A stretch of 62,470 nt of DNA from Vulcanimicrobiota bacterium. Its GTDB lineage: Bacteria; Vulcanimicrobiota; Vulcanimicrobiia; Vulcanimicrobiales; Vulcanimicrobiaceae. Where the stretch lies: assembly GCA_003136355.1 (NCBI GenBank), contig PLED01000049.1, positions 276 through 62,745 on the forward strand, written 5' to 3'. The position numbers and the translations under genes were made by a program. Below, piece after piece: positions 1-62,470 of the stretch (positions within the stretch are counted from its first letter, which is position 1; the number at the start of each line of letters is the position of its first letter). The notes beneath the pieces are model-generated. The model was not told the origin of the DNA, made no database searches, and saw nothing but the letters and a program-made list of their open reading frames with translations.

Positions 1-1
1 C

Positions 2-1327
2 GACGTGCTGGTCGTCGGCGGCGGCAATGCGGGTTGCGCGGCGGCGATTGCGGCGGCGCGTCACGGTGCCCATACGCTTCTGCTCGAGCGTTACGGTTTT
101 TTGGGCGGCACTGCGACCGCTGCAATGGTTGGTCCGTGGATGACCTTTCATTCCGCGAAAGAACGCATCGTCGGCGGCATCGCTCAAGAGATGGTCGAGC
201 GGCTGATGCGCAAGGGTGCTTCGCCGGGGCACCTTGCCGATTCGTCGGATTATGTTGCGACGATTACGCCGTTCGATCCGGAAGTGCACAAGGCGCTGCT
301 CTTCGAGATGATGCAAGAGGCCGGCGTGCATTTGCTCGTTCACGCCTATTTTTTGCGCGCGGTCATGGATGGAGAAGGCGTGGCGGGAGCAATTTTTGCA
401 ACGGTTGCGGGTGAACGGGAATACCGTGCGTGCGTCACCATTGATGCGACCGCGGACGCATACGTCGCTGCGTCCGCAGGCGTCGAAACGCAACAAGGCG
501 ACGAACGCGGCCGCGTACAGCCCGCGACGCTCATCTTTCGCTTGAGCCACGTCGACCTCGCCAAAACGGCGGCGTATGTTCGCATGCATCCCGATCAAAT
601 GCGCACGTCGCTGAAAACGCACGAGCGCACCGCGCCGGCGTTGACGGCGGTCGCGGGACTCTACGAGTTATGGCACGAGGCGCAAGCCAAAGGCGACGTC
701 ACCATTCCGCGCGAGGTGGTCTCATTTTTCATCTCGCCGTACCCGGACGAGGTCACAGTGAACATGACGCGCGTAGTGGACATCGATCCGCTCGATCCCG
801 ACGACTTGACTCGCGCGGAGGTTGAGGCGCGCGGCCAGGCGATGCAGCTTTTCGACTTCTTTCGTAAGCGCGTCCCCGGATTTGAAAACTCGCGGATCGC
901 CGCGACCGCGACGCAGATCGGCATTCGTGAATCGCGCCGCATCGTCGGCGAATACACACTGACCCGCGATGACGTGCTGCAGGGCAAACACTTTGACGAT
1001 GCGGTCGCACGCAGCGCCTATCCGATCGATATTCACAATCCGTCGGGCACGGGCACGCAAACGCACCGGCTTCGCGCCGGCGAGAGCTACGAAATTCCCT
1101 ACCGCTGCTTAGTGCCGGCGAAAGTGGACCGGCTGCTCGTTGCCGGCCGCTGCATATCGACGACGCACGAAGCTTTGGCCTCGACGCGGCTGACGCCAAC
1201 GGTTATGACCCTCGGACAAGCCGCCGGCACGGCGGCGGCGCTCGCACGCGAAGAAAAAGTGCGCGTGCGCGATGTCGATGCGGCGAAGCTCCGCGCTGCG
1301 CTTACCGCCGACGGGGTGATCTTATGA
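2..1327 (+). CDS. FAD-dependent oxidoreductase, 5' end outside the window
   Basis: The reading frame is open at the left edge, so the true start lies upstream; about 441 residues are visible. The visible N-terminus is the dinucleotide-binding Rossmann motif (VVGGGNAGCAAA) followed by an acidic residue near residue 28 (LLLERYG), as in the FAD_oxidored family of flavoproteins. A second family hallmark is the C-terminal block LLVAGRCISTTHEA followed by a GQAAGTAAALA segment, which closes the FAD site. The substrate is unknown. Members of this family often sit in carbohydrate utilisation clusters, and here the next genes are an amino-sugar kinase and NanE, so an oxidation step in sugar or amino-sugar catabolism is a reasonable inference. 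Its stop overlaps the next start (ATGA). Confidence 0.85.
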   Translation, partial: DVLVVGGGNAGCAAAIAAARHGAHTLLLERYGFLGGTATAAMVGPWMTFHSAKERIVGGIAQEMVERLMRKGASPGHLADSSDYVATITPFDPEVHKALLFEMMQEAGVHLLVHAYFLRAVMDGEGVAGAIFATVAGEREYRACVTIDATADAYVAASAGVETQQGDERGRVQPATLIFRLSHVDLAKTAAYVRMHPDQMRTSLKTHERTAPALTAVAGLYELWHEAQAKGDVTIPREVVSFFISPYPDEVTVNMTRVVDIDPLDPDDLTRAEVEARGQAMQLFDFFRKRVPGFENSRIAATATQIGIRESRRIVGEYTLTRDDVLQGKHFDDAVARSAYPIDIHNPSGTGTQTHRLRAGESYEIPYRCLVPAKVDRLLVAGRCISTTHEALASTRLTPTVMTLGQAAGTAAALAREEKVRVRDVDAAKLRAALTADGVIL

Positions 1328-1620
1328 AGATTGAGTTCGCCGATCTCGGCGATTGGGGCGACGCCGAGCTGCGGTCCGAATACGACCCGCAAGGGCCGGT
1401 CATTCGCATTAACTCGCGCGTCGCCGACAAACTTCCGCCCGAGGAACGCGCGGCATTTGTGAAGCGCGCGATCGCGCACGAACTCTACCATCACATGGAA
1501 CACTGCGGCGACGTTCCGATCATCCGCGATCGCGCTGCTCGCGAAGAGGCAGCTTCGTCCTTCCCTTCGTCCTTCGACTACGAGTTCGCAATGCGAACTC
1601 TACTCAGGATGACAAAATAG
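1324..1620 (+). CDS. Small zincin-like protein (HExxHxxxH) of unknown function
   Basis: This 98-residue protein has no family I can name with certainty. Residues about 52-60 read HELYHHMEH, which fits HExxH plus a further His four residues on, the zinc site of minimal metallopeptidases of the ImmA/IrrE or SprT kind. It starts at an ATGA overlap with the FAD oxidoreductase and its TAG overlaps the GTG of the next gene, so it is co-translated in the amino-sugar operon. The last ~17 residues are encoded by a copy of the dispersed repeat (1571-1614), so the original C-terminus was probably replaced. It could be a degraded protease remnant; conservation in relatives would decide. Confidence 0.6.
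   Translation: MKIEFADLGDWGDAELRSEYDPQGPVIRINSRVADKLPPEERAAFVKRAIAHELYHHMEHCGDVPIIRDRAAREEAASSFPSSFDYEFAMRTLLRMTK
1571..1614 (+). repeat. Dispersed palindromic repeat, copy 1 (inside 3' end of the zincin-like gene)
   Basis: The copy starts CCTTCGACTAC and ends TACTCAGGATGACA, with a perfect inner hairpin GAGTTCGC-aat-GCGAACTC (1582-1600). It lies in frame and encodes the C-terminus of the upstream gene. Its outer arms match the copies at 15644, 17870, 31549, 39873 and 43153. Confidence 0.8.
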
Positions 1621-2510
1621 TGACGCTGTACGCGGGGATCGATGCGGGGCAGAGCCGGACTGTCGCCGCAATCGCGGACGAATCGGGCCGTGAACTCGGG
1701 CGCGGCGAATCCGGCGCTGCCGATGAGATCGGGCAAGACGCGAACTCAACGCGTCTAAGCGATGCGATCCGCTCGGCTTACGATGAAGCGGCGACTGCGG
1801 CGAAATTGCCGGCCGGCGTGCGGTGCGAGCGCATCGTCGCCGGCATCAGCGGATACGAAGGCCGCGTTTACGGACGGCCTCCGGAATTGCCATGCGGCGA
1901 GTTGGTTCTCGTGCATGACGCGGTGATCGCGCACGCTGGGGCGTTCGAAGGCGGCTCGGGTGTTGTCGTTATTGCCGGTACCGGTTCAGTTGCGTACGGT
2001 GCGAACGAGCGCGGTGAAACAGTGACGTCCGGCGGATGGGGCTACCTGTTCGGCGATGAGGGAAGCGCGTTTTGGTTTGCGCGCCGCGCGATCGAAGACG
2101 CCATTCGCGACGAAGACGCCGGCAAGAAAAACCCATTTGCGCCGATGCTGCTGCGTCATTTCGGCAGTTCGTCGCTGCATGCGCTCGTACGATCGTTTTA
2201 TGCCGGCGAGATCTCGCGAACCGCGCTGGCCGAGTTCGCGCAAGCGGCGATCGAACGGTCCGCATCGGATCCCGGCGGCGAGCGATACGTGCAGCAGTGC
2301 GCCCTGGCGCTGGCCGATTTGGCCGTGCGTACAATGGCGCGCATCGGATTGCAGGCCGGGCCGCTGGCATTCTTGGGCGGGATGACGAAGAGCGCGGCAA
2401 TGAAATCCGCGATCATTAGCGCGGTGGAAGAAGCTGCGCCGGGCGCCAAAATCGTCGAGCCGGCGGGCGACGCCGTCTCCGGTGCGCTTTTTTTGGCGCG
2501 AAACGGATGA
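1620..2510 (+). CDS. BadF/BcrA-type sugar kinase, probably N-acetylhexosamine kinase
   Basis: Predicted to phosphorylate an amino sugar (GlcNAc or ManNAc) with ATP in the cytoplasm. The 296-residue protein starts with the phosphate-1 motif YAGIDAGQSRT, carries the adenosine/phosphate-2 type segment VVIAGTGSVAYG near residue 118, the GGWGYLFGDEGS block near 138, and ends with a Gly-rich LAFLGGM block, all as in the BadF/BadG/BcrA/BcrD ATPase family that includes human NAGK. The GTG start overlaps the upstream TAG (TAGTG), and the stop overlaps nanE (ATGA). The pairing with NanE supports ManNAc as substrate: kinase then 2-epimerase gives GlcNAc-6-P. Substrate choice is inference from context. 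Confidence 0.82.
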   Translation: MTLYAGIDAGQSRTVAAIADESGRELGRGESGAADEIGQDANSTRLSDAIRSAYDEAATAAKLPAGVRCERIVAGISGYEGRVYGRPPELPCGELVLVHDAVIAHAGAFEGGSGVVVIAGTGSVAYGANERGETVTSGGWGYLFGDEGSAFWFARRAIEDAIRDEDAGKKNPFAPMLLRHFGSSSLHALVRSFYAGEISRTALAEFAQAAIERSASDPGGERYVQQCALALADLAVRTMARIGLQAGPLAFLGGMTKSAAMKSAIISAVEEAAPGAKIVEPAGDAVSGALFLARNG

Positions 2511-3202
2511 GCGGCAAGCATGAGCTGCTCGAGCGCCTGCGCGGGGGCCTGATCGTCTCGGTGCAAGCTGCGCCGGGATCGGCGCTCGACGATCCGATCG
2601 TCTTGTCTGCGCTGGCCGCCGCCGCGAAATCCGCGGGTGCCGTCGCACTCCGGCTCCAGGGCGCAGCCAACATCGCAGCCGTTCGCAAGCGCGTCGATCT
2701 TCCCGTGATCGGCATCGTGAAGCGCGAGTATCCCGGATTCGAACCCTACATCACGCCGACACTGCGCGAAGTCCGCGAGCTGCTGAGTCTGGGCGTGGAG
2801 ATCGTCGCGTTCGACGCGACCGGCAGGCAGCGCCCGGGTGAGGCCGGCGTGCCGCAGATCGCCGGCGAGATTCAGAGCGGCGGCGCGCTCGCGATGGCCG
2901 ACTGCGCTCAGGCCTCCGACGGGGTCGCCGCGCAAGCCGCCGGGGCGGATATCGTCGCGACCACCCTCTGCGGTTATACAAAGGAGACGGCCGGCTGCGC
3001 GCTCCCGGCGCTCGACCTCGTTGCGGTCTTCGCCGAACTGGACGCTTTCGTGATCTGCGAGGGCGGAATCCATTCCCCGGCCCAGGGAGCCGCCGCGCTT
3101 GCGGCCGGCGCCGCCGCCGTCGTGGTCGGAACCGCCATTACAAATGTAGAGTGGCTGACCCGGGAATACGCCGCCGCCCTGCAAAGGTCGTCGCTCGCGT
3201 AG
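2507..3202 (+). CDS. nanE: N-acetylmannosamine-6-phosphate 2-epimerase
   Basis: Converts ManNAc-6-phosphate to GlcNAc-6-phosphate, a cytoplasmic step of sialic acid / N-acetylmannosamine use. The 231-residue TIM-barrel protein has the family N-terminus (LRGGLIVSVQA), the GIVKREYP segment around residue 72 with the conserved Lys, IVAFDATGRQRP around 100, the catalytic-acid type ADCAQASDG near 130, and the phosphate-binding C-terminus (CEGGIHSP then AVVVGTAITN). Length is typical (220-235). It is the last gene of the operon, joined to the kinase by ATGA. No neuraminate lyase or deacetylase is in the window; they may lie upstream of the left edge. Confidence 0.9.
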   Translation: MSGKHELLERLRGGLIVSVQAAPGSALDDPIVLSALAAAAKSAGAVALRLQGAANIAAVRKRVDLPVIGIVKREYPGFEPYITPTLREVRELLSLGVEIVAFDATGRQRPGEAGVPQIAGEIQSGGALAMADCAQASDGVAAQAAGADIVATTLCGYTKETAGCALPALDLVAVFAELDAFVICEGGIHSPAQGAAALAAGAAAVVVGTAITNVEWLTREYAAALQRSSLA

Positions 3203-3214
3203 GACGCGCTTTCC

Positions 3215-3233
3215 TATAATCTAATAGGCCTAT
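3215..3233 (+). promoter_or_regulatory. Candidate -10 box and 10-bp palindrome ahead of the oxidase operon
   Basis: The only gap between nanE and the oxidase operon (42 bases) contains TATAAT at 3215-3220 and a perfect palindrome ATAGGCCTAT at 3224-3233, just before the subunit II start. No convincing -35 was seen at the expected spacing. The palindrome could be an operator for a redox or oxygen regulator, which is inference only. Confidence 0.35.
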
Positions 3234-3244
3234 CCGTCTGCTTC

Positions 3245-4375
3245 TTGGAGATTCGCACACCTTTGCCAGAAAATAGAGACCCGGTAGTCCATCTCGACCG
3301 CCAGTTCTGGATCGTCACGGCCGTTCTCGGCGTGCTGGCGCTCATTTCGATCCTCTGGTGGGTCTGGGCGCCGATCACGAGCATCATGCCCGAAGCGGTC
3401 GATAAGGCGCAGCAGATCGACGCGCTGTTCCGCTTCCTGGCGGCGTCGGGCACCGCGCTCTTCATTTTTGTCTGCGGATATATCGTCTATTTTTCGCTGG
3501 CGTTCCGCCGTCACGCCGGCACGCCCGAGAATGCCGTCGGCATTCAGATTCACGACAACAACAAGCTCGAGATGTGGTGGACGATCATTCCGACGGTTTT
3601 CGTCGTCATCATGGCGATCTTTAGTTTGCGCATCTGGGCCGGCATCGAATTTTCGCCGTCCAACACGCTCGTCGTTGAAGCGATCGGCCATCAGTGGTAC
3701 TACACGTTCCGTTATCCCAACGTCAACGGTGAAGTTAAAGAGATGCACCTGCCGCTCGGACAGGCGATCACGCTGCACGTGACCTCGAGCGACGTCATCC
3801 ACTCGTTTTGGATTCCGGCCATGCGGCTGAAGGCCGATATGGTGCCCGGCTTGATCAACACGTTTGAGTTCACGCCGACGCGGCCGGGAAGATACGAGAT
3901 CATTTGCACGGAGTTTTGCGGTACGCTGCACGGCGAGATGCATAGCGGAACGACGCAAAACCCAGCATACGTTTACATCGATCCGCCGGCGCAATACGCG
4001 TCGTGGTATGCGCGAACCGAGCGCGAGCAAATTCAAGCCAGCAATGCGATTTCGGCTCCGCTGAGCCCCAACCAGCTGAATCTCTCCCGCGGCGATGCAG
4101 GTGCGGGTGCGAAACTCTTCGCCGCCAAATGCTCGGCGTGTCACGCGGTCGGTCCCTTCGATCAGAAGATCGTCGGTCCCGGACTCAAAGGCGTGCTGGA
4201 CGATCCGGCCCATCCGCAGCTCGTGGATGGTGACAAAGCCACGCCGGAAAACGTCGCGAAGATTTTGCAAAACGGATTTAAGGGCAGTATGGGAGAGATG
4301 CCGACTCAAGCGGGCAACGGGCTCAACAATAAGGATATCGTGAACCTCGTCGCTTACCTAAAAACACTGAAGTAA
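3245..4375 (+). CDS. coxB: Cytochrome c oxidase subunit II with fused cytochrome c domain (caa3 type)
   Basis: Receives electrons at CuA and passes them to subunit I; outer face of the inner membrane. Three hydrophobic segments lie near residues 21-43, 66-88 and 112-132. The cupredoxin domain has the CuA ligands CTEFCGTLHGEMHS starting near residue 220 (Cys-x3-Cys, His, Met) and the aromatic electron-entry patch HQWYYTF near 145. A C-terminal cytochrome c domain has the haem site CSACH near residue 295 and a Met ligand in GEMPTQ, making this a caa3-type subunit. The start is TTG at 3245; another TTG lies at 3263. Subunit I follows after 10 bases. Confidence 0.95.
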   Translation: MEIRTPLPENRDPVVHLDRQFWIVTAVLGVLALISILWWVWAPITSIMPEAVDKAQQIDALFRFLAASGTALFIFVCGYIVYFSLAFRRHAGTPENAVGIQIHDNNKLEMWWTIIPTVFVVIMAIFSLRIWAGIEFSPSNTLVVEAIGHQWYYTFRYPNVNGEVKEMHLPLGQAITLHVTSSDVIHSFWIPAMRLKADMVPGLINTFEFTPTRPGRYEIICTEFCGTLHGEMHSGTTQNPAYVYIDPPAQYASWYARTEREQIQASNAISAPLSPNQLNLSRGDAGAGAKLFAAKCSACHAVGPFDQKIVGPGLKGVLDDPAHPQLVDGDKATPENVAKILQNGFKGSMGEMPTQAGNGLNNKDIVNLVAYLKTLK

Positions 4376-4385
4376 CCGGAGCAAG

Positions 4386-6062
4386 ATGACAGCTGTAGCA
4401 ACGCACGCAGGCGGAGGACTGGCCGACCACGTTCATCCGGAGCCGCAAGGGTTCATCCGGAAGTACGTCTTTTCGATCGATCACAAGATCATCGGAATCC
4501 AGTACATGATTACGGCCTTCTTGTTCATGATTCTAGGGGGAATGCTGGCCGAACTGATCCGCATTCAACTGATGAAGGCCAGCGGCGGCCTGATGACGCC
4601 CGAGACCTACAACGAGGTCTACTCGGTCCACGGTTCGACGATGGTGTGGCTGGTGATCATTCCGTTGCTCACCGGTGGATTCGGCAACTTGATCTTCCCG
4701 GTGCAGATCGGCGCACGCGACGTCGCCTTTCCGTGGTTGAACATGCTGAGCTTCTGGCTCTTCCCGCCGGCCGGCTTGATGCTGTACGCGTCTTTCCTGA
4801 TGGGGGCGCCGACGGCCGGCTGGACGGAGTATCCGCCGATGTCGCTGCTAGGCGGGGCAGGCACGTCGATGTGGGCCGCGGCGATCTTCTTGATCGGCGT
4901 CAGCTCGACGATGACCGGCATAAACTTTTTGGTCACGATTCTGAAGATGCGCGCGCCCGGCATGACGTTTACGCGCATGCCACTCTTCGTGTGGGGACAG
5001 TTCGTTACCGCGCCGCTGTTGATGATCGCCACCACGGCGCTGGGTGCGGCGCTTGCCGCGCTCTTCGTGCAGCGCCAGTTCGGCGTCGCGTTTTTCGATC
5101 CGACGCGCGGCGGCAGCCCGCTGCTGTGGCAGCACATGTTCTGGTTCTACAGCCATCCCGCCGTCTACATTATGATCTTGCCGGCCTTCGGGATGATCTC
5201 CGAAATTCTTCCGACGTTTTCGCGCAAGCCGATATTCGGCTACAAGATGATCGCGTTCTCGTCGTGCGCCATCGCGATTCTCGGCTTCATGGTCTGGGCG
5301 CATCATATGTTCACCTCGGGCATGGCGCCCGCGCTGCAGCTGCCGTTCATGGTGCTCACGATGCTGATCGCGATCCCGACCGGCGTCAAAATCTTCTCGT
5401 GGGTCACGACCCTCTGGGGCGGCGTCATTCACATGACGACCTCGATGCTCTTTGCGATCGGTTTCCTCGCGACGTTTACACTCGGCGGCATCACGGGCGT
5501 CTTCTTAGCCGCGGTGCCGTTCGATTTGCACGCGCACGGCACGTACTTCATCGTCGCGCACTTGCATTATGTGCTCGTCGGCGGCAGTTTGATGGGCATT
5601 CTTGCCGGACTGTTTTATTGGTATCCCAAGATGAGCGGCCGTCTGATGAACGAGAAGCTCGGCAAATGGTCGTTCTGGCTGTTCTTCATCGGTTTCAACG
5701 GTACGTTCTTGCCGATGCACTGGCTAGGCATGTGGGGTCAGCCGCGCCGCGTCGCGATGTACGATCCGCAATTCCAGGCCTGGAACCAAGTCTGCACGTA
5801 TTTTTCGTTCGTGATGACCGCCGCGCTGATCTTGATTCTCATCAACGCGCTGTGGTCGATGCGTAACGGCAAACGCTCGGGACCCAATCCGTGGAACGCG
5901 CGCACGCTGGAGTGGCAGATTCCCTCGCCGATGCCCTACTACAACTTCAAACACGTGCCGTCGGTCTTCGCGGCGCCCTACGATTTCGCGGAGCCCTTGC
6001 CGTATCGCGGTTTGGAAGAAGAACTGACGGGCGCGCCTCCGCCGGTTCCCGCGGCGCACTGA
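4386..6062 (+). CDS. coxA: Cytochrome c oxidase subunit I (A2-type haem-copper oxidase)
   Basis: Catalytic subunit that reduces O2 to water at a haem a3-CuB centre and pumps protons. The 558-residue polytopic protein has the low-spin haem His in VHGSTMVW near residue 82, the CuB His and cross-linked Tyr in FYSHPAVYIM near 252, the CuB His pair in WAHHMFT near 305, and haem ligands in HLHYVLVGG near 392. The YSHPAV signature replaces the Glu of HPEVY in A1 enzymes, so the D-channel should end in the Tyr-Ser pair known from the A2 subfamily (Rhodothermus, Thermus caa3). It overlaps the next gene by one base (TGATG). Confidence 0.96.
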   Translation: MTAVATHAGGGLADHVHPEPQGFIRKYVFSIDHKIIGIQYMITAFLFMILGGMLAELIRIQLMKASGGLMTPETYNEVYSVHGSTMVWLVIIPLLTGGFGNLIFPVQIGARDVAFPWLNMLSFWLFPPAGLMLYASFLMGAPTAGWTEYPPMSLLGGAGTSMWAAAIFLIGVSSTMTGINFLVTILKMRAPGMTFTRMPLFVWGQFVTAPLLMIATTALGAALAALFVQRQFGVAFFDPTRGGSPLLWQHMFWFYSHPAVYIMILPAFGMISEILPTFSRKPIFGYKMIAFSSCAIAILGFMVWAHHMFTSGMAPALQLPFMVLTMLIAIPTGVKIFSWVTTLWGGVIHMTTSMLFAIGFLATFTLGGITGVFLAAVPFDLHAHGTYFIVAHLHYVLVGGSLMGILAGLFYWYPKMSGRLMNEKLGKWSFWLFFIGFNGTFLPMHWLGMWGQPRRVAMYDPQFQAWNQVCTYFSFVMTAALILILINALWSMRNGKRSGPNPWNARTLEWQIPSPMPYYNFKHVPSVFAAPYDFAEPLPYRGLEEELTGAPPPVPAAH

Positions 6063-6673
6063 TGGCCGTTGCAAGTGTGAGCCACGGCGGCTATTCCGGT
6101 GCGATGACCGAGGAGCCCGATCAGCTATACGTGGAGACGCGCGAGCTGCGCATTCAAGGCTTTTTGCTTTTCATGGTCAGCGACTTGGTGCTGTTCTCGT
6201 CGTTCATCTTCGCTTATCTGTACCTGCGCAACAGCGGTCAAGGCTGGCCGGCGGGCGGACCCAAGCTCGATATCGCGCTGGCCGCGGTCAACTCGATCGT
6301 GCTCTTCGGCTCGGGCGCCACGATGCACTTCGCGCTCGAAAATTGGAAGCACCGCAACTTCACGAAGTTCGCAAACTGGATCGTGATGACGATCATCCTG
6401 GGCGCGGGCTTCTTGACCGGCCAGGTGCTCGAGTATATGCACATCGGCGCCCGCTGGAGCAGCGGCATCTTCGGCGCGTCGTTTTACACGCTGACCGGCA
6501 TGCACGGCTTGCACGTCTTCGCGGGAATCATTTATCTCACCGTGCTGCTGCTGCAGGCGGCGCAAGGCAAGTACACATTCACCAAGTACACCGGCTTGAC
6601 GCTCGGAACGCTCTACTGGCATTTCGTCGACGTCATCTGGGTCGTGCTGTTCTCGATCTTCTATTTACTGTGA
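6062..6673 (+). CDS. coxC: Cytochrome c oxidase subunit III
   Basis: A membrane subunit that stabilises subunit I during turnover. The start is ATG at 6062, overlapping the coxA stop. The 203-residue protein has five hydrophobic segments and family motifs: ELRIQGFLLFMVSDL at the N-terminus, FASFIFAYLYLR-like helix, the SGATMHFAL segment, GASFYTLTGMHGLHVFAG near residue 137 with its conserved His, and the closing YWHFVDVIWVVLF. It lacks the first two helices found in mitochondrial COX3, as in the short five-helix forms. Confidence 0.94.
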   Translation: MAVASVSHGGYSGAMTEEPDQLYVETRELRIQGFLLFMVSDLVLFSSFIFAYLYLRNSGQGWPAGGPKLDIALAAVNSIVLFGSGATMHFALENWKHRNFTKFANWIVMTIILGAGFLTGQVLEYMHIGARWSSGIFGASFYTLTGMHGLHVFAGIIYLTVLLLQAAQGKYTFTKYTGLTLGTLYWHFVDVIWVVLFSIFYLL

Positions 6674-6680
6674 GGCGCTG

Positions 6681-6893
6681 ATGGAAGCTACCGTCGCACA
6701 CATCGAACGCATCTTAGCGATCGTCTTCGGCATCGTCGTCTTTTTCGTGGCGATCATCGCGCTGCGAAACGATTGGAAGAGCCAAGGCATAGAGAACCAA
6801 GTCTTCAAGATCATGCTCGGCCTGCTCGCCCTGGGCGCAATTCTCGGCATCCTGGCCGCGCTCGGCGTGCTCATCGGAAAGGGAGTCGCGTAA
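6681..6893 (+). CDS. Small two-helix membrane protein of the oxidase operon
   Basis: This 70-residue protein has two hydrophobic segments (about residues 11-28 and 43-67) joined by a short polar loop (RNDWKSQGIENQ). It follows coxC by 7 bases and its TAA overlaps the next ATG. I do not recognise a named family; position and topology suggest a small accessory subunit comparable to CoxD/subunit IV of bacterial oxidases. Function is inferred from location. Confidence 0.7.
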   Translation: MEATVAHIERILAIVFGIVVFFVAIIALRNDWKSQGIENQVFKIMLGLLALGAILGILAALGVLIGKGVA

Positions 6894-7081
6894 TGTACGA
6901 TCCGTTAGACGACCGCGGCGTACCGGCTAGCCGCGGCATGCCGATGGTGGTGCGCATCGCGACGATCATCGGGATCCTGTGCATTTTCGGCATCGGCGGC
7001 TCGGTCGTCATGCTCGGCGGCTACGGCCATTGGTGGCCCGATCAGAAAGCGATGCGCATTCCCCTTAGCACGCCGCACTAG
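6893..7081 (+). CDS. Small single-helix membrane protein of the oxidase operon
   Basis: This 62-residue protein starts at the ATG overlapping the upstream stop (TAATG). One hydrophobic helix spans about residues 20-42 (VRIATIIGILCIFGIGG), followed by a short tail with GHWWPDQ. It is the last gene of the oxidase operon and faces a convergent gene only 9 bases away. No family is recognised; a small accessory or assembly subunit of the oxidase is the likeliest role. Confidence 0.65.
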   Translation: MYDPLDDRGVPASRGMPMVVRIATIIGILCIFGIGGSVVMLGGYGHWWPDQKAMRIPLSTPH

Positions 7082-7090
7082 CCTGGTGGC

Positions 7091-7651
7091 TTAGCGGCGC
7101 ATTTTCTGCGAAATGCCGATGGCGAGCGGCGGGAGCTCGTCGGGCAAAACGCCGGTAGATTTTCCGTCCACTTTGTGAATGCCGCCGAACTCTGAGAATT
7201 CGACGTGCGCCGGTACCGTCGCGTTCGGAATGCGATGCCGGCCGAAACATTCCCATTCGCAGCAGAGTTTTGAATCTTCGAAAAGCACGGCCACATAACC
7301 CGACGCCTGCGGTTCGGAGAAATCGTCGGGGCCACGGTAGCGCACGTAGCCGTCGAGGATGTAGATCGGTTTGAACGTTTGCGCGTAGGCGATAAACGGC
7401 GCGACGAGCAGCGCGACCAGATAGATCGCAAAGCCCACAGCCATGATCGCGAAGATGGGCGCGAGGATCCACAGATCATGCGGTGTTGCGACGTGCGCGC
7501 GCCAGACGATGCCCCACGTCATCAGCGCAAAGAAAACCGTGCCGAGCAGCGGTTCGATCGCGATCGCGAATCGACCGGTCAGTCCGCGCCACACGATCTC
7601 GCGCTCGCGTTCGGTCCAAGGCCTTCCGGCCAAATGCGGCCCGAGCCTCAC
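7091..7651 (-). CDS. Membrane protein of unknown function, two helices plus a C-terminal soluble domain
   Basis: The GTG start at 7651 overlaps the stop of the upstream MFS gene (GTGA), giving 186 residues. The N-terminal 20 residues are polar, two hydrophobic helices lie near 28-50 and 58-80, then a domain of about 100 residues follows, beginning [14 protein letters not shown] and carrying a Cys pair and further Cys ([11 protein letters not shown]). That layout resembles membrane proteins with a PH-like domain, but I cannot assign it. It is the last gene of the ctaA-ctaB-MFS chain. Confidence 0.7.
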
Positions 7652-9000
7652 GACGCCAGTTCGACTCTGCGGGGCGCAAGGAAGAGCGAGAGAATCAGCG
7701 CCAGCAGCGCTAGCGCTGCGAATGTGAGATAAGTCCAGCGGTAAGATGAATCGTCCGACACGGCCGCCGTCATGATGCCGCCGGCAATCGAGCCGCCGAG
7801 TATCTGTCCAACGATGAGGAATTGGCTGAGCAAACCGAGCGCGGTCGCGCGCGAGCCCGACGGCGCTTCGTTGGTGACGATGTAGCGCGTCGGCGCGCCC
7901 AGCAATGCCCCGAATCCGATGCCGGCGACGATCATCGCCAGCACCGCAAGGAATAGCGAGTGAAAGCCGAGCGCGAAGATCGCCAAGCCGAGCTCGGTGA
8001 AGAGCGCTCCGCCAAGCAGGACGTTTCTGCTGCCGATCCGATCGAGAGCGCGTCCCGAAAACGGAATGACGACGACGAACGCGAGCGCGCCCACCGCCGC
8101 GATGGCGCCCGCAGCGGCGTAGGAGAGATGTTCGGCCCCGACCAGTACCACCGGAACGAAGAAGAGCGACCCTTCGAGCGCTCCGATGATCAGTTCGAGA
8201 AAATAGGTTTTCATCAGCTGCGGATTGCGCAACAGCGCGGGCGGCAGAATCGGAAACGCGATCGCGCGTTGGCGCAGCCAAAACCCGGCCAGCAGCAGGC
8301 CGCCCGTAACGATCGGAACCGCGTGCATGCCGGTAATCCCATACATGAGAAAGAGCAGTCCGGTTGCCAAGAGCAGCAGCCCCAACACATCGAGCGGACC
8401 TTTGCGTTTGGGCGGCGCCTCGGAGAGCAGCTCGCGCAGCGCGAAGACGATCACGGCGCCGCCGATCGCGAAGTTCGGCACGAAGATCCAGCGCCACGAA
8501 ACGAAGTGCGTGATCAAGCCGCCGTAGAGCGGGCCGATAATGGCGGCCAAGCCCCACGTGGCAGCGATCAAACCGAGCGCAGCCCCGCGCCGCGCGCGCG
8601 GCACGCGGTCGCCGACCGCGGCGGTCGCCACGGGGAAAATTCCACCCGCGCCCAGCGCTTGGATCGCGCGGGCGATCAAAAATGCGGTGTAATCCTGAGC
8701 GACGATCGCAAGCGCGCTGCCGGCCAGAAAGATGGTAATACAGAGAATGTAGATCGGCTTGCGTCCGTAGCGGTCGGCAAGCGTGCTCATGACGGCGATG
8801 CTGACGACAGTCATCAACAGATAGAGCGTGAAGACCCACGACAAATCGCCATTGGCCGCATCGAACTCTCGCCCGAGCGCCGGCAGCGCCGGCGCGAGCA
8901 CGCTGAGGTCGAGCGCGCCGAGAAAAACGCCTAGCCCTAAGGTGAGCAGCAGTGGAAGCGCGGCGCGCAGATCCGGATCGTTGCGCAAGTCCGCGTTCAC
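7648..9000 (-). CDS. MFS drug/proton antiporter-like transporter
   Basis: A 450-residue multi-helix transporter of the DHA1/DHA2 kind. The first helix carries [13 protein letters not shown] (the LD-T/S-VNVALP-like motif C/D1 region), motif A is visible as [10 protein letters not shown] near residue 77, and the [11 protein letters not shown] segment near 112 matches motif B with its conserved Arg. About 14 hydrophobic segments can be counted. The start is GTG at 9000, overlapping the ctaB stop (GTGA). The substrate is unknown; its position behind haem O synthase could be coincidence or a link to small-molecule export. Confidence 0.88.
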
Positions 9001-9908
9001 AAGACGATCCGGTCGATCACCATGAAGGCGCAGATCAGCGCGAGATAGAGCAGCGAGAATCGGAAGAGCGCGCGCGCAGCGGCTTCACCGTCGCGCTGCA
9101 GCCTCACCGCGTAGGCGATGAACGCGGCGCCTAGCACTGCGGCGCCCGCGAAATAGATCGCGCCCATCACGTGCAGGGGGAACAGAGCGAGGGTGACGGC
9201 GACGAGCGTCCAGGTGTAGGCAAGAATAGCGCGTTTCGTGCGGCGTTCGCCCACCACGTTGGGAAGCATCGGAATCGTTGCTTTCGCGTAATCGTTTTCG
9301 CTGTTGAGCGCGAGCGCCCAAAAATGCGGCGGCGTCCACAAGAAAATGATCGCGAACAGTCCGATCGCGGGGCCGCCTATCGTATGCGTGAGCGCCGCCC
9401 ATCCGACGAGCGGCGGAATAGCGCCCGCGGCGCCGCCGATCACGATGTTCTGCGGCGTGCGGCGTTTGAGCCACATCGTATAGATCACGACGTAATAGAC
9501 GTTCCCCGCCAGCGAAAGCCACGCCGCCAGCGGATTGACGCGGAAATAAAAAATACAAAACGAGAGCACGCCCATCACGACGGCGTGCATCGTTGCGGCA
9601 AGAATGGAGATGCGCTGTGCCGGAATCGGCCGGGACTGCGTGCGCCGCATTAGCCCGTCGATGTCGGCGTCGTAGACGCAGTTGAGCGTTCCGGCCGACA
9701 TTGCCGCGAGCGCGCCCCCGAGCATCGTCCACCCGAAGAGCGCGAGCGGCGGCATTCCTTTTTCAGCCATCAGCATCGCGGCGGCAGTGGTGATCAACAG
9801 CAGATACATGATTCGCGGTTTGCCGAGGTCATAATAATCGGCAAGGCGCGATGCGAAAGCTGCGATGCGCGACTGCGCGATGCGTTCGGCGCGAACGGAA
9901 ACGCTCAT
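8997..9908 (-). CDS. ctaB: Protoheme IX farnesyltransferase (haem O synthase)
   Basis: Transfers the farnesyl group of farnesyl diphosphate to protohaem IX to make haem O, in the inner membrane. The 303-residue UbiA-family protein has the aspartate-rich site [19 protein letters not shown] near residues 85-103 and the second site [15 protein letters not shown] near 205, plus the [13 protein letters not shown] block. The start chosen is ATG at 9908, which overlaps the ctaA stop (ATGA); a longer frame upstream has no family similarity. It works with ctaA to supply haem A for the adjacent oxidase. Confidence 0.94.
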
Positions 9909-10801
9909 ACTGCCTGCACGGATTCGCGCGCGGGGGAAGCATCGAGCGCCGCCAGCGTCGTCGCGCATGCGAATGCGAGGAAGATCAGCGCCGCATTCGC
10001 GGCATGCGCTTCACGCAAATCGATCGGAAGCCGTAGGGCAACATTGAGCAAGCCGAGCACGATTTGGACAAAGACCAGCGCCAGCGCCACGGCCGTCCAG
10101 AGGCGCACGCGCGCGCTCACTCGCTGGATCCACGCAAATGCGAATGCGCCTACGGCTGCCAAGAGCGAAGAAGCCGCGGCTATACGGTGCAGCATCTGCA
10201 CATATTGGCCGTTTCCAAAAACGACGACGTTGCCGGCGCAGCCCGGTATCGTCACGCACGCCAAACCGGCGCCGCTCGAGCTGACGTACGCGCCGACGCA
10301 CATCGTAACAAAAGCGACGCTAGCGGCGAATGCGAGGACCGCGGCCACCGCCCACGCGTTACCGCTCGGACGCTGCGAATGACCGGCTCCCGCGAAGATC
10401 GCGAGCGCAGCCAGCGACGCAATCAGCGCCATCGCGGTGCCCCAGTGCCAAACAACCGAAATAGGCGTATTCGAAAGCTTGACCGTCTCGGCGCCCAGAA
10501 ACAATTGGATCATGAACAGTACCCAGACGACACCTGCGGCAGCGCGCACTCCGGGCGCGGGGTTACGCCAGTAGAACGCGCGCACGAGCGTCACCAAGAT
10601 CAGCAAGGCGAGCGCCAGCGCCGTGAAGCGATGGGTCCATTCCCAGATCACGCCGCCGTCGAATGCAGGCACGATCCGGCCGCGGCACAGCGGATAATCC
10701 GGACACGTCATACCCGCGCCGTTGATACGGGTCCAACTTCCGAGCAGCACTTCGCCGAAGGCGACCGCGACGGCGCACCAGCTCAGTCGCGCCAAGCTCA
10801 T
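9905..10801 (-). CDS. ctaA: Haem A synthase (COX15/CtaA)
   Basis: Oxidises the C8 methyl of haem O to a formyl group to give haem A. The protein of about 298 residues has eight hydrophobic segments in two four-helix halves, with the four haem-ligand histidines visible in EWTHR, VVWHWG, QMLHRI and REAHAAN. The external loops carry Cys pairs CPDYPLC near residue 34 and CVTIPGC near 183, the disulfide-type arrangement known from Bacillus CtaA. ATG at 10801 is preferred because GAAGG sits 8 bases upstream; GTG at 10804 is the alternative. First gene of a four-gene chain. Confidence 0.93.
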   Translation of the reverse strand: MSLARLSWCAVAVAFGEVLLGSWTRINGAGMTCPDYPLCRGRIVPAFDGGVIWEWTHRFTALALALLILVTLVRAFYWRNPAPGVRAAAGVVWVLFMIQLFLGAETVKLSNTPISVVWHWGTAMALIASLAALAIFAGAGHSQRPSGNAWAVAAVLAFAASVAFVTMCVGAYVSSSGAGLACVTIPGCAGNVVVFGNGQYVQMLHRIAAASSLLAAVGAFAFAWIQRVSARVRLWTAVALALVFVQIVLGLLNVALRLPIDLREAHAANAALIFLAFACATTLAALDASPARESVQAV

Positions 10802-10863
10802 CACAAGGCCTTCAGTTTATCCCCGAGGGCAGGGACCCTACAACGACCAGTGTCGGTCGTGTA

Positions 10864-11658
10864 TCAGCAGCGGGCTAAGGCGGCCGTCACGTGCTGGGCG
10901 GCGCCGTTCTCATCCGAGGTGATGTCCGGCAGGCGCGATTCGAAGTCTTTGGCCGCGGCCGTGGCTTCTTGAGTGGCGGTGGGGTGGTTGGGATCGTGAC
11001 CGAGCGGCGGGGGGCGCATGCCGCTGGACGGATCGATCGTGCCGCGATTGCGGTCGACTCCCGGATTGGGCTTGGTGTCGGATACCGTCGAAATGAATGG
11101 GTCGGGAACGCCGAAGACCGCGCGGTTCGCCGCCTCCTGCCCTTCAGTGAGGGTGGCCATGTCTTGGAAGTCGACCGAGGCGAGATAACCGTTGAGATCG
11201 CGCGCAACTTTCTGCTGGCGCCACAGCGCGCCGCCGAGCGCATCGGCAAATGCCTTGAGTTCTTTTTGCTCTTGGGGATCCGTGGATTTTTCGGCAAGCG
11301 CGCGCAAGCGTTTCACTTCGTCGTCGGCCGAACGCGATTGTTGGGTGAGATTCTTTGCGAATTCACCCAGCGCATCGAGTCCGTTGCGGCGGTGAATGGG
11401 ATTGCCGTCGTCGAGGTTGATCGCGCGCAGGCGCGTGATCAGCTGCTGAAGCTGCACGTCGTTGTTGAGCGCGCTGCCGATCGCGCTGTTTGCGTGCGTT
11501 ACGATCTCCGCACAACGCGACGTCGAGCGGACGTTCGCGATAACTTTGAGCGCGGGAGCGGGCGAAGCCGAAACGAGCGGCGGAGGAGCGGCGGCGAAAC
11601 TCGCGCCGGGGCTCAAGAGCGCGGCGGAAGCGGCGATGATGACGAATCTATACAGCAT
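10864..11658 (-). CDS. Secreted protein of unknown function
   Basis: The start at ATG 11658 is preceded by GGGAGAGG and gives a clean signal peptide (about residues 1-25, ending SFAAAPP). The mature part (about 240 residues) is largely helical and polar, with Cys near residue 53 (RCAEIV) and a C-terminal Cys, a charged helix near 120-140, and a Pro/Gly-rich stretch near 190-215. I recognise no family. It is transcribed away from the lipoprotein gene at 11726; the 67 bases between them must hold both promoters. Confidence 0.7.
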   Translation of the reverse strand: MLYRFVIIAASAALLSPGASFAAAPPPLVSASPAPALKVIANVRSTSRCAEIVTHANSAIGSALNNDVQLQQLITRLRAINLDDGNPIHRRNGLDALGEFAKNLTQQSRSADDEVKRLRALAEKSTDPQEQKELKAFADALGGALWRQQKVARDLNGYLASVDFQDMATLTEGQEAANRAVFGVPDPFISTVSDTKPNPGVDRNRGTIDPSSGMRPPPLGHDPNHPTATQEATAAAKDFESRLPDITSDENGAAQHVTAALARC

Positions 11659-11725
11659 CGATAACCTCTCCCCTATAGAATGCACCCGCAGGGCGCCGCG
11701 TGACAATACCTCGAACGCCCTGCGC

Positions 11726-12157
11726 GTGAAGCGCCTCTGGGCTTTGGCCGCCCTTCTCGTCTTGGCCGGCTGCCGGGACGTGCGAGTTCAGACCCTTCGA
11801 CAGGGCGAGACGGCGGTACTTGGCGGAAACGAATTGGCCGTCGTACGCGACGCGCCCTCGCTCGAACGCCTGGGCATTCACGCACCCGTGCGCTTCCGGG
11901 CGGAATTCGGAGTCGTGCTGCTGATGGGACCGCACGATCGTTCGGGTTACAAGCAGATCATCGAGTCGATCCGCTCGCGCGCCGATCGGTTCCGCGTTGT
12001 GGCCTTTGAAGCGCCGCCTGCCGACGGCGGTCAGCCGTCGGGCCGATACCGAACCTTTACATTATGGATCGTTCCAAACTCCGCTTACCGGCGCGGTGTG
12101 CGGGTTGAAGTCGTGACTCCGGGTGACGAACCGATCACGTCCACGGACCTGCCTTAA
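11726..12157 (+). CDS. Small lipoprotein of unknown function
   Basis: GTG at 11726 gives a 143-residue protein with a typical lipoprotein signal: basic MKRLW, hydrophobic core, and lipobox LAGC with Cys near residue 15. The rest (DVRVQTLRQGETAVLGG onward) looks like a small beta-rich domain without recognisable family. It is the first gene of a run of six tightly packed genes to 17403, so it is probably co-transcribed with the racemase-like and GH130 genes. Confidence 0.7.
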   Translation: MKRLWALAALLVLAGCRDVRVQTLRQGETAVLGGNELAVVRDAPSLERLGIHAPVRFRAEFGVVLLMGPHDRSGYKQIIESIRSRADRFRVVAFEAPPADGGQPSGRYRTFTLWIVPNSAYRRGVRVEVVTPGDEPITSTDLP

Positions 12158-12204
12158 AAAGCAAGGCAAGCGCGCTGCGTCCGACACTTTCCCTCGACAC
12201 GAAC

Positions 12205-13197
12205 GTGCTTACGGCGAACGCAAAAGCGTGGCGCGATTTTGCGGACGTGCCCGTTCGCGCGGTTGTGAAATGCAACGGCTACGGCTGGGGTCAGGAGACG
12301 TTGGTGCGCGCGCTCGAAGGGACCGTGCAGAGTTACTGCGTTGCCGATGCTGACGAATTGCGCGCGTTGCGCGCCTACACGGACGCGCCGGCGGTTCTCT
12401 TCGGAACCGTGCCGCTCGCGCGTTTCGGCGAAGTGCTCGATGCGGGCGGTCAGCCTTCGGTTTCCAACGCGCAGGAGCTCGCAGCTGCTGCGCAGTGGTT
12501 TGGCGCGCATTCTAAGCCGTTGCGCGTGCGCGTAGGTGTGCGCATGGCCGCCGCGTGGAGCGGTCTCGATCCGCAGGACGTCGCGCGCTTCGCTCTCGAG
12601 TTGCGGGCAGCGTCGGCCGAAGTCGAAGCCTGGACGCACATCACCGACGTGGACGACGCGGATCGGCAACTGGGACTTTTTGAAGATGCTTTGGAGAATC
12701 TTTCGCGCGCCGGAGTGCGCGTAACGGATACCGATATCTGCAGCACTTTTCCGCTGGCCCGCGGGATCCGGCGGGGTTCGTCGGTCCGGGTCGGAGTCGG
12801 GCTGTTCGGAGCGACGGGCGGCCCGGCGGTTCCCGGCGTTGCGTGCGCGCTGCGATTCAGCGCTCCGGTTCTTCGCGTCGAGCGACATTCGGCGGGGACA
12901 CGGATGGGCTATGGGGGTACCATGCTCGGGATGGATTGCACGGTCGCAATGCTCCGGTGCGGTTTCGGCGACGGATTACCCGCGAGCATCGAAGGCCGCA
13001 ACGGCGTGTTGATGGCCGGCATGCAGTACTCCGCCGTGCTTGCCGACGCGCTTGCTCCGGACGCGCGCGAATACGTTTGGCTCGATCGCCAAACCAATCT
13101 GGACGAGTTCGCACGCGCCGCCGGCCGGCCGGTCCACGAGATCGTCACCGATCTTGGAAGCTGTGCCCGCGCGGCTCTGTTAGAAGAAACGGTGTGA
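12205..13197 (+). CDS. Alanine-racemase-like PLP-fold protein lacking key catalytic residues
   Basis: Resembles alanine racemase (fold type III). The PLP lysine motif AVVKCNGYGWG is intact near residue 20 and a RVGVGLFG segment matches the late barrel motif. However the region that in true Alr holds the second-base Tyr (GYADG) reads CGFGDG, so Tyr is Phe, and the CMD motif that follows is absent. It is therefore doubtful as a racemase. The frame continues upstream without a stop and codes LRPTLSLDTN, matching the usual Alr N-terminus, so the real start may be CTG at 12175 (AAGG 8 bases ahead) rather than GTG 12205. Its stop overlaps the GH130 start (TGATG). Confidence 0.72.
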   Translation: MLTANAKAWRDFADVPVRAVVKCNGYGWGQETLVRALEGTVQSYCVADADELRALRAYTDAPAVLFGTVPLARFGEVLDAGGQPSVSNAQELAAAAQWFGAHSKPLRVRVGVRMAAAWSGLDPQDVARFALELRAASAEVEAWTHITDVDDADRQLGLFEDALENLSRAGVRVTDTDICSTFPLARGIRRGSSVRVGVGLFGATGGPAVPGVACALRFSAPVLRVERHSAGTRMGYGGTMLGMDCTVAMLRCGFGDGLPASIEGRNGVLMAGMQYSAVLADALAPDAREYVWLDRQTNLDEFARAAGRPVHEIVTDLGSCARAALLEETV

Positions 13198-14297
13198 TGC
13201 AGGCACGCGCTTCGGACGAACTCGAGGTTGAGGTTCAGCGGCTAGGAGTAGCGCTCGAGCCCAACGGCGATCCTACCGAGACCGAAGGCATTCTCAATCC
13301 GGCGTGCGCGCGCACGCACGAGAATGAGCTGATGCTCTACCCGCGCGACGTCGCGCACGGAAACATTTCGCGGGTCGGACGCGCGAAGGCGGTCGCAAAC
13401 GGCGATCGTTTTTCATTCGAGCGCGACGGATTCGTGCTTGAGCCCAGTGCGGTGTACGAGTTGAGGAGCTCGCCGGGCTACGGGTGCGAGGATCCGCGCG
13501 TAAGCTTTATTCAAGCACTCGGCGCTTACGTAATGTCCTACACCGCGTTCGGTCCGCAAGGTCCGCGCATTGCCATCGCGCTTTCCAAAGACGGGTACAC
13601 GTTCGAACGCGTCGGGAAATTGGTTTTCGACAAGCCGGGAATGCACATCGGCGACGACAAGGACGCGGCATTCTTCCCCGAGCCGGTACGATCGCCGGGC
13701 GGCGTGATGTCGCTGGCTTTTTATCACCGTCCTATGTTACATCTTTCCGCAGTCGACGGCCGCGCGTCGATCCCGATCATCGAACGCATGCCGTACCGCG
13801 ACCGCGAATCGATCCGCATCGGGTATATTCCGCTCGAGCCCGCGCTCAAGGATCGCGAGAAATTGCTCGACGTGTGCGAAAGCGAACTGGTGCTGGCGCC
13901 AGACGGTGACTGGGGATCGCTCAAAGTCGGCTGCGGCACGCCACCCGTGCGTATCGACGAAGGCTGGATGTCGATCTTTCACGGCGTCGACGTCATCGGC
14001 GACGACACGAAGCCGAAGCTCCGCTACTGCGCGGGCCTCGTCATTCATGACGCGCAAGATCTGCAGAAGATCGTCTATCGCTCGCCGCAGCCCATCATCA
14101 CTCCCGAAAACGAGTCGGAGCTGCACGGCATCGTCGACAACGTCGTGTTTCCGACCGGCATCGATCCGCGTCCGGACCTTGGCCCGCGTATGTTCGATTT
14201 TTATTACGGAATGGCGGACTGGTCGATTGGAGCGGCGCGTCTTACGCTTGGGGGAGGGCCCGGCACTCAGCGCGAGCCCGCCGAAAGCGCTGCTTAG
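13197..14297 (+). CDS. Glycoside hydrolase family 130 protein (mannoside phosphorylase-like)
   Basis: GH130 enzymes phosphorolyse beta-mannosides, releasing mannose 1-phosphate. The 366-residue five-bladed propeller protein shows NPACARTHENELMLYPR near residue 33, the signature YGCEDPRVS near 97 (Glu-Asp-Pro-Arg), and the phosphate/sugar-binding block GCGTPPVRIDEGWMSIFHGV near 244. The start at ATG 13197 overlaps the racemase-like stop. The substrate (beta-1,4- or 1,2-mannoside) cannot be told from sequence. No mannan lyase or GH26 is adjacent, so a role in intracellular glycan recycling is possible. Confidence 0.86.
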   Translation: MQARASDELEVEVQRLGVALEPNGDPTETEGILNPACARTHENELMLYPRDVAHGNISRVGRAKAVANGDRFSFERDGFVLEPSAVYELRSSPGYGCEDPRVSFIQALGAYVMSYTAFGPQGPRIAIALSKDGYTFERVGKLVFDKPGMHIGDDKDAAFFPEPVRSPGGVMSLAFYHRPMLHLSAVDGRASIPIIERMPYRDRESIRIGYIPLEPALKDREKLLDVCESELVLAPDGDWGSLKVGCGTPPVRIDEGWMSIFHGVDVIGDDTKPKLRYCAGLVIHDAQDLQKIVYRSPQPIITPENESELHGIVDNVVFPTGIDPRPDLGPRMFDFYYGMADWSIGAARLTLGGGPGTQREPAESAA

Positions 14298-14778
14298 GTT
14301 TTATGCGATCTCGGCAGCCATCGTTTTCACGGCTGCGCTGATCATCGCCGGCTACGCCAATCGCGATCGCTTTCAGCTCAAGATCGCTTCGGTCAGCGTA
14401 TCGATTCCCCCCAAGGCCGCGCAAGCCGAGGCTGCCGCGCGCCGCCGCGAGCGCGCTTTCGGAATAGCGGCGCCGTGGGTGCTCTCCGCGCTGCCCGAGT
14501 GCCTGCGTCAGACGTTTGAGGCGGTCGGCAGCCGCGCATACGTGGCTTCGCGAATTCCGCCGGGCTACGTGGCGCAGCCCACGGGAACGCAACTGCAGTT
14601 TGCCGATTGCGGTCTCGCAGTCAGCGAAAACGAGGTGCTGATCCGCCGCGGGACCGACAAGTATTACGTTCCGCCGCCCGCGCAGCTCTTCAAGCGCGCG
14701 TCTTCGATCGCGCTGATGCACGAAGCCGGCGCGCGCGCGATCTTGCGCATTTACGAGCCGGCGCCGCCCGGTCTGTAG
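14248..14778 (+). CDS. Membrane-anchored protein of unknown function
   Basis: A frame of about 176 residues, starting at or near TTG 14248 (GGGGGAGGG follows; the exact start is uncertain), overlaps the end of the GH130 gene by about 50 bases. One hydrophobic helix lies near residues 17-37 (FYAISAAIVFTAALIIAGY), then an Ala/Arg-rich helix, then a small domain with two Cys (LPECLRQ and FADCGLAV). It ends in TAG overlapping the GTG of prfC. No family is recognised. Confidence 0.6.
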   Translation: MGEGPALSASPPKALLRFYAISAAIVFTAALIIAGYANRDRFQLKIASVSVSIPPKAAQAEAAARRRERAFGIAAPWVLSALPECLRQTFEAVGSRAYVASRIPPGYVAQPTGTQLQFADCGLAVSENEVLIRRGTDKYYVPPPAQLFKRASSIALMHEAGARAILRIYEPAPPGL

Positions 14779-16466
14779 TGTCTGACCTGGCAAGCGAAGT
14801 GCGCAAGCGGCGCACCTTCGCGATCATTTCCCATCCCGACGCCGGCAAAACGACGCTCACGGAAAAGCTGCTGCTCTACGGCGGCGCGATTCAGACCGCC
14901 GGTCAAGTTTCTGCGCGCCGCGCGCAGCGCGCGGCCACCAGCGATTGGATGGAACTCGAGAAGCAGCGTGGGATTTCCATAACGTCGACCGTGCTGCAGT
15001 TCGAGTACGGCGGCTGCACCGTGAATCTGCTCGACACGCCCGGACACCAAGACTTCGGCGAAGATACATACCGCACGCTGCTCGCGGCGGACAGCGCCGT
15101 TATGCTGATCGACGCGGCCAAAGGCGTCGAGCCGCAGACCAAAAAACTTTTCGCGATCTGCCGCGCGCGGCGCATTCCGCTCTTTACGTTCATCAATAAA
15201 ATGGATCGTCCGAGCCGCGATCCGCTCGAACTGCTCGACGAATTGGAAAGCGTTTTAGGCATCGGCGTCTTTCCGGTGAACTGGCCGCTGGGCAACGGGT
15301 CGTCGTTCAAAGGCGTCTTCGACCGCGCGACGCAGCGCGTGCATCTGTTCGAGCGCGTCGTGCATGGAGCAAAACGCGCCAACGTTGAAGTGACGGGTGT
15401 CGAGGATCCGCAGATTCGCGAACTGCTCGATGATCGTTCCTACGCGCAGTTCATCGACGAAATCGAGTTGCTGGAAGGCGCGGGTTCGCAGTTCGATCGC
15501 GATGCGATGCTGCGCGGCGACGTCTCGCCGGTGTTTTTCGGCAGCGCCGTCACCAATTTCGGCGTGCAACTATTTTTGGACGACTTCCTGAAGCTGGCGC
15601 CATCTCCCACGCCCCGCCGCATACTTAGCGGTGGTGACTTAGAGTGTCATCCTGAGCGGCCCGCGGAAGCGGGCCTGTCGAAGGACCCCGAGCAGCGAGC
15701 CGAAGGCGAGCCAGTCGAGGGGACGATCGATCCTACGAGCGACAGATTTACCGGCTTCGTTTTTAAGATTCAGGCGAATATGGACCCGCGTCACCGCGAC
15801 CGCGTTGCGTTCGTGCGGATCTGTTCAGGACGCTTCGAGCGCGACATGACCGTTCGCAACGCGCGCAGCGGAAAAGACGTGCGTCTCTCGCGCGCGATGA
15901 AGCTCTTCGCGAGCGAGCGCGAATCGGTCGAGGCGGCCTATGCCGGCGACGTGGTCGGCCTGGCCAATCCCGGCGTCTTCGCGATCGGCGATTCGCTGAG
16001 CGAAGGGGCGCCGGTGCAGTTCGAACGGTTTCCGGCGTTCGCGCCAGACCACTTCGCGCAAGTGCGAAGCGTGGACACGGCCGGCTACAAATCGTTTGGT
16101 AAGGGAATCGCTCAGCTCCGTGAAGAGGGCGCGATCCAAGTGATGTATCCGCTCGGGTCGATGCGTACGGAGCCCGTTCTTGCCGCCGTCGGACAGCTGC
16201 AGTTCGAAGTCGTGAAGCACCGTCTCGAATCGGAGTACAACGTGAAGACGATCTTCACGACGCTGCCGTTTTCGGTCGCGCGGCGCGTTCAAGGCTCAAG
16301 CGAAGCTCTTCAGGCTGCGCAGCTGCCGTCGAGCGCGAGGTTGCTGGAAGACTGGGACGGCGCGCCCGTCGCGCTTTTCGAATCGGATTGGAGTGTCCGG
16401 CTGGCCGAAGAGTGGAATCCGCAGCTGCGCTTTACGGAGTTTGCCGGTGCCGGCACCGTCGTTTAG
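14778..16466 (+). CDS. prfC: Peptide chain release factor 3, carrying an in-frame repeat insertion
   Basis: A GTPase that recycles release factors 1/2 from the ribosome after termination. GTG at 14778 overlaps the previous stop (TAGTG). The G-domain motifs are intact: HPDAGKTT (P-loop, ~20), RGISITST (switch I), DTPGHQDF (G3), NKMDRPS (G4). The C-terminal part has FTGFVFKIQANMDPRHRDR and later family blocks. The length is 562 residues against the usual ~525-535. The excess lies in the linker between the G domain and domain II, where a copy of the dispersed repeat (15644-15723) encodes about 27 foreign residues (including CHPERPAEAG) without breaking the frame. Confidence 0.93.
   Translation: MSDLASEVRKRRTFAIISHPDAGKTTLTEKLLLYGGAIQTAGQVSARRAQRAATSDWMELEKQRGISITSTVLQFEYGGCTVNLLDTPGHQDFGEDTYRTLLAADSAVMLIDAAKGVEPQTKKLFAICRARRIPLFTFINKMDRPSRDPLELLDELESVLGIGVFPVNWPLGNGSSFKGVFDRATQRVHLFERVVHGAKRANVEVTGVEDPQIRELLDDRSYAQFIDEIELLEGAGSQFDRDAMLRGDVSPVFFGSAVTNFGVQLFLDDFLKLAPSPTPRRILSGGDLECHPERPAEAGLSKDPEQRAEGEPVEGTIDPTSDRFTGFVFKIQANMDPRHRDRVAFVRICSGRFERDMTVRNARSGKDVRLSRAMKLFASERESVEAAYAGDVVGLANPGVFAIGDSLSEGAPVQFERFPAFAPDHFAQVRSVDTAGYKSFGKGIAQLREEGAIQVMYPLGSMRTEPVLAAVGQLQFEVVKHRLESEYNVKTIFTTLPFSVARRVQGSSEALQAAQLPSSARLLEDWDGAPVALFESDWSVRLAEEWNPQLRFTEFAGAGTVV
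15644..15723 (+). repeat. Dispersed palindromic repeat, copy 2 (in frame inside prfC)
   Basis: The copy begins TGTCATCCTGAG, has a perfect hairpin GGCCCGC-ggaa-GCGGGCC (15658-15675), then CTGTCGAAGGAC and a related tail ending AGTCGAGGGGAC. It is translated as part of release factor 3. The element is absent from the RF3 linker as known in other bacteria, so it is an insertion, not an ancestral part. Confidence 0.88.
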
Positions 16467-17403
16467 CTCGGTCCGCGCCGCCGCCGAACGGCTGCGCGGC
16501 ATCGCGCATCGCACGCCCGTGCTGACGTCGCGAACGCTCGACAGCATTGCGGGTGGCCCGGTTTTCTTGAAGTGCGAGAATATGCAGCGCATGGGCGCCT
16601 TCAAATTCCGCGGCGCGTACAACCGTATCGTGCAGTTAGACTCGGGTGCGCGCAAGCGCGGCGTCGTCGCCTTTTCGAGCGGCAATCACGCGCAGGGCGT
16701 CGCGCTTGCGAGCAAACTGCTCGGCGTTCCGGCCGTCATCGTCATGCCTTCCGATGCGCCCGCTTCAAAGATCGCAGCTACGCGGGAGTATGGCGCCGAG
16801 GTCATCTTTTACGATCGACACAAATCGCACCGCGCCGAAATCGCGCAAGAGCTCTGCGAAGAACGCAATGCGACGCTCATTCCGCCGTTCGACGATCCGG
16901 AGATTATAGCGGGCGCGGGAACCGCCGCGCTCGAGCTGCTCGAAGAGGTTCCAGACCTCGAGATTATTGCGACACCCGTCGGCGGCGGAGGCCTACTCTC
17001 CGGAACGGCGCTCGCGGCGCACGGGCTCAATAGCGAGATCGAATTGTACGGCGTCGAACCCGAAGCGGGAAACGATTTTCAGCAGTCGCTCGCGCGCGGG
17101 GAAATCGTGCAAGCGCCGGTGCCCGTAACGATCGCCGACGGTTTGCAAACTCAAGCGCCGGGCGATCTCACATTCGCCATCGTGCGCGAGCATGTGCGCG
17201 CGATCGTTACGGTAACCGACGACGAACTTCGCGACGCGATGCGGTTTGCGTTCGAACGCATGAAAATCGTGATCGAACCGAGCGGCGCCGCCGCGCTGGC
17301 GGCGGTCATGTTGGGCAAAGTTCCGGCCCGCGGCAAACGCACCGGCGTCATCATCAGCGGCGGCAACGTCGACGCCGCGAGATTTTCAGAACTTACTGCG
17401 TAA
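16447..17403 (+). CDS. Threonine/serine dehydratase (catabolic type, PLP-dependent)
   Basis: Deaminates threonine to 2-oxobutyrate, or serine to pyruvate, or racemises serine. The 318-residue fold-type II protein has the PLP lysine in GAFKFRGAYN near residue 53, SSGNHAQG near 77, the phosphate-binding Gly loop VGGGGLLSG near 177, and SGGN near the end. It lacks the C-terminal ACT-like regulatory domain of biosynthetic IlvA, fitting TdcB/serine racemase size. GTG at 16447 is chosen because RAAAERLRGIAHRTPVL is the typical N-terminus; it overlaps the prfC end by 20 bases. The 3' end overlaps convergent exbD by 11 bases. Confidence 0.88.
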   Translation: MPAPSFSSVRAAAERLRGIAHRTPVLTSRTLDSIAGGPVFLKCENMQRMGAFKFRGAYNRIVQLDSGARKRGVVAFSSGNHAQGVALASKLLGVPAVIVMPSDAPASKIAATREYGAEVIFYDRHKSHRAEIAQELCEERNATLIPPFDDPEIIAGAGTAALELLEEVPDLEIIATPVGGGGLLSGTALAAHGLNSEIELYGVEPEAGNDFQQSLARGEIVQAPVPVTIADGLQTQAPGDLTFAIVREHVRAIVTVTDDELRDAMRFAFERMKIVIEPSGAAALAAVMLGKVPARGKRTGVIISGGNVDAARFSELTA

Positions 17404-17791
17404 CGAACTCGACGTCGTTTATGCCTGCGAGTTTCGCGGCATCCAATACGCGCAAGGCCAAACCGTAGGGCGCGTGCGTGTCGGCGACGAGCGATACGCG
17501 GGCTTTCGAGCCTGCGCGAGACATTGCCGCATAGAGCCCGGCAACGCTGATCGTCTTGCCGCCCACGGCGATGCCGCCGTGTCGATCGATCGTGACGATG
17601 ACGCGCTGAAAGGCCGCCGCGGCCGTCGGTCTTCCGGGATTTGCAAAGCTTCGTTCGAAGCCCGGCGGCACCATCAGTGCTGCCAACAGCATGAACACGA
17701 TCAATAAGACGAGCAGCACGTCCGTGAACGGCGTGATGTTGATCTCAGCCAGGAGCGAGGAGTCTTGCGCGGAGGCCAGCGACTTGTTCAT
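17393..17791 (-). CDS. exbD: ExbD/TolR family biopolymer transport protein
   Basis: Part of a proton-driven motor that energises TonB or Tol across the periplasm. The 132-residue protein has a short cytoplasmic N-terminus, one transmembrane helix with the essential Asp (INITPFTDVLLVLLIVFM, Asp near residue 25), and a periplasmic domain. No exbB/tolQ or tonB gene is adjacent, so partners must be elsewhere. It could energise the large TonB receptor at 36719, which is inference. The start is ATG 17791; the longer frame upstream runs into the repeat at 17840-17937 and was not used. Confidence 0.85.
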   Translation of the reverse strand: MNKSLASAQDSSLLAEINITPFTDVLLVLLIVFMLLAALMVPPGFERSFANPGRPTAAAAFQRVIVTIDRHGGIAVGGKTISVAGLYAAMSRAGSKARVSLVADTHAPYGLALRVLDAAKLAGINDVEFVTQ

Positions 17792-17839
17792 ACCCCAAGA
17801 GCGCTTTCCGCGCTGCACTCGTGACGCGCGGGCCTCGTC

Positions 17840-17937
17840 ATGCGCGCCTAAAGGGCGCGCTGCTCGGCAGTCCTTCGACCCTTCGACTCGCGTTTCTGAC
17901 GAAACGCTGCTCAGGACAGGCTTGCTCAGGATGACAG
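17840..17937. repeat. Dispersed palindromic repeat, copy 3 (compound, intergenic)
   Basis: Fills most of the 151-base gap between exbD and the peroxidase gene. It contains an inverted repeat GCGCGCC-taaa-GGGCGCGC (17842-17860 region), then CCTTCGACCCTTCGACTC, a second hairpin GCGTTTC-tgac-GAAACGC, and the CTCAGGATGACA end at about 17925-17936. It may be two nested copies. Confidence 0.75.
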
Positions 17938-17942
17938 CGTGC

Positions 17943-18509
17943 TTAGCGGCCCATCGAGTAAAACTCGTCGTTCGGGCGCATATCCATGAGGCCGGCCATG
18001 CGGTTGGAGAAACCGAAGAATGCGGCGATGGCGGCGACGTCCCAAATGTCATTGTCGCTGAAGCCGGCCAAATGCATCTCGTCGATCTCGTGCTCGGTCG
18101 CCGCGAATCCCGGTTCGTTTACGCGCGACGCGAATTCGAGCATAGCGCGCATCCTCGGCGGAAGATTCGCGGTGCGCCAGTTGTTGGCAATCTGCTCGGC
18201 TAAAATCGGATCTTTGCTCAGGACGCGCAGCGCCGCGCCGTGCGCGACCATGCAGTACTGGCAGCGGTTTTCCGACGAGACGGCCACGACGATCGCTTCG
18301 CGTTCGATGCGGCTGAGATTCCCGGGCGCCTTCATCAGCACGTCATGATAGTTCATGAACGCGCGGAAGTGCTCGGGACGCCGAGCGTACGCGCGAAAGA
18401 CGTTCGGGACGAAGCCCAGCTTCTCGCGGTTCTTCGCGTAGACTTCGGCTATGTCGGCCGGCAGATCGCTTTCGGACGGTTCGCCGAAGCGCGAAACCGC
18501 GTTAGCCAC
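17943..18509 (-). CDS. AhpD-like peroxidase-related protein (carboxymuconolactone decarboxylase family)
   Basis: Members reduce peroxides or act as thiol-disulfide enzymes in the cytoplasm. The 188-residue all-helical protein has the redox motif CQYCMVAHG near residue 83 (Cys-x2-Cys-x3-His) and the family-specific opening FVPNVFRAYARRPEHF and closing GFSNRMAGLMDMRPNDEF. The start is GTG at 18509, overlapping the end of the propeller-protein gene by 8 bases. The gene ends at a copy of the dispersed repeat. Confidence 0.88.
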   Translation of the reverse strand: MANAVSRFGEPSESDLPADIAEVYAKNREKLGFVPNVFRAYARRPEHFRAFMNYHDVLMKAPGNLSRIEREAIVVAVSSENRCQYCMVAHGAALRVLSKDPILAEQIANNWRTANLPPRMRAMLEFASRVNEPGFAATEHEIDEMHLAGFSDNDIWDVAAIAAFFGFSNRMAGLMDMRPNDEFYSMGR

Positions 18510-21459
18510 GCGGGCCGTGGAGCGCGCGATCGATGGCGGCCACTGCGTCGATCGTTTGCCGGGTCGGCGCGACGTCCGCGGATTCTACGACGTCCAACAG
18601 TGAAGCGAGTTGGCCGATAATGCCGCTCGCTTGCTGCGCATCTGCCGTGTCCTTTGCCGCCTCAGCCCGCTTCATCCCATTGTAACTGTCGGACATCAAT
18701 TTTGTTATTCGCATCGCAAGGGCAAATTGTGCGCGCAGCGCCGCGTTGCTCGTCGTAACGCGCGGGTCCATTTTTAATTGAAGCGCGCGTTTCTGCGTGA
18801 CGCCATCCACGGTCAGCGCCACGGTATAGGTGCCCGGCAACGCGAGCGCGCCTTCAGGAACGACCGGCGTGTCATGCACGATCGCCGAGATCGGAAAATC
18901 GTACGAATCCGAAAGTGGCGCGCTGTAGCGGTAATCCCATGTCATGCGATGCATGCCCGCGGCGGCCGATGGAATTTGTAGTGTTCGCGCCCAATATGCG
19001 GGCACCCGAAGTTCCGATGCCGGAACGCTCGGATCGGTCTTGCCGGTGCTCGCCCATTCGCGCACGAGATTGCCCGCGGCATCGTAGATGCCGACCGATA
19101 CGGTGCCGGCGCCGACGGGCAGATAGTAATCGATAATCGCGCCGTCGGGCGGATTTTTCGCCGCCGGCTCTTCCGGCGGCAGCGGCGTATCCGTCCACGT
19201 GTCGCGGCGCACGCGAATCGCGGATGCCGGCGAAAAGAGATATGGCCGTCCCGACGCGCTGCTTTGCCTCGCTTGTGCGATAGAGCGCAGCGGCGAGATG
19301 TCGTCGAGAATCCAGAACGAGCGGCCATGCGTGCCGGCGACAAGATCGTCGCCGTGTACGACCAGATCGCGAATCGAAGTTGACGGCAGATTCAACTGCA
19401 GCGATTGCCAATTCGATCCGTCGTCGATGGAAAAGTACGCGGTGTTTTCGGTTCCCGCGAACAGCAGGCCGCGCGCTTTCGGATCTTCGCGCACCGTGTC
19501 GACCGGTGCGTTATCCGGCAGGCCGGCGTTCAGCAGTTGCCAGTGCGCGCCGAAATCGTGCGTCCGGTAAATATATGGATGCATGTCGTCCAGACGCAGA
19601 CGCGTCACCGCGACGTATGCTGTGCCGCGGTCGAAATGCGACGAGTCGATCTGCGAGATCTTTGACCAGGTACCGGAAGCCGCGGCTAATCCCGGCGGTG
19701 AGACGTCGCTCCAATGTTTGCCGCCGTCGCGCGTCAGCCAGATCAAGCCGTCGTCGGTTCCGGCCCACAGCAGATTACGATCGATGTACGACGGCGCTAA
19801 GCTGTAAACGACGCCGCGATGAACGCCTTTCGCCAGCGGGCTTTGCGCGAATGGTCCGAGATTTGCGGGCATACCCGGATTGGCGCGCGTAAGATCGGGA
19901 CTGATGATGCGCCAATGCCGCCCGCCGTCGGTCGTTGCGAAGACGACGTTCGATCCGAAATAGAGCGTACGGTTGTCGGCGCGGCTGAAAACGAGCGGGT
20001 TCGTTCTGTTGAAACGGTACTTGCCGCGCTCGTAGCTGGGCGAAACGTCCTGCGTTTGCTGCAGCGTCTCATCGTAACGTGAGACCGTGCCGCCGCCTGC
20101 CCCGTAAATGATCGTGGGATGCAGGGGATCCGGCGCGACATAGCCGTACTCCGATGCGCCGACCGGATGCCAGTACCGGATCCAAATCGAGCCGTCGTCG
20201 CTGCGGCTGGCGACCTCGGCGCTGCCGCTTTCCTGTTGTCCGCCGAAAACGCGATATGGAAAACGGTCGTCGGTGATCACGTGATAGAACTGCGCGGTCG
20301 GCTGGTTATACCACGAACTCCACGTGCGTCCGTAGTTAACCGAAAGCGTTGCGCCTTGATCGCTTCCGAGCAGAATGACGTTGCGATCGCCCGGATCGAT
20401 CCAAATACTGTGGTAGTCGTCGCCGCCGGGCGCGCCTTTGAGCCCCGTCCACGTCTTGCCGGCGTCGGCCGAACGGTACGTTTGCGTGTTGGCCGCGTAG
20501 ACGACGTCGCGATCGGACGGGTCGACGGCGATTCCCGAGAAATCGTCGCCGCGGCTGCAGACGCGCGATTCGGAGTTTACCTCGGTCCAATTCGCGCCCG
20601 CGTCGCTCGAGCGGTAAATGCCGCATCCCTTGTCGTCGTTCACCCATGCGTACAACCGTTGCGAGTCGCCCGGTGCCATCGCTAGTCCGATGCGCCCGAT
20701 GTTTAAAGGAAGGCCGCCGCGCAGCTGCGTCCACGTCGTCCCACCGTCTATCGATTTGTACAGGCCGCCGCTTGCGAAGAGCTGCAAGATGTCGCGCAGC
20801 CGCCACGGCGGATTGCGCGAAGCCCACAGCGCAGCGTACACGGTATTCGGATTGCGCGGATCGATCATAACGGTTTCCGCGCCGGTGTCTTCGCCTTGGC
20901 CTAAAACTTTTTGCCACGACGCTCCGCCGTCGGTGGTGCGATAGAGTCCGCGTTCCTCGTTAGGTCCGTACGGGTGACCGAGTACCGCGGCGAAAACGCG
21001 ATCCGGAGTGCGCGGGTCGATCGCGATGGCGCCGATCTGCATGCCGTCGCGCAAACCCAGATGCGTCCACGACGCGCCGGCGTCGGTCGACTTGTAGATG
21101 CCGTCGCCGACCGAAAGGTCGGGACGCCGCAAGCCTTCGCCCGATCCCGCATACAGAATATTGGGATCGCTTGGCGCAACCGCCAGCGCGCCGATCGAGC
21201 CGGTATCCTGTCCGTCGAAGATCGGATCCCAGGTCCTACCGTAATCGGTGCTCTTCCAAATGCCGCCGTCGGTTGCCGCCATGTAGTAGACGCCGCGCTG
21301 TGACGGTACGCCGGAAACCGCGACCGTGCGTCCGCCGCGGAACGGCCCGATCATCCGCCACTGCATCGCGTTGTAATACTGTGCCGGGGTGGTTTGCGCG
21401 AACGCGGACGCGGCCGCCGCGATCGCCAGCGCCGCGCTCAACAGAGCGGTCCGGATCAT
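18502..21459 (-). CDS. Secreted Asp-box (BNR/VPS10-like) beta-propeller protein
   Basis: A 985-residue exported protein with a signal peptide (residues 1-21, ending ASAFAQ). At least ten Asp-box motifs of the S-x-D-x-G-x-x-W form are visible (STDYGRTW, STDAGASW, TTDGGASW, SIDGGTTW, SSDAGANW, SADAGKTW, TTDGGRHW, TRDGGKHW, SIDDGSNW), fitting one or two beta-propellers over residues ~30-720, as in sortilin-like proteins often labelled glycosyl hydrolase. A C-terminal part (~740-985) has a beta domain and a helical tail. No sialidase active site was identified, so enzymatic activity is unproven. It overlaps YkgJ-like upstream (ATGA) and the peroxidase downstream. Confidence 0.85.
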   Translation of the reverse strand: MIRTALLSAALAIAAAASAFAQTTPAQYYNAMQWRMIGPFRGGRTVAVSGVPSQRGVYYMAATDGGIWKSTDYGRTWDPIFDGQDTGSIGALAVAPSDPNILYAGSGEGLRRPDLSVGDGIYKSTDAGASWTHLGLRDGMQIGAIAIDPRTPDRVFAAVLGHPYGPNEERGLYRTTDGGASWQKVLGQGEDTGAETVMIDPRNPNTVYAALWASRNPPWRLRDILQLFASGGLYKSIDGGTTWTQLRGGLPLNIGRIGLAMAPGDSQRLYAWVNDDKGCGIYRSSDAGANWTEVNSESRVCSRGDDFSGIAVDPSDRDVVYAANTQTYRSADAGKTWTGLKGAPGGDDYHSIWIDPGDRNVILLGSDQGATLSVNYGRTWSSWYNQPTAQFYHVITDDRFPYRVFGGQQESGSAEVASRSDDGSIWIRYWHPVGASEYGYVAPDPLHPTIIYGAGGGTVSRYDETLQQTQDVSPSYERGKYRFNRTNPLVFSRADNRTLYFGSNVVFATTDGGRHWRIISPDLTRANPGMPANLGPFAQSPLAKGVHRGVVYSLAPSYIDRNLLWAGTDDGLIWLTRDGGKHWSDVSPPGLAAASGTWSKISQIDSSHFDRGTAYVAVTRLRLDDMHPYIYRTHDFGAHWQLLNAGLPDNAPVDTVREDPKARGLLFAGTENTAYFSIDDGSNWQSLQLNLPSTSIRDLVVHGDDLVAGTHGRSFWILDDISPLRSIAQARQSSASGRPYLFSPASAIRVRRDTWTDTPLPPEEPAAKNPPDGAIIDYYLPVGAGTVSVGIYDAAGNLVREWASTGKTDPSVPASELRVPAYWARTLQIPSAAAGMHRMTWDYRYSAPLSDSYDFPISAIVHDTPVVPEGALALPGTYTVALTVDGVTQKRALQLKMDPRVTTSNAALRAQFALAMRITKLMSDSYNGMKRAEAAKDTADAQQASGIIGQLASLLDVVESADVAPTRQTIDAVAAIDRALHGPRG

Positions 21460-22130
21460 CTGCGGCGGGAGTTCTTGCGCTGCTTCGGTTGGAAGGGCGC
21501 GCCAATCTTCAGCGCTTTGTCGCGCGGAAGGTCCTTATTCACGTCGTCGCAGCCGATCGGGGAGAAGTCGCGGCAGTCCGCCGGACGCCCCTCGTAGATA
21601 CCGCAATAGAACTTGCCCGGACGCGACTCTTTCAAAAAGACGCACTGATCGGCGATGTCGTCGGTAACTTTTCTGATGTACCCAAGATGGTATCCGTCGG
21701 CGGAATTGCGCTTCACGATGTATTCGTCGAGCACTTCCTTGGGAGTGAGGTGCAAATGCGCGGCGATGCGTTCCACGTCGCTGCGGCTGACGAAAGGTTC
21801 GTAGCCGCTGCAGCACTCCGCGCAGCCCGGCGGGCACGCGATGTTCTCGGGGAGATCGTGCAGATGCTTGCGCGCTAAATCGATAACCTTACCGACCGCT
21901 GCGACGAATTCAGGATCTTCGTTATATTTATAAATCCATTCGCGTTCGATATTTTCGCTGGTGTTGTAGTAATGGTTGATCGTTTGATTGTAGGTGATCG
22001 TAATATGTTCTTGATCGATCTCGATATCTTGGACGTGCTCCATCGGGACCGTGTCGAGCATCTCGGGGTGCGTGGGCTGCCCGGTATCGAGCGTGAATGC
22101 GCGCAGGGCGGTTAAATCGATAGTGGTCAT
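21456..22130 (-). CDS. YkgJ-family zinc/iron-chelating Cys-cluster protein
   Basis: The 224-residue protein has the Cys cluster of the UPF0153/YkgJ family: CPPGCAECC near residues 99-107, CVFL near 164, CGIYEGRPADCRDF near 176-190 and GC near 194, expected to bind a metal or Fe-S centre. The family function is unknown. An acidic N-terminal extension (about residues 1-90) is longer than in typical YkgJ proteins. The stop overlaps the start of the propeller-protein gene (ATGA), so the two are translationally coupled. Confidence 0.82.
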   Translation of the reverse strand: MTTIDLTALRAFTLDTGQPTHPEMLDTVPMEHVQDIEIDQEHITITYNQTINHYYNTSENIEREWIYKYNEDPEFVAAVGKVIDLARKHLHDLPENIACPPGCAECCSGYEPFVSRSDVERIAAHLHLTPKEVLDEYIVKRNSADGYHLGYIRKVTDDIADQCVFLKESRPGKFYCGIYEGRPADCRDFSPIGCDDVNKDLPRDKALKIGAPFQPKQRKNSRRR

Positions 22131-22186
22131 AGCGCCGCGTTATTCGACGGAGGTTTTTTAAGGCCCCGGCGAGAGAAGCATGGGAG

Positions 22187-23140
22187 GTGCGTAAAGCAAT
22201 CGGCGTCGACCTCGGAGGTTCGCACGTCACGGCGGGAATCGTCGGTGACGACGGCTCGATCCTGGGTCAATACGAGCAGGACATCGAGGACCGCTCCTTC
22301 GACGCGGTCCTGGGCGCGGTTAAGAACGTCGTCGACGGCGCACTCAAAGACGGCAAAGCGAAAGACGCGGTCGCGATCGGCATCGGGGCGCCGGGAAACA
22401 TCGAGCCGCGCAGCGGCGCGGTTCTCTACTCGCCCAACTTTTTGTGGACCGACGCGCCGCTGGGCGATCGCCTGCGCAAGGAATATAGCCTGCCCATCTT
22501 CGTGGCCAACGACGCGCGCTGCGCGACGCTGGGCGAGCACACCTTCGGCATCGGTGCCGGCACGCAGAATTTCGTACTGCTGACGATCGGGACCGGTATC
22601 GGCGGCGGCATCGTTTCGGGCGGCAAACTGCTCATCGGCAACCGCGCCGGCGCGGGTGAAATCGGCCACCACCAGATCCGGCCAACCGACGGTTTCATCT
22701 GCGGCTGCGGGAAGCGCGGCTGCTTCGAAGCGCAGGCCTCGGGAACCGGACTCATTCGCCACGCCTTTGCGGTCGCGCCGTCGTTTCCGCGCAGCAAGCT
22801 GCTCGACCGCGAACGCGACAAACTCGGATCGAAGATGATCCGGCGTGCCGCGCAAGCCGGCGACGGGCACGGGTTGGCCGCGTGGCGCAACTTCGCGTCG
22901 GATCTCGCGCTGGGCCTCGCCAACATTATCGCGTTTGTTAATCCGGAGATGATCGCGCTCGGCGGCGGCGTCAGCACAGCGGGCGAATTCATGCTGGAAT
23001 CGGTGCGCGATCGTGTCGACGAACTGACGACGATGGTCCCGCGCGGTTCGACGCAAATCGTCGTCGCCAAGCTCGGTAACGACGCCGGGCAAGTCGGCGC
23101 CGCGACGATGGCATTTCAGGGCGGCCTCACGCCGAGTTGA
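22187..23140 (+). CDS. ROK-family glucokinase
   Basis: Phosphorylates glucose or a related hexose with ATP. The 317-residue protein has phosphate-1 IGVDLGGSHVTAG, the sugar-binding NDARCA and GTGIGGGIV blocks (near residues 107 and 134), Glu-His at GEIGHHQI, and the ROK zinc motif CGCGKRGCFE near residue 180. The GTG start at 22187 is preferred; the ATG at 22180 leads directly to a stop. GAGAGAAG lies 7 bases upstream. The stop overlaps the TTG of the next gene, linking it to two secreted His-rich proteins. Confidence 0.88.
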   Translation: MRKAIGVDLGGSHVTAGIVGDDGSILGQYEQDIEDRSFDAVLGAVKNVVDGALKDGKAKDAVAIGIGAPGNIEPRSGAVLYSPNFLWTDAPLGDRLRKEYSLPIFVANDARCATLGEHTFGIGAGTQNFVLLTIGTGIGGGIVSGGKLLIGNRAGAGEIGHHQIRPTDGFICGCGKRGCFEAQASGTGLIRHAFAVAPSFPRSKLLDRERDKLGSKMIRRAAQAGDGHGLAAWRNFASDLALGLANIIAFVNPEMIALGGGVSTAGEFMLESVRDRVDELTTMVPRGSTQIVVAKLGNDAGQVGAATMAFQGGLTPS

Positions 23141-23595
23141 ACGCGTGGCACGCGTTCGCGATCGCGCTCGCGATAAAGTTACCGTTCGGGCTCACCCCCG
23201 CGGCGATCAAAACGATCATGACGCCGCTCAAAGGCCATCCGGCGGCGATGCCCGCCGGTACGGTTCCGTTCGAAGGCTGCGTGCCGGCGATGGGCTATCA
23301 CTATGCTCGCCCGCAAGACGTTCCGTTCGGCCCGTTCTACGGCTACTACCACGGCAAAGCCGTGTTCACCGAAGTGATGATCGAAAAGAAAGAATTCGAA
23401 CGCGGACGCAACTGGAACGAACTGCTCAAGCCGCTGCCCGGCTATGCGATCGATCACATCGATATCTGGTTCGAGCCGTTCGGCCATCCCGGCTATCGCA
23501 TCCCGCACTACGACGTGCACGCGTGGTACGTGCCGCATAACGTGCACATGAAGTTCTGCGGAAATGTCTCGGGAAAACGGCCGCCCTATTTATAG
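23137..23595 (+). CDS. His-rich exported protein, first of a tandem pair (TTHB210/DUF5602-like)
   Basis: A 152-residue protein starting at TTG 23137, overlapping the ROK stop (TTGA). A short hydrophobic N-terminus (AFAIALAIKLPFGL) may be a poor signal sequence. The rest matches the next gene closely: MGYHY, FGPFYGYYHGKAVFTEVMI, LPGYAIDHIDIWFEP, GHPGYRIPHYDVHAWYVPH, KFCGN. The PHYDVH-type motif recalls the DUF5602/TTHB210 family (low-certainty assignment). The cluster of conserved His and Asp suggests a metal site; function is unknown. Confidence 0.72.
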   Translation: MNAWHAFAIALAIKLPFGLTPAAIKTIMTPLKGHPAAMPAGTVPFEGCVPAMGYHYARPQDVPFGPFYGYYHGKAVFTEVMIEKKEFERGRNWNELLKPLPGYAIDHIDIWFEPFGHPGYRIPHYDVHAWYVPHNVHMKFCGNVSGKRPPYL

Positions 23596-23652
23596 AGGCG
23601 GCGCGAAGGTATGCTGACGAACCTGTCGATCGCAATGGAGGTTGCAACTTTG

Positions 23653-24168
23653 ATGAAACGTCTGGTATTTTCATGTCTTTCTTTAACGTTAGCCGCGGGT
23701 TTGCTCGCCGCAACGCCTGCTCCTAAGGCGCCGCCGATGGGTAAGTTACCGCCCGGCATGACGCCTGCGCTCCTTCAGATGATGATGACGCTGCCCAAAG
23801 GGCCGCGTCCGTCTGTGATGCCCGCGGGCACGGTGCCGGTCTCCGGGTGTATCCCGACGATGGGCTATCACTATGCCAAACCATCGAACTTTCCGTTCGG
23901 TCCCATCTACGGCTACTACAACGGAAAGGCGACGTTCACCGAGGTCATGGTCGACAAGAGCCTTTTTGAAAAAGGCAGCAACTGGGACGAAATCCTCAAG
24001 CCACTGCCGGGTTATAAGATCGATCACGTCGATATTTGGTACGAATCACACGGCCATCCGGGCTACACGATTCCGCATTACGATATCCACGCATGGTACG
24101 TTCCGCACAGCGTGCACATGACGTTCTGCGGCAACACGTCCGGGAAACGCCCCGCGTACTTGATGTAG
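23653..24168 (+). CDS. His-rich exported protein, second of a tandem pair
   Basis: ATG at 23653 gives 171 residues with a good signal peptide (MKRLVFSCLSLTLAAGLLAATP), preferred over the in-frame ATG at 23611. The mature part shares MGYHYAKP, FGPIYGYYNGKATFTEVM, LPGYKIDHVDIWYESHGHPGY and PHYDIHAWYVPHSVHM with its neighbour at about 60% identity by eye, so the pair arose by local duplication. A region before the shared domain is Pro/Met-rich (PPMGKLPPGMTPALLQMMM). Function is unknown. Confidence 0.78.
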   Translation: MKRLVFSCLSLTLAAGLLAATPAPKAPPMGKLPPGMTPALLQMMMTLPKGPRPSVMPAGTVPVSGCIPTMGYHYAKPSNFPFGPIYGYYNGKATFTEVMVDKSLFEKGSNWDEILKPLPGYKIDHVDIWYESHGHPGYTIPHYDIHAWYVPHSVHMTFCGNTSGKRPAYLM

Positions 24169-24169
24169 T

Positions 24170-25357
24170 CTAGACGGAGACGGCTTCGCGCAGCGGCACG
24201 TACTCGTCATCGGACGGGATCGTGCCGCGCAAAGCCACTTGCGCGATGAGCGCGGCGATGCGCCGCGAACTGCGTTTGGGAGCGATCAGTTCTTGATTGT
24301 GCTGCATCGCCTCCAAGCGGCGCGGGTTGCGCACCAGGCCGTCGACGGCGCGCACGATCTCCGCGATGCTGTTGATAGCCACGACGCCTATGCCGTTGTG
24401 GCGCACGAAATCCACGTTTCCGCGTTCCTGCCCCGGAACGTAATCGTAAACGACCACCGGAAGCTGCGCGGCATTGGCTTCGGCCAGTGTACCCGGTCCG
24501 GCTTTGGTGACGAGAAGATCGGCCGAGCGCATCAACTCCGGAATTTTATCGGTAAATCCTAAGACGGTCATCGGCGTCGGCAATTTGTGTGACATCTCTT
24601 CGACCTTCGCGCGCAGCGTCTCGTTGCGTCCGCAGACGACGACCAGGTGCATGGGCATGCGCGCCTTGGCCAGCCGGAGCGCGGCTTGCAATAATTTTCC
24701 GCCGCCTTCGCCGCCGGCCATCAACAGCGTTACGAACGCATCTCGCGGCAAGCCGAGCTGCGCGCGCAATTGCGCTTTCCCGCCGGTGACGTCGTCAAAT
24801 TTCGGATGGATTGGCTGGCCGAGCATGCGCAAGCGGCCCGGATCGACGCCGCGCGAAAGCGCGCGTTCGTAAACTTCACGCGCCGGCACGACGATGGCGT
24901 CGGCTTCGGGCGTCAGCCACGACTCGTGCACTTTTCCGAGGTCCGTGATGACCGTGACGATTGGAATGTGCTGCATATCCGCATCCGCGCGCGCGCGCAG
25001 CGCCGCGTGATTGAGCAACGGATGGATCGAAACGATGACGTTGGGTTTGTAATCCAGGAAAAGATCGCGCAGCCGTTCGCGATAGAGCGGTTCGCAAAAG
25101 CGGACCAGCGCTTTGTAGCGTCGGCGGCCGTTGGTTGCGTAATACAGAGCGCCGTAGACCGGGGGCGCGTAACGCAGCGCAGCCGAGTAGCCCCAGCCCA
25201 GTTGGGTGAGCGGGAACGAGCAATGCGCGGCGACGTCCTCGATGCGGTGCTCGAACGCCGGCTCGCGCAATTCGTCCAGCGCGACGGTAATCGAGTTGGC
25301 GGCGCTGCGATGGCCGCCTCCCGTGTCGGAGATCAGAAAGAGGGCGCGTTCGGTCAA
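24170..25357 (-). CDS. Diacylglycerol glycosyltransferase (MGDG-synthase/UgtP-like)
   Basis: Expected to transfer a hexose to diacylglycerol at the cytoplasmic face of the membrane to make glycolipids. The 395-residue GT28-type protein opens with the family motif ISDTGGGHRSAA, has SIHPLLNHAALRAR and VTDLGKVHESWL in the N-domain, and the nucleotide-sugar site VTKAGPGTLAEANAAQLPVVVYDYVPGQE near residues 284-310. TTG at 25357 overlaps the stop of the upstream hydroxylase-like gene (TTGA), so lipid modification and glycosylation appear coupled. Sugar identity is not evident. Confidence 0.86.
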   Translation of the reverse strand: MTERALFLISDTGGGHRSAANSITVALDELREPAFEHRIEDVAAHCSFPLTQLGWGYSAALRYAPPVYGALYYATNGRRRYKALVRFCEPLYRERLRDLFLDYKPNVIVSIHPLLNHAALRARADADMQHIPIVTVITDLGKVHESWLTPEADAIVVPAREVYERALSRGVDPGRLRMLGQPIHPKFDDVTGGKAQLRAQLGLPRDAFVTLLMAGGEGGGKLLQAALRLAKARMPMHLVVVCGRNETLRAKVEEMSHKLPTPMTVLGFTDKIPELMRSADLLVTKAGPGTLAEANAAQLPVVVYDYVPGQERGNVDFVRHNGIGVVAINSIAEIVRAVDGLVRNPRRLEAMQHNQELIAPKRSSRRIAALIAQVALRGTIPSDDEYVPLREAVSV

Positions 25358-25857
25358 ACTTTGACTCCTGGGGGCGGGGCGCGGCGCCGTCGAGTGGGAG
25401 CGAGTGCGGCCAAAAGCGCCCGAGCAGGGGCGTCATAAAAGCGAAAAATGTCGCCGAACTCCGTTGTTGGATTTCGGTGATGGCCGTCGTGGTCCTCGGG
25501 AACGACGATTCCAAGCAGCCCACAGCCTGCACGCACGAGGGACGGCGTGCGCCAGCCGAGGTCTCCCGTATGCCGCCACCAGACGTGCAGCTGGCCCAGT
25601 GCCAGACCCGCCAGCGCTCCCGTCCACGAGACGTGCCACAGGAGCGCGGCCGCGGCCAGGTAGGGCAGTGCGCCCAGAAATCCGTCGAGCAACACCGCGG
25701 GATCGGTCGCAAGCACCGCGTGATCCCAATACGAGCGACTGCGGTCGTGGTGCGTGCGCAAATGCAGCGCAAACCATAGGTGCTGCGGCACGTGGTAGAA
25801 GAACGTCGATCCAAAATCACCGGCTCCCAGGACTGCGAGCGCTACCAGAAATGCCAT
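25354..25857 (-). CDS. Membrane fatty-acid hydroxylase/sterol-desaturase-like protein
   Basis: The 167-residue membrane protein has a spaced His pattern expected for a di-iron centre: FYHVPQHLWFALHLRTHH near residues 20-37, HVWWRH near 92, and EDHDGHH near 126 followed by FGDIFRFYD. This is the HxxxH...HxxHH arrangement of the fatty acid hydroxylase superfamily, though spacing differs from characterised enzymes. ATG 25857 has AAGGCGG 8 bases upstream. The start overlaps the divergent lytic transglycosylase start by 7 bases. Coupled to the glycosyltransferase, a role in lipid tailoring is likely. Confidence 0.7.
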   Translation of the reverse strand: MAFLVALAVLGAGDFGSTFFYHVPQHLWFALHLRTHHDRSRSYWDHAVLATDPAVLLDGFLGALPYLAAAALLWHVSWTGALAGLALGQLHVWWRHTGDLGWRTPSLVRAGCGLLGIVVPEDHDGHHRNPTTEFGDIFRFYDAPARALLAALAPTRRRRAPPPGVKV

Positions 25858-26534
25858 CGACGATCCGCCTTCGCGCTGCCGCGGGAATTTGCTTGGCGAT
25901 CTGCGCGTGCGCCGGACCTGCACCCAACACCCACCCAAACACCGAAGTCTTCATACCCAGCGTCACCGAGGCTGCAATGTCTTGGCACGTTCCCGTTTAC
26001 GCGAACGCTTTATATGGATTGCGGCCGCTCCAAGACGGGCCGCGCACGCGCAGCGCAACGCTCGCGATCGCGCGCGCGGTCCTGCACACGAATACGCACA
26101 TCGCGCCGGTCGATGCACTGTTGTTAGCGGGTTGGGCAGTCCGTGCGGCGCGCGCGCAAGGTCTACCGCCGGAGTTCCTGGCCGCGACGCTGCTGCAGGA
26201 ATCGGCATTCGATCCGCGCGCGCTCTCTTCAGCCGGCGCAATCGGCATCGCACAGTTCATGCCCGAAACGGCCGCCGATGCGGGAATCGATCCGCGCGAT
26301 CCGTTCGCCGCGATCGAAGGCGCGGCGGCGCTGCTCGGATCGTACGAGCGCGCATACGATTCGGCCTACGCCAATCCGTTTGCGGCGGCGCTGGCCGCGT
26401 ACAACGCAGGACCCGGAGCGGTAAGCGCCTATCACGGCATTCCGCCCTATGCCGAGACGCGCGAATATATTAACGACGTCATCGACCGCTGGGCAAAGAT
26501 TACCGGCTACGAAACGCCAATACAGAGCCCATGA
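25851..26534 (+). CDS. Lytic transglycosylase (SLT domain), exported
   Basis: Cleaves peptidoglycan between MurNAc and GlcNAc to anhydro products. The 227-residue protein has a signal sequence with a possible lipobox (residues 1-19, ICLAICAC), then a linker, then the SLT domain: catalytic Glu in LLQESAFDPRALS near residue 116, GAIGIAQFMPETA near 130, and AYNAGPGAVSAYHG near 183. ATG at 25851 overlaps the divergent hydroxylase-like start (shared ATGCCAT), so each promoter lies within the other gene. The stop overlaps the next lipoprotein gene (ATGA). Confidence 0.88.
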   Translation: MPSTIRLRAAAGICLAICACAGPAPNTHPNTEVFIPSVTEAAMSWHVPVYANALYGLRPLQDGPRTRSATLAIARAVLHTNTHIAPVDALLLAGWAVRAARAQGLPPEFLAATLLQESAFDPRALSSAGAIGIAQFMPETAADAGIDPRDPFAAIEGAAALLGSYERAYDSAYANPFAAALAAYNAGPGAVSAYHGIPPYAETREYINDVIDRWAKITGYETPIQSP

Positions 26535-26998
26535 AACGTGCTATAGCAGCGGTTCTTTTGGCGTCCGCCGCGCTGGCAGGGTGCGGCAGCGTTACGAACG
26601 GCATCGATTTTAAAGCGCCGGCCGGCTGGACGTCCACGCCGTCGATTCTCGGGCGCATGCAAGCGTGGATGAAGAAGGCCCGCGACAACAAACAGGACGA
26701 GATGGTCTTCCTGGTTCGCGGATCGAACACCAACGTCGACCTGCGGAATATTCCGCAGGCCGGCATGGGCGCGATTTCGATGGCGAAGCAAACGACGATC
26801 ACGATCTGTGGAAACCAGAAGGCGCAATTCGTGAGCGGCGTTGGTTCCGGTCACAGCGGACAAAAACAAGTGATGGAGATGGTATCCGCAACTGTTGGGC
26901 AGGATGGCTTCGTCGGCATATACCTCCGCCCGATCTCCGATCCGGCCGATCCCGAAGCCGAAGCGGCCATTCGTTCCCTGTGCGCCGCTAAGAGCTAA
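26531..26998 (+). CDS. Lipoprotein of unknown function
   Basis: A 155-residue protein with a lipoprotein signal MKRAIAAVLLASAALAGCGS (Cys near residue 18). The mature domain includes GWTSTPSILGRMQAWMKK, ISMAKQTTITICGNQKAQ and a closing Cys. No family is recognised. It is coupled to the transglycosylase by ATGA, so a cell-envelope role is likely. Its 3' end overlaps the convergent dienelactone hydrolase gene by 11 bases. Confidence 0.72.
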   Translation: MKRAIAAVLLASAALAGCGSVTNGIDFKAPAGWTSTPSILGRMQAWMKKARDNKQDEMVFLVRGSNTNVDLRNIPQAGMGAISMAKQTTITICGNQKAQFVSGVGSGHSGQKQVMEMVSATVGQDGFVGIYLRPISDPADPEAEAAIRSLCAAKS

Positions 26999-27764
26999 CG
27001 CGCTCGAAGCAGTCGGTTAAAAACGCCTGCACCAGATTCCACGAGTCGGCGACAGCGTTGGCGATCGCCTCGTCGGAAAACTGATCTTGGCCGGCTACGG
27101 CGCGTGGCGTGCCTTGCCGGAAGAATGCGTGGCCGACGCCCGGATAGACTTCGAGCCGGTACGCAACGCCGCGGGCGTCGAGCGCCTCGCGAATTCGATC
27201 GATGTCCTCGCGCGGAATGCCGTGATCTTCCGCGCCGAAACATAAAAGCAGCGGCGCGCTGATCTTGTCGATCTCCTCCAGCGCGCCCGGCTCTCCGCTC
27301 CCGAACGGTTTGGCAATCGATCCGCCGTAGAAGCAAATTGCGCCATGGATATCCGCAAGCGTCGCGCTCAAAAACGCAACCGCGCCGCCCATGCAAAATC
27401 CCCACGACGCGATCTTGCCGTCGCGCACGAAGTCCTGTTGCTTCAGCCACTCGATCGCTGCGTTCAAATCGGCATAGAGGCTGGCGCGCGTGACGCTCTT
27501 GCGCGCCTCCATCGCCGTCGCCATCGACGATTCTTCGTAAGCCAGATCCAAGTTGGGATGCGTGCGGTGATAATAGTTGATCGCAAGCCCGACATAACCG
27601 GCCGCGGCCAGCATGTCGGTCACGCGGCGCATCTCGGCGTTCACGCCGAAGACCTCTTGCAGCACGATAACGGCCGGGTGAGGTCCGGAGCCGGACGGAG
27701 GCCGCGCAAGATAGGAATCCATCTCCGAGCCGTCGACAGAAATATTCACAGCCTGACTTATCAT
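26988..27764 (-). CDS. Dienelactone hydrolase family protein
   Basis: An alpha/beta hydrolase with a Cys nucleophile. The 258-residue protein shows VIVLQEVFGVNAEMR (oxyanion region, residue ~33), the nucleophile elbow GFCMGGAVAF near residue 122, the catalytic Asp in CFGAEDHGIP near 176 and His in GVGHAFFR near 212. The natural substrate is unknown; characterised relatives open dienelactones or cleave small esters. ATG 27764 is supported by GAGGAGAG just upstream. The gene is divergent from egtD with 31 bases between starts. Confidence 0.88.
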   Translation of the reverse strand: MISQAVNISVDGSEMDSYLARPPSGSGPHPAVIVLQEVFGVNAEMRRVTDMLAAAGYVGLAINYYHRTHPNLDLAYEESSMATAMEARKSVTRASLYADLNAAIEWLKQQDFVRDGKIASWGFCMGGAVAFLSATLADIHGAICFYGGSIAKPFGSGEPGALEEIDKISAPLLLCFGAEDHGIPREDIDRIREALDARGVAYRLEVYPGVGHAFFRQGTPRAVAGQDQFSDEAIANAVADSWNLVQAFLTDCFERVSS

Positions 27765-27795
27765 CGCTCTCCTCTTCCCCGGGAGGCCTTCACTT

Positions 27796-28803
27796 ATGCC
27801 CGCGGCTACAACGGCTCCTATGGACCGGCTTCAGATTGTCACCGTGCCACAGCCCCAGCGGTTGCCCAGCTTTGCCGAGGATGTCGCCGCCGGTCTGGGC
27901 GCAAGCCCGAAGCGGTTGAACTCCAAGTACTTCTACGATGCCGTCGGTTCGGCGCTCTTCGATGCGATCACGCAGCTGCCCGAGTATTACCTGACCCGCG
28001 CGGAGACCGCTATCTTGCGCGAATGGGGTTGGGAGATCGTTCGCGCCCTGGGCAATCCGGTCGAGTTCGTCGAGCTCGGCAGCGGCAGCGCGGCCAAAAC
28101 GCGGATTCTGATCGAAGAGACGCTGCGCGTTCAACGCGCCCTGCGCTATTCCCCGATCGATATCTCGGCGGACGCGCTGCGCGCATCGGCCGGCTCACTG
28201 GTTGAAAGCTATCCGGAGTTACGCGTCTTCGGTTACGCGGCGGATTATTTTTCGATCCTCGATACGCCGCACTTGCGGCGCAGCGATCAGAAAGTGCTCT
28301 TCATGTTCATGGGATCGAACATCGGCAACTACGAGCCGCGGGAAGCTGCCGCACTGCTTGCGCGCATCGCCGCGCTGCTCAAACCCGGAGACGGTCTGCT
28401 GCTCGGCGCCGATCTCAAGAAAGACGAACGCGACCTCATGCTCGCCTACGACGATGCGGCCGGCGTGACCGCTGCCTTCAACAAAAACCTACTGGTCCGC
28501 ATCAACCGGGAGCTCGACGCGAATTTCGACGTCAGGCGCTTCAGCCACGTGGTGGAGTACGACGAGACGTCCGGCGGATTACATTCGTACCTGCGAGCGG
28601 ACAGCGCTCAAGACGTTACGCTTGGGCAGGCCGGCACGCAGGTTCATTTTGAGAAAGGCGAACGCATTCACACCGAATCGGCTTACAAATATTCGCTCGA
28701 CGGCATCGGCGAAATGGCCCGCGCGTCGGGCATGAACGTGGCGCGAACTTGGCAGGACGGGGCGCACCGCTTCAGCGTCAACCTCTTGGTGCTGGCATCA
28801 TGA
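27796..28803 (+). CDS. egtD: L-histidine N-alpha-methyltransferase (ergothioneine biosynthesis)
   Basis: Trimethylates histidine to hercynine with SAM, the first committed step to ergothioneine. The 335-residue protein has LNSKYFYDAVGSALFDAITQLPEYYLTR split over residues ~35-65, the SAM motif VEFVELGSGSAAKT near 95, MFMGSNIGNY near 170, and the late LLLGADLKKD and HTESAYKYS blocks typical of EgtD. GGGAGG sits 9 bases before the ATG. No egtB, egtC or egtE lies in the window. The stop overlaps the next gene (ATGA), so it is co-translated with an exported S9 peptidase, an unusual partner. Confidence 0.92.
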   Translation: MPAATTAPMDRLQIVTVPQPQRLPSFAEDVAAGLGASPKRLNSKYFYDAVGSALFDAITQLPEYYLTRAETAILREWGWEIVRALGNPVEFVELGSGSAAKTRILIEETLRVQRALRYSPIDISADALRASAGSLVESYPELRVFGYAADYFSILDTPHLRRSDQKVLFMFMGSNIGNYEPREAAALLARIAALLKPGDGLLLGADLKKDERDLMLAYDDAAGVTAAFNKNLLVRINRELDANFDVRRFSHVVEYDETSGGLHSYLRADSAQDVTLGQAGTQVHFEKGERIHTESAYKYSLDGIGEMARASGMNVARTWQDGAHRFSVNLLVLAS

Positions 28804-30887
28804 TCGCGCGCATCACTGCTCTCTGCCTCGCGCTCGCATTTTCGCTTTCTGCCACGGCCATGGCAGCACCCAGACCGGTGCAGGCCGAGGACCTCTTCAA
28901 GTTCACGTTTATCACCGGTCCGCAGATCTCGCCCGACGGCACACGCGTCGTTTTTACGGCGACGCGTCTCAACGGTCCTAAAGAAACCTATGATACGAAT
29001 CTCTATCTGGTCGCTGTAGCCGGCGGCACGCCCAAAGCGCTCGGAAATACCGGACGTGACGGCGGACCCGTGTGGTCGCCCGACAGCCGGACGATCGTCT
29101 TCACGCGCGGCCCGGCGAAAAAAGGCCAGCGCGCCCAACTTTTTGCCTACGACGTCGCCTCGGGCAGCGTGCGTCAGCTCACGCACCTGAAACAGGGCGC
29201 GAGCGGCGCCGTATTTTCGCATGATGGAAAACATCTCGCGTTTCGCGTCGTTTCCGTCGACCCGGCTCCCGCGGCGCACATCAATTTCGCCGCCGCCGGC
29301 TTCAAACCAAAAAAAGATCAGGCCAAGAGCGACGTGCGCGTCATCGATCAAATGCATTTCGAAGCGAACGGCGCGGGATACACCTACGATCGCCATCCGC
29401 ATATTTGGGTCGCGAACGCCGACGGGAGCGGCGCGCGCGCTCTGACGAGCGGAGTCTGGGCCGAGGGCAATCCGCGCTGGTCTCCCGACGATAAGACGAT
29501 CGCGTTCGACTCGCTGCGCTACAACTCGCCGAGCCTCGGTCCGAACGACATCTATACGATTCCGGCGGCGGGCGGCGCGATGCGCAAACTCGTCTCGAAT
29601 CAGCCTTCCAACAACTTGCTCGATTTCGATCGCGGCCGCGAGCTCTGGTTCTTTAGCGGCGGCGTGCGCGATCCGGCGGAATTCCCCGCGCTGGTGCGTT
29701 CGCGCCCCGACGGTTCGCATCGCAAGACGATCGTGCCGGGCAACACGGTTGACTTCGGTGATGCGGTGCTGGCCGATATGGGAGAGCCCGGCGGATTGTG
29801 CGGACCGTTTTTTGCGCCGCAAGAAAAGTTCGTGCTCATGAATATCGAGGCGCCCGGATACAGCTCGCTCGTCAAACTCGACGTCCGCACGGGCGCGATC
29901 CAAAAACTTACGACGACAGGCGAAGCTTCGGATTGTTCGATGGACGATAGCGGACGTTACGCCGCTTACACACTTTCGGACTTCACGCACCCGCGCGAAG
30001 TCTACATCATGGATCTCTCGACCGGAGGAAGCCGCCGCATTACGAGCATGAACGATGCGATGGTCGCGCAGCTCGAGCTTTCGGCGCCGCAGCCGTTCAC
30101 CGTCGTCGACGACGCCGGTTTTACCGTGCATGCGTGGTTCATGCCGGCCATCGGATCCCAGCCCCCTTCGACAGGCTCAGGACAGGCTCGCAGACCGACG
30201 ATTCTCGATATCCACGGCGGTCCGCAGACGCAGTTCGGCGAGTCGTTTTTTCACGAGTTGCAATTTTGGGCGGGCCAGGGATACAACGTCGTCTTTAGCG
30301 ATCCGCGCGGAAGTGTCGGCTTCGGCTATCCTTTTGAAGAAGCGCTGGCCAAACATTGGGGAGCGGCGATGTTCGACGACGTGCAGCGCGTCATGGACGC
30401 CGCGGTCAAGCGTCCCGATGTCGATCCAAACCGTCTAGGCGTGGCGGGCGGAAGTTACGGCGGTTACGCGACGCTGTGGGTCGTCGGCCACACGCACCGT
30501 TACAAAGCGGCGATCGCCGAACGCGTCGTCAGCAATTTAGCGACGGAGCAGCTCGCGGCCGATCTCGCATCGGACAACGCGCTGGGCGGCCGCTACTCGT
30601 GGGGACTGCCCTGGCAAGCGGGAAACCAGTATATGCAGCAATCCCCGATCTCGTCTGTTGCCAACGCGGTGACGCCGCTGCTCATCCTCCATTCAGAGGA
30701 AGATACGCGCACGCCGATCGATCAGACGCTGCAGTGGTTCAACGCGGCGAAGATCCTGGGACGCCCGATCGAATACGTCGTCTTTCCCGGAGAAAACCAC
30801 GATCTCTCGCGCATCGGTTCGCCGATCCACCGCGTCGAACGCCTGCACGTGCTCGCGCAGTGGTTCGCGCGGTACCTAAGACCCTAG
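28800..30887 (+). CDS. Exported S9 family peptidase (prolyl oligopeptidase/acylaminoacyl peptidase type)
   Basis: Cleaves short peptides in the periplasm or outside. ATG 28800 overlaps the egtD stop and gives a signal peptide (residues 1-23, ending TAMAA). A beta-propeller (~45-430) with WD40/TolB-like blades (WSPDSRTIVF, WSPDDKTIAF) precedes the alpha/beta hydrolase with oxyanion region DIHGGPQTQFG (~468), catalytic Ser in GGSYGGYA near 552, Asp near EEDTRTP and His in GENHDLS near 667. A copy of the dispersed repeat (30164-30192) adds about ten residues (PPSTGSGQAR) in frame just ahead of the first hydrolase strand. Confidence 0.92.
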   Translation: MIARITALCLALAFSLSATAMAAPRPVQAEDLFKFTFITGPQISPDGTRVVFTATRLNGPKETYDTNLYLVAVAGGTPKALGNTGRDGGPVWSPDSRTIVFTRGPAKKGQRAQLFAYDVASGSVRQLTHLKQGASGAVFSHDGKHLAFRVVSVDPAPAAHINFAAAGFKPKKDQAKSDVRVIDQMHFEANGAGYTYDRHPHIWVANADGSGARALTSGVWAEGNPRWSPDDKTIAFDSLRYNSPSLGPNDIYTIPAAGGAMRKLVSNQPSNNLLDFDRGRELWFFSGGVRDPAEFPALVRSRPDGSHRKTIVPGNTVDFGDAVLADMGEPGGLCGPFFAPQEKFVLMNIEAPGYSSLVKLDVRTGAIQKLTTTGEASDCSMDDSGRYAAYTLSDFTHPREVYIMDLSTGGSRRITSMNDAMVAQLELSAPQPFTVVDDAGFTVHAWFMPAIGSQPPSTGSGQARRPTILDIHGGPQTQFGESFFHELQFWAGQGYNVVFSDPRGSVGFGYPFEEALAKHWGAAMFDDVQRVMDAAVKRPDVDPNRLGVAGGSYGGYATLWVVGHTHRYKAAIAERVVSNLATEQLAADLASDNALGGRYSWGLPWQAGNQYMQQSPISSVANAVTPLLILHSEEDTRTPIDQTLQWFNAAKILGRPIEYVVFPGENHDLSRIGSPIHRVERLHVLAQWFARYLRP
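30164..30192 (+). repeat. Dispersed palindromic repeat, short copy 4 (in frame inside S9 peptidase)
   Basis: CCCTTCGACAGGCTCAGGA followed by CAGGCTCGCA, a truncated copy of the repeat core, translated as PPSTGSGQAR. It sits in a surface turn between the propeller and the hydrolase domain. Confidence 0.75.
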
Positions 30888-30898
30888 CGCGCGGCGTC

Positions 30899-31489
30899 TT
30901 ATGGCGACTGCCACGTTGTCGTCCCGGCGGAATCGTTGACGTACATTCCGTAGGCTCCGCTCGCATAGGCGCCGGCGTATACGCGCAGGTTGTGGGATGT
31001 GTCGAAGATTTTCACGATCGGGTTGTCGTCGGTAGATTGCCCCAGAACTTCGCGCTCCGTATTGCTCGCGTCATAGAACTTAAGGACCGGACCGCCTTCG
31101 GTGCCCTCCGCGAAATCAGCGCGCACGGTCCCCTTGACATCGTAGAGACGAACGACGGGCCTCGCCTGATCGGAAAGGTAGATTCCCATCCTGTAAGTGC
31201 CGCTTCCGTCGGTCAAATAAATCCCCGGCTGGCTCGAGCTGTTCCAGCCGAGCATGAGTCTGCGCTTGCCCGACGTGTCGTAGAGCCCGAATCCCGAACT
31301 CCCGACGCGAACGCTTCCGTTGGCATTTGAAAAGACGATCTGCTTCTGTTGAGCGATCGTCGCGCCGCCTGCGAGCAGCGCTAAAAGGCCGGCGAACGAA
31401 CAAACCAGTAGCCGCTTGAGCACCTTCGATTGCCGTTCCAAGCTGTCGATGCGCGCGGATAAGAGACCGAATTGCGAACGCTCTATCAT
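30899..31489 (-). CDS. Membrane-anchored protein with four short beta repeats
   Basis: A 196-residue protein with a polar N-terminus (SLERQSKVLKR), one hydrophobic helix near residues 27-46, and an outer part made of repeating units of the form L/F-Y/F-D-x-x-x-x-x-R with Gly turns: FGLYDTSGKRRLML, VRLYDVKGTVRAD, LKFYDASNTEREVL, VKIFDTSHNLRVY. AAAGGAG is 9 bases before the ATG. No named family is recognised; the repeats suggest a small beta-solenoid or fibre. It stands alone between two convergent or separate units. Confidence 0.7.
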   Translation of the reverse strand: MIERSQFGLLSARIDSLERQSKVLKRLLVCSFAGLLALLAGGATIAQQKQIVFSNANGSVRVGSSGFGLYDTSGKRRLMLGWNSSSQPGIYLTDGSGTYRMGIYLSDQARPVVRLYDVKGTVRADFAEGTEGGPVLKFYDASNTEREVLGQSTDDNPIVKIFDTSHNLRVYAGAYASGAYGMYVNDSAGTTTWQSP

Positions 31490-31548
31490 TTTAAGAGTCT
31501 CCTTTAGAAGGACATCCCAGGACGAGGCGCTTCGCGGCCGTCCCTAAC

Positions 31549-31578
31549 TGTCATCCTGAGTTTGTCGAAGGACGAAGG
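31549..31578. repeat. Dispersed palindromic repeat, copy 5 (after the OpuC permease gene)
   Basis: TGTCATCCTGAG-TTTGTCGAAGGAC followed by GAAGG, the shortest complete form of the repeat, directly behind the stop codon of the permease gene on the minus strand. It may help terminate or stabilise that mRNA. Confidence 0.75.
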
Positions 31579-31579
31579 G

Positions 31580-32203
31580 CTACCCCGCGGTGCGCCGCGT
31601 CGCTACGCGTTCCAGCGCGCGAAAGGCGGCGTCCGCGGCAATCGCGAGCAGTGCGGCGGGAATGCTTCCCGCGAGCGTCTGTTCCAGATAGCGACGCTGC
31701 AGTCCAAAAAATATTTCGTTCCCTAAACCGCCGGCGCCGACGTATCCGCCCAGCGCTGCAATCGCGATCAGCGCGACGGTTGCCAGGCGCAGGCCGCCAA
31801 TCATGATCGGTGAGGCGAGCGGCAGTTCGACGCGCCAGAATTGCTGGCGGCTCGACATGCCGATGCCGCGCGCCGCGTCGAGCTGCGCGCGCGGAACGGC
31901 CCGCAGCGCCGCAGCGATATTGCGAACGAGAATGAACTGCGCGTAGGTTGCGAGCACGGCGATAACGGGCGCCGCGCCCAATCCGAAGTACCGAACGAGC
32001 ACGGCGAGCAGCGCCAGCGACGGAATGGCGTAGAGCGCGCCGAGCAAGCCCAAGAGAAGCGCCGAAGCGCGAGGCACGCGCGCCGCGAAGATTCCCAGCG
32101 GAAGCGCGATCGCGAGCGCGATTGCAAGCGCAGCCGAGACCAGCCCCAGATGCTGCAGCGTCAGTACGCCGATAAGCCGCCAGTGCGAGAAGAGATAACT
32201 CAA
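31580..32203 (-). CDS. Osmoprotectant ABC transporter permease (OpuCB/D type)
   Basis: One of two inner-membrane subunits of a glycine betaine/choline-type importer. The 207-residue protein has about six hydrophobic segments and the EAA-loop region ARGIGMSSRQQFWRVELPLASP near residue 110, followed by GGLGNEIFFGL. The TTG start at 32203 overlaps the ATPase stop (TTGA). A frame of similar length (31551-32222) overlaps it but lacks family features. It is the last gene of the four-gene operon. Confidence 0.88.
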   Translation of the reverse strand: MSYLFSHWRLIGVLTLQHLGLVSAALAIALAIALPLGIFAARVPRASALLLGLLGALYAIPSLALLAVLVRYFGLGAAPVIAVLATYAQFILVRNIAAALRAVPRAQLDAARGIGMSSRQQFWRVELPLASPIMIGGLRLATVALIAIAALGGYVGAGGLGNEIFFGLQRRYLEQTLAGSIPAALLAIAADAAFRALERVATRRTAG

Positions 32204-32922
32204 GTCTCTTGTCCCAGAGCATTTCGCAGCGTATCGTACCGCCGCAGGTCCGCGTTTACCGCGAAGAGTTGCGCGATGTACGCGTTAGCCGGCGCGCCCA
32301 GCATTTCTTCCGGCGTGGCATACTGCAACAGCTTGCCGTCGCGCATCACCGCGATGCGATCGGCCAGGCGCAGCGCTTCCTCCACGTCGTGCGTGACGAA
32401 GAGAACCGTGGTTTGCAGCGTGCGTACGATCCGCAGCATCTCATCTTGCAGCGATCTGCGCGCGATTGCGTCGACGGCGCCGAACGGCTCGTCCATGAGC
32501 AGCACCTGCGGTTCCGCGGCAATCGCCCGGGCGACGCCGACGCGCTGTTGCTCGCCGCCGGAAAGCTCGCGGGGAAAGCGCGAGCGGTAACGCAGGGGGT
32601 CCAGTCCGACGAGCTCGAGCAGGTCATCGGTACGTCGCGCGATCCGCTCGCGATCCCAATGCAAAAGCTCCGGAACGACGGCGATATTCTGCGCCACGGT
32701 CATGTGCGCGAAGAGCCCAACGGCTTGGATCACGTAACCGGTCGCGCGGCGCAGCGCGGTCGGCTCGATCGAAGCGACGTCGCGTCCGCCCACGGTAACG
32801 GTTCCGCTTCCCGGCGTTACCAGCCGGTTAACGGTTCGCAGCAAGGTGCTTTTTCCGCAGCCGGACGGTCCGAGCAGCACCGTAAAACTCCCCGCCGGAA
32901 TGTCGAACGAGACGCCGTCCAC
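32200..32922 (-). CDS. Osmoprotectant ABC transporter ATPase (OpuCA/ProV type)
   Basis: Energises import of a quaternary amine. Walker A GPSGCGKST near residue 19, Q-loop YVIQAVGLF near 66, signature LSGGEQQRV near 119, Walker B VLLMDEP near 139 and H-loop VTHD are all present; no CBS domains follow. From GTG 32922 the usual first strand is missing, yet the frame continues upstream coding VSVGFDSVVARYAQAD, which matches that strand. The only in-frame initiator there is ATT at 32985, overlapping the TAG of the upstream gene, so a rare ATT start is likely. Confidence 0.9.
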   Translation of the reverse strand: MDGVSFDIPAGSFTVLLGPSGCGKSTLLRTVNRLVTPGSGTVTVGGRDVASIEPTALRRATGYVIQAVGLFAHMTVAQNIAVVPELLHWDRERIARRTDDLLELVGLDPLRYRSRFPRELSGGEQQRVGVARAIAAEPQVLLMDEPFGAVDAIARRSLQDEMLRIVRTLQTTVLFVTHDVEEALRLADRIAVMRDGKLLQYATPEEMLGAPANAYIAQLFAVNADLRRYDTLRNALGQET

Positions 32923-32980
32923 CGCATTGCGGTCGGCTTGCGCATAGCGAGCGACAACCGAATCGAAGCCGACGCTGACA

Positions 32981-33850
32981 CTAATAGACGAACTCCGATG
33001 CCACTTCGGCGGGGTCGCGTTTGTTGATATCTACTTCGACGTTGAGCCTGCGCAGCGCGACGTCGGTCAACCCCTCGGTAACGCGATTGAGCGTTCCGGC
33101 GATCGACTCGCGTCGCGGATTCAGCGCGTTCAAACGTATGACCGGAACGATGTTGTAGGCCGGCCAAAACCGGCGATCGTCTTTTAAAACGTACAGATCG
33201 TCGGCTGCGATGCGCGCGTCGGTGGTAAAGGCGGTCGCCACGTCGGCATCACCATGGGCGAGCGCCTCGTATTGCAGTCCGATGTCGAACGTGCGCACGC
33301 TCTTGAAATTGAATCCGCCGTAGAACTTTTGCAGTCCCGGGAGCGCATCGGCGCGAACGACGAACTCAGGCACGGCCGCGAGCCTGAGCTGCGGCGCGGC
33401 GGCAGCACATTGCGAGAGCGTGCGGACGTTAAATTTTTGGGCCGTCACGCGCGTGACCGCCAACCCTTGCGAGTTGCTGCCGGGCGAGGCCGCAAGCAGC
33501 GTCAATCCAAAACGTTTTTCGTATTCGCGCTTGACGGTCTCGTAAATGGCTTTGGGATCTCGCATAGGCCGTATGTGCAGCACATCGATCAGGGCCGTGC
33601 CGGTGTATTCCGGATAAAGCTGAATGTCGCCGCGCACGATCGCCGCCATCGCAATTTGCGTGCTCCCCAAATTCATGTGCCGCTCGGTTTTGTACCCCGC
33701 CTGTTCCAGGACGGCGGCGTAGATTTCGCCGACCGTAATATTTTCGCTGAAATTCTTGGAACCGATGCGTAGCGCGTTGCTTTTTCCGCATTTCGGCAAG
33801 ACGAGCGCGGAGCCGACAAGTGCGATGGCGCGGGCGCGAGAGATAGTCAT
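32981..33850 (-). CDS. Osmoprotectant ABC transporter substrate-binding protein (OpuCC/OsmF type)
   Basis: Binds glycine betaine, choline or a related compound outside the inner membrane. The 289-residue protein has a hydrophobic N-terminus ending near a Cys (LVLPKCGKS) that may be lipidated, then the family opening LRIGSKNFSENITVGEIYAAVLEQAGY, RGDIQLYPEYTGTAL near residue 75, and the ligand-loop DIGLQYEALAHGDADVATAFTTD near 190. ATG 33850 overlaps the upstream permease stop (ATGA). Confidence 0.9.
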   Translation of the reverse strand: MTISRARAIALVGSALVLPKCGKSNALRIGSKNFSENITVGEIYAAVLEQAGYKTERHMNLGSTQIAMAAIVRGDIQLYPEYTGTALIDVLHIRPMRDPKAIYETVKREYEKRFGLTLLAASPGSNSQGLAVTRVTAQKFNVRTLSQCAAAAPQLRLAAVPEFVVRADALPGLQKFYGGFNFKSVRTFDIGLQYEALAHGDADVATAFTTDARIAADDLYVLKDDRRFWPAYNIVPVIRLNALNPRRESIAGTLNRVTEGLTDVALRRLNVEVDINKRDPAEVASEFVY

Positions 33851-34449
33851 GTGTTCACCTCCAGGCGGCGCTGTACGAAACCGAGTCCGAACTCCACCGA
33901 CAGGGCGATTGCGGCAACGGTTCCCGCTCCCAGAAAGAGCAGCCGCGGTTCGTTGGCTTGCAAACCTTCAGTAATAAATTCGCCCAGGCCGCCTGCACCG
34001 ATGAATGCTGCGAGCACCGCGCTCGCGATCACTTCGATCGCCGCTGTGCGCACGCCGGCGAAAAGAATGGGAAACGCGAGCGGCCACTCTACGCGCAGAA
34101 AAATCTGCGCACCGGTCATCCCCAGTCCGCGCGCCGAGTCGACTGCGGGCGCGGGAACCGCTCGAAATCCGAGATCGGTGTTGATGACGATCGGCGGTAT
34201 AGCCAGCAGCGCGAGCGCCGCCAGCGCCGGCGCGAATCCGACGCCGAATAGGGGAAGCATAAAAGTAAGTACGGCCAAACTCGGGATCACGCGTCCGATG
34301 TTGGCGGCTAACAGCAGCGGGGAGCGCGAAAAAGCCAGATGAGAAGCCAGAATACCCAAGGGAATCCCGGCGGCGGCGCCCGCGACGAGCGCCGCCGCGG
34401 CCAGCTCGAGATACGTGATTACATGCTGCCAGAAATCGGGCCAGTTCAT
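33847..34449 (-). CDS. Osmoprotectant ABC transporter permease (first gene of the operon)
   Basis: The 200-residue inner-membrane subunit starts at ATG 34449 (MNWPDFWQHVITYLELAA); a longer frame upstream is in the ppk1 leader and unrelated. It has the permease loop SARGLGMTGAQIFLRVEWPLAFP near residue 108 and GAGGLGEFITEG near 160. With the second permease, the ATPase and the binding protein it completes a ProU/OpuC importer. The operon is divergent from ppk1, with 46 bases between starts. Confidence 0.9.
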   Translation of the reverse strand: MNWPDFWQHVITYLELAAAALVAGAAAGIPLGILASHLAFSRSPLLLAANIGRVIPSLAVLTFMLPLFGVGFAPALAALALLAIPPIVINTDLGFRAVPAPAVDSARGLGMTGAQIFLRVEWPLAFPILFAGVRTAAIEVIASAVLAAFIGAGGLGEFITEGLQANEPRLLFLGAGTVAAIALSVEFGLGFVQRRLEVNT

Positions 34450-34495
34450 CGCTCCCGAGTGATTCCGCGCGGCGCGGCGAATCCCAGGTCTTCCG

Positions 34496-36601
34496 ATGCT
34501 TTCGCACCCTAGACCGCAGCCGGCGGCCGAATCCGTCGTCCGGCCCCTGGACGATCCTTCGCTGTATTTCAGCCGCGAGCTCTCGTGGCTGGAATTCAAC
34601 GAGCGCGTTCTCGAGGAGGCGCTCGACGAAGGAACGCCGCTGCTCGAACGGCTGCGCTTCGTCTCGATCTACGGAACGAATCTCGACGAATTTTTCATGG
34701 TCCGCATCGCCGCGATCAAACAGCAGATCGAAGCGCAGGTGCACAAACGTTCCGAAGACGGCCGGTCGCCGACGGAGCACATGCTGGCGATCTCCGAACG
34801 GTTGCGCGTTTCGCTCGCGCGCCAAATGCGGCTGCTGAACGAAACGCTGCTGCCCGCGATCGACGAGCACGGTATCCGCATTCTGCGGTCTAGCGAACTC
34901 GATGAGGATCGCCGCGCGCACGTGGATCGCATGTTCGACGAACGCGTCTTTCCAGTGCTTACGCCACTGGGGGTCGACGCCGGCCATCCGTTTCCCTATA
35001 TATCGAATCTCACGCTTTCACTGGCGGTCGAACTCGAAGAGGTAACGGCCGACGGCGTCGAGCTGCACTTCGCGCGCGTGAAGATTCCGCAAACGCTGAC
35101 GCGTTTCGTACCGCTCGATTCGCCCGAAGGCGAGCAGCATTTCGTGTTGCTCGAAGATCTGATCGCGCAGCATCTGCCCGCGCTTTTTCCGGGCATGCAG
35201 GTGCGCGAGTCCTACCTCTTCCGCGTCACTCGCGACGCGGATCTCGACGTTCAGGAAGACGAGGCCGACGATCTGCTCGCGGCGATCGAATCGGAACTGC
35301 AGCGGCGCCGCTTCGGTGAAGCCGTGCGTCTGGAAGTCGAGCGCGGTATGCCCGAATACATTCGCGATCTTCTGCTCGAAGCGCTCGACCTATCGGCGAG
35401 CGATTGCTACGAAGTCGAAGGCATCATCGGTTTGGGGGATTTACTCGCGCTCGTGAATTTGCCCGGACACGCGCAGCTGCACGATCCGCCGTTTACACCG
35501 GCGATTCCCAAGCGTCTAGTGGGGGCAGCCGATCTCTTTGCGGCCATTCGCGAGAGCGACATCCTGTTGCATCATCCGTACGAATCGTTCGATCCGGTGC
35601 TTCAGTTCGTCCGGCAAGCGGCCGAAGATCCAAACGTTCTCGCGATCAAGATGACGCTTTACCGGACGTCGGGCAAAGACTCGCCGATCGTGCGCGCGCT
35701 GCTCGATGCCGCCGAAAACGGCAAACAAGTCGCGGTGCTGATCGAATTGAAAGCGCGCTTCGACGAAGAGAACAATATCGAGTGGGCGCGGCGCCTGGAA
35801 CGCGCCGGCGTTCATGTCGTCTATGGATTCGCCGGACTGAAGACACATGCGAAGGTGACGCTGGTCGTGCGTCAAGACGACGACGGCATCCGCCGCTACA
35901 TGCATTTCGGAACCGGCAATTATAACGAGAAAACCGCGCGCTTCTACACCGACATGAGTCTTTTTACGTGCCGCACCGAACTGGGCACGGATACGAGCGA
36001 GCTCTTCAACGCGCTGACCGGCTTCTCGAAGGTCACCGACTACGAGGACCTGCTGGTCGCGCCCGTCAACATGCGGCGCGAACTCACCGGGCTGATCGAT
36101 CGTGAAGCCGAGCATGCCCGGGCCGGCCGGCCGGCCGGCATCCGGGTGAAACTCAACGCGATTACCGACGGCGAACTGACGCGCGCCCTGTATCGCGCTT
36201 CCCAAGCCGGCGTTCCGATCGACTTGCTGGTGCGCGGCATGTGCGTGGTGCGGCCCGGCGTTCCGGGCGTCAGCGAAACGATCCGCGTGCGCAGCATCGT
36301 CGGCAGATTTTTGGAACATTCGCGGCTCTTCGTTTTCGAAAACGCCGGCGATCGCGCGACCTTTATCGGGTCGGCCGATTGGATGGGGCGCAATCTCGAC
36401 CGTCGAGTAGAGACGATCGTGCCCGTGCTCGATCCGTTCCTGGCGGAGAAAATCTATGGGAGAATTCTGGGCGTCCTTTTCGCGGATAACGTAAAAAGCC
36501 GCGAACTGCAGGCGGACGGCTCCTACCGCAGGCTGCAAGCCCAAGTGGACGCGCCGGTCGACGCGCAGCAAGTCTTTCTGGGGCAGGCCCGAGCCCTCTA
36601 A
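34496..36601 (+). CDS. ppk1: Polyphosphate kinase 1
   Basis: Reversibly makes polyphosphate from ATP at the membrane. The 701-residue protein has all four domains: N-terminal YFSRELSWLEFNERVLEEA (~22-40), head-domain GTNLDEFFMVRIA, and two phospholipase-D-like catalytic domains with the phosphorylated His in GLKTHAKVTLV near residue 449 and the second His in FLEHSRLFVFEN near 606. FGTGNYNEKTARFYTD near 475 is also diagnostic. Shared control region with the osmoprotectant transporter suggests linked stress use, which is inference. Confidence 0.95.
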   Translation: MLSHPRPQPAAESVVRPLDDPSLYFSRELSWLEFNERVLEEALDEGTPLLERLRFVSIYGTNLDEFFMVRIAAIKQQIEAQVHKRSEDGRSPTEHMLAISERLRVSLARQMRLLNETLLPAIDEHGIRILRSSELDEDRRAHVDRMFDERVFPVLTPLGVDAGHPFPYISNLTLSLAVELEEVTADGVELHFARVKIPQTLTRFVPLDSPEGEQHFVLLEDLIAQHLPALFPGMQVRESYLFRVTRDADLDVQEDEADDLLAAIESELQRRRFGEAVRLEVERGMPEYIRDLLLEALDLSASDCYEVEGIIGLGDLLALVNLPGHAQLHDPPFTPAIPKRLVGAADLFAAIRESDILLHHPYESFDPVLQFVRQAAEDPNVLAIKMTLYRTSGKDSPIVRALLDAAENGKQVAVLIELKARFDEENNIEWARRLERAGVHVVYGFAGLKTHAKVTLVVRQDDDGIRRYMHFGTGNYNEKTARFYTDMSLFTCRTELGTDTSELFNALTGFSKVTDYEDLLVAPVNMRRELTGLIDREAEHARAGRPAGIRVKLNAITDGELTRALYRASQAGVPIDLLVRGMCVVRPGVPGVSETIRVRSIVGRFLEHSRLFVFENAGDRATFIGSADWMGRNLDRRVETIVPVLDPFLAEKIYGRILGVLFADNVKSRELQADGSYRRLQAQVDAPVDAQQVFLGQARAL

Positions 36602-36718
36602 GGTCGAAGGCATTCCCGGTCGCGTCTAATCCGTTCTTAATGGAACATTATGAAATGGTTTAGCCGACGCAAAGCTGCGGCGGTATCGTCGCGGCCACTC
36701 TTCCATATAGGAGGACGC

Positions 36719-39700
36719 GTGAGCAAATATATCCGCATCCTGTGCGTTTTAGCGCTCGCCATTGTCACCGTCGGACCCGTAAGCGCGGCGACGGTCAGCA
36801 CCGGCACCACAACGCTAATCGCTCAGGCGCAATCGGCCACCGTCAGCGGCAGAATCACCGATTCTACGTCCGGCGGCCCGGTGGTCAACGCAACAGTTTC
36901 GCTGAGGGGACCGTCTACGTACACGACTACGACGGACGCCTCGGGCAGCTTCCAAGTCAACAGTGTGACGCCGGGTATCTACTCGGTGTCGATTACGAAA
37001 ACCGGCTACAACGCGCTGACCGAGAGTACCCTCGTCGTATTAGCGGGCGGCACTCCGAATATCAGTGGTCAAATGCAGCCGATTACGTTCACCACGCTGC
37101 GCACGATCGCATCGGTGCGTTCGACGGCCCGCGGCACGTTTAACGTTACGCCGGAGGCAATCAACGTCATCAACGCGCAGACGCTCCAGCAACAGGGGCA
37201 GACGCAGGTGATGACAGTCCTCAATCAAACGCCGGGCGTCGTCGCGAACTTCCCATCGAGCAGCAGCAACGGTGCGGCGCCGGGATCGATCACGTTCCCC
37301 CAAATCCGCGGCGCGCTTTCCTTTGAAACAGCTTCGCTGGTTGACGGACACCCCGTTTCAGTGGGTAGTTTCGGCGATTATGTCTCGACGTTCGTGCCTG
37401 GCTTCATGCTCGGTGCCGTCGAGGTCATCAAAGGCCCGGGCGTTGAGGCACCCAATGTTAACTACGCCATCGGCGGAACGGTGAACTACACGACTAAGGA
37501 ACCAACATACACGCCGCAAGGCACGCTCTGGCTGGGTGCAGATTCGCGCGGCAGTACGTTGATTAACTTTGATTTTACCGGTACAACCGGACGTCTTGGA
37601 TATGCCTTGGCGTTTTCAAACAACAACCTCTCGTCGGCCCTGGAAGGTAACCAGGCGCTGTTCTCCCCGAGCGGCGGCATCGTCGGCTACAATGGGACAA
37701 CGGGCCTGGCACTTGGCTTTAATGACGCCGCGATTCGCATCCCAGGCACGATCTCGACGAACTTCGCGAGCTTCAGCCTAGTCGGTTGCTGTCAGGCGAT
37801 CACAGACCTGTATCAGCAGAAGGCATACTTGGTGAAGTTGCGTTACAAGATGTCGCCCGTAACGTTCCTGACCGTTGCGTATCTCGGCGCGCAGAGCTAC
37901 GCAAACCAGAACGGTAACACCGGTGACGTAACCGGTTTTGGAACGTTCTGTACGCCAGGCACGGTCACCGGAGCCAGCGCTTCCGCTCCCGCATCAATAA
38001 ACTGCACAAACCCTTCGTATACAGGATCGATTCCCAACAGTTCCTCAATCAACGAAATCTTCATACATCCGGGAACCGATCGCGAGATACAAAACGAACC
38101 GATCGTTGAAGCCGATCTGCGAACCTCAATGGGGAACGATACGCTGCTCGCGCGGTATTATTCGGCCGGCATACATCGGTTGGTCAATCAAGGCGGCACT
38201 GCGCCGAACATTCCTGAAGTAATGAACGTCGTGCTCACGGGCAACGACACGACAACCGGCCTAACATATAATAGTCAAGCCATGCCGATCAACTTCTTCA
38301 ATTACTTCAACCAAGCTGAAGATGACGTTCTGCATGGCTGGTCGGCCGAGTGGAACCATCCGTTCAGCCCAACGAAATCATTAACGCTCTCAGTGGATCA
38401 AACTGCCTCGTCGACGGTTAGCTACAGCGCGTCGCCGAGCATTTCCACATCAGGCGCGACCTGCAACCACGGTTTCAATATCGCATGCGTCACCCCGTCG
38501 TTCAGTCTCACGATTCCGGCAGGGTCGACGCAGCTCTTCAGCACGGCAATGGCACGCTACCAGTGGCAGCTCAGTCCGAAATGGAACGCCAATTTAGCGG
38601 GCTATTACAACATCTACAACAGCACCTACCCCACGCAATCAGCGACCGCTGGAGCGTGTCAATTTACCGGCATGAATTGCGTCTTCTCGACCTCGATTCA
38701 TAACCATTGGGACGGACGCGCAGGCTTCGAGTATCGTCCGAGTGCAAACCTGGCGCTGCGATTCGCAGCCGGAACGGCCATCGCTCCGCCCTACTTGCAG
38801 CTGCTGTCCGGACTCGCGGGTACGATCGCGTGCGCGGGCTGCACGACGTCAGGTATCCCCACGCAACGCGTCAATACCGGCGGACTGCTTCCGGAAACCG
38901 CGTTTGGTTACAATGTCGGAGGTGATTACCGCTTCCGGGACGGAATAACCACGCTCTCCGCCGACATGTATCTCACCAACGAGTGGAACCACTTCCTCAG
39001 CTTCACCTACGACAGCGGGACGACGTGCCCCACGGTAGATCCGATTTCAGGTCAGCCGACCCCCACGGGCTGCGCGGGCAAGGAGCTGTTCTACACTTCA
39101 AACCGGAACCTCGCGCAGGCGCGTTTCGAGGGCCTCGAGCTTTCGCTGAAACGGCGTCCTCTCGTTGGGTTTGGGTACATCGTGCAGGGTGCGTTGCAAC
39201 GCGGTTACGCTTACAATCTGCCAAAGTGTTTCTACAGCACGACGCCGCTAAATACACCCCCAAGCGCCACGATTCCAGATCCGTGCGCAGCCTTCCAGAC
39301 CAACCTCGCGATCATTCCCGGACAAAACTTTACTGGGAATGGCGCGGGCACCAGCTGCAACAACTTCGCAATAGGCTGCGGCCCCAACAACACCAGCAGC
39401 ACGTACAGTTGCGGTTGCAACGGCCTCAGCAACGGCGCCATTCCGTACGCAACGGGATACGCGGAGCTGAGCTACCAGTTCGCTGGCGGCGCTTCAGTCT
39501 ACGTCGGCGATCAGTTCATGGGGAAGAACAACTCCCTGGCGCGGCCGCCGTTTTGGATCATGAACGCGGGGGTAACGCTCCCGTTTCATAACGGACTGTC
39601 GCTCCAAGTCAACGGCTTCAACCTGATGAACACGTTCTCGGATGTGTGGCCAGTCTTCGATGCGGGCGTGCCGATCCCGATCGCGGGACTCCCGCCGGGT

Positions 39701-39808
39701 ACGCCTGCGGGTTCGCCACTGTTCTCGGCAACGCAAGCCCAGGTGCTTGGACCGTCGAGATTCCAGTTCCAACTGATCAAGCGTTTCGGAGGAAACACCA
39801 ACCCGTAA
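36719..39808 (+). CDS. TonB-dependent receptor with N-terminal carboxypeptidase-regulatory-like domain
   Basis: An outer-membrane beta-barrel for import of a large substrate. GTG 36719 is chosen because AGGAGG (36709-36714) precedes it and it begins a proper signal peptide (MSKYIRILCVLALAIVTVG, cleaved after VSA); ATG 36650 would add 23 polar residues. Residues ~35-115 form a CarboxypepD_reg-like beta sandwich (VSGRITDSTSGGPVVNATVSL), then a plug (~135-260; IRGALSFETASLVDG, GAVEVIKGPG) and a barrel rich in Asn/Ser/Thr to residue 1029. No classical TonB box was recognised. Lower local GC and A-rich codons differ from neighbours, hinting at acquisition. Confidence 0.9.
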   Translation: MSKYIRILCVLALAIVTVGPVSAATVSTGTTTLIAQAQSATVSGRITDSTSGGPVVNATVSLRGPSTYTTTTDASGSFQVNSVTPGIYSVSITKTGYNALTESTLVVLAGGTPNISGQMQPITFTTLRTIASVRSTARGTFNVTPEAINVINAQTLQQQGQTQVMTVLNQTPGVVANFPSSSSNGAAPGSITFPQIRGALSFETASLVDGHPVSVGSFGDYVSTFVPGFMLGAVEVIKGPGVEAPNVNYAIGGTVNYTTKEPTYTPQGTLWLGADSRGSTLINFDFTGTTGRLGYALAFSNNNLSSALEGNQALFSPSGGIVGYNGTTGLALGFNDAAIRIPGTISTNFASFSLVGCCQAITDLYQQKAYLVKLRYKMSPVTFLTVAYLGAQSYANQNGNTGDVTGFGTFCTPGTVTGASASAPASINCTNPSYTGSIPNSSSINEIFIHPGTDREIQNEPIVEADLRTSMGNDTLLARYYSAGIHRLVNQGGTAPNIPEVMNVVLTGNDTTTGLTYNSQAMPINFFNYFNQAEDDVLHGWSAEWNHPFSPTKSLTLSVDQTASSTVSYSASPSISTSGATCNHGFNIACVTPSFSLTIPAGSTQLFSTAMARYQWQLSPKWNANLAGYYNIYNSTYPTQSATAGACQFTGMNCVFSTSIHNHWDGRAGFEYRPSANLALRFAAGTAIAPPYLQLLSGLAGTIACAGCTTSGIPTQRVNTGGLLPETAFGYNVGGDYRFRDGITTLSADMYLTNEWNHFLSFTYDSGTTCPTVDPISGQPTPTGCAGKELFYTSNRNLAQARFEGLELSLKRRPLVGFGYIVQGALQRGYAYNLPKCFYSTTPLNTPPSATIPDPCAAFQTNLAIIPGQNFTGNGAGTSCNNFAIGCGPNNTSSTYSCGCNGLSNGAIPYATGYAELSYQFAGGASVYVGDQFMGKNNSLARPPFWIMNAGVTLPFHNGLSLQVNGFNLMNTFSDVWPVFDAGVPIPIAGLPPGTPAGSPLFSATQAQVLGPSRFQFQLIKRFGGNTNP

Positions 39809-39826
39809 CGTTCACGCGAACGTAAA

Positions 39827-39863
39827 AAGAAAAGGCCCGCCGTTCGGCGGGCCTTTTCTTTTT
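39827..39863 (+). terminator. Strong intrinsic terminator after the TonB receptor gene
   Basis: Perfect 15-bp stem (left arm 39827-39841 containing GGCCCGCC, loop GTTC, right arm 39846-39860) followed by a T-rich run. A-rich sequence precedes the left arm, so it could act in both directions and also end the convergent EVE transcript. Confidence 0.92.
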
Positions 39864-39872
39864 CTTTGGCGA

Positions 39873-39912
39873 CCCTTCGATACGCGCCTAATCGGCGCTA
39901 CTCAGGATGACA
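39873..39912. repeat. Dispersed palindromic repeat, copy 6 (overlaps the 3' end of the EVE gene)
   Basis: CCCTTCGATAC, inner hairpin GCGCC-taatc-GGCGC, then TACTCAGGATGACA. On the minus strand its edge supplies the last codons (LSS) and the TGA stop of the EVE-domain gene. Confidence 0.85.
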
Positions 39913-40363
39913 AAGACATCTCTATCACAACGTTCCATTCATGCGGCATGACGGGCTGCACGGAAAGGCGGTAGCCGCGCTTCAGAAGATCCATGCCGAC
40001 CAGACGCGGCTCCGCGCGCATGCGCGCGAGCGTCACCGGCTGCACGAACTCCTGCACGAAACCGACGTCGACCATTTTCCACATCGGTTTATCGGGTGTG
40101 CTGCGCGGATCGTAATACTCGCCGCCTCGCTCGAATGCGGTGAAGTCCGGATACGCCTCTTTCACGACCTTGCAAATGCCCATCGCAGCCGGCTGGGCGA
40201 TGCTCGAATGGTAGAACAAGCCGAGGTCGCCCAAACGCATTTCGATCATGTTGTTGCGGGCTTGGAAGTTGCGCACGCCGCTCCACGGCGTCGCGCCGTC
40301 CAGCTTCAGACGCTCGAAGCTGAACGCGTGCGGTTCGGTCTTGAAGAGCCAAAAGCGGGGCAC
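39902..40363 (-). CDS. EVE domain protein
   Basis: EVE domains of the PUA-like fold are thought to bind modified bases in DNA or RNA. GTG 40363 gives 153 residues starting VPRFWLFKTEPHAFSFERL, the characteristic EVE opening, with WSGVRNFQARNNMIEMRLGDLGLFYHSS near residues 27-55 and the closing LLKRGYRLSVQPVMPHEW. Length and order match the whole family. The 5' end lies 50 bases from the divergent cupin gene. The last few residues and the stop codon come from the dispersed repeat. Confidence 0.9.
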   Translation of the reverse strand: MPRFWLFKTEPHAFSFERLKLDGATPWSGVRNFQARNNMIEMRLGDLGLFYHSSIAQPAAMGICKVVKEAYPDFTAFERGGEYYDPRSTPDKPMWKMVDVGFVQEFVQPVTLARMRAEPRLVGMDLLKRGYRLSVQPVMPHEWNVVIEMSLSS

Positions 40364-40412
40364 GCCGGAAGAGTACGGTGCCCGCGGTTCGAAAACCCAC
40401 GCGGTGGACGAA

Positions 40413-40898
40413 ATGGCGCAGAAGCGCGTGACGCGCGCGACCGACCGGGGCTGGGATGGCGTGGAAATCGAGGGGTACCGCCCCGGTGCGGCAACCGGAG
40501 TGGAACGGCACACGATCGTCGGCGGGCGAAAACCGTCGGCGGATGCGCCGGGGCCCGGCACTGAAGTTCGCTACTTCGAATTGCAGCCGGGCGCCGTGTC
40601 GCGGCTCGAAAAACACGAGCACGAGCACTACGTGATCGTCAAACGCGGGCTGGGTTACGCGGTCATCGAGCAAGACGTTACCGAAATCGCCGCCAACGAC
40701 GTTGTCTACGTCGCGCCGCTGGAGGTGCACCAATTCGTGAACCGCGGAGACGAGCCGTTCGGGTTTTACTGCATCGTTAGCTCGGTGCGCGATTTTTCGC
40801 AAGAGCCGAGCGCGGAAGATCTCGCGCGCTTAAACGCTTCGCCGGCCGGGAAGATCGCAAAACCGTTTGCGGTTCCACCGCCGGCCCGCAGAAGTTAG
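40413..40898 (+). CDS. Cupin-domain protein
   Basis: ATG 40413 (GGTGG 6 bases upstream; GTG 40404 is an alternative) gives 161 residues. The double-stranded beta-helix metal motif is visible: HEHEHYVIVKRGLGYAVI (two His and Glu-like pattern, residue ~67) and the second motif VYVAPLEVHQFVNRGDEPFGFYCIV with His near 105. It probably binds a divalent metal; enzymatic or sensory role is unknown. The stop overlaps the convergent sulfurtransferase stop by four bases. Confidence 0.85.
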   Translation: MAQKRVTRATDRGWDGVEIEGYRPGAATGVERHTIVGGRKPSADAPGPGTEVRYFELQPGAVSRLEKHEHEHYVIVKRGLGYAVIEQDVTEIAANDVVYVAPLEVHQFVNRGDEPFGFYCIVSSVRDFSQEPSAEDLARLNASPAGKIAKPFAVPPPARRS

Positions 40899-41734
40899 CC
40901 GGTCGCGACGGGCCTGGCCGGATCGGCGATCCACTCGCTCCACGATCCCGGATATACGCGCGAACCTTCGACGCCCGCATGTTCCATCGCCAAATAATTG
41001 ACCGCGGCGGAAACACCCGAGCCGCATTGATGAACGAGCCGTTTCGGATGGACGCCCAGTTGTGTAAACTCGTCGCGCAGTTGCGCCGGCGGTTTAAAGA
41101 AACCACGCTCGTCGAAGTTTTGCCTGAACGGACGGTTGAGCGCACCGGGAATGTGACCGGCAACCGGATCGATCGTTTCGTTTTGACCCGCGAAACGATC
41201 GGGGGCGCGCGCATCGAGAACCGAGAACGCGTTGTCTTGCAGCGACGTCAGCACAGCTTCGGCATCGACCGTTAATTCGTGTCGCGGATTGGATTGGAAC
41301 GTACCGGTTCCCGGCCGCGCCGGCTCTTCTGCGCTCACCGGGTTTCCGGCTGCGACCCAAGCGGCAAATCCGCCGTCGAGCACCGCGACCGCTTCATGTC
41401 CGGCATGGCGGCACAAAAACCACATGCGCGCGGCAAACATGTCGGCGCCCGCGTCGTAGGCCACGATCTGCGTTTCGTTGGTCACGCCTAGGCCGCGCAA
41501 GAATGCTGCGAAATTTTCGGGATCGGGCATGGGATGACGCCCGTTCTTGCCGGTTTTCGCTCCCGCGAGTTCACTCTCCACATCGGCGAAAAACGCGCCT
41601 GGAATGTGGCTCTGCGCATAAGCGCGCCGGCCGGCCTGCGGATCCTGCAGCGAGTGCCTGCAATCGACCACGACCCACAGCGGATCGGCGGCGTGCGCGG
41701 CAAGTTCATCGACCGAAACGAGCGTGCGGTGCAC
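40895..41734 (-). CDS. Sulfurtransferase with two rhodanese domains (3-mercaptopyruvate/thiosulfate type)
   Basis: Moves a sulfane sulfur from thiosulfate or 3-mercaptopyruvate to an acceptor. The 279-residue protein has an inactive N-terminal rhodanese domain (VDCRHSLQDPQAGR, DAGADMFAARMWF) and an active C-terminal domain with the Cys loop HQCGSGVSAA near residue 236; the CGSGV form points to the mercaptopyruvate type. The GTG start overlaps the glutaredoxin stop (TAGTG). Its operon partners, a monothiol glutaredoxin and BolA, handle Fe-S clusters, suggesting sulfur supply or repair. Confidence 0.92.
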   Translation of the reverse strand: MHRTLVSVDELAAHAADPLWVVVDCRHSLQDPQAGRRAYAQSHIPGAFFADVESELAGAKTGKNGRHPMPDPENFAAFLRGLGVTNETQIVAYDAGADMFAARMWFLCRHAGHEAVAVLDGGFAAWVAAGNPVSAEEPARPGTGTFQSNPRHELTVDAEAVLTSLQDNAFSVLDARAPDRFAGQNETIDPVAGHIPGALNRPFRQNFDERGFFKPPAQLRDEFTQLGVHPKRLVHQCGSGVSAAVNYLAMEHAGVEGSRVYPGSWSEWIADPARPVATG

Positions 41735-42084
41735 TAGTGCAGGTTAATCGTCGTTTTGGGCTGGACGGTTTCGCCGAAGGTCTCTTCCAAAATCTTTTGG
41801 AGCTCGCCGCTCTCGGCCATCGGGCCTAAGATGTCCGTGTCGCCGTAAAATTTGCCGTTGATGAAAATCTTGGGAAGCGTGGGCCAGTTCGTTATCTCGG
41901 AAAGCTCTTCGCGCTTGCGCATGTCCTCGAGCACGTCGACGACCTCGAACGGATAGCCGAGCCGGTCGAAAAACTGGATCGTCTCGAGCGTGAATCCGCA
42001 CCGCGGCGTCGTCTTGGTGCCTTTTCCGTAGACCAGAATTTTATTCTGAGCGACTTCGGTGTCGATTTGTTCGCGTAAATTCAT
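41734..42084 (-). CDS. Monothiol glutaredoxin, Grx4 type, with CGFT active site
   Basis: Binds and passes on [2Fe-2S] clusters with glutathione. ATG 42084 gives 116 residues: KILVYGKGTKTTPRCGFTLETIQFF with the active Cys near residue 29, the cis-Pro region NWPTLPKIFINGKFYGDTDIL near 70, and the CTD GPMAESGEL. The usual CGFS reads CGFT, a conservative change at the Ser position. It lies between bolA and the sulfurtransferase, 7 bases after bolA. The Grx4-BolA pairing is a known heterocomplex. Confidence 0.93.
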   Translation of the reverse strand: MNLREQIDTEVAQNKILVYGKGTKTTPRCGFTLETIQFFDRLGYPFEVVDVLEDMRKREELSEITNWPTLPKIFINGKFYGDTDILGPMAESGELQKILEETFGETVQPKTTINLH

Positions 42085-42091
42085 TGCATTG

Positions 42092-42325
42092 TCATCCTGG
42101 CAGAAGCGTTTTGAGTTCGACGGCATGAACGCGGCCGTCTTTCAAGGCGGGTTTGAGCGCGCCGTAGATGATTTGATGCTGTTCGATCAGCGTCTTGCCG
42201 GCAAATGCGCCGGATTTGACCGTCACGTTGAAGTGATCCATCGTGCCGGTGCGATCGACGATCTCGACGCTCGCGTCCGGCAGCTCCGTCTGGATCAACG
42301 CGGTCAGCGACGCGTTGTCGATCAT
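42092..42325 (-). CDS. BolA-family protein
   Basis: A 77-residue protein that partners with monothiol glutaredoxins in Fe-S cluster delivery and iron sensing. The whole BolA fold is present: LIQTELPDASVEIVDRTG, DHFNVTVKSGAFAGKTLIEQHQIIYGAL with the conserved His and the HAVELKTL end with the C-terminal His. The ATG overlaps the upstream gene's stop (ATGA); the glutaredoxin follows 7 bases after the stop. Confidence 0.92.
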   Translation of the reverse strand: MIDNASLTALIQTELPDASVEIVDRTGTMDHFNVTVKSGAFAGKTLIEQHQIIYGALKPALKDGRVHAVELKTLLPG

Positions 42326-42561
42326 GGCTGCAGGCGCGGCGCGTCGCGACGCATGGATTGGGCGAGTGCGCGCGCTTCGCGCAGCGTTTCGGGCAGGCGA
42401 TCCGAACTGGTGATAATCGCTCGCGCGATGGCGGCGGCAACGAAGAGGCCGCTCAGTGCCACCAAAACGGCGGGTGGGCCTTGCGCGCGAAACGGGCCCG
42501 CTTCGATGCGGAACGTGCGCGTGACGCGCGAGACGCGCTTGAAGAATTTCTGCTGTTTCAC
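42322..42561 (-). CDS. Small membrane protein ahead of bolA
   Basis: A 79-residue protein starting at GTG 42561 with AAGGA close upstream. It has a basic N-terminus (MKQQKFFKRVSRVTR), one hydrophobic stretch near residues 28-50 (AVLVALSGLFVAAAIARAII) and an Arg-rich tail. No family is recognised. Coupling to bolA by ATGA makes it part of the Fe-S operon, where a membrane anchor or regulator role is possible. Confidence 0.6.
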   Translation of the reverse strand: MKQQKFFKRVSRVTRTFRIEAGPFRAQGPPAVLVALSGLFVAAAIARAIITSSDRLPETLREARALAQSMRRDAPRLQP

Positions 42562-42596
42562 GGAGTCCTTATACTACGGTGATTTCCGCCAAGGGC

Positions 42597-43133
42597 CTAT
42601 CGCTGAAGTCGCCGGCCCGGTGCGCGTACCCGTTCCATGCAGCTGAGCCGGCACCACCGGCGCGAACCGTTCTTGGTTCCGTCCCAGAAGTAAACCGCGC
42701 ACGTCGGGCTGGCGCAACGCCTGAGCCGGTCGTTGCCGGCACACAGTAGCGTCGCGACGGCGTGGGCTAGGGGAAAGAGGACGGCCCCGGGGCCGTCGGA
42801 TGCGGAGAAGACGAGTGAGGGTGGCGCTCCCGCGAGCCGCAGCGAGCCGCGTGCCAACCCGGAGCTCATCACCGCCATAGCCGACTGGGATGCGGCGCCG
42901 CCCGTACCGGCCGCCTCTAGCGCGGCCTCGTGAAGGGCGCGCATCTCGGCCGCGAGCCCCGCATCGAAGCGCGGCTTGGGGCTCTCGGGGTCGGGCTGAA
43001 AAGCCTGAGGCGCGCCGTCGCGAGCCACGGCCCACCAGCGAGCGGCGGCCACGGGGTCCTCGAAAACGCCGGCGGCGTTCAGAAACGCGATGGCGAGAGC
43101 GTGTTGGCTCGGTTTTTCCATGTCTAACACCAT
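42597..43133 (-). CDS. CGNR zinc-finger protein with ABATE domain (stress-linked regulator)
   Basis: A 178-residue protein of the family that joins an N-terminal ABATE domain (thought to bind a ligand) to a C-terminal CGNR-like zinc finger; members are probable transcription factors. The finger is visible near residues 140-170: RRCASPTCAVYFWDGTKNGSRRWC then SCMERVRAPGRR, with four Cys. The start is ATG 43133. The gene is divergent from the MDR dehydrogenase, with an inverted repeat between, so it may control that gene. Confidence 0.85.
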   Translation of the reverse strand: MVLDMEKPSQHALAIAFLNAAGVFEDPVAAARWWAVARDGAPQAFQPDPESPKPRFDAGLAAEMRALHEAALEAAGTGGAASQSAMAVMSSGLARGSLRLAGAPPSLVFSASDGPGAVLFPLAHAVATLLCAGNDRLRRCASPTCAVYFWDGTKNGSRRWCRLSCMERVRAPGRRLQR

Positions 43134-43152
43134 TTTTCCGTGGCCATGAGCT

Positions 43153-43204
43153 TGTCATCCTGAGCAGAGAGCCTGCCCTGAGCTTGTCGAAGGGTAGTCG
43201 AAGG
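43153..43204. repeat. Dispersed palindromic repeat, copy 7 (between divergent genes)
   Basis: TGTCATCCTGAGCAGAGAGC, then CTGCCCTGAGCTTGTCGAAGG and GTAGTCGAAGG. Unlike most copies it lies in a 5' region shared by two divergent genes. Confidence 0.8.
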
Positions 43205-43233
43205 CCGAGGAGCGAGGGGCGAGTGAGATCATC

Positions 43234-43261
43234 TCCATGGCAAAAATGGAATAGCCATGGA
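43234..43261. promoter_or_regulatory. Candidate operator, 8-bp inverted repeat
   Basis: TCCATGGC (43234-43241) and GCCATGGA (43254-43261) form a perfect inverted repeat with a 12-base spacer between the CGNR regulator and the dehydrogenase. The spacing suits a dimeric DNA-binding protein. The regulator is not identified; the CGNR protein is the local candidate. Confidence 0.4.
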
Positions 43262-43308
43262 AATGGGCGCAAGAGGGTCGGCGCCTGCTGGAGACGCAAG
43301 GCAACGGC

Positions 43309-44286
43309 ATGCAGGCAGCTCGTTTACACGAGACCGGGGCCCCCGGCAAGCTCCGTATCGAAGACGTGCCCGTTCCCGAAGCCGGGGACGGACAGACCGT
43401 CGTGAGCGTGCGCGCCGCCGCGCTCAATCATCGCGACGTTTTCATCACCCGTGGGCTCTATCCGAAGATCGTCCTCCCGCGGATCCTCGGTTCCGATGGC
43501 TGCGGCGAGGCCGGAGGCCGCGGCGTGATCGTCGATCCGACGATCGGCTGGGGCCCCGACGAACGCGTCTGGAGCCCGGACGCATCGATCTTGGGCATGC
43601 CGGCCGACGGTACGTTCGCGCAAAACGTCGCGATCCCAAATGAAAACGTACACGCCAAGCCCGAGCATCTTTCCGATGAAGAAGCCGCCGCGCTTCCGTT
43701 AGCCGGCGTGACTGCGTATCGCGCCACGTTCGTTTGCGGCGGCTTGCGAGCCGGCGAAACCGTTCTCATCACCGGAGTCGGCGGCGGCGTGCAAACGTTC
43801 GCGCTGCTCTATGCCAAAGCGATCGGCGCGCGCGCGGTCGTGACGTCGAGCCGCGACGGAAAACTCGAACGCGCAAAGGCGCTCGGCGCGGACGTGGCGA
43901 TCAACTATGCGACCACGCCGGACTGGCACAAAGCGGTGCGCGCGGCGGTCGGCGCGGTCGACTTAGCGATAGATTCGGCGGGCGGCGATTCGTTCGCAAA
44001 AGCGCTCTCGGTTATAAAGCCGGGTGGTCGCGCCGTTACGTACGGTGGAACGACCGGCGACGCGACGATAAAAATGTTCCCCGTCTTCTGGAATCAACTT
44101 TCGATTTTCGGAACATCGATGGGGAGTCCGGGCGACTTTGCGGCGATGCTCGCTTTCGTTTCCAAGCACTTCATCAAACCCGTTATCGATCGCGTCTACG
44201 AACTATCCGAGATCGAAAGCGCGATGCAGAGAATGGACGACGCGCTCCAATTCGGCAAGATCGTTTTGCGGATTCCATCTGCTTAG
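43309..44286 (+). CDS. MDR-superfamily NADPH-dependent dehydrogenase (quinone-oxidoreductase-like)
   Basis: A 325-residue medium-chain dehydrogenase/reductase. The GroES-like half opens MQAARLHETGAPGKLRIEDVP and has AAALNHRDVFITRGLY near residue 40; the Rossmann half has ITGVGGGVQTFALLYAKAIGARAVVT near 150 and TSSRDGK. The four-Cys structural zinc site of alcohol dehydrogenases is missing, which fits the quinone/enone reductase branch. It follows a divergent regulator and ends in a terminator hairpin. Confidence 0.88.
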   Translation: MQAARLHETGAPGKLRIEDVPVPEAGDGQTVVSVRAAALNHRDVFITRGLYPKIVLPRILGSDGCGEAGGRGVIVDPTIGWGPDERVWSPDASILGMPADGTFAQNVAIPNENVHAKPEHLSDEEAAALPLAGVTAYRATFVCGGLRAGETVLITGVGGGVQTFALLYAKAIGARAVVTSSRDGKLERAKALGADVAINYATTPDWHKAVRAAVGAVDLAIDSAGGDSFAKALSVIKPGGRAVTYGGTTGDATIKMFPVFWNQLSIFGTSMGSPGDFAAMLAFVSKHFIKPVIDRVYELSEIESAMQRMDDALQFGKIVLRIPSA

Positions 44287-44355
44287 AAAGAACGGCCCAT
44301 ACCGCCCTCGCTTTAGCGATGTTTAATCGCTCGGGCAGTATGGGGCGTTCTTTTT
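44287..44355 (+). terminator. Long terminator hairpin after the MDR dehydrogenase
   Basis: The arms AAAGAACG (44287-44294) and CGTTCTTT (44346-44353) pair fully and continue inward (CCCATA with TATGGG, GCCC with GGGC) with few mismatches, and the right arm ends in five Ts. The loop holds a smaller hairpin around CGCTTTAGCG. Confidence 0.8.
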
Positions 44356-44368
44356 AATCGCTCAGACA

Positions 44369-44417
44369 GCATGAGCCGCCCTCTCATCTGCATGAGCCGC
44401 CCTCTCATCTGCATGAG
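44369..44417. repeat. Tandem 21-bp repeat (two full copies plus a partial one)
   Basis: The unit GCATGAGCCGCCCTCTCATCT-like sequence occurs at 44369-44389 and 44390-44410, then GCATGAG begins a third. Each unit contains the self-complementary pair ATGAG/CTCAT. A looser ~33-base duplication (TTTAATCGCTC...) precedes it at 44321 and 44354. It lies between convergent genes. Confidence 0.85.
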
Positions 44418-44429
44418 CATGCAGCGCTC

Positions 44430-45257
44430 TTAGCCGGAATTGGATTGCGTCGTTAGGGTGTAGACAGGCGAGGCTTGCGCGCGATCCGAGTTGATGCGGC
44501 CTTCGCGTTCGAGTGCATCGAGGTACGCTAGCACCTGTTGGGATGCCGCCGGCCATAAAGCGCGATCGGTTTGCGCGTAGATCGATTCGACGAGATCGGC
44601 AACCGTTTTAGGTCCGGCGTTCAAAGCGCCGAGGATCTGGCGCTCGCGGGAGCGGCGGTGCTCGAGATACTCTCGCAGCTTTGCAGCGGGCTCGCGCACG
44701 GGCTCGCCATGCCCGCCGAAAATCGTGCGCGCTTCCGCGAACTCGTGCGAAAGACGCGCCAGCGTTTGCATGTACGCGCGCATATCGCCGTCCGGCGGCG
44801 TGATTAGCACGTATCCGTCGCCTAAAACGGTGTCGCCCGTGAAGAGCGCGTGTTCGCGCGGTTCGTAGAAAACCAGGTGATCCGCGGAGTGACCGGGCGA
44901 CGCTGCCGTTTGCAACGCAACGTCGCCGGCGGCGACCGTATCGCCGTCGCGCAAGGCGCGATCGTGCGCGGCGCCGCTCGCTTCGTGCGCCGCGATGCGC
45001 GTGTGCGCGTGCTCGCGCAGGAGCGCCGCGGCCGGCGCGTGATCGGGATGTCCGTGCGTCAGCGCGATCCACGTAAGCGCGCAGCGTATGCGTTCGCAAT
45101 GCGCGAGGAGAGCTTGGACGTGCGACTCTAACGGCGGACCCGGATCGATGCAGATCGCTTCGCCGTTGCCGCAATCAATGACGTAGGAATTGGTGCCCGT
45201 GAGCGTTAGCGGCGACGGGTTCGGCGCGCGGATGAGCGCGATGCGCGATGCTACCAC
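44430..45257 (-). CDS. MBL-fold hydrolase (LACTB2-like)
   Basis: A 275-residue metallo-beta-lactamase-fold protein. The N-terminus is NPSPLTLTGTNSYVID, the metal motif THGHPDH lies near residue 68, further ligands are in SPGHSADH near 120 and FTGDTVLGDG near 140, and GGHGEPV near 180. The C-terminal ~70 residues form the helical winged-helix region seen in LACTB2/beta-lactamase-like-2 ribonucleases. The GTG start overlaps the Nudix stop by 7 bases, so the two are coupled. Substrate is unproven (RNA or thioester). Confidence 0.88.
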   Translation of the reverse strand: MVASRIALIRAPNPSPLTLTGTNSYVIDCGNGEAICIDPGPPLESHVQALLAHCERIRCALTWIALTHGHPDHAPAAALLREHAHTRIAAHEASGAAHDRALRDGDTVAAGDVALQTAASPGHSADHLVFYEPREHALFTGDTVLGDGYVLITPPDGDMRAYMQTLARLSHEFAEARTIFGGHGEPVREPAAKLREYLEHRRSRERQILGALNAGPKTVADLVESIYAQTDRALWPAASQQVLAYLDALEREGRINSDRAQASPVYTLTTQSNSG

Positions 45258-46000
45258 GCGTTTTCCAGCGCCGGCGGCAAAGCGAAGCCGTCGTTCAAGG
45301 TTTCGGGCGACAGCGCCAGCACGCGTTTGGTGCGTGCGAATGCAAAGAGTTCGCCGAGCGTAGGGAACTGCGCGAGCCTCTGCAAGTGTTTGATCGTCGG
45401 ATAGACCAAATGCAGGTCACCGGTTTCGTTACGCGCGAGCGCGTCGGCCGGGGCGATCCAGATTCCGTCGTGCGTTTCGTGCGCGTCGGCCGCGGCCGTG
45501 GCGCCGCCGGGTGCGGGCGCGAGAAAGAAATGCGTGTTGTAACGCTTGGGAAATTGCGGCGGCGTGAGCCACTGCGAAAAAAGCGCGAGCTGGCGCGCGT
45601 CGGCGTAGAGATCGCGGCGTTCGAGCGACGCGAGAAAATCGGCGCGCGAAGCATCGGCGGCGTCCTCAACCGCATTTCCGGATGCGTCGCAAGCGAAGAA
45701 GACGCCGGCTTCTTCATAGAGCTCGCGCAATGCCGCGAAAGCTAGCGCGGAGAGCTCGCGATCCGTAGCGAGCGGAACGTCGGACATTAAGGCAGCGATC
45801 CGCGCGCGCAGTTGCCGTTCATCTGGCGCAAAGCGCGTGCGCGCGAGCGCGCGCTCGCTTAGGTCGATCTCCGAGAGAGTACCTCCGGGAAAGACGTATG
45901 CGTCGGGCACAAAATGGCTGCTCTCGCTCCGGCGCACCATGAAGAGCTCGAAGCGTGCGCCTGCCGGGCGCGCGAGCATAACGGTAGCGGCTAAGCGCAT
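45251..46000 (-). CDS. Nudix hydrolase
   Basis: Hydrolyses a nucleoside diphosphate linked to another group, probably acyl-CoA in this branch. ATG 46000 gives 249 residues, starting LAATVMLARPAGARFELFMVRRS. The Nudix box is split by a longer insertion than usual: FPGGTLSEIDL near residue 47 and AALRELYEEAGV near 100 with the metal-binding REL-EEAG. A frame running further upstream was not used since it has no start signal and the divergent gene begins at 46037. The C-terminal helix region (IKHLQRLAQF) fits the NUDT7/8/19 type. Confidence 0.87.
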   Translation of the reverse strand: MRLAATVMLARPAGARFELFMVRRSESSHFVPDAYVFPGGTLSEIDLSERALARTRFAPDERQLRARIAALMSDVPLATDRELSALAFAALRELYEEAGVFFACDASGNAVEDAADASRADFLASLERRDLYADARQLALFSQWLTPPQFPKRYNTHFFLAPAPGGATAAADAHETHDGIWIAPADALARNETGDLHLVYPTIKHLQRLAQFPTLGELFAFARTKRVLALSPETLNDGFALPPALENAW

Positions 46001-46036
46001 TGGGAACCCTGTTGGTAAGGGGGTCGTTTCAAGTAT

Positions 46037-46462
46037 ATGAACACGCGATTTGTTTCTGGGCTTGCCGGCGCCCTTTTGGCGCTTGGCTGCAGTACGCTGG
46101 CTTTCGCCGACGCGGCGCAGAGCGCCGCGCCCACGCCGGTGCCGACGGCGCCAGCGCCCCACCCGTTGCCAACCCTTCCCGGCAGCGTCGTCAATGACGC
46201 CATCAACGCGCTCGGCGGGATCGTGAAAGCCGCATACGGCTGGAACGACACCGAATCATTGGGAACCGTTACCTACTTTCGCGGCTACGACATGCAGCTG
46301 AAGATGCAGCTCAATCGCTACCGCGCCATTCGCCTGCACCAAGGCACGGTGATTAACCCGCGCGGGTATTCGATCCACGACGGCGATACGGTTGACGTGC
46401 GCGGCCGCCCGCAAGCGGACGGTTCGCTCGTTGCCGATATGATCGTCGTACAAGGGCACTAG
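46037..46462 (+). CDS. Exported small protein of unknown function (OB-like)
   Basis: A 141-residue protein with a signal peptide (residues 1-24, MNTRFVSGLAGALLALGCSTLAFADA; LALGC could alternatively be a lipobox). A Pro/Ala-rich linker (APTPVPTAPAPHPLP) follows, then a beta-rich domain ending HDGDTVDVRGRPQADGSLVADMIVV, resembling the DUF5666/OB-like fold. It starts 36 bases from the divergent Nudix gene. No role assigned. Confidence 0.7.
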   Translation: MNTRFVSGLAGALLALGCSTLAFADAAQSAAPTPVPTAPAPHPLPTLPGSVVNDAINALGGIVKAAYGWNDTESLGTVTYFRGYDMQLKMQLNRYRAIRLHQGTVINPRGYSIHDGDTVDVRGRPQADGSLVADMIVVQGH

Positions 46463-46487
46463 CGGCTCGCCTCCAAAATCCGCTTCC

Positions 46488-46913
46488 ATGCGGATCGCGC
46501 TGGGAAGTGACGAAGCCACCGAACTGACCGCCGCCCTGCAGAGCGATCTGCGCGCGCGCGGTCACGACGTCGTTTTACTCGGAGCGCTCGCGCCGGGCGA
46601 GGACGACGCGTGGCCTGCCGTGGGGCGCCGCGTCGCCGAAAGCGTCGCGTCCAATGACTGTGCGTCCGGCGTCGTCTGCTGCTGGTCCGGAACCGGGGTG
46701 AGCATTGCGGCAAACAAAGTGGCGGGTGCGCGCGCGGCTCTTTGCGGCGACAGTGAAACGGCGGCGCTCGCGCGCGAATGGAACGACGCCAACGTGCTCG
46801 CCCTGAGCCTGCGCAACACACCCGTTTCCGAAGTGAACGCGATTCTCGATGCGTGGTTTGCAACGCCGCCGACGGACGATCCCAAGTACCGCGCCATGAT
46901 CGCCCAGACCTAG
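46488..46913 (+). CDS. RpiB/LacAB-family sugar-phosphate isomerase
   Basis: Likely interconverts ribose 5-phosphate and ribulose 5-phosphate or a related pair. The 141-residue protein starts MRIALGSDEA, with the active Cys region VVCCWSGTGVSIAANKVAGARAALCGD near residue 62-88 (CGTG-type loop, here CWSGTG) and AREWNDANVLALSLR near 98 matching ARxHNxANVLxLG. ATG 46488 is 25 bases after the preceding stop. The His of the usual N-terminal SDHAG is Glu here (SDEAT), so activity should be tested. Confidence 0.84.
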   Translation: MRIALGSDEATELTAALQSDLRARGHDVVLLGALAPGEDDAWPAVGRRVAESVASNDCASGVVCCWSGTGVSIAANKVAGARAALCGDSETAALAREWNDANVLALSLRNTPVSEVNAILDAWFATPPTDDPKYRAMIAQT

Positions 46914-46964
46914 ACCAATCCAAAGCCGGCTCCGTCCCGTTCTTGTGGGCGAAAGGAGCTTCAC

Positions 46965-47576
46965 TTGCTTAATCTCCGTCATATCATGGCTGCGGCCGCG
47001 CTTTGCGCGCTCGCCGCGCCTACGGCGGCCGCCGCCTCGGGCATGGCCTCCGCGAACTCAATGATCACCATGCAACCCTCGCGTTTCTCGGGGCCCGGAG
47101 TCTACACCGGTCCGCCGGCGCTTCCCGTCACGCTCTCGATGATCGTAGCCGGAGGAGGCCCGAAGCATTTTGATACGGTGACGCTGCTCAAAGTGCTCGC
47201 CGGAAAAAACTTCAACGCCGAGGTCGGCAAACTCACCAAACAGTACGGCAAAACGAAGGTCGGGAATTTCATCACCGTCTTCGATTTCGTCGTTGCAGAT
47301 TCGCTGAAGATCGTCACGGCCGCGAAAGTTACACTTCCGTCCAAACCGTCACCCGATCCAAGCAACGGTAAGGCTTTGGCCGCCGCGCTTTGGAATGCGG
47401 GCGTGATTCCGGGCGGCTGGAGCGTCGAAGTGATGCTCGATCTCGCCGTCTCGCATCCGGTGCACGTGCAAGTCATGAAAGACATCGACGCAAAGTACGG
47501 CATCGCAAAAGACGCCGACTATCACGCGATTCTCGCCACGGCGATGCACGACCTCAAAGCCGTGTACATGCTATAA
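46965..47576 (+). CDS. Exported protein of unknown function
   Basis: TTG 46965 is supported by AAAGGAG 6 bases upstream and gives 203 residues with a signal peptide (residues 1-28, ending AAAASG). The mature domain is mixed helix/strand with ITMQPSRFSGPGVYTGPP, FNAEVGKLTKQYGKTKVGNFITVF and a helical end (DIDAKYGIAKDADYHAIL). No family recognised. A terminator follows 15 bases after the stop. Confidence 0.74.
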   Translation: MLNLRHIMAAAALCALAAPTAAAASGMASANSMITMQPSRFSGPGVYTGPPALPVTLSMIVAGGGPKHFDTVTLLKVLAGKNFNAEVGKLTKQYGKTKVGNFITVFDFVVADSLKIVTAAKVTLPSKPSPDPSNGKALAAALWNAGVIPGGWSVEVMLDLAVSHPVHVQVMKDIDAKYGIAKDADYHAILATAMHDLKAVYML

Positions 47577-47590
47577 GGCCAAGTACATAA

Positions 47591-47619
47591 AAAAAAGCCA
47601 CGCTGTGCGTGGCTTTTTC
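47591..47619 (+). terminator. Intrinsic terminator
   Basis: Hairpin AGCCACGC (47596-47603), loop TGT, GCGTGGCT (47607-47614), flanked by A and T runs. It ends the upstream secreted-protein transcript and may also work against reverse transcription. A second small inverted repeat GGACTC/GAGTCC lies at 47649-47665; otherwise nothing is seen in 47620-47711. Confidence 0.88.
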
Positions 47620-47711
47620 TTATAGCACCGGCGGTAGACTCAGCTCCCGGACTCCGGTAGAGTCCCGTATTACTCTCGAGACAAGGGCGATTATACCCAA
47701 TGTGGCCGTCG

Positions 47712-48095
47712 CTAGACAAGCCAAGGCAAGACGAGAGCAAGCGACCAGTTGGCGGCATGCGCGGTCCAACAGTACGGACACATTTTCTTCGTTACAAAAA
47801 GTAGGCTATAAGCCAGATAGACGGACGTGCCGGCTGCGAGCAGTGCGGCGATCTCGGCCAGGATGAAGTAGATCCGGGCGTGTGCGAGCCACGTAACTCC
47901 GATGACGGCGACGTAGTAGAGTATTCCGAAGAGCGCATTCGGCAGGCCCGCGAAGAGCCTAGCGCGCGGCGACTTGACGACGCTTGGCCCCTTGACCTCG
48001 CCGTGCTTGGCGCGAATGCTCTTGCGGAGCATGAAAACGGAAGCGTAAAACCCCACGGCGCATAAAAGCGAAAGAATGACCCGCAGGAGCATCAT
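47712..48095 (-). CDS. VKOR-like membrane protein lacking the loop cysteines
   Basis: Resembles vitamin K epoxide reductase/DsbB-functional homologues that reoxidise DsbA in the inner membrane. The ~127-residue protein has four hydrophobic segments and the redox motif KKMCPYCWTAH near residue 104. The first-loop region reads GPSVVKSPRARLFAGLPNALFGI, where typical VKORs have Cys-x-Ser-V; both loop Cys are absent. ATG 48095 is preferred to TTG 48101. Either it uses only CPYC or it is an altered member. The gene starts almost back to back with the VTT gene. Confidence 0.84.
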   Translation of the reverse strand: MMLLRVILSLLCAVGFYASVFMLRKSIRAKHGEVKGPSVVKSPRARLFAGLPNALFGILYYVAVIGVTWLAHARIYFILAEIAALLAAGTSVYLAYSLLFVTKKMCPYCWTAHAANWSLALVLPWLV

Positions 48096-48161
48096 ATTCA
48101 AAACCAGCTTGCCAAGCTAGCCCGCCGCTTCGCGGGCCTGGGGCTGCTCCTGGCCTCCTTC

Positions 48162-48758
48162 GTGCTTGCGGCGCTGGTCATTCGCTATCAGCCGTACGTC
48201 GAGCATCATATCCTGCGGCCTATCGGCCCGAAAGTCGCAATACCCTTGGCGACCATCCTCTTTGCGCTCGTCGCGTCGGCGCCTTTCTCGGTGACCGACG
48301 CACTTGCGATTATGAACGGCGTCGTTTTCGGACGGTTTTGGGGATCGGTCATCGACGTCGTCGGCATCGTCTTCGCCGCCATGATCGGCTACTGGGTGAA
48401 CCGGCATGCCACGCACCTGCTCGATCTGCACAAGGCGCTCGAGAAGCTGCCAGGCTGGGTGAAAAGGTTCCGCGTCGGTTCGCCGATGTTCCTCATCGTG
48501 GTGCGCGTTATTCCCGGATTTGGCGGAACCGTAGCAACGGCAACCGCGGCGGCGATGCGCGTGCCGCTCTGGATCCACGTGCTGACGATGTCGGCCGTGG
48601 CGATTCCCGTTTGCGTTCTACTGACGATTTTCGGCGATCAGGTGACGACGCTCGTGCACGGGGCCGAAGCGCGCGCGCACATGTACATCTTGCACCATCG
48701 CCCGCACTGGCATTTCCGACGGCGCCTGCCGCATGTTCCCGCGGGTCCGACACAGTGA
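48162..48758 (+). CDS. VTT/DedA-like membrane protein
   Basis: Members of the SNARE-associated/VTT family act as lipid scramblases or small-molecule transporters in the inner membrane. The 198-residue protein shows FGRFWGSVIDVVGIVFAAMIGYWVNR and the conserved VRVIPGFGGTVATATAAAMRV near residue 107. A His/Arg-rich tail follows. The start is uncertain: from GTG 48162 the first helix is cut short, while the frame stays open upstream (RRFAGLGLLLASF), with only CTG or ATT as possible starts. The stop overlaps the RNase D GTG (GTGA). Confidence 0.8.
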   Translation: MLAALVIRYQPYVEHHILRPIGPKVAIPLATILFALVASAPFSVTDALAIMNGVVFGRFWGSVIDVVGIVFAAMIGYWVNRHATHLLDLHKALEKLPGWVKRFRVGSPMFLIVVRVIPGFGGTVATATAAAMRVPLWIHVLTMSAVAIPVCVLLTIFGDQVTTLVHGAEARAHMYILHHRPHWHFRRRLPHVPAGPTQ

Positions 48759-49930
48759 CGAATGTCCAAACAGTCGATACGCCGCAGGCGCTGGAAGCGC
48801 TGTGCGAACGGCTTGCGAATTCGGCGCGCGTCGGAATCGACACCGAGTTTCACAACGAACGAAGTTACACCGCGCGTCTGATGGTCGTGCAGATCGCGTT
48901 TGAAGACGGCTTCGCGATCGTCGATCCGCTGGCGCTTCCGGACTTGGCGCCTCTGGTTGCGGCCCTCTCCACACCGACGGTCGTCGGGCACGCGCTCGGC
49001 AGCGATCTGAAGATTTTTGCGGAGCGGTTCGGCATCGTGCCGCCCGATGTTTTCGATTGCCAGGTCGCGGCCGCATTCCTGGGATACGGCCTGTCGATCT
49101 CGCTCGCCGATTTGGTGCGCGATCTCCAGGGCGTGCGTTTGAAGAAACTGCACACGGTCAGCGATTGGTCGAAGCGTCCGCTCTCCGCCGGCCAACTGGA
49201 ATATCTCATCGAGGACGTCGCGCATCTGCTGGAGATGCACACCGCGCTGACGCGCCGGCTTCAAGAAAAAAACCGGTCCGAGTGGGCGCGCGAAGAATGC
49301 CGTCACCTCGCCGATCCCAACCGCTACCGCGTCGACGAGCGCAAACTCTACGCGCGCATTCCGGGCGCGAACCGTCTGAACCGCCGCGAACTGGCGGTTC
49401 TTTCGGAGTTGGCGCGGCTGCGCGACCGGCTCGCCCGCGAGCGCGACGTTCCGCTGAAATACGTCATGCCGGACGACGTGCTGGCCGGGCTCGCGACGCT
49501 GCGTCCGCATCGCGTAGAAGAGCTCACGCAGCTGCGCCGCTTCGATGCGGGCGGCCGGCGGGCGCTTGGTCAGGCCATCCTCGACGCCGTCAAAACCGCC
49601 GAAGCCCTTCCCGAAGACGATCTCCCGCCTCGCGTGAACCGCCCGCTCGGTAACGCGCGCGAGACGCTGGTCTCGCTAATGAGCGTCGTGGTCGGCGAAA
49701 TCGCTCGCGAAAACGACATTCCCGCGAGCCTGCTGGCGCCCCGCGCGTCGCTGGAACGCGTGGCGCGCGATGTGCCCGCCGATCGCGACGCCTTTGCCCA
49801 GACGCTCGCGCTCACGTCGTGGCGCATGCACCTGGTCGGCGAGCGATTGTGGCGGCTGCTTTCGGGCCAGGCCGCTATGCGCATCGAAGGCTATGCCGAC
49901 GGCGATCCGCGAATCCTGTTGCAATCGTGA
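48755..49930 (+). CDS. rnd: Ribonuclease D-like 3'-5' exoribonuclease with HRDC domain
   Basis: Trims tRNA and other small RNA 3' ends. The 391-residue protein has the DEDDy active site: IDTEFHNE near residue 27, VGHALGSDLKIF near 77, DVFDCQVAA near 98, and YLIEDVAHLLEMH near 150. Two helical HRDC-like regions follow (ARIPGANRLNRRELAVLSELARLRDRLARERDVPLKYV near 200 and a second near 300), as in the RNase D of many bacteria. GTG 48755 overlaps the VTT stop and the end overlaps the aconitase start (GTGA). Confidence 0.9.
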   Translation: MTNVQTVDTPQALEALCERLANSARVGIDTEFHNERSYTARLMVVQIAFEDGFAIVDPLALPDLAPLVAALSTPTVVGHALGSDLKIFAERFGIVPPDVFDCQVAAAFLGYGLSISLADLVRDLQGVRLKKLHTVSDWSKRPLSAGQLEYLIEDVAHLLEMHTALTRRLQEKNRSEWAREECRHLADPNRYRVDERKLYARIPGANRLNRRELAVLSELARLRDRLARERDVPLKYVMPDDVLAGLATLRPHRVEELTQLRRFDAGGRRALGQAILDAVKTAEALPEDDLPPRVNRPLGNARETLVSLMSVVVGEIARENDIPASLLAPRASLERVARDVPADRDAFAQTLALTSWRMHLVGERLWRLLSGQAAMRIEGYADGDPRILLQS

Positions 49931-52644
49931 CTTACGCCGGCAGTTTCAACGCCCTCGACAGCTTCAACGCCGGCGGCCGTTCTTATTCGTACGTTCGCCT
50001 AGGCGCGCTCGAAGAGGCCGGCATCGCGAAGCTCGCGCAGCTGCCTTTCTCGCTCAAAATTCTGCTCGAGAACTTACTGCGTTTCGAAGACGGCGTTTCG
50101 GTCGAGCGCGCCGACGTCGAAGCGCTGGCGCGCTGGAATCCGGCCAAACATAGCGACCGCGAGATCGCGTTCCGCCCCGCGCGCGTACTGCTGCAAGACT
50201 TCACCGGCGTTCCTTGCGTCGTCGATCTCGCGGCGATGCGCGACGCGATGGCGGTCATGGGCGGCGATCCCAAGGCGATCAACCCGCTGCAGCCGGTCGA
50301 GCTCGTCATCGATCACTCCGTGCAAGTCGATGCGTTCGGTTCGAGCAGCGCATTCGCGGAAAATGCGCGGCTCGAGTTCGATCGCAATCGCGAGCGTTAC
50401 GCTTTCCTGAAGTGGGGACAGGAGGCGCTGCGCAACTTCCGCGCAGTTCCTCCCGACACGGGAATCGTTCACCAAGTCAATATCGAGTTCTTAGCGCGGG
50501 TCGTCTTTGGCGCCGACGGTGATGGGTTAGCGTATCCCGATACCGTTGTCGGTACCGATTCGCATACGACGATGGTCAACGGCTTGGGCGTGCTCGCGTG
50601 GGGCGTCGGCGGCATCGAAGCGGAAGCCGCGATGCTCGGGCAGCCGATCACGATGCTGATTCCCGACGTCGTCGGTTTCAAGTTGAATGGAAGCCTGCGG
50701 CCCGGCGTAACAGCGACGGACTTGGTGCTGACCGTTACGCACATGCTGCGCAAAAAAGGCGTCGTCGGAAAGTTCGTCGAGTTTTACGGCCGCGGGCTTT
50801 CGAATCTCCCCGTGGTCGATCGCACGACGATCGGAAATATGTCGCCGGAATACGGTTCGACGTGCGCCATTTTCCCGATCGACGCGCAGACGCTGGACTA
50901 TTTACGGCTGACGGGGCGCGGCGCCGAACATATCGCGCTCGTCGAAGCGTATGCGAAAGCGCAAGGGCTCTTCCGGACCGACGACACTCCGGATCCGCTG
51001 TTCAGCGACACGCTCGAACTCGACCTGGGCACCGTCGAACCATGCTTGGCCGGACCGCGCCGTCCGCAGGACCGCGTGCCGCTGCACGACGTCAAGCGCA
51101 CGTTCAACGATGCGCTCGCGGAATGGCAAACCGCGCGCGACGCCAAGCCCGCGAGCAATGCCGCTCGCATGGAGAGCGAAGGCGGCATGGGAACCGCCGT
51201 CGCGGTCGAGCCTAAAACGGAGATCGCCGATGGTTCGGTAGTGATTGCGGCAATCACGAGCTGCACGAATACCAGTAATCCCAATGTCCTCATCGGTGCG
51301 GGCCTGCTGGCGCGCAACGCGCTCGCGCGCGGTCTTAAAACCAAGCCATGGGTCAAGACATCGTTGGCGCCGGGCTCCAAAGTCGTGACCGAGTACTTGA
51401 AGAAATCCGGACTATCGACGTATTTAGACCGGCTCGGATTTTATTTGGTCGGTTACGGCTGCACGACGTGCATCGGCAACAGCGGTCCGCTGCGGGCGGA
51501 TATTGCCGAAGCGATCGCCGAGCAAGACTCGATCGTCGCCGCCGTCCTTTCCGGCAACCGTAATTTTGAGGGCCGCATCCACCCGCAAGTGCATGCCAAC
51601 TATCTGGCGTCGCCTCCGCTGGTGGTCGCGTACGCACTCGCCGGCCGAATGGATATCGATCTCACGACCGAGCCCTTGGGCGCCGACGAATCCGGCAAAC
51701 CGGTCTATCTCAAAGATATTTGGCCCGACGATTCCGAGATATCCCGAGTTGTCGCCGAGTCGATCAGCGGCGAACTGTTCAAAGCGAATTACCGCAACGT
51801 TTTTGCCGGCGACGCCAACTGGGCGCAGCTCGACGTCCCGGTGGGCGAACGCTACGCATGGGATCCGAAGTCGGAGTACGTCAAGCGGCCGCCTTATTTT
51901 GAAAACATGCCGGCCGAACCGCCGCCGCTCACCGACGTGCGCGGCGCGCGCGTGTTAGTTATGGTTGGCGACAGCGTGACGACCGACCACATTTCGCCGG
52001 CGGGTAATATCGCGCGCAACAGCCCGGCCGCAAAATATTTGATCGAGCACGGAATCGAACCGCCTGATTTCAATTCCTACGGCGCACGCCGCGGAAATCA
52101 CGAAGTGATGATGCGCGGGACATTTGCGAACGTTCGTTTGCGCAATCTGCTCGTGCCCGGCGTCGAGGGCGGATATACGCGGCTGCTGCCGCAAGGCGAG
52201 CAGATGTCGATCTTCGATGCCGCCATGCGGTACAGAGCCGAAAACATTCCGCTTCTCGTGCTGGCCGGCAAAGAGTATGGGTCGGGATCGTCGCGCGATT
52301 GGGCCGCAAAGGGTCCGCATTTACTGGGCATCAAAGCCGTGCTCGCGGAATCGTTCGAACGGATCCACCGCAGCAACCTCATCGGTATGGGGATTTTGCC
52401 GCTCGAATTCATCGGTGGAGCCGATCGTTCGGCATACGCGCTGACGGGCGAAGAAGTCTACGACGTCACCGGTTACGCCGCCGGCATAAAGCCCGGCATG
52501 CATCTCGACGTGCACGTCTCCGGGCCGCGCGACCGGTCGCTGGGTATCAAAGTGCTCCTGCGAATCGATACGCCCAACGAAGCCGAATATTTCCGTCACG
52601 GCGGCGTACTGCAGTACGTTTTGCGTCAGCTCCGCACGAAGTGA
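49927..52644 (+). CDS. acnA: Aconitate hydratase A
   Basis: Isomerises citrate and isocitrate in the TCA cycle using a [4Fe-4S] cluster. The GTG start overlaps the RNase D stop; the protein has 905 residues, the normal length. Cluster ligands are in ITSCTNTSNPNV near residue 446 and GCTTCIGNSG near 511. Other signature blocks are VVGTDSHTTMVNGLGVLAWGVGGIEAEA near 200 and the C-terminal swivelling domain with GSGSSRDWAAKGPHLLGIKAV near 780. It is followed by two channel-like genes, coupled by GTGA. Confidence 0.95.
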   Translation: MTYAGSFNALDSFNAGGRSYSYVRLGALEEAGIAKLAQLPFSLKILLENLLRFEDGVSVERADVEALARWNPAKHSDREIAFRPARVLLQDFTGVPCVVDLAAMRDAMAVMGGDPKAINPLQPVELVIDHSVQVDAFGSSSAFAENARLEFDRNRERYAFLKWGQEALRNFRAVPPDTGIVHQVNIEFLARVVFGADGDGLAYPDTVVGTDSHTTMVNGLGVLAWGVGGIEAEAAMLGQPITMLIPDVVGFKLNGSLRPGVTATDLVLTVTHMLRKKGVVGKFVEFYGRGLSNLPVVDRTTIGNMSPEYGSTCAIFPIDAQTLDYLRLTGRGAEHIALVEAYAKAQGLFRTDDTPDPLFSDTLELDLGTVEPCLAGPRRPQDRVPLHDVKRTFNDALAEWQTARDAKPASNAARMESEGGMGTAVAVEPKTEIADGSVVIAAITSCTNTSNPNVLIGAGLLARNALARGLKTKPWVKTSLAPGSKVVTEYLKKSGLSTYLDRLGFYLVGYGCTTCIGNSGPLRADIAEAIAEQDSIVAAVLSGNRNFEGRIHPQVHANYLASPPLVVAYALAGRMDIDLTTEPLGADESGKPVYLKDIWPDDSEISRVVAESISGELFKANYRNVFAGDANWAQLDVPVGERYAWDPKSEYVKRPPYFENMPAEPPPLTDVRGARVLVMVGDSVTTDHISPAGNIARNSPAAKYLIEHGIEPPDFNSYGARRGNHEVMMRGTFANVRLRNLLVPGVEGGYTRLLPQGEQMSIFDAAMRYRAENIPLLVLAGKEYGSGSSRDWAAKGPHLLGIKAVLAESFERIHRSNLIGMGILPLEFIGGADRSAYALTGEEVYDVTGYAAGIKPGMHLDVHVSGPRDRSLGIKVLLRIDTPNEAEYFRHGGVLQYVLRQLRTK

Positions 52645-53279
52645 TACGACGGGACGAGAGCGAGGAACGATTCACAAGACGGCTCGAGGCGTTTTCAGAT
52701 ATCGTTATCGGGTTCAGTCTAGCGCAACTCGGCGCAAACCTTGCGACTGCCAGTTACGCGCCACAATTTTTCACCAGCCCGTTACGGATTCTCGCGTTTC
52801 TCTTTCCGTTCGCCATCATCTGCTCGGTGTGGTTCTTTCACCACCGGCTCTTTTCGCAGGTCTTCGTTCCCAAAGCGTTGCCCGTTATTCTGAACTTCGT
52901 GTGGCTGGCGATCGTGGTCTTGCTCGTCTTCGCCGCGGAGGCGTACACGTCGAACAGCCTCAACCCAGTTGTCATCCGCGCCTACTTCACGTGCTACGCG
53001 CTCGTTTACGCGCTGCTGGCAATTCAAAACCTGATAGCGGCCGGCTACGCAAGAGGGAGAGGCGATGCCGAGATGCGGGCGCGCGCCTTGCGATTTGCCG
53101 CATTCATGGCACTTTGGACTCTCCCATTTGTTTGGTCGTTAGTGGTTGTGATTTTCATCGCACCCGGATCGGCGTATGGAATTCTCTTGTCGCTCGGTTT
53201 TGCAGTTGCGGGCATTCTTTCGGGCGCACTGCGAAGGTACTTTAGCAAGGCTCAGGCTAGGCAGCCTGGCGTCGCATGA
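52641..53279 (+). CDS. TMEM175-like potassium channel subunit (DUF1211), first of a tandem pair
   Basis: A 212-residue protein with about six hydrophobic segments and the family signature RLEAFSDIVIGFSLAQLG near residue 14 (the FSD motif of the pore-lining first helix). In bacterial TMEM175 channels this helix forms a K+ selective pore as a tetramer. GTG 52641 overlaps the aconitase stop. The final Ala/Gln-rich tail overlaps the second copy (ATGA). Compare the neighbour, which shares RLEAFSDI.IGFSLAQL. Confidence 0.78.
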   Translation: MIRRDESEERFTRRLEAFSDIVIGFSLAQLGANLATASYAPQFFTSPLRILAFLFPFAIICSVWFFHHRLFSQVFVPKALPVILNFVWLAIVVLLVFAAEAYTSNSLNPVVIRAYFTCYALVYALLAIQNLIAAGYARGRGDAEMRARALRFAAFMALWTLPFVWSLVVVIFIAPGSAYGILLSLGFAVAGILSGALRRYFSKAQARQPGVA

Positions 53280-53917
53280 ACGAAACACGCGAAGAAACGC
53301 AGCAGCGGCTCATCCACAGATTGGAAGCATTTTCCGATATCATCATCGGTTTCAGTTTAGCGCAGCTCGCGCTGAGCTTGGCGATTCCCAAAAACGGCGC
53401 TGCCGGTCTGCTGGAAAACTCCGCGCCGCTGATTGCTTTTGGGCTCACGTTTACTCTGGTGTGCGGCATGTGGTGGGCCCACCACCGGCTCTTCGTGCAC
53501 TATTTCGTGCCGATTCCCGTGATGGTCATACTCAATTTCGTGACGTTGGCGGGAGTGAGTTTTTCCGTGTACAGCGTGCAGCTGATGCTGCACGCGCGGC
53601 ACACGTCGATAGATTTTGCGTTTTACGAATGGTCGCTGTCGGCCGTGTATGTGCTGCTCGCCGTCCAGTATTTCTACGGGTGGACGGTCCGGCGGAAGCT
53701 CATACCCGAGGACGTCGCGGAAGGCGGGCTGCGTTCCGCGCTCATGCTGGCGGGCGTGGGGATCGGCTTTGGACTGATTGCCGTGGTGACATTGCGCTAC
53801 GGAGTGCGCGTGAGCGGTCTGCAATACATCGGCTATCTGATCGTGGCTTACGCCATAGGGCTGCGGCTATTTTTCCGGTTTAGACGAGCGCGCGCCGCAG
53901 ATCGGCCAGGACCGTAG
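53276..53917 (+). CDS. TMEM175-like potassium channel subunit (DUF1211), second of a tandem pair
   Basis: A 213-residue paralogue of the preceding protein, with HRLEAFSDIIIGFSLAQLALSLAIP near residue 13 and WWAHHRLFVHYFVP near 62, similar to WFFHHRLFSQVFVP there. About six hydrophobic segments are present. Two different but equal-length subunits in one operon could form a mixed channel. The 3' end overlaps the convergent aceF by 38 bases, an unusually long antisense overlap. Confidence 0.78.
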   Translation: MNETREETQQRLIHRLEAFSDIIIGFSLAQLALSLAIPKNGAAGLLENSAPLIAFGLTFTLVCGMWWAHHRLFVHYFVPIPVMVILNFVTLAGVSFSVYSVQLMLHARHTSIDFAFYEWSLSAVYVLLAVQYFYGWTVRRKLIPEDVAEGGLRSALMLAGVGIGFGLIAVVTLRYGVRVSGLQYIGYLIVAYAIGLRLFFRFRRARAADRPGP

Positions 53918-55153
53918 CCAGATACGCCGCAAAGCGCGCGGCGGAAGCCCCGTCGATCACGCGATGGTCGTACGAAAGTGAGAGCGGCTGAATCAAGCGC
54001 GGGACGAACTGAGAGCCGTCCCACACCGGGCGCACCGCGGCGCGGCAAGCGCCGAGGATCGCCACTTCGGGCGCGTTGATGATCGGCGTGAAGTACGTCC
54101 CGCCGATGCTGCCCAGGCTGGAGATTGTAAACGTCCCGCCTTGCATCTCCGCGAGCGCCAGTTTGCCGTCGCGCGCCTTGGATGCAAGCTCCGACGTCTC
54201 TTTGGCGAGGTCCGCGATGCCCTTGCGATCCGCTTCCTTGATGACCGGTACCATCAGACCGCCCGGAGTATCGGCCGCGAACCCGATGTTGTAGTACTTC
54301 TTATAGACCAGTTCGTCACCGTCGAGCGAGCTGTTAAAGTCGGGGAATTCCTTGAGCGCGGCGACGGCGGCTTTGATGAGGAATGCCAGCATCGTCACTT
54401 TGATGCCGCGTTTACCGAACTCGGCGTTGAGTTCTTTGCGGAATTCTTCGAGGTCGGTCACGTCGGCGTCTTCGTCTTGCGTGACATGCGGAATGGTCAC
54501 CCAATTGCGGTGCAGATTCGGGCCGGAGATTTTTTTGATGCGCGAGAGCGGCTTGCGTTCGATCGGACCGAACTGCGCGAAATCGATCTTCGGCATCGGC
54601 GCGACGGTAAAACCCGAGCTCGCGCGCGCCGCGGTAGAAGGGCCGGCGCGCACGACGCTCTTCACGAAACTCTGTACGTCGTCACGCGTGACGCGGCCAT
54701 TCGGCCCGCTCGGTTCGACCGCGTGCAAATCGACGCCCAGTTCGCGCGCGAAGCGGCGGATCGACGGGCTTGCGTGCACGACGCCGTTCTCGCCATCGCT
54801 GCGCTCCGTAGCCGGCTCCGCTGCGACAGGGCTGGGTTTGGCGGGCGGTGCCGGGCTGGAAGCGGGCGCTTTGCGCGACCCGCCGTTCGAACTTGGCGCC
54901 GGTTCGGGTTTTGGCGCTTCAGCTTGCGCCGGCTCAAGCGTAGCGATCACCGAGCCTTTGGAGACTTTGTCGCCGACGCTGACGCGCACATCTTTGAGCA
55001 CACCGTCAACCGACGCCGGCACTTCCATCGCGGCTTTTTCGGATTCGAGCGTGATGAGCGAGTCGTTCTTTTTGACCGCGTCGCCCGGTTTGACCAAGAC
55101 TTCGATGACGGGAATGTCTTTGAAGTCGCCGATGTCGGGGACGGTAATCTCAA

Positions 55154-55157
<4 letters not shown>
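53880..55157 (-). CDS. aceF: Dihydrolipoamide acetyltransferase (pyruvate dehydrogenase E2)
   Basis: Transfers the acetyl group from E1-bound intermediate to CoA. The 425-residue protein has a single lipoyl domain with Lys in LESEKAAMEVP near residue 41, an Ala/Pro-rich hinge (~78-120), the peripheral subunit-binding domain SIRRFARELGVDLHAVEPSGPNGRVTRDDV near 130-160, and the catalytic domain with active His/Asp in YDHRVIDGA near 400. GTG 55157 overlaps the aceE stop. No lpd (E3) is present here. Confidence 0.95.
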
Positions 55158-57852
<2,695 letters not shown>

Positions 57853-57856
<4 letters not shown>

Positions 57857-58794
57857 AGAGCCGCCTTCACCTCGTAGCGGGCCTCTCCCCGCCGCTCCTC
57901 GCGTATGAAAATAGCGATGGCGCCCAAAACGAGCAAGCCTCCGGCGACGGCGATCGCGCTCAGCCGTTCGCCGAAGATCGCGAGCGCCAGCAGCGCGGCG
58001 ATGATCGGTTCGACCAGCGTGGTGAACGCAACCGCGCTCGCGCTGAACCAGCGCAGCGCCGAGTTCATGGCGGTGTGGCCGAGCAACTGCGAGATCAGCG
58101 CCATCGCGAGGATGCCGCCCCACGCGGCGGTGTCGCTCAAAGGCGGCGGCGGCTGGTGCGCCGCGATCGCGGCCGCGATCAGGACAATGGCGGCCCAGGT
58201 GTACGTTTGCGTTACGATAGCGCGCGTTCCAAATGACGCGCGAACCTCGCGTATCAAAATGAAGTAGGCCGCGATCCCGATTGCGCCCGCCACCGCCAGC
58301 GCGGCTCCCAAGGCGGCGTGTCCCGGCACCGGCGGCGGTGCGATGCTATAACCGACAACCATGACGAGGCCCGCGGCGGCGACCGCGAAGCTGAAAAAGG
58401 CGAGCGCCGAAAGCCGCAAGCCGCGCGCGCGCGTGTCGTAAGCCGCGGTCCAGATCGGAGTCGTCGCGACCAGCAGCGTCGAGATCGCGACGCTCGTATA
58501 TTGCAGCGACCAAATCCACGCGGCGAAGTGGATCGCGAGCGCTAACCCGGCGATCGCGAAAAGCACCCGGTCACGGCGCGAGAGATCGGTGCGTTCCCGA
58601 GGGCTGCGAATAGCCGCCAGCGCGAGCAGCGCGACCGCCGCGATCGTCAGGCGCGACGCCGATACGGCGAGCGGTCCGGCGCCGGTCAGTGCGAAACGCG
58701 CGAAGATCGCGGCCGAGCCGACCGCGATCTGCGCGACGGTCAGCACCAAGTACGGGCGAAGGCTTGCTTCGGGGAGCGCTGAAGGTTTTGTCAT
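57853..58794 (-). CDS. EamA/DMT family transporter
   Basis: A ten-helix drug/metabolite transporter of about 313 residues with two EamA halves. The first half opens VLTVAQIAVGSAAIFARFALTGAGPLAVSASRLTIAA (split by helices), with YTSVAISTLLVATTPIW near residue 90; the second half has FTTLVEPIIAALLALAIFGERLS near 262, matching the family's LEPV...GE motif. Start ATG 58794 (alternatively 58809) overlaps the divergent sensor start. It leads the aceE-aceF unit; a pyruvate or related carrier role is possible but unproven. Confidence 0.85.
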
Positions 58795-60493
58795 GCGGCG
58801 ATTCTTCATTGTGCTCTTGGGCCTTGGCCTTATGGCGCTGGTGATCTTCCAGTTCTGGCACCCGCCCGTGTTCACCACGGGAAGCGGCGTTAGCGTGGCG
58901 TCCAGCGCTACCACCGACAGAATTTGGTTCGCTTCGCAGCGGCCTCGGCCGGGCTCGGTCGTACACAAGGGCGATCTGATAAATCTGGGAGCGCTTTCTT
59001 GGCTACAGGAGTGGCGGCTGGCCTCGGCGCCCTACGGATATCGCGTGCCCGTCCGGGTACGGCGCGCCGGCCACGAATTTCCCGCCGAGCTGACCGCGAA
59101 GTTTACTCCAAAGTACCCGGTCGATTGGATCGAGCTGCTCACGGACTTTTTGTGGATCGCTCTCGCGACTCTGATCGCGGCGCGCAAACCCAACGCGATG
59201 ACGGTTTCATTCCTCGCCTTCACGGCGTTTCTGCCTTCTTTCGGACCGATCGTCTATTCATTCGGCTCGTTAAACGATGCCGCGTTTAGCTTTGTCATCT
59301 ACGTGGTTCCACCATTGATCGCCACCTTTCCGAACTTCTTTCTCGCGCTTTTCGCGGTCAATTTTCCGTCGGGACTTTCCAGGCCATGGCGGAAGAACGT
59401 GTCCGTAGCAATCTATGTCGTGATGGCAGCCGTGCTTATCGCCGACGCGATTCTGATTCCGCGCAGTACCCAAATCAACACGCAGGCGCTGTCGCTGCTG
59501 GAAATTTGGGTCATGGCGATTGGAGTTTTCGCGATCGCGATCGCGTCATATATTCAGGCATCGGCAGCCGAGCGGCCGCGCATCGCGCTCGTCCTTGCCG
59601 GATTGACCGTCTCGATCGGCGCCACGACGTTGTTCGATTCATATGCCATCGTTTCATCCGATACCCCGAATCCCGCGATTATCGACGCGCTGCGCGTTGT
59701 GAGCATCGCGCTGCCTATCTCGGTGGCATATGCGGTGCTGCGGTACCGCGTCATCGATATCGGCTTTGCTTTGAACCGCACGGCCGCGTACGGGATGACG
59801 TCGGTCGTGCTGATTGCGTTATTCGCCGCGCTCGAATGGGGTGCCGAGCGTTTTATTACGGCCACGAATCACGTTGAGAGCGCGCTCATCGATTTGGCGA
59901 TCGTGCTCATCGTGGTTTTTTCGTTCAGGTTCGTCCACATTCGCGTCGACCGCGCCGTCGACAACATACTTTTCCGCAAGCGGCATGAAGACGAGGCCGC
60001 GCTGCGCAGGTTCGAGGAAAACGCGCATTTTTATACCGACGCGGCTGCTTTGCTGCGCGACGCGCTTGAAGTGATTAAGAAGCGGTGCGAGGTAAAGGCT
60101 GCCGCAATTTATTTACGATCGGCTTCGGGCTACGCACCCGCGGCGTCTTCGTTTGGTAAGGAGCAGTTCGTTGATCCCAACGATGCGGCGCTGGTGGACG
60201 TTCGCGCGCACCGGTCCGTCGTCGATTTAGGAGAGCAGCACAGCTCCGTTCCGGGCATCCGTCTGTATCCGATGCTGGTGGCGGCGGATCTCGCGGGGTT
60301 CCTGACCATTGGGGAGCGGGACGGCTACGAAGAAATGCCCGCCGATATCGACCGGACGCTGACCGCGCTGGTGACTTCGCTCGCGCACTCGCTGCACGCG
60401 CTGCAACATGCGGAGAAAGAAGCCGAGATCACGCGGCTGCGCGGTCAACTTGCCGCGCTGTCGCCCAAAGGAATCCAAGCGCAGTTCGGCTAG
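58793..60493 (+). CDS. ComP-like multi-helix sensor protein without a kinase domain
   Basis: ATG 58793 has GAAGG 7 bases upstream and gives 566 residues. There is an N-terminal helix (residues 3-20), then a periplasmic PDZ-like segment (PGSVVHKGDLINLGAL, ~52-105), then about eight helices including ALPISVAYAVLRYRVIDIGFALNRTAAYG near residue 308, the block seen in ComP-type sensor kinases. A coiled coil (RKRHEDEAALRRFEENA) and a GAF-like domain (~400-540) close the protein. No phospho-His or HATPase domain is present, so it cannot autophosphorylate. It overlaps the EamA start (shared CATG). Confidence 0.75.
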   Translation: MRRFFIVLLGLGLMALVIFQFWHPPVFTTGSGVSVASSATTDRIWFASQRPRPGSVVHKGDLINLGALSWLQEWRLASAPYGYRVPVRVRRAGHEFPAELTAKFTPKYPVDWIELLTDFLWIALATLIAARKPNAMTVSFLAFTAFLPSFGPIVYSFGSLNDAAFSFVIYVVPPLIATFPNFFLALFAVNFPSGLSRPWRKNVSVAIYVVMAAVLIADAILIPRSTQINTQALSLLEIWVMAIGVFAIAIASYIQASAAERPRIALVLAGLTVSIGATTLFDSYAIVSSDTPNPAIIDALRVVSIALPISVAYAVLRYRVIDIGFALNRTAAYGMTSVVLIALFAALEWGAERFITATNHVESALIDLAIVLIVVFSFRFVHIRVDRAVDNILFRKRHEDEAALRRFEENAHFYTDAAALLRDALEVIKKRCEVKAAAIYLRSASGYAPAASSFGKEQFVDPNDAALVDVRAHRSVVDLGEQHSSVPGIRLYPMLVAADLAGFLTIGERDGYEEMPADIDRTLTALVTSLAHSLHALQHAEKEAEITRLRGQLAALSPKGIQAQFG

Positions 60494-60500
60494 CCGCCGG

Positions 60501-61154
60501 CTAGCGGCTCTCTTGCGCCTTGCCTGCGGCGATCATCGCGCTGCGGATCCGGCTCAATTCTGCGGGCGGAATCGAGTACCCCAGTACGGTAACGCGTTCT
60601 ACGCCGGCGTTCCATTGCGCATAATGAGTTTGTCCCTTCGGCGCAAATTTGATCGAGTACCCCGGCGGCAGAGTGCTCTGCGCGCTCGGGGCCGACGACA
60701 AAGGCGTGATGAGGAACGAAATGAAGCAGCACTGTCCGTGCCCCGGAACGCTGTAGGAAACGACAAACGATTCCGTTCCCGCGGCCATGAGAAAGCCTCG
60801 CAGCTTCGATCCGGCCGGAAGCCCAGCCGGCGGCACGACGCGGTAATGCGCTCCTTGCACGATCTTTGCAAGCTCGCCCGGAGTTGCGGTGCGATAGACG
60901 TGCGCGTTCTTACTGCTGACAAATACCCCGCCGCGCGGCAGCCAGATAATGCGCGCCGGAATGATCTGCGAGGCCGCCAACGCCAGCGAGGGGATGCCGA
61001 TGACCAAAGCGGCCAGCAGCCACGAACGGCTTCGGCGCGGTCGCGCAATATTCGAACTCGATGCGGCCCGAGCGCGAACGGCCGCAAGATCGAAGGCGGG
61101 CAAAGCGCTTGCGGTGACATCGGCCGTAACCGCGTATTTCAAAGACTCGTTCAT
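60501..61154 (-). CDS. Probable anti-sigma factor (transmembrane)
   Basis: ATG 61154 overlaps the ECF sigma stop (ATGA), the classic sigma/anti-sigma arrangement. The 217-residue protein has a short cytoplasmic N-part (~1-42, ends RPRRSR), one helix near residues 44-62 (SWLLAALVIGIPSLALAA), and an outer domain with VPPAGLPAGSKLRGF and a Cys pair in HGQCCFISF. No zinc-binding HxxxCxxC anti-sigma domain is seen, so the assignment rests mainly on position and topology. Confidence 0.72.
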   Translation of the reverse strand: MNESLKYAVTADVTASALPAFDLAAVRARAASSSNIARPRRSRSWLLAALVIGIPSLALAASQIIPARIIWLPRGGVFVSSKNAHVYRTATPGELAKIVQGAHYRVVPPAGLPAGSKLRGFLMAAGTESFVVSYSVPGHGQCCFISFLITPLSSAPSAQSTLPPGYSIKFAPKGQTHYAQWNAGVERVTVLGYSIPPAELSRIRSAMIAAGKAQESR

Positions 61155-61693
61155 AACGACTCCTTTGCGCATTGGGGCGGATGAACGGGGAAGCATTCGA
61201 ACAAGAGTGGTTTCAGCTTGCGACGGGCGAGCATCAGGCGAAACCTTACCGTGGGAGCGGCAACGCCCAAAACTTCGGAAATTTCTCTGCTCGTCAGATC
61301 CGCGTAGTAATGAAGAACGACGGCCGCGCGCAGTTCGGGCGAGAGCGTATCTAAGGCCCGGCTGATATCGAGGCGGCTCTCGCGGTCCGGCGGGACTTGC
61401 TCGGCGGCTTGCGCGGTTTGTGACGCCGACGACCGTGCTTGGCGCAGCGCCTCGCGTGCCACAATGCGGTAGAACCAGACGCGAAATGCACCGGCGGTGC
61501 GGAGCGTCGAGATGCTTCCGTACACGGTCGCGCACGACTCCTGAGCGGCATCCTCGGCGGCTGCGCGATCGCGCACGATCGAATAGGCGATGCGATAGGC
61601 GTCCGGCCACACCGATTCGAGTAACCGCTCCAGAGCCTCGACGGAACCGGCTCTAGCGTCGTCAACCAGTTTTTCGTCCACAGGTACGGTCAT
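61151..61693 (-). CDS. ECF-family RNA polymerase sigma factor
   Basis: A 180-residue sigma-70 family factor that directs transcription of a stress regulon. Region 2 is visible near residues 13-75 (AGSVEALERLLESVWPDAYRIAYSIVRDRAAAEDAAQESCATVY, then FRVWFYRIVAREAL), and region 4 near 110-160 (LDTLSPELRAAVVLHYYADLTSREISEVLGVAAPTVRFRL), with the helix-turn-helix. ATG 61693; no anti-sigma-like motif inside. It is translated with the membrane protein at 60501. Confidence 0.92.
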   Translation of the reverse strand: MTVPVDEKLVDDARAGSVEALERLLESVWPDAYRIAYSIVRDRAAAEDAAQESCATVYGSISTLRTAGAFRVWFYRIVAREALRQARSSASQTAQAAEQVPPDRESRLDISRALDTLSPELRAAVVLHYYADLTSREISEVLGVAAPTVRFRLMLARRKLKPLLFECFPVHPPQCAKESL

Positions 61694-61788
61694 TACGAGC
61701 GTGTCTTCGGCATATCATAGCAATAGAGGAGCCAGAGGCGCCAAGTGTTGGCGGGATTCCCGCGATGCATCGGGTAGACGATAGATTA

Positions 61789-61897
61789 CGCGGGAGCTTC
61801 TGAGCTTGTCCTGAGCGAGCAGGGCGAGTCGAAGGGCTGAGAGGGCGTTTTGCCGACCGCCGTGACCTGACGCGGGTAATGCCGCCGTAGGGAGGAG
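61789..61897 (+). promoter_or_regulatory. TPP riboswitch controlling thiC, carrying a repeat in its variable arm
   Basis: The THI-box core is visible: GGGAGC (61792-61797), CTGAGA (61837-61842), ACCTGA (61865-61870), GGGTAATGCC (61874-61883), GTAGGGA (61887-61893). The thiC ribosome-binding site GGAGGAG begins inside the last element, so ligand binding should hide it and stop translation. The arm between GGGAGC and CTGAGA (normally a short stem) is filled by a copy of the dispersed repeat, CTTC...GAAG closing the stem. Confidence 0.88.
61797..61836. repeat. Dispersed palindromic repeat, copy 8 (inside the TPP riboswitch)
   Basis: Reads CTTCTGAGCTTGTCCTGAGC followed by GAGCAGGGCGAGTCGAAG; on the other strand it has the family TTCGACTCGCCCTGCTCG and CTCAGGACAAGCTCAG parts. 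Its ends pair, extending a riboswitch stem. Confidence 0.82.
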
Positions 61898-61901
61898 ACT
61901 C

Positions 61902-62470
61902 ATGAAAGTTTACACCGCCGGATCCGATCCGTCGATTCGCGTACCGATGCGCGAAGTCGCGCTCACCAATGGTGAATCGCACGTCGTCTACGACACGAGC
62001 GGACCATACACCGACGCGAACGCCGCGATCGACATCCGGCGTGGATTGGCAGCGCTGCGATCGAAGTGGATCGAAGAGCGCGGCGACACCGAAGAACTCG
62101 ATAAGCCAAGCTCGCTCTACCGCCGCGGCCGCGAAGCGATGCCGGAACTCGAAAGCATCCGGTTCGAGGGCGTGCGCAAACCGCGCCGCGCAAAACCGGG
62201 CGCAAACGTTTCACAGATGCATTACGCGCGCCAAGGCATCGTGACACCGGAGATGGAGTTCATCGCGATTCGCGAGAATCTCGGCCGCGAAAAGGCCTAC
62301 GGTGTTTCTAACAAGCGCTCCAACCTCCACTTCCAGCATCCCGGCGAGTCGTTCGGCGCCAAGATCCCCGACTTCATCACGCCCGAATTCGTTCGCGACG
62401 AGATCGCATGCGGACGAGCGATCATTCCGGCGAATATCAATCATCCGGAACTGGAGCCGATGATCATCGG
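61902..62470 (+). CDS. thiC: Phosphomethylpyrimidine synthase, 3' end outside the window
   Basis: A radical-SAM enzyme that converts aminoimidazole ribotide to hydroxymethylpyrimidine phosphate for thiamine. Translating from ATG 61902 (GGAGGAG just upstream) gives 189 residues to the window edge with no stop. The ThiC N-terminal domain is evident: [10 protein letters not shown] near residue 29, [21 protein letters not shown] near 106, then [42 protein letters not shown]. Thiamine diphosphate is the cofactor of the nearby aceE. The cluster Cys near the C-terminus are outside the window. Confidence 0.95.

Follow-up and report, generated by a model that had tools for sequence, protein, structure and literature searches.

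Small palindromic repeats in structured RNAs, and riboswitches with repeats in their leaders, were described previously. Rickettsia palindromic elements (RPE) were found to lie within two rickettsial RNAs, the tmRNA and the RNase P RNA (Ogata et al. 2002, as cited in PMC2229807), and upstream of trp in the pneumococcus a BOX element separates two T-box riboswitches (PMC3049150). As to TPP riboswitches, PMC6414600 describes the distal part of P3 as variable in plants and dispensable for binding of the ligand, and the contact between P3 and L5 as essential for metabolite binding. In Klebsiella pneumoniae, P3 of the thiC riboswitch is extended, and E. coli thiC given this P3 stem retained its response to pyrithiamine (PMC12632268); the relevant passages of the two papers mention no repeat origin of the Klebsiella or plant P3. 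A search of open-licence papers revealed no report of a dispersed repeat that serves as an arm of a riboswitch aptamer. The initial annotation of the DNA studied here proposed that a mobile palindrome occupies the variable arm of a TPP riboswitch and acknowledged no well-described parallel; given the RPE and BOX cases and the extended P3 stems of Klebsiella and plants, the latter remark has to be withdrawn.

The window, i.e. the whole stretch of 62,470 nucleotides from a Vulcanimicrobiota bacterium that was analysed, bears a TPP riboswitch aptamer (THI box, RF00059) at 61780-61910 (+), which reaches the start of thiC. It was aligned by cmscan over all 105 model positions (1-105) with 54.1 bits (E 1e-9). 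The gathering score of RF00059 is 54.3, and it is because of these missing 0.2 bits that a default Rfam scan of the window is silent on the riboswitch. GGGAGC, CUGAGA, ACCUGA, UAAUGCC and GUAGGGA were all found in it, and the conserved letters of CUGAGA (J3/2) and of P4/P5 align without loss. On the forward strand, GCGGGAGC (61790-61797) provides the 5' strand of P2 and the first bases of P3, CTGAGA (61837-61842) is the J3/2 pyrimidine-sensing motif, the facultative stem P3a (61844-61854) is short and native, and GACCTGA...GTAATGCCGCCGTAGGGA (61864-61893) forms the pyrophosphate-sensing arm P4/P5. The open reading frame that begins at 61902 and continues beyond the window end (61902-62470, +) is the 5' part of thiC, as judged from its translation and a match to the ThiC model NF006763 (E 2e-57). 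Thus, completeness of the THI-box elements upstream of thiC, as claimed initially, was confirmed. No other TPP element was found in this 2.5 Mb genome.

A probable Shine-Dalgarno sequence, AGGGAGGAG (61889-61897, +), sits 4 nt upstream of the thiC ATG and overlaps the 3' end of the aptamer, which suggests that the output of this riboswitch is likely translational, through hiding of that sequence. P1 has standard pairs at 2 of the 5 model positions, and inspection of aligned thiC leaders suggested that this stem may be little developed across the genus. Directly upstream of the aptamer (61753-61780), GGRATYC occurs about 12 nt before GGGTAGWCG, and both are conserved in the genus. This element looks promoter-like, and transcription may start just before P2; if so, the weakness of P1 would be explained. 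An ECF sigma factor gene (61151-61693, -) adjoins the element.

The riboswitch of the window differs from the typical RF00059 member, which it resembles in its sensing motifs, the P2-P5 layout and the place upstream of thiC, by a P1 that seems to pair little and by a repeat copy in the apical part of P3. The latter region (61798-61835, +) takes 38 nt between GGGAGC and GCTGAGA, whereas the corresponding loops of six congeners (G001-G006) are 6 nt long (TTGAGT, CTTTGA, TTTCGG, TCTAGG, TTGAGA and TTTATT). Since the sites align on both flanks and all six congeners have short loops, the simplest history is that P3 gained about 32 nt in the lineage of this species. Where exactly the insert begins and ends is ambiguous: CTT at the 5' side is shared with most congeners and so was probably present before the insertion. 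Two of the checks suggested by the initial annotation, the RF00059 covariance search and the comparison of thiC leaders from sister genomes, came out in its favour: the model matched, and the congeners have short loops in place of any unrelated, equally long arm. The insert is known from one draft genome of the species (111 contigs), and a repeat in P3 was absent from all other riboswitches inspected in the phylum.

The claim that the P3 arm is occupied by a repeat copy also held. The unit CCTGAGCGAGCAGGGCGAGTCGAAGG (61810-61835, +) can be written as CCTGAGCGAGC-AGG-GCGAGTCGAAGG and fits the genome-wide family at every position but the central triplet; the 26-nt form found elsewhere in the genome is CCTGAGCGAGC-GAA/GTA-GCGAGTCGAAGG, and an AGG centre was seen in no other copy among the matches listed for this genome. 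An upstream half-unit, CTGAGCTTGT (61800-61809, +), is fused to the repeat unit, and composites of a like kind, GAGCCTGT-CCTGAGC, are present at other sites of the genome. The units of the family are about 17-45 bp long, with constant ends CCTGAGC...GTCGAAGG and, between them, a core of a few bases or, in other copies, a hairpin with arms that vary from one copy to the next. In matches from the whole genome, the two arms of this hairpin core covary from copy to copy while the ends stay constant, as though nothing but self-complementarity and the ends had been maintained. The pattern CCTGAGCN{0,30}TCGAAGG has at least 102 exact matches in this genome, 48 on one strand and 54 on the other, and the reversed control pattern has none on either strand (0+0). 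Each of the six congeners has 36 to 91 matches, and genomes from the family's other genera have up to 99.

With its short, dispersed, palindromic units in high copy number (48+54 matches against 0+0 for the control), the repeat resembles REP/REPIN sequences mobilised by RAYT (PMC3116915, PMC2817692, PMC3733652). It differs from them in its highly variable hairpin core, in its constant ends CCTGAGC and GTCGAAGG, which may depart from the GTAG or CGTC tag found at one end of REP, and also in that no RAYT gene (Y1_Tnp, PF01797) was found in the seven genomes of the genus by a search that was positive in 5 of 14 control genomes. RAYT as the mover of the repeat was thus rejected, and we infer mobility from the dispersal of the copies and their presence or absence at particular sites. 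One such site is prfC (ORF 14607-16466, +), where an in-frame copy (15640-15715) lies in the RF3 linker, between PSPTPRRI and DPTSD; the congener linkers at this site have 19 to 49 residues and contain different copies, with G006 being the shortest, which supports activity of the repeat within the genus. A further copy (17873-17935, -) was noticed in a TolR/ExbD-like ORF (17393-18052, -), within its N-terminal extension; the actual start codon of this ORF may be located downstream of the copy.

RNA folding predicts that the repeat-derived arm contains a 10-bp hairpin, GCUUGUCCUG/CAGGGCGAGU with the loop AGCGAG (61804-61829, +; strands 61804-61813 and 61820-61829). The P3 hairpin alone was calculated at -18.5 kcal/mol, as compared to 0 to -0.1 kcal/mol in the congeners, and the main share of this stability comes from the internal hairpin. 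If P3 was made to keep its bottom G-C pair, the native register GCUU/GGGC gave -17.0 kcal/mol, and the CTTC/GAAG register, in which a GG bulge is needed, gave -14.3 kcal/mol; the same internal 10-bp hairpin is common to both. According to the initial annotation, the palindrome was accepted because its CTTC/GAAG ends pair and extend the arm instead of breaking the fold. These ends can indeed pair, but they do not close the arm in the preferred register, and end pairing was rejected as the reason for acceptance, since the native register is better and the inner hairpin contributes more. What stands of this proposal is the extension of the arm with an intact core, by a palindrome whose mobility is itself deduced. 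Among all 64 possible central triplets, AGG gives the most stable arm (a post hoc comparison), and the triplets of the other listed copies yield -10.9 to -13.5 kcal/mol. The AGG centre could reflect either selection at the RNA level or a DNA-level process in which an imperfect palindrome was corrected by templating. In the unconstrained fold of the 131-nt element the minimum is not the aptamer, and its stability is no better than that of shuffled sequences (z -0.56); thus, the aptamer structure rests on the family model rather than on energy.

A second case was found in G077, a genome of the same family but another genus. Its thiC riboswitch matches the TPP model with 42.6 bits (E 6e-7) and is followed by thiC; P3a is formed by a repeat-family copy, GCCCTTCGGCGATGTCATCCTGAGTCCGTCGAAGGAC, the arm between CTGAGAGG and CGACCG being CCCTTCGGCGATGTCATCCTGAGTCCGTCGAAGGA. 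Its ends CCTTCG/CGAAGG pair, and the predicted energy is -15.9 kcal/mol, compared with -10 to -13 kcal/mol for native P3a stems of its genus. The exact string TCATCCTGAGTCCGTCGAAGG recurs elsewhere in the congener G075, the G077 genome has 16 matches to the repeat pattern, and a further copy, GTCATCCTCAGCTTGTCGAAGGG, abuts the G077 aptamer on its 5' side. As the arm, the genus and the form of the sequence all differ from those in the window, the landings in P3 and P3a are, judging from the sequences, independent events.

A separate problem is how often such landings occur. A TPP match was obtained in 109 of the 149 genomes of the phylum, and the unusually long elements were inspected for the repeat; no third repeat-bearing riboswitch arm was seen among the 149 genomes. 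A repeat origin was considered and rejected for the long elements of G012, G025, G034, G041, G051, G104, G107 (twice), G113, G123 and G026/G102/G103, in which the extra length is non-repeat and sits in J2/4, P3 or P3a. In five genera of the family, J2/4 contains an additional hairpin, about 20-25 nt long, just before ACCTGA (loci L049, L047, L048, L156, L157, L158, L154 and L194, from G012, G025, G034, G104, G107 twice, G113 and G088), and these hairpins show no likeness to the repeat. Scanning of about 85,000 species with the exact pattern GTCGAAGGN{0,2}CTGAGAN{6,36}ACCTGA, which covers one P3-side junction in one orientation, gave no repeat-bearing riboswitch: 33 stretches were found, of which 8 were TPP-like by inspection, and none of these 8 had the repeat upstream. 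As a check for broken riboswitches, ThiC was searched in the 16 family genomes without a TPP match, and only two had it; G088 has a TPP element with the J2/4 hairpin, and in G028 no TPP element is visible.

As to other structured RNAs, Rfam analysis of 20 repeat-bearing loci yielded a single tRNA, located about 600 nt away from the repeat, and tmRNA lengths are even across the genus. RNase P RNA of the window genome (G000) and of G005 is 439 nt long, with about 127 nt taken up by a P12 arm (L201 1699-1825 and L200 1615-1741; predicted at -62 kcal/mol in G000), which is absent from the other five congeners (328-344 nt); this arm is not the repeat, and no other copy of it occurs in the sequence examined. 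By a rough estimate based on assumed intergenic fractions, 0.1-0.5 repeat copies would be expected within a variable arm of about 30 nt over 44 genomes, and two were observed. Two cases are thus no strong excess and no proof of a preference for arms; they would agree with ordinary landings in leaders on which function then acted as a filter. Since the model detects only elements with an intact core, absence of insertions in the core is uninformative.

We consider it probable that this is an ordinary thiC TPP riboswitch whose P3 loop received a repeat copy after the split of the species from its congeners, and that it represents a tolerated landing. The identity of the repeat, the net gain of about 32 nt, the short loops of the congeners and the intact core allow the insertion step to be taken as established. 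Having entered the P3 loop, the copy of the abundant small palindromic repeat would, as modelled, fold on itself into the 10-bp hairpin, which prolongs the short native P3. The hairpin continuing this stem, the arm would be lengthened with ligand contacts spared; its distal part would make no contact with the ligand, and published work shows that changes in distal P3 are tolerated. J3/2 and P4/P5 would continue to sense the ligand, and thiC translation would still be controlled through the Shine-Dalgarno sequence. The same family entered P3a of the riboswitch in the related genome G077, and the two arms together point to tolerated landings filtered by RNA function, with no special device required. 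Against this reading count the score just short of the gathering cut-off, the free fold that differs from the aptamer, the P1 with 2 of 5 model pairs, although the genus in general seems to have little of this stem, and the reliance on one draft genome of the species.

It could be argued, instead, that the insertion damaged or detuned the riboswitch, so that thiC is constitutive or poorly expressed and the element is decaying. The score of 54.1 bits is below those of all six congeners (56.0-62.8 bits), and the free-folding minimum differs from the aptamer; however, all conserved sensing segments are intact, the lower score may largely be the cost of the long insert together with a shorter P3a, and the region of P3 that took up the insert is one that varies among working riboswitches (PMC6414600, PMC12632268). 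We therefore find damage unlikely. An opposite possibility is that the arm was positively selected: P3 had shrunk to 2-3 bp in the genus, and the repeat restored a stable stem that aids docking of L5 or tunes the response to ligand. The change of P3 from nearly no predicted stability in the congeners to -18.5 kcal/mol, the best fold among 64 triplets being that of AGG, a centre unlike that of any listed copy, and the essential role ascribed to the P3-L5 contact in PMC6414600 would all fit. Nevertheless, the congeners retain thiC and a riboswitch with short P3, so the need for such a stem is not evident, and the triplet result is post hoc and would look the same after correction of the palindrome in DNA; this scenario also seems improbable to us. 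Even in its broad form, in which repeat copies landing in riboswitch stems of this family are kept, refined towards perfect pairing (AGG) and act on a shrunken P3 by restoring or tuning it, mobile DNA recurrently supplying parts of sensors, it is rather doubtful.

Two further explanations concern the origin of the arm itself. An assembly error might have joined the repeat to the leader, as could be suspected in a genome of 111 contigs with more than 100 repeat copies, the only one of its species in the analysis; but both flanks continue one intact aptamer, which without the insert has the plan of the congeners, and the insert, at under 60 nt, is below typical read length, making this very improbable. 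Growth of the long arm in situ, with a chance resemblance to the repeat, is hardly credible: varied non-repeat hairpins do exist in P3, P3a and J2/4 of relatives, but here other copies in this genome share 23 of the 26 bases, which are all the constant ones of the repeat, and a second riboswitch, that of G077, carries the same family.

The proposed tolerated landing of a repeat has its closest relatives in the systems mentioned at the outset. Like RPE (PMC2229807), the repeat is small and palindromic, lies within conserved structured RNAs (P3 in the window and P3a in G077), where it is apparently tolerated, and has entered a conserved protein gene in frame (prfC here). The likeness is one of description, RPE being 105-146 bp long and the present repeat about 17-45 bp, and the host here is a metabolite-sensing riboswitch. 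With the pneumococcal BOX element (PMC3049150) it shares transcription within a riboswitch leader that apparently still works, although BOX stands between two complete riboswitches and the present repeat within an aptamer arm. The P3 stems of K. pneumoniae (PMC12632268) and plants (PMC6414600) are alike in that a long P3 is compatible with response to the ligand. While small repeats in structured RNAs were already known, the new element is a dispersed repeat that forms arms of riboswitch aptamers, in two instances.

Riboswitches are diverse in the length and sequence of their peripheral arms, the source of which is usually not known; here the source is a dispersed repeat. The short-armed sister species represent the state before the insertion, and the second arm, in G077, provides an independent replicate. 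Growth of riboswitch arms by capture of mobile palindromes, and its effect on affinity or switching, thereby becomes testable.
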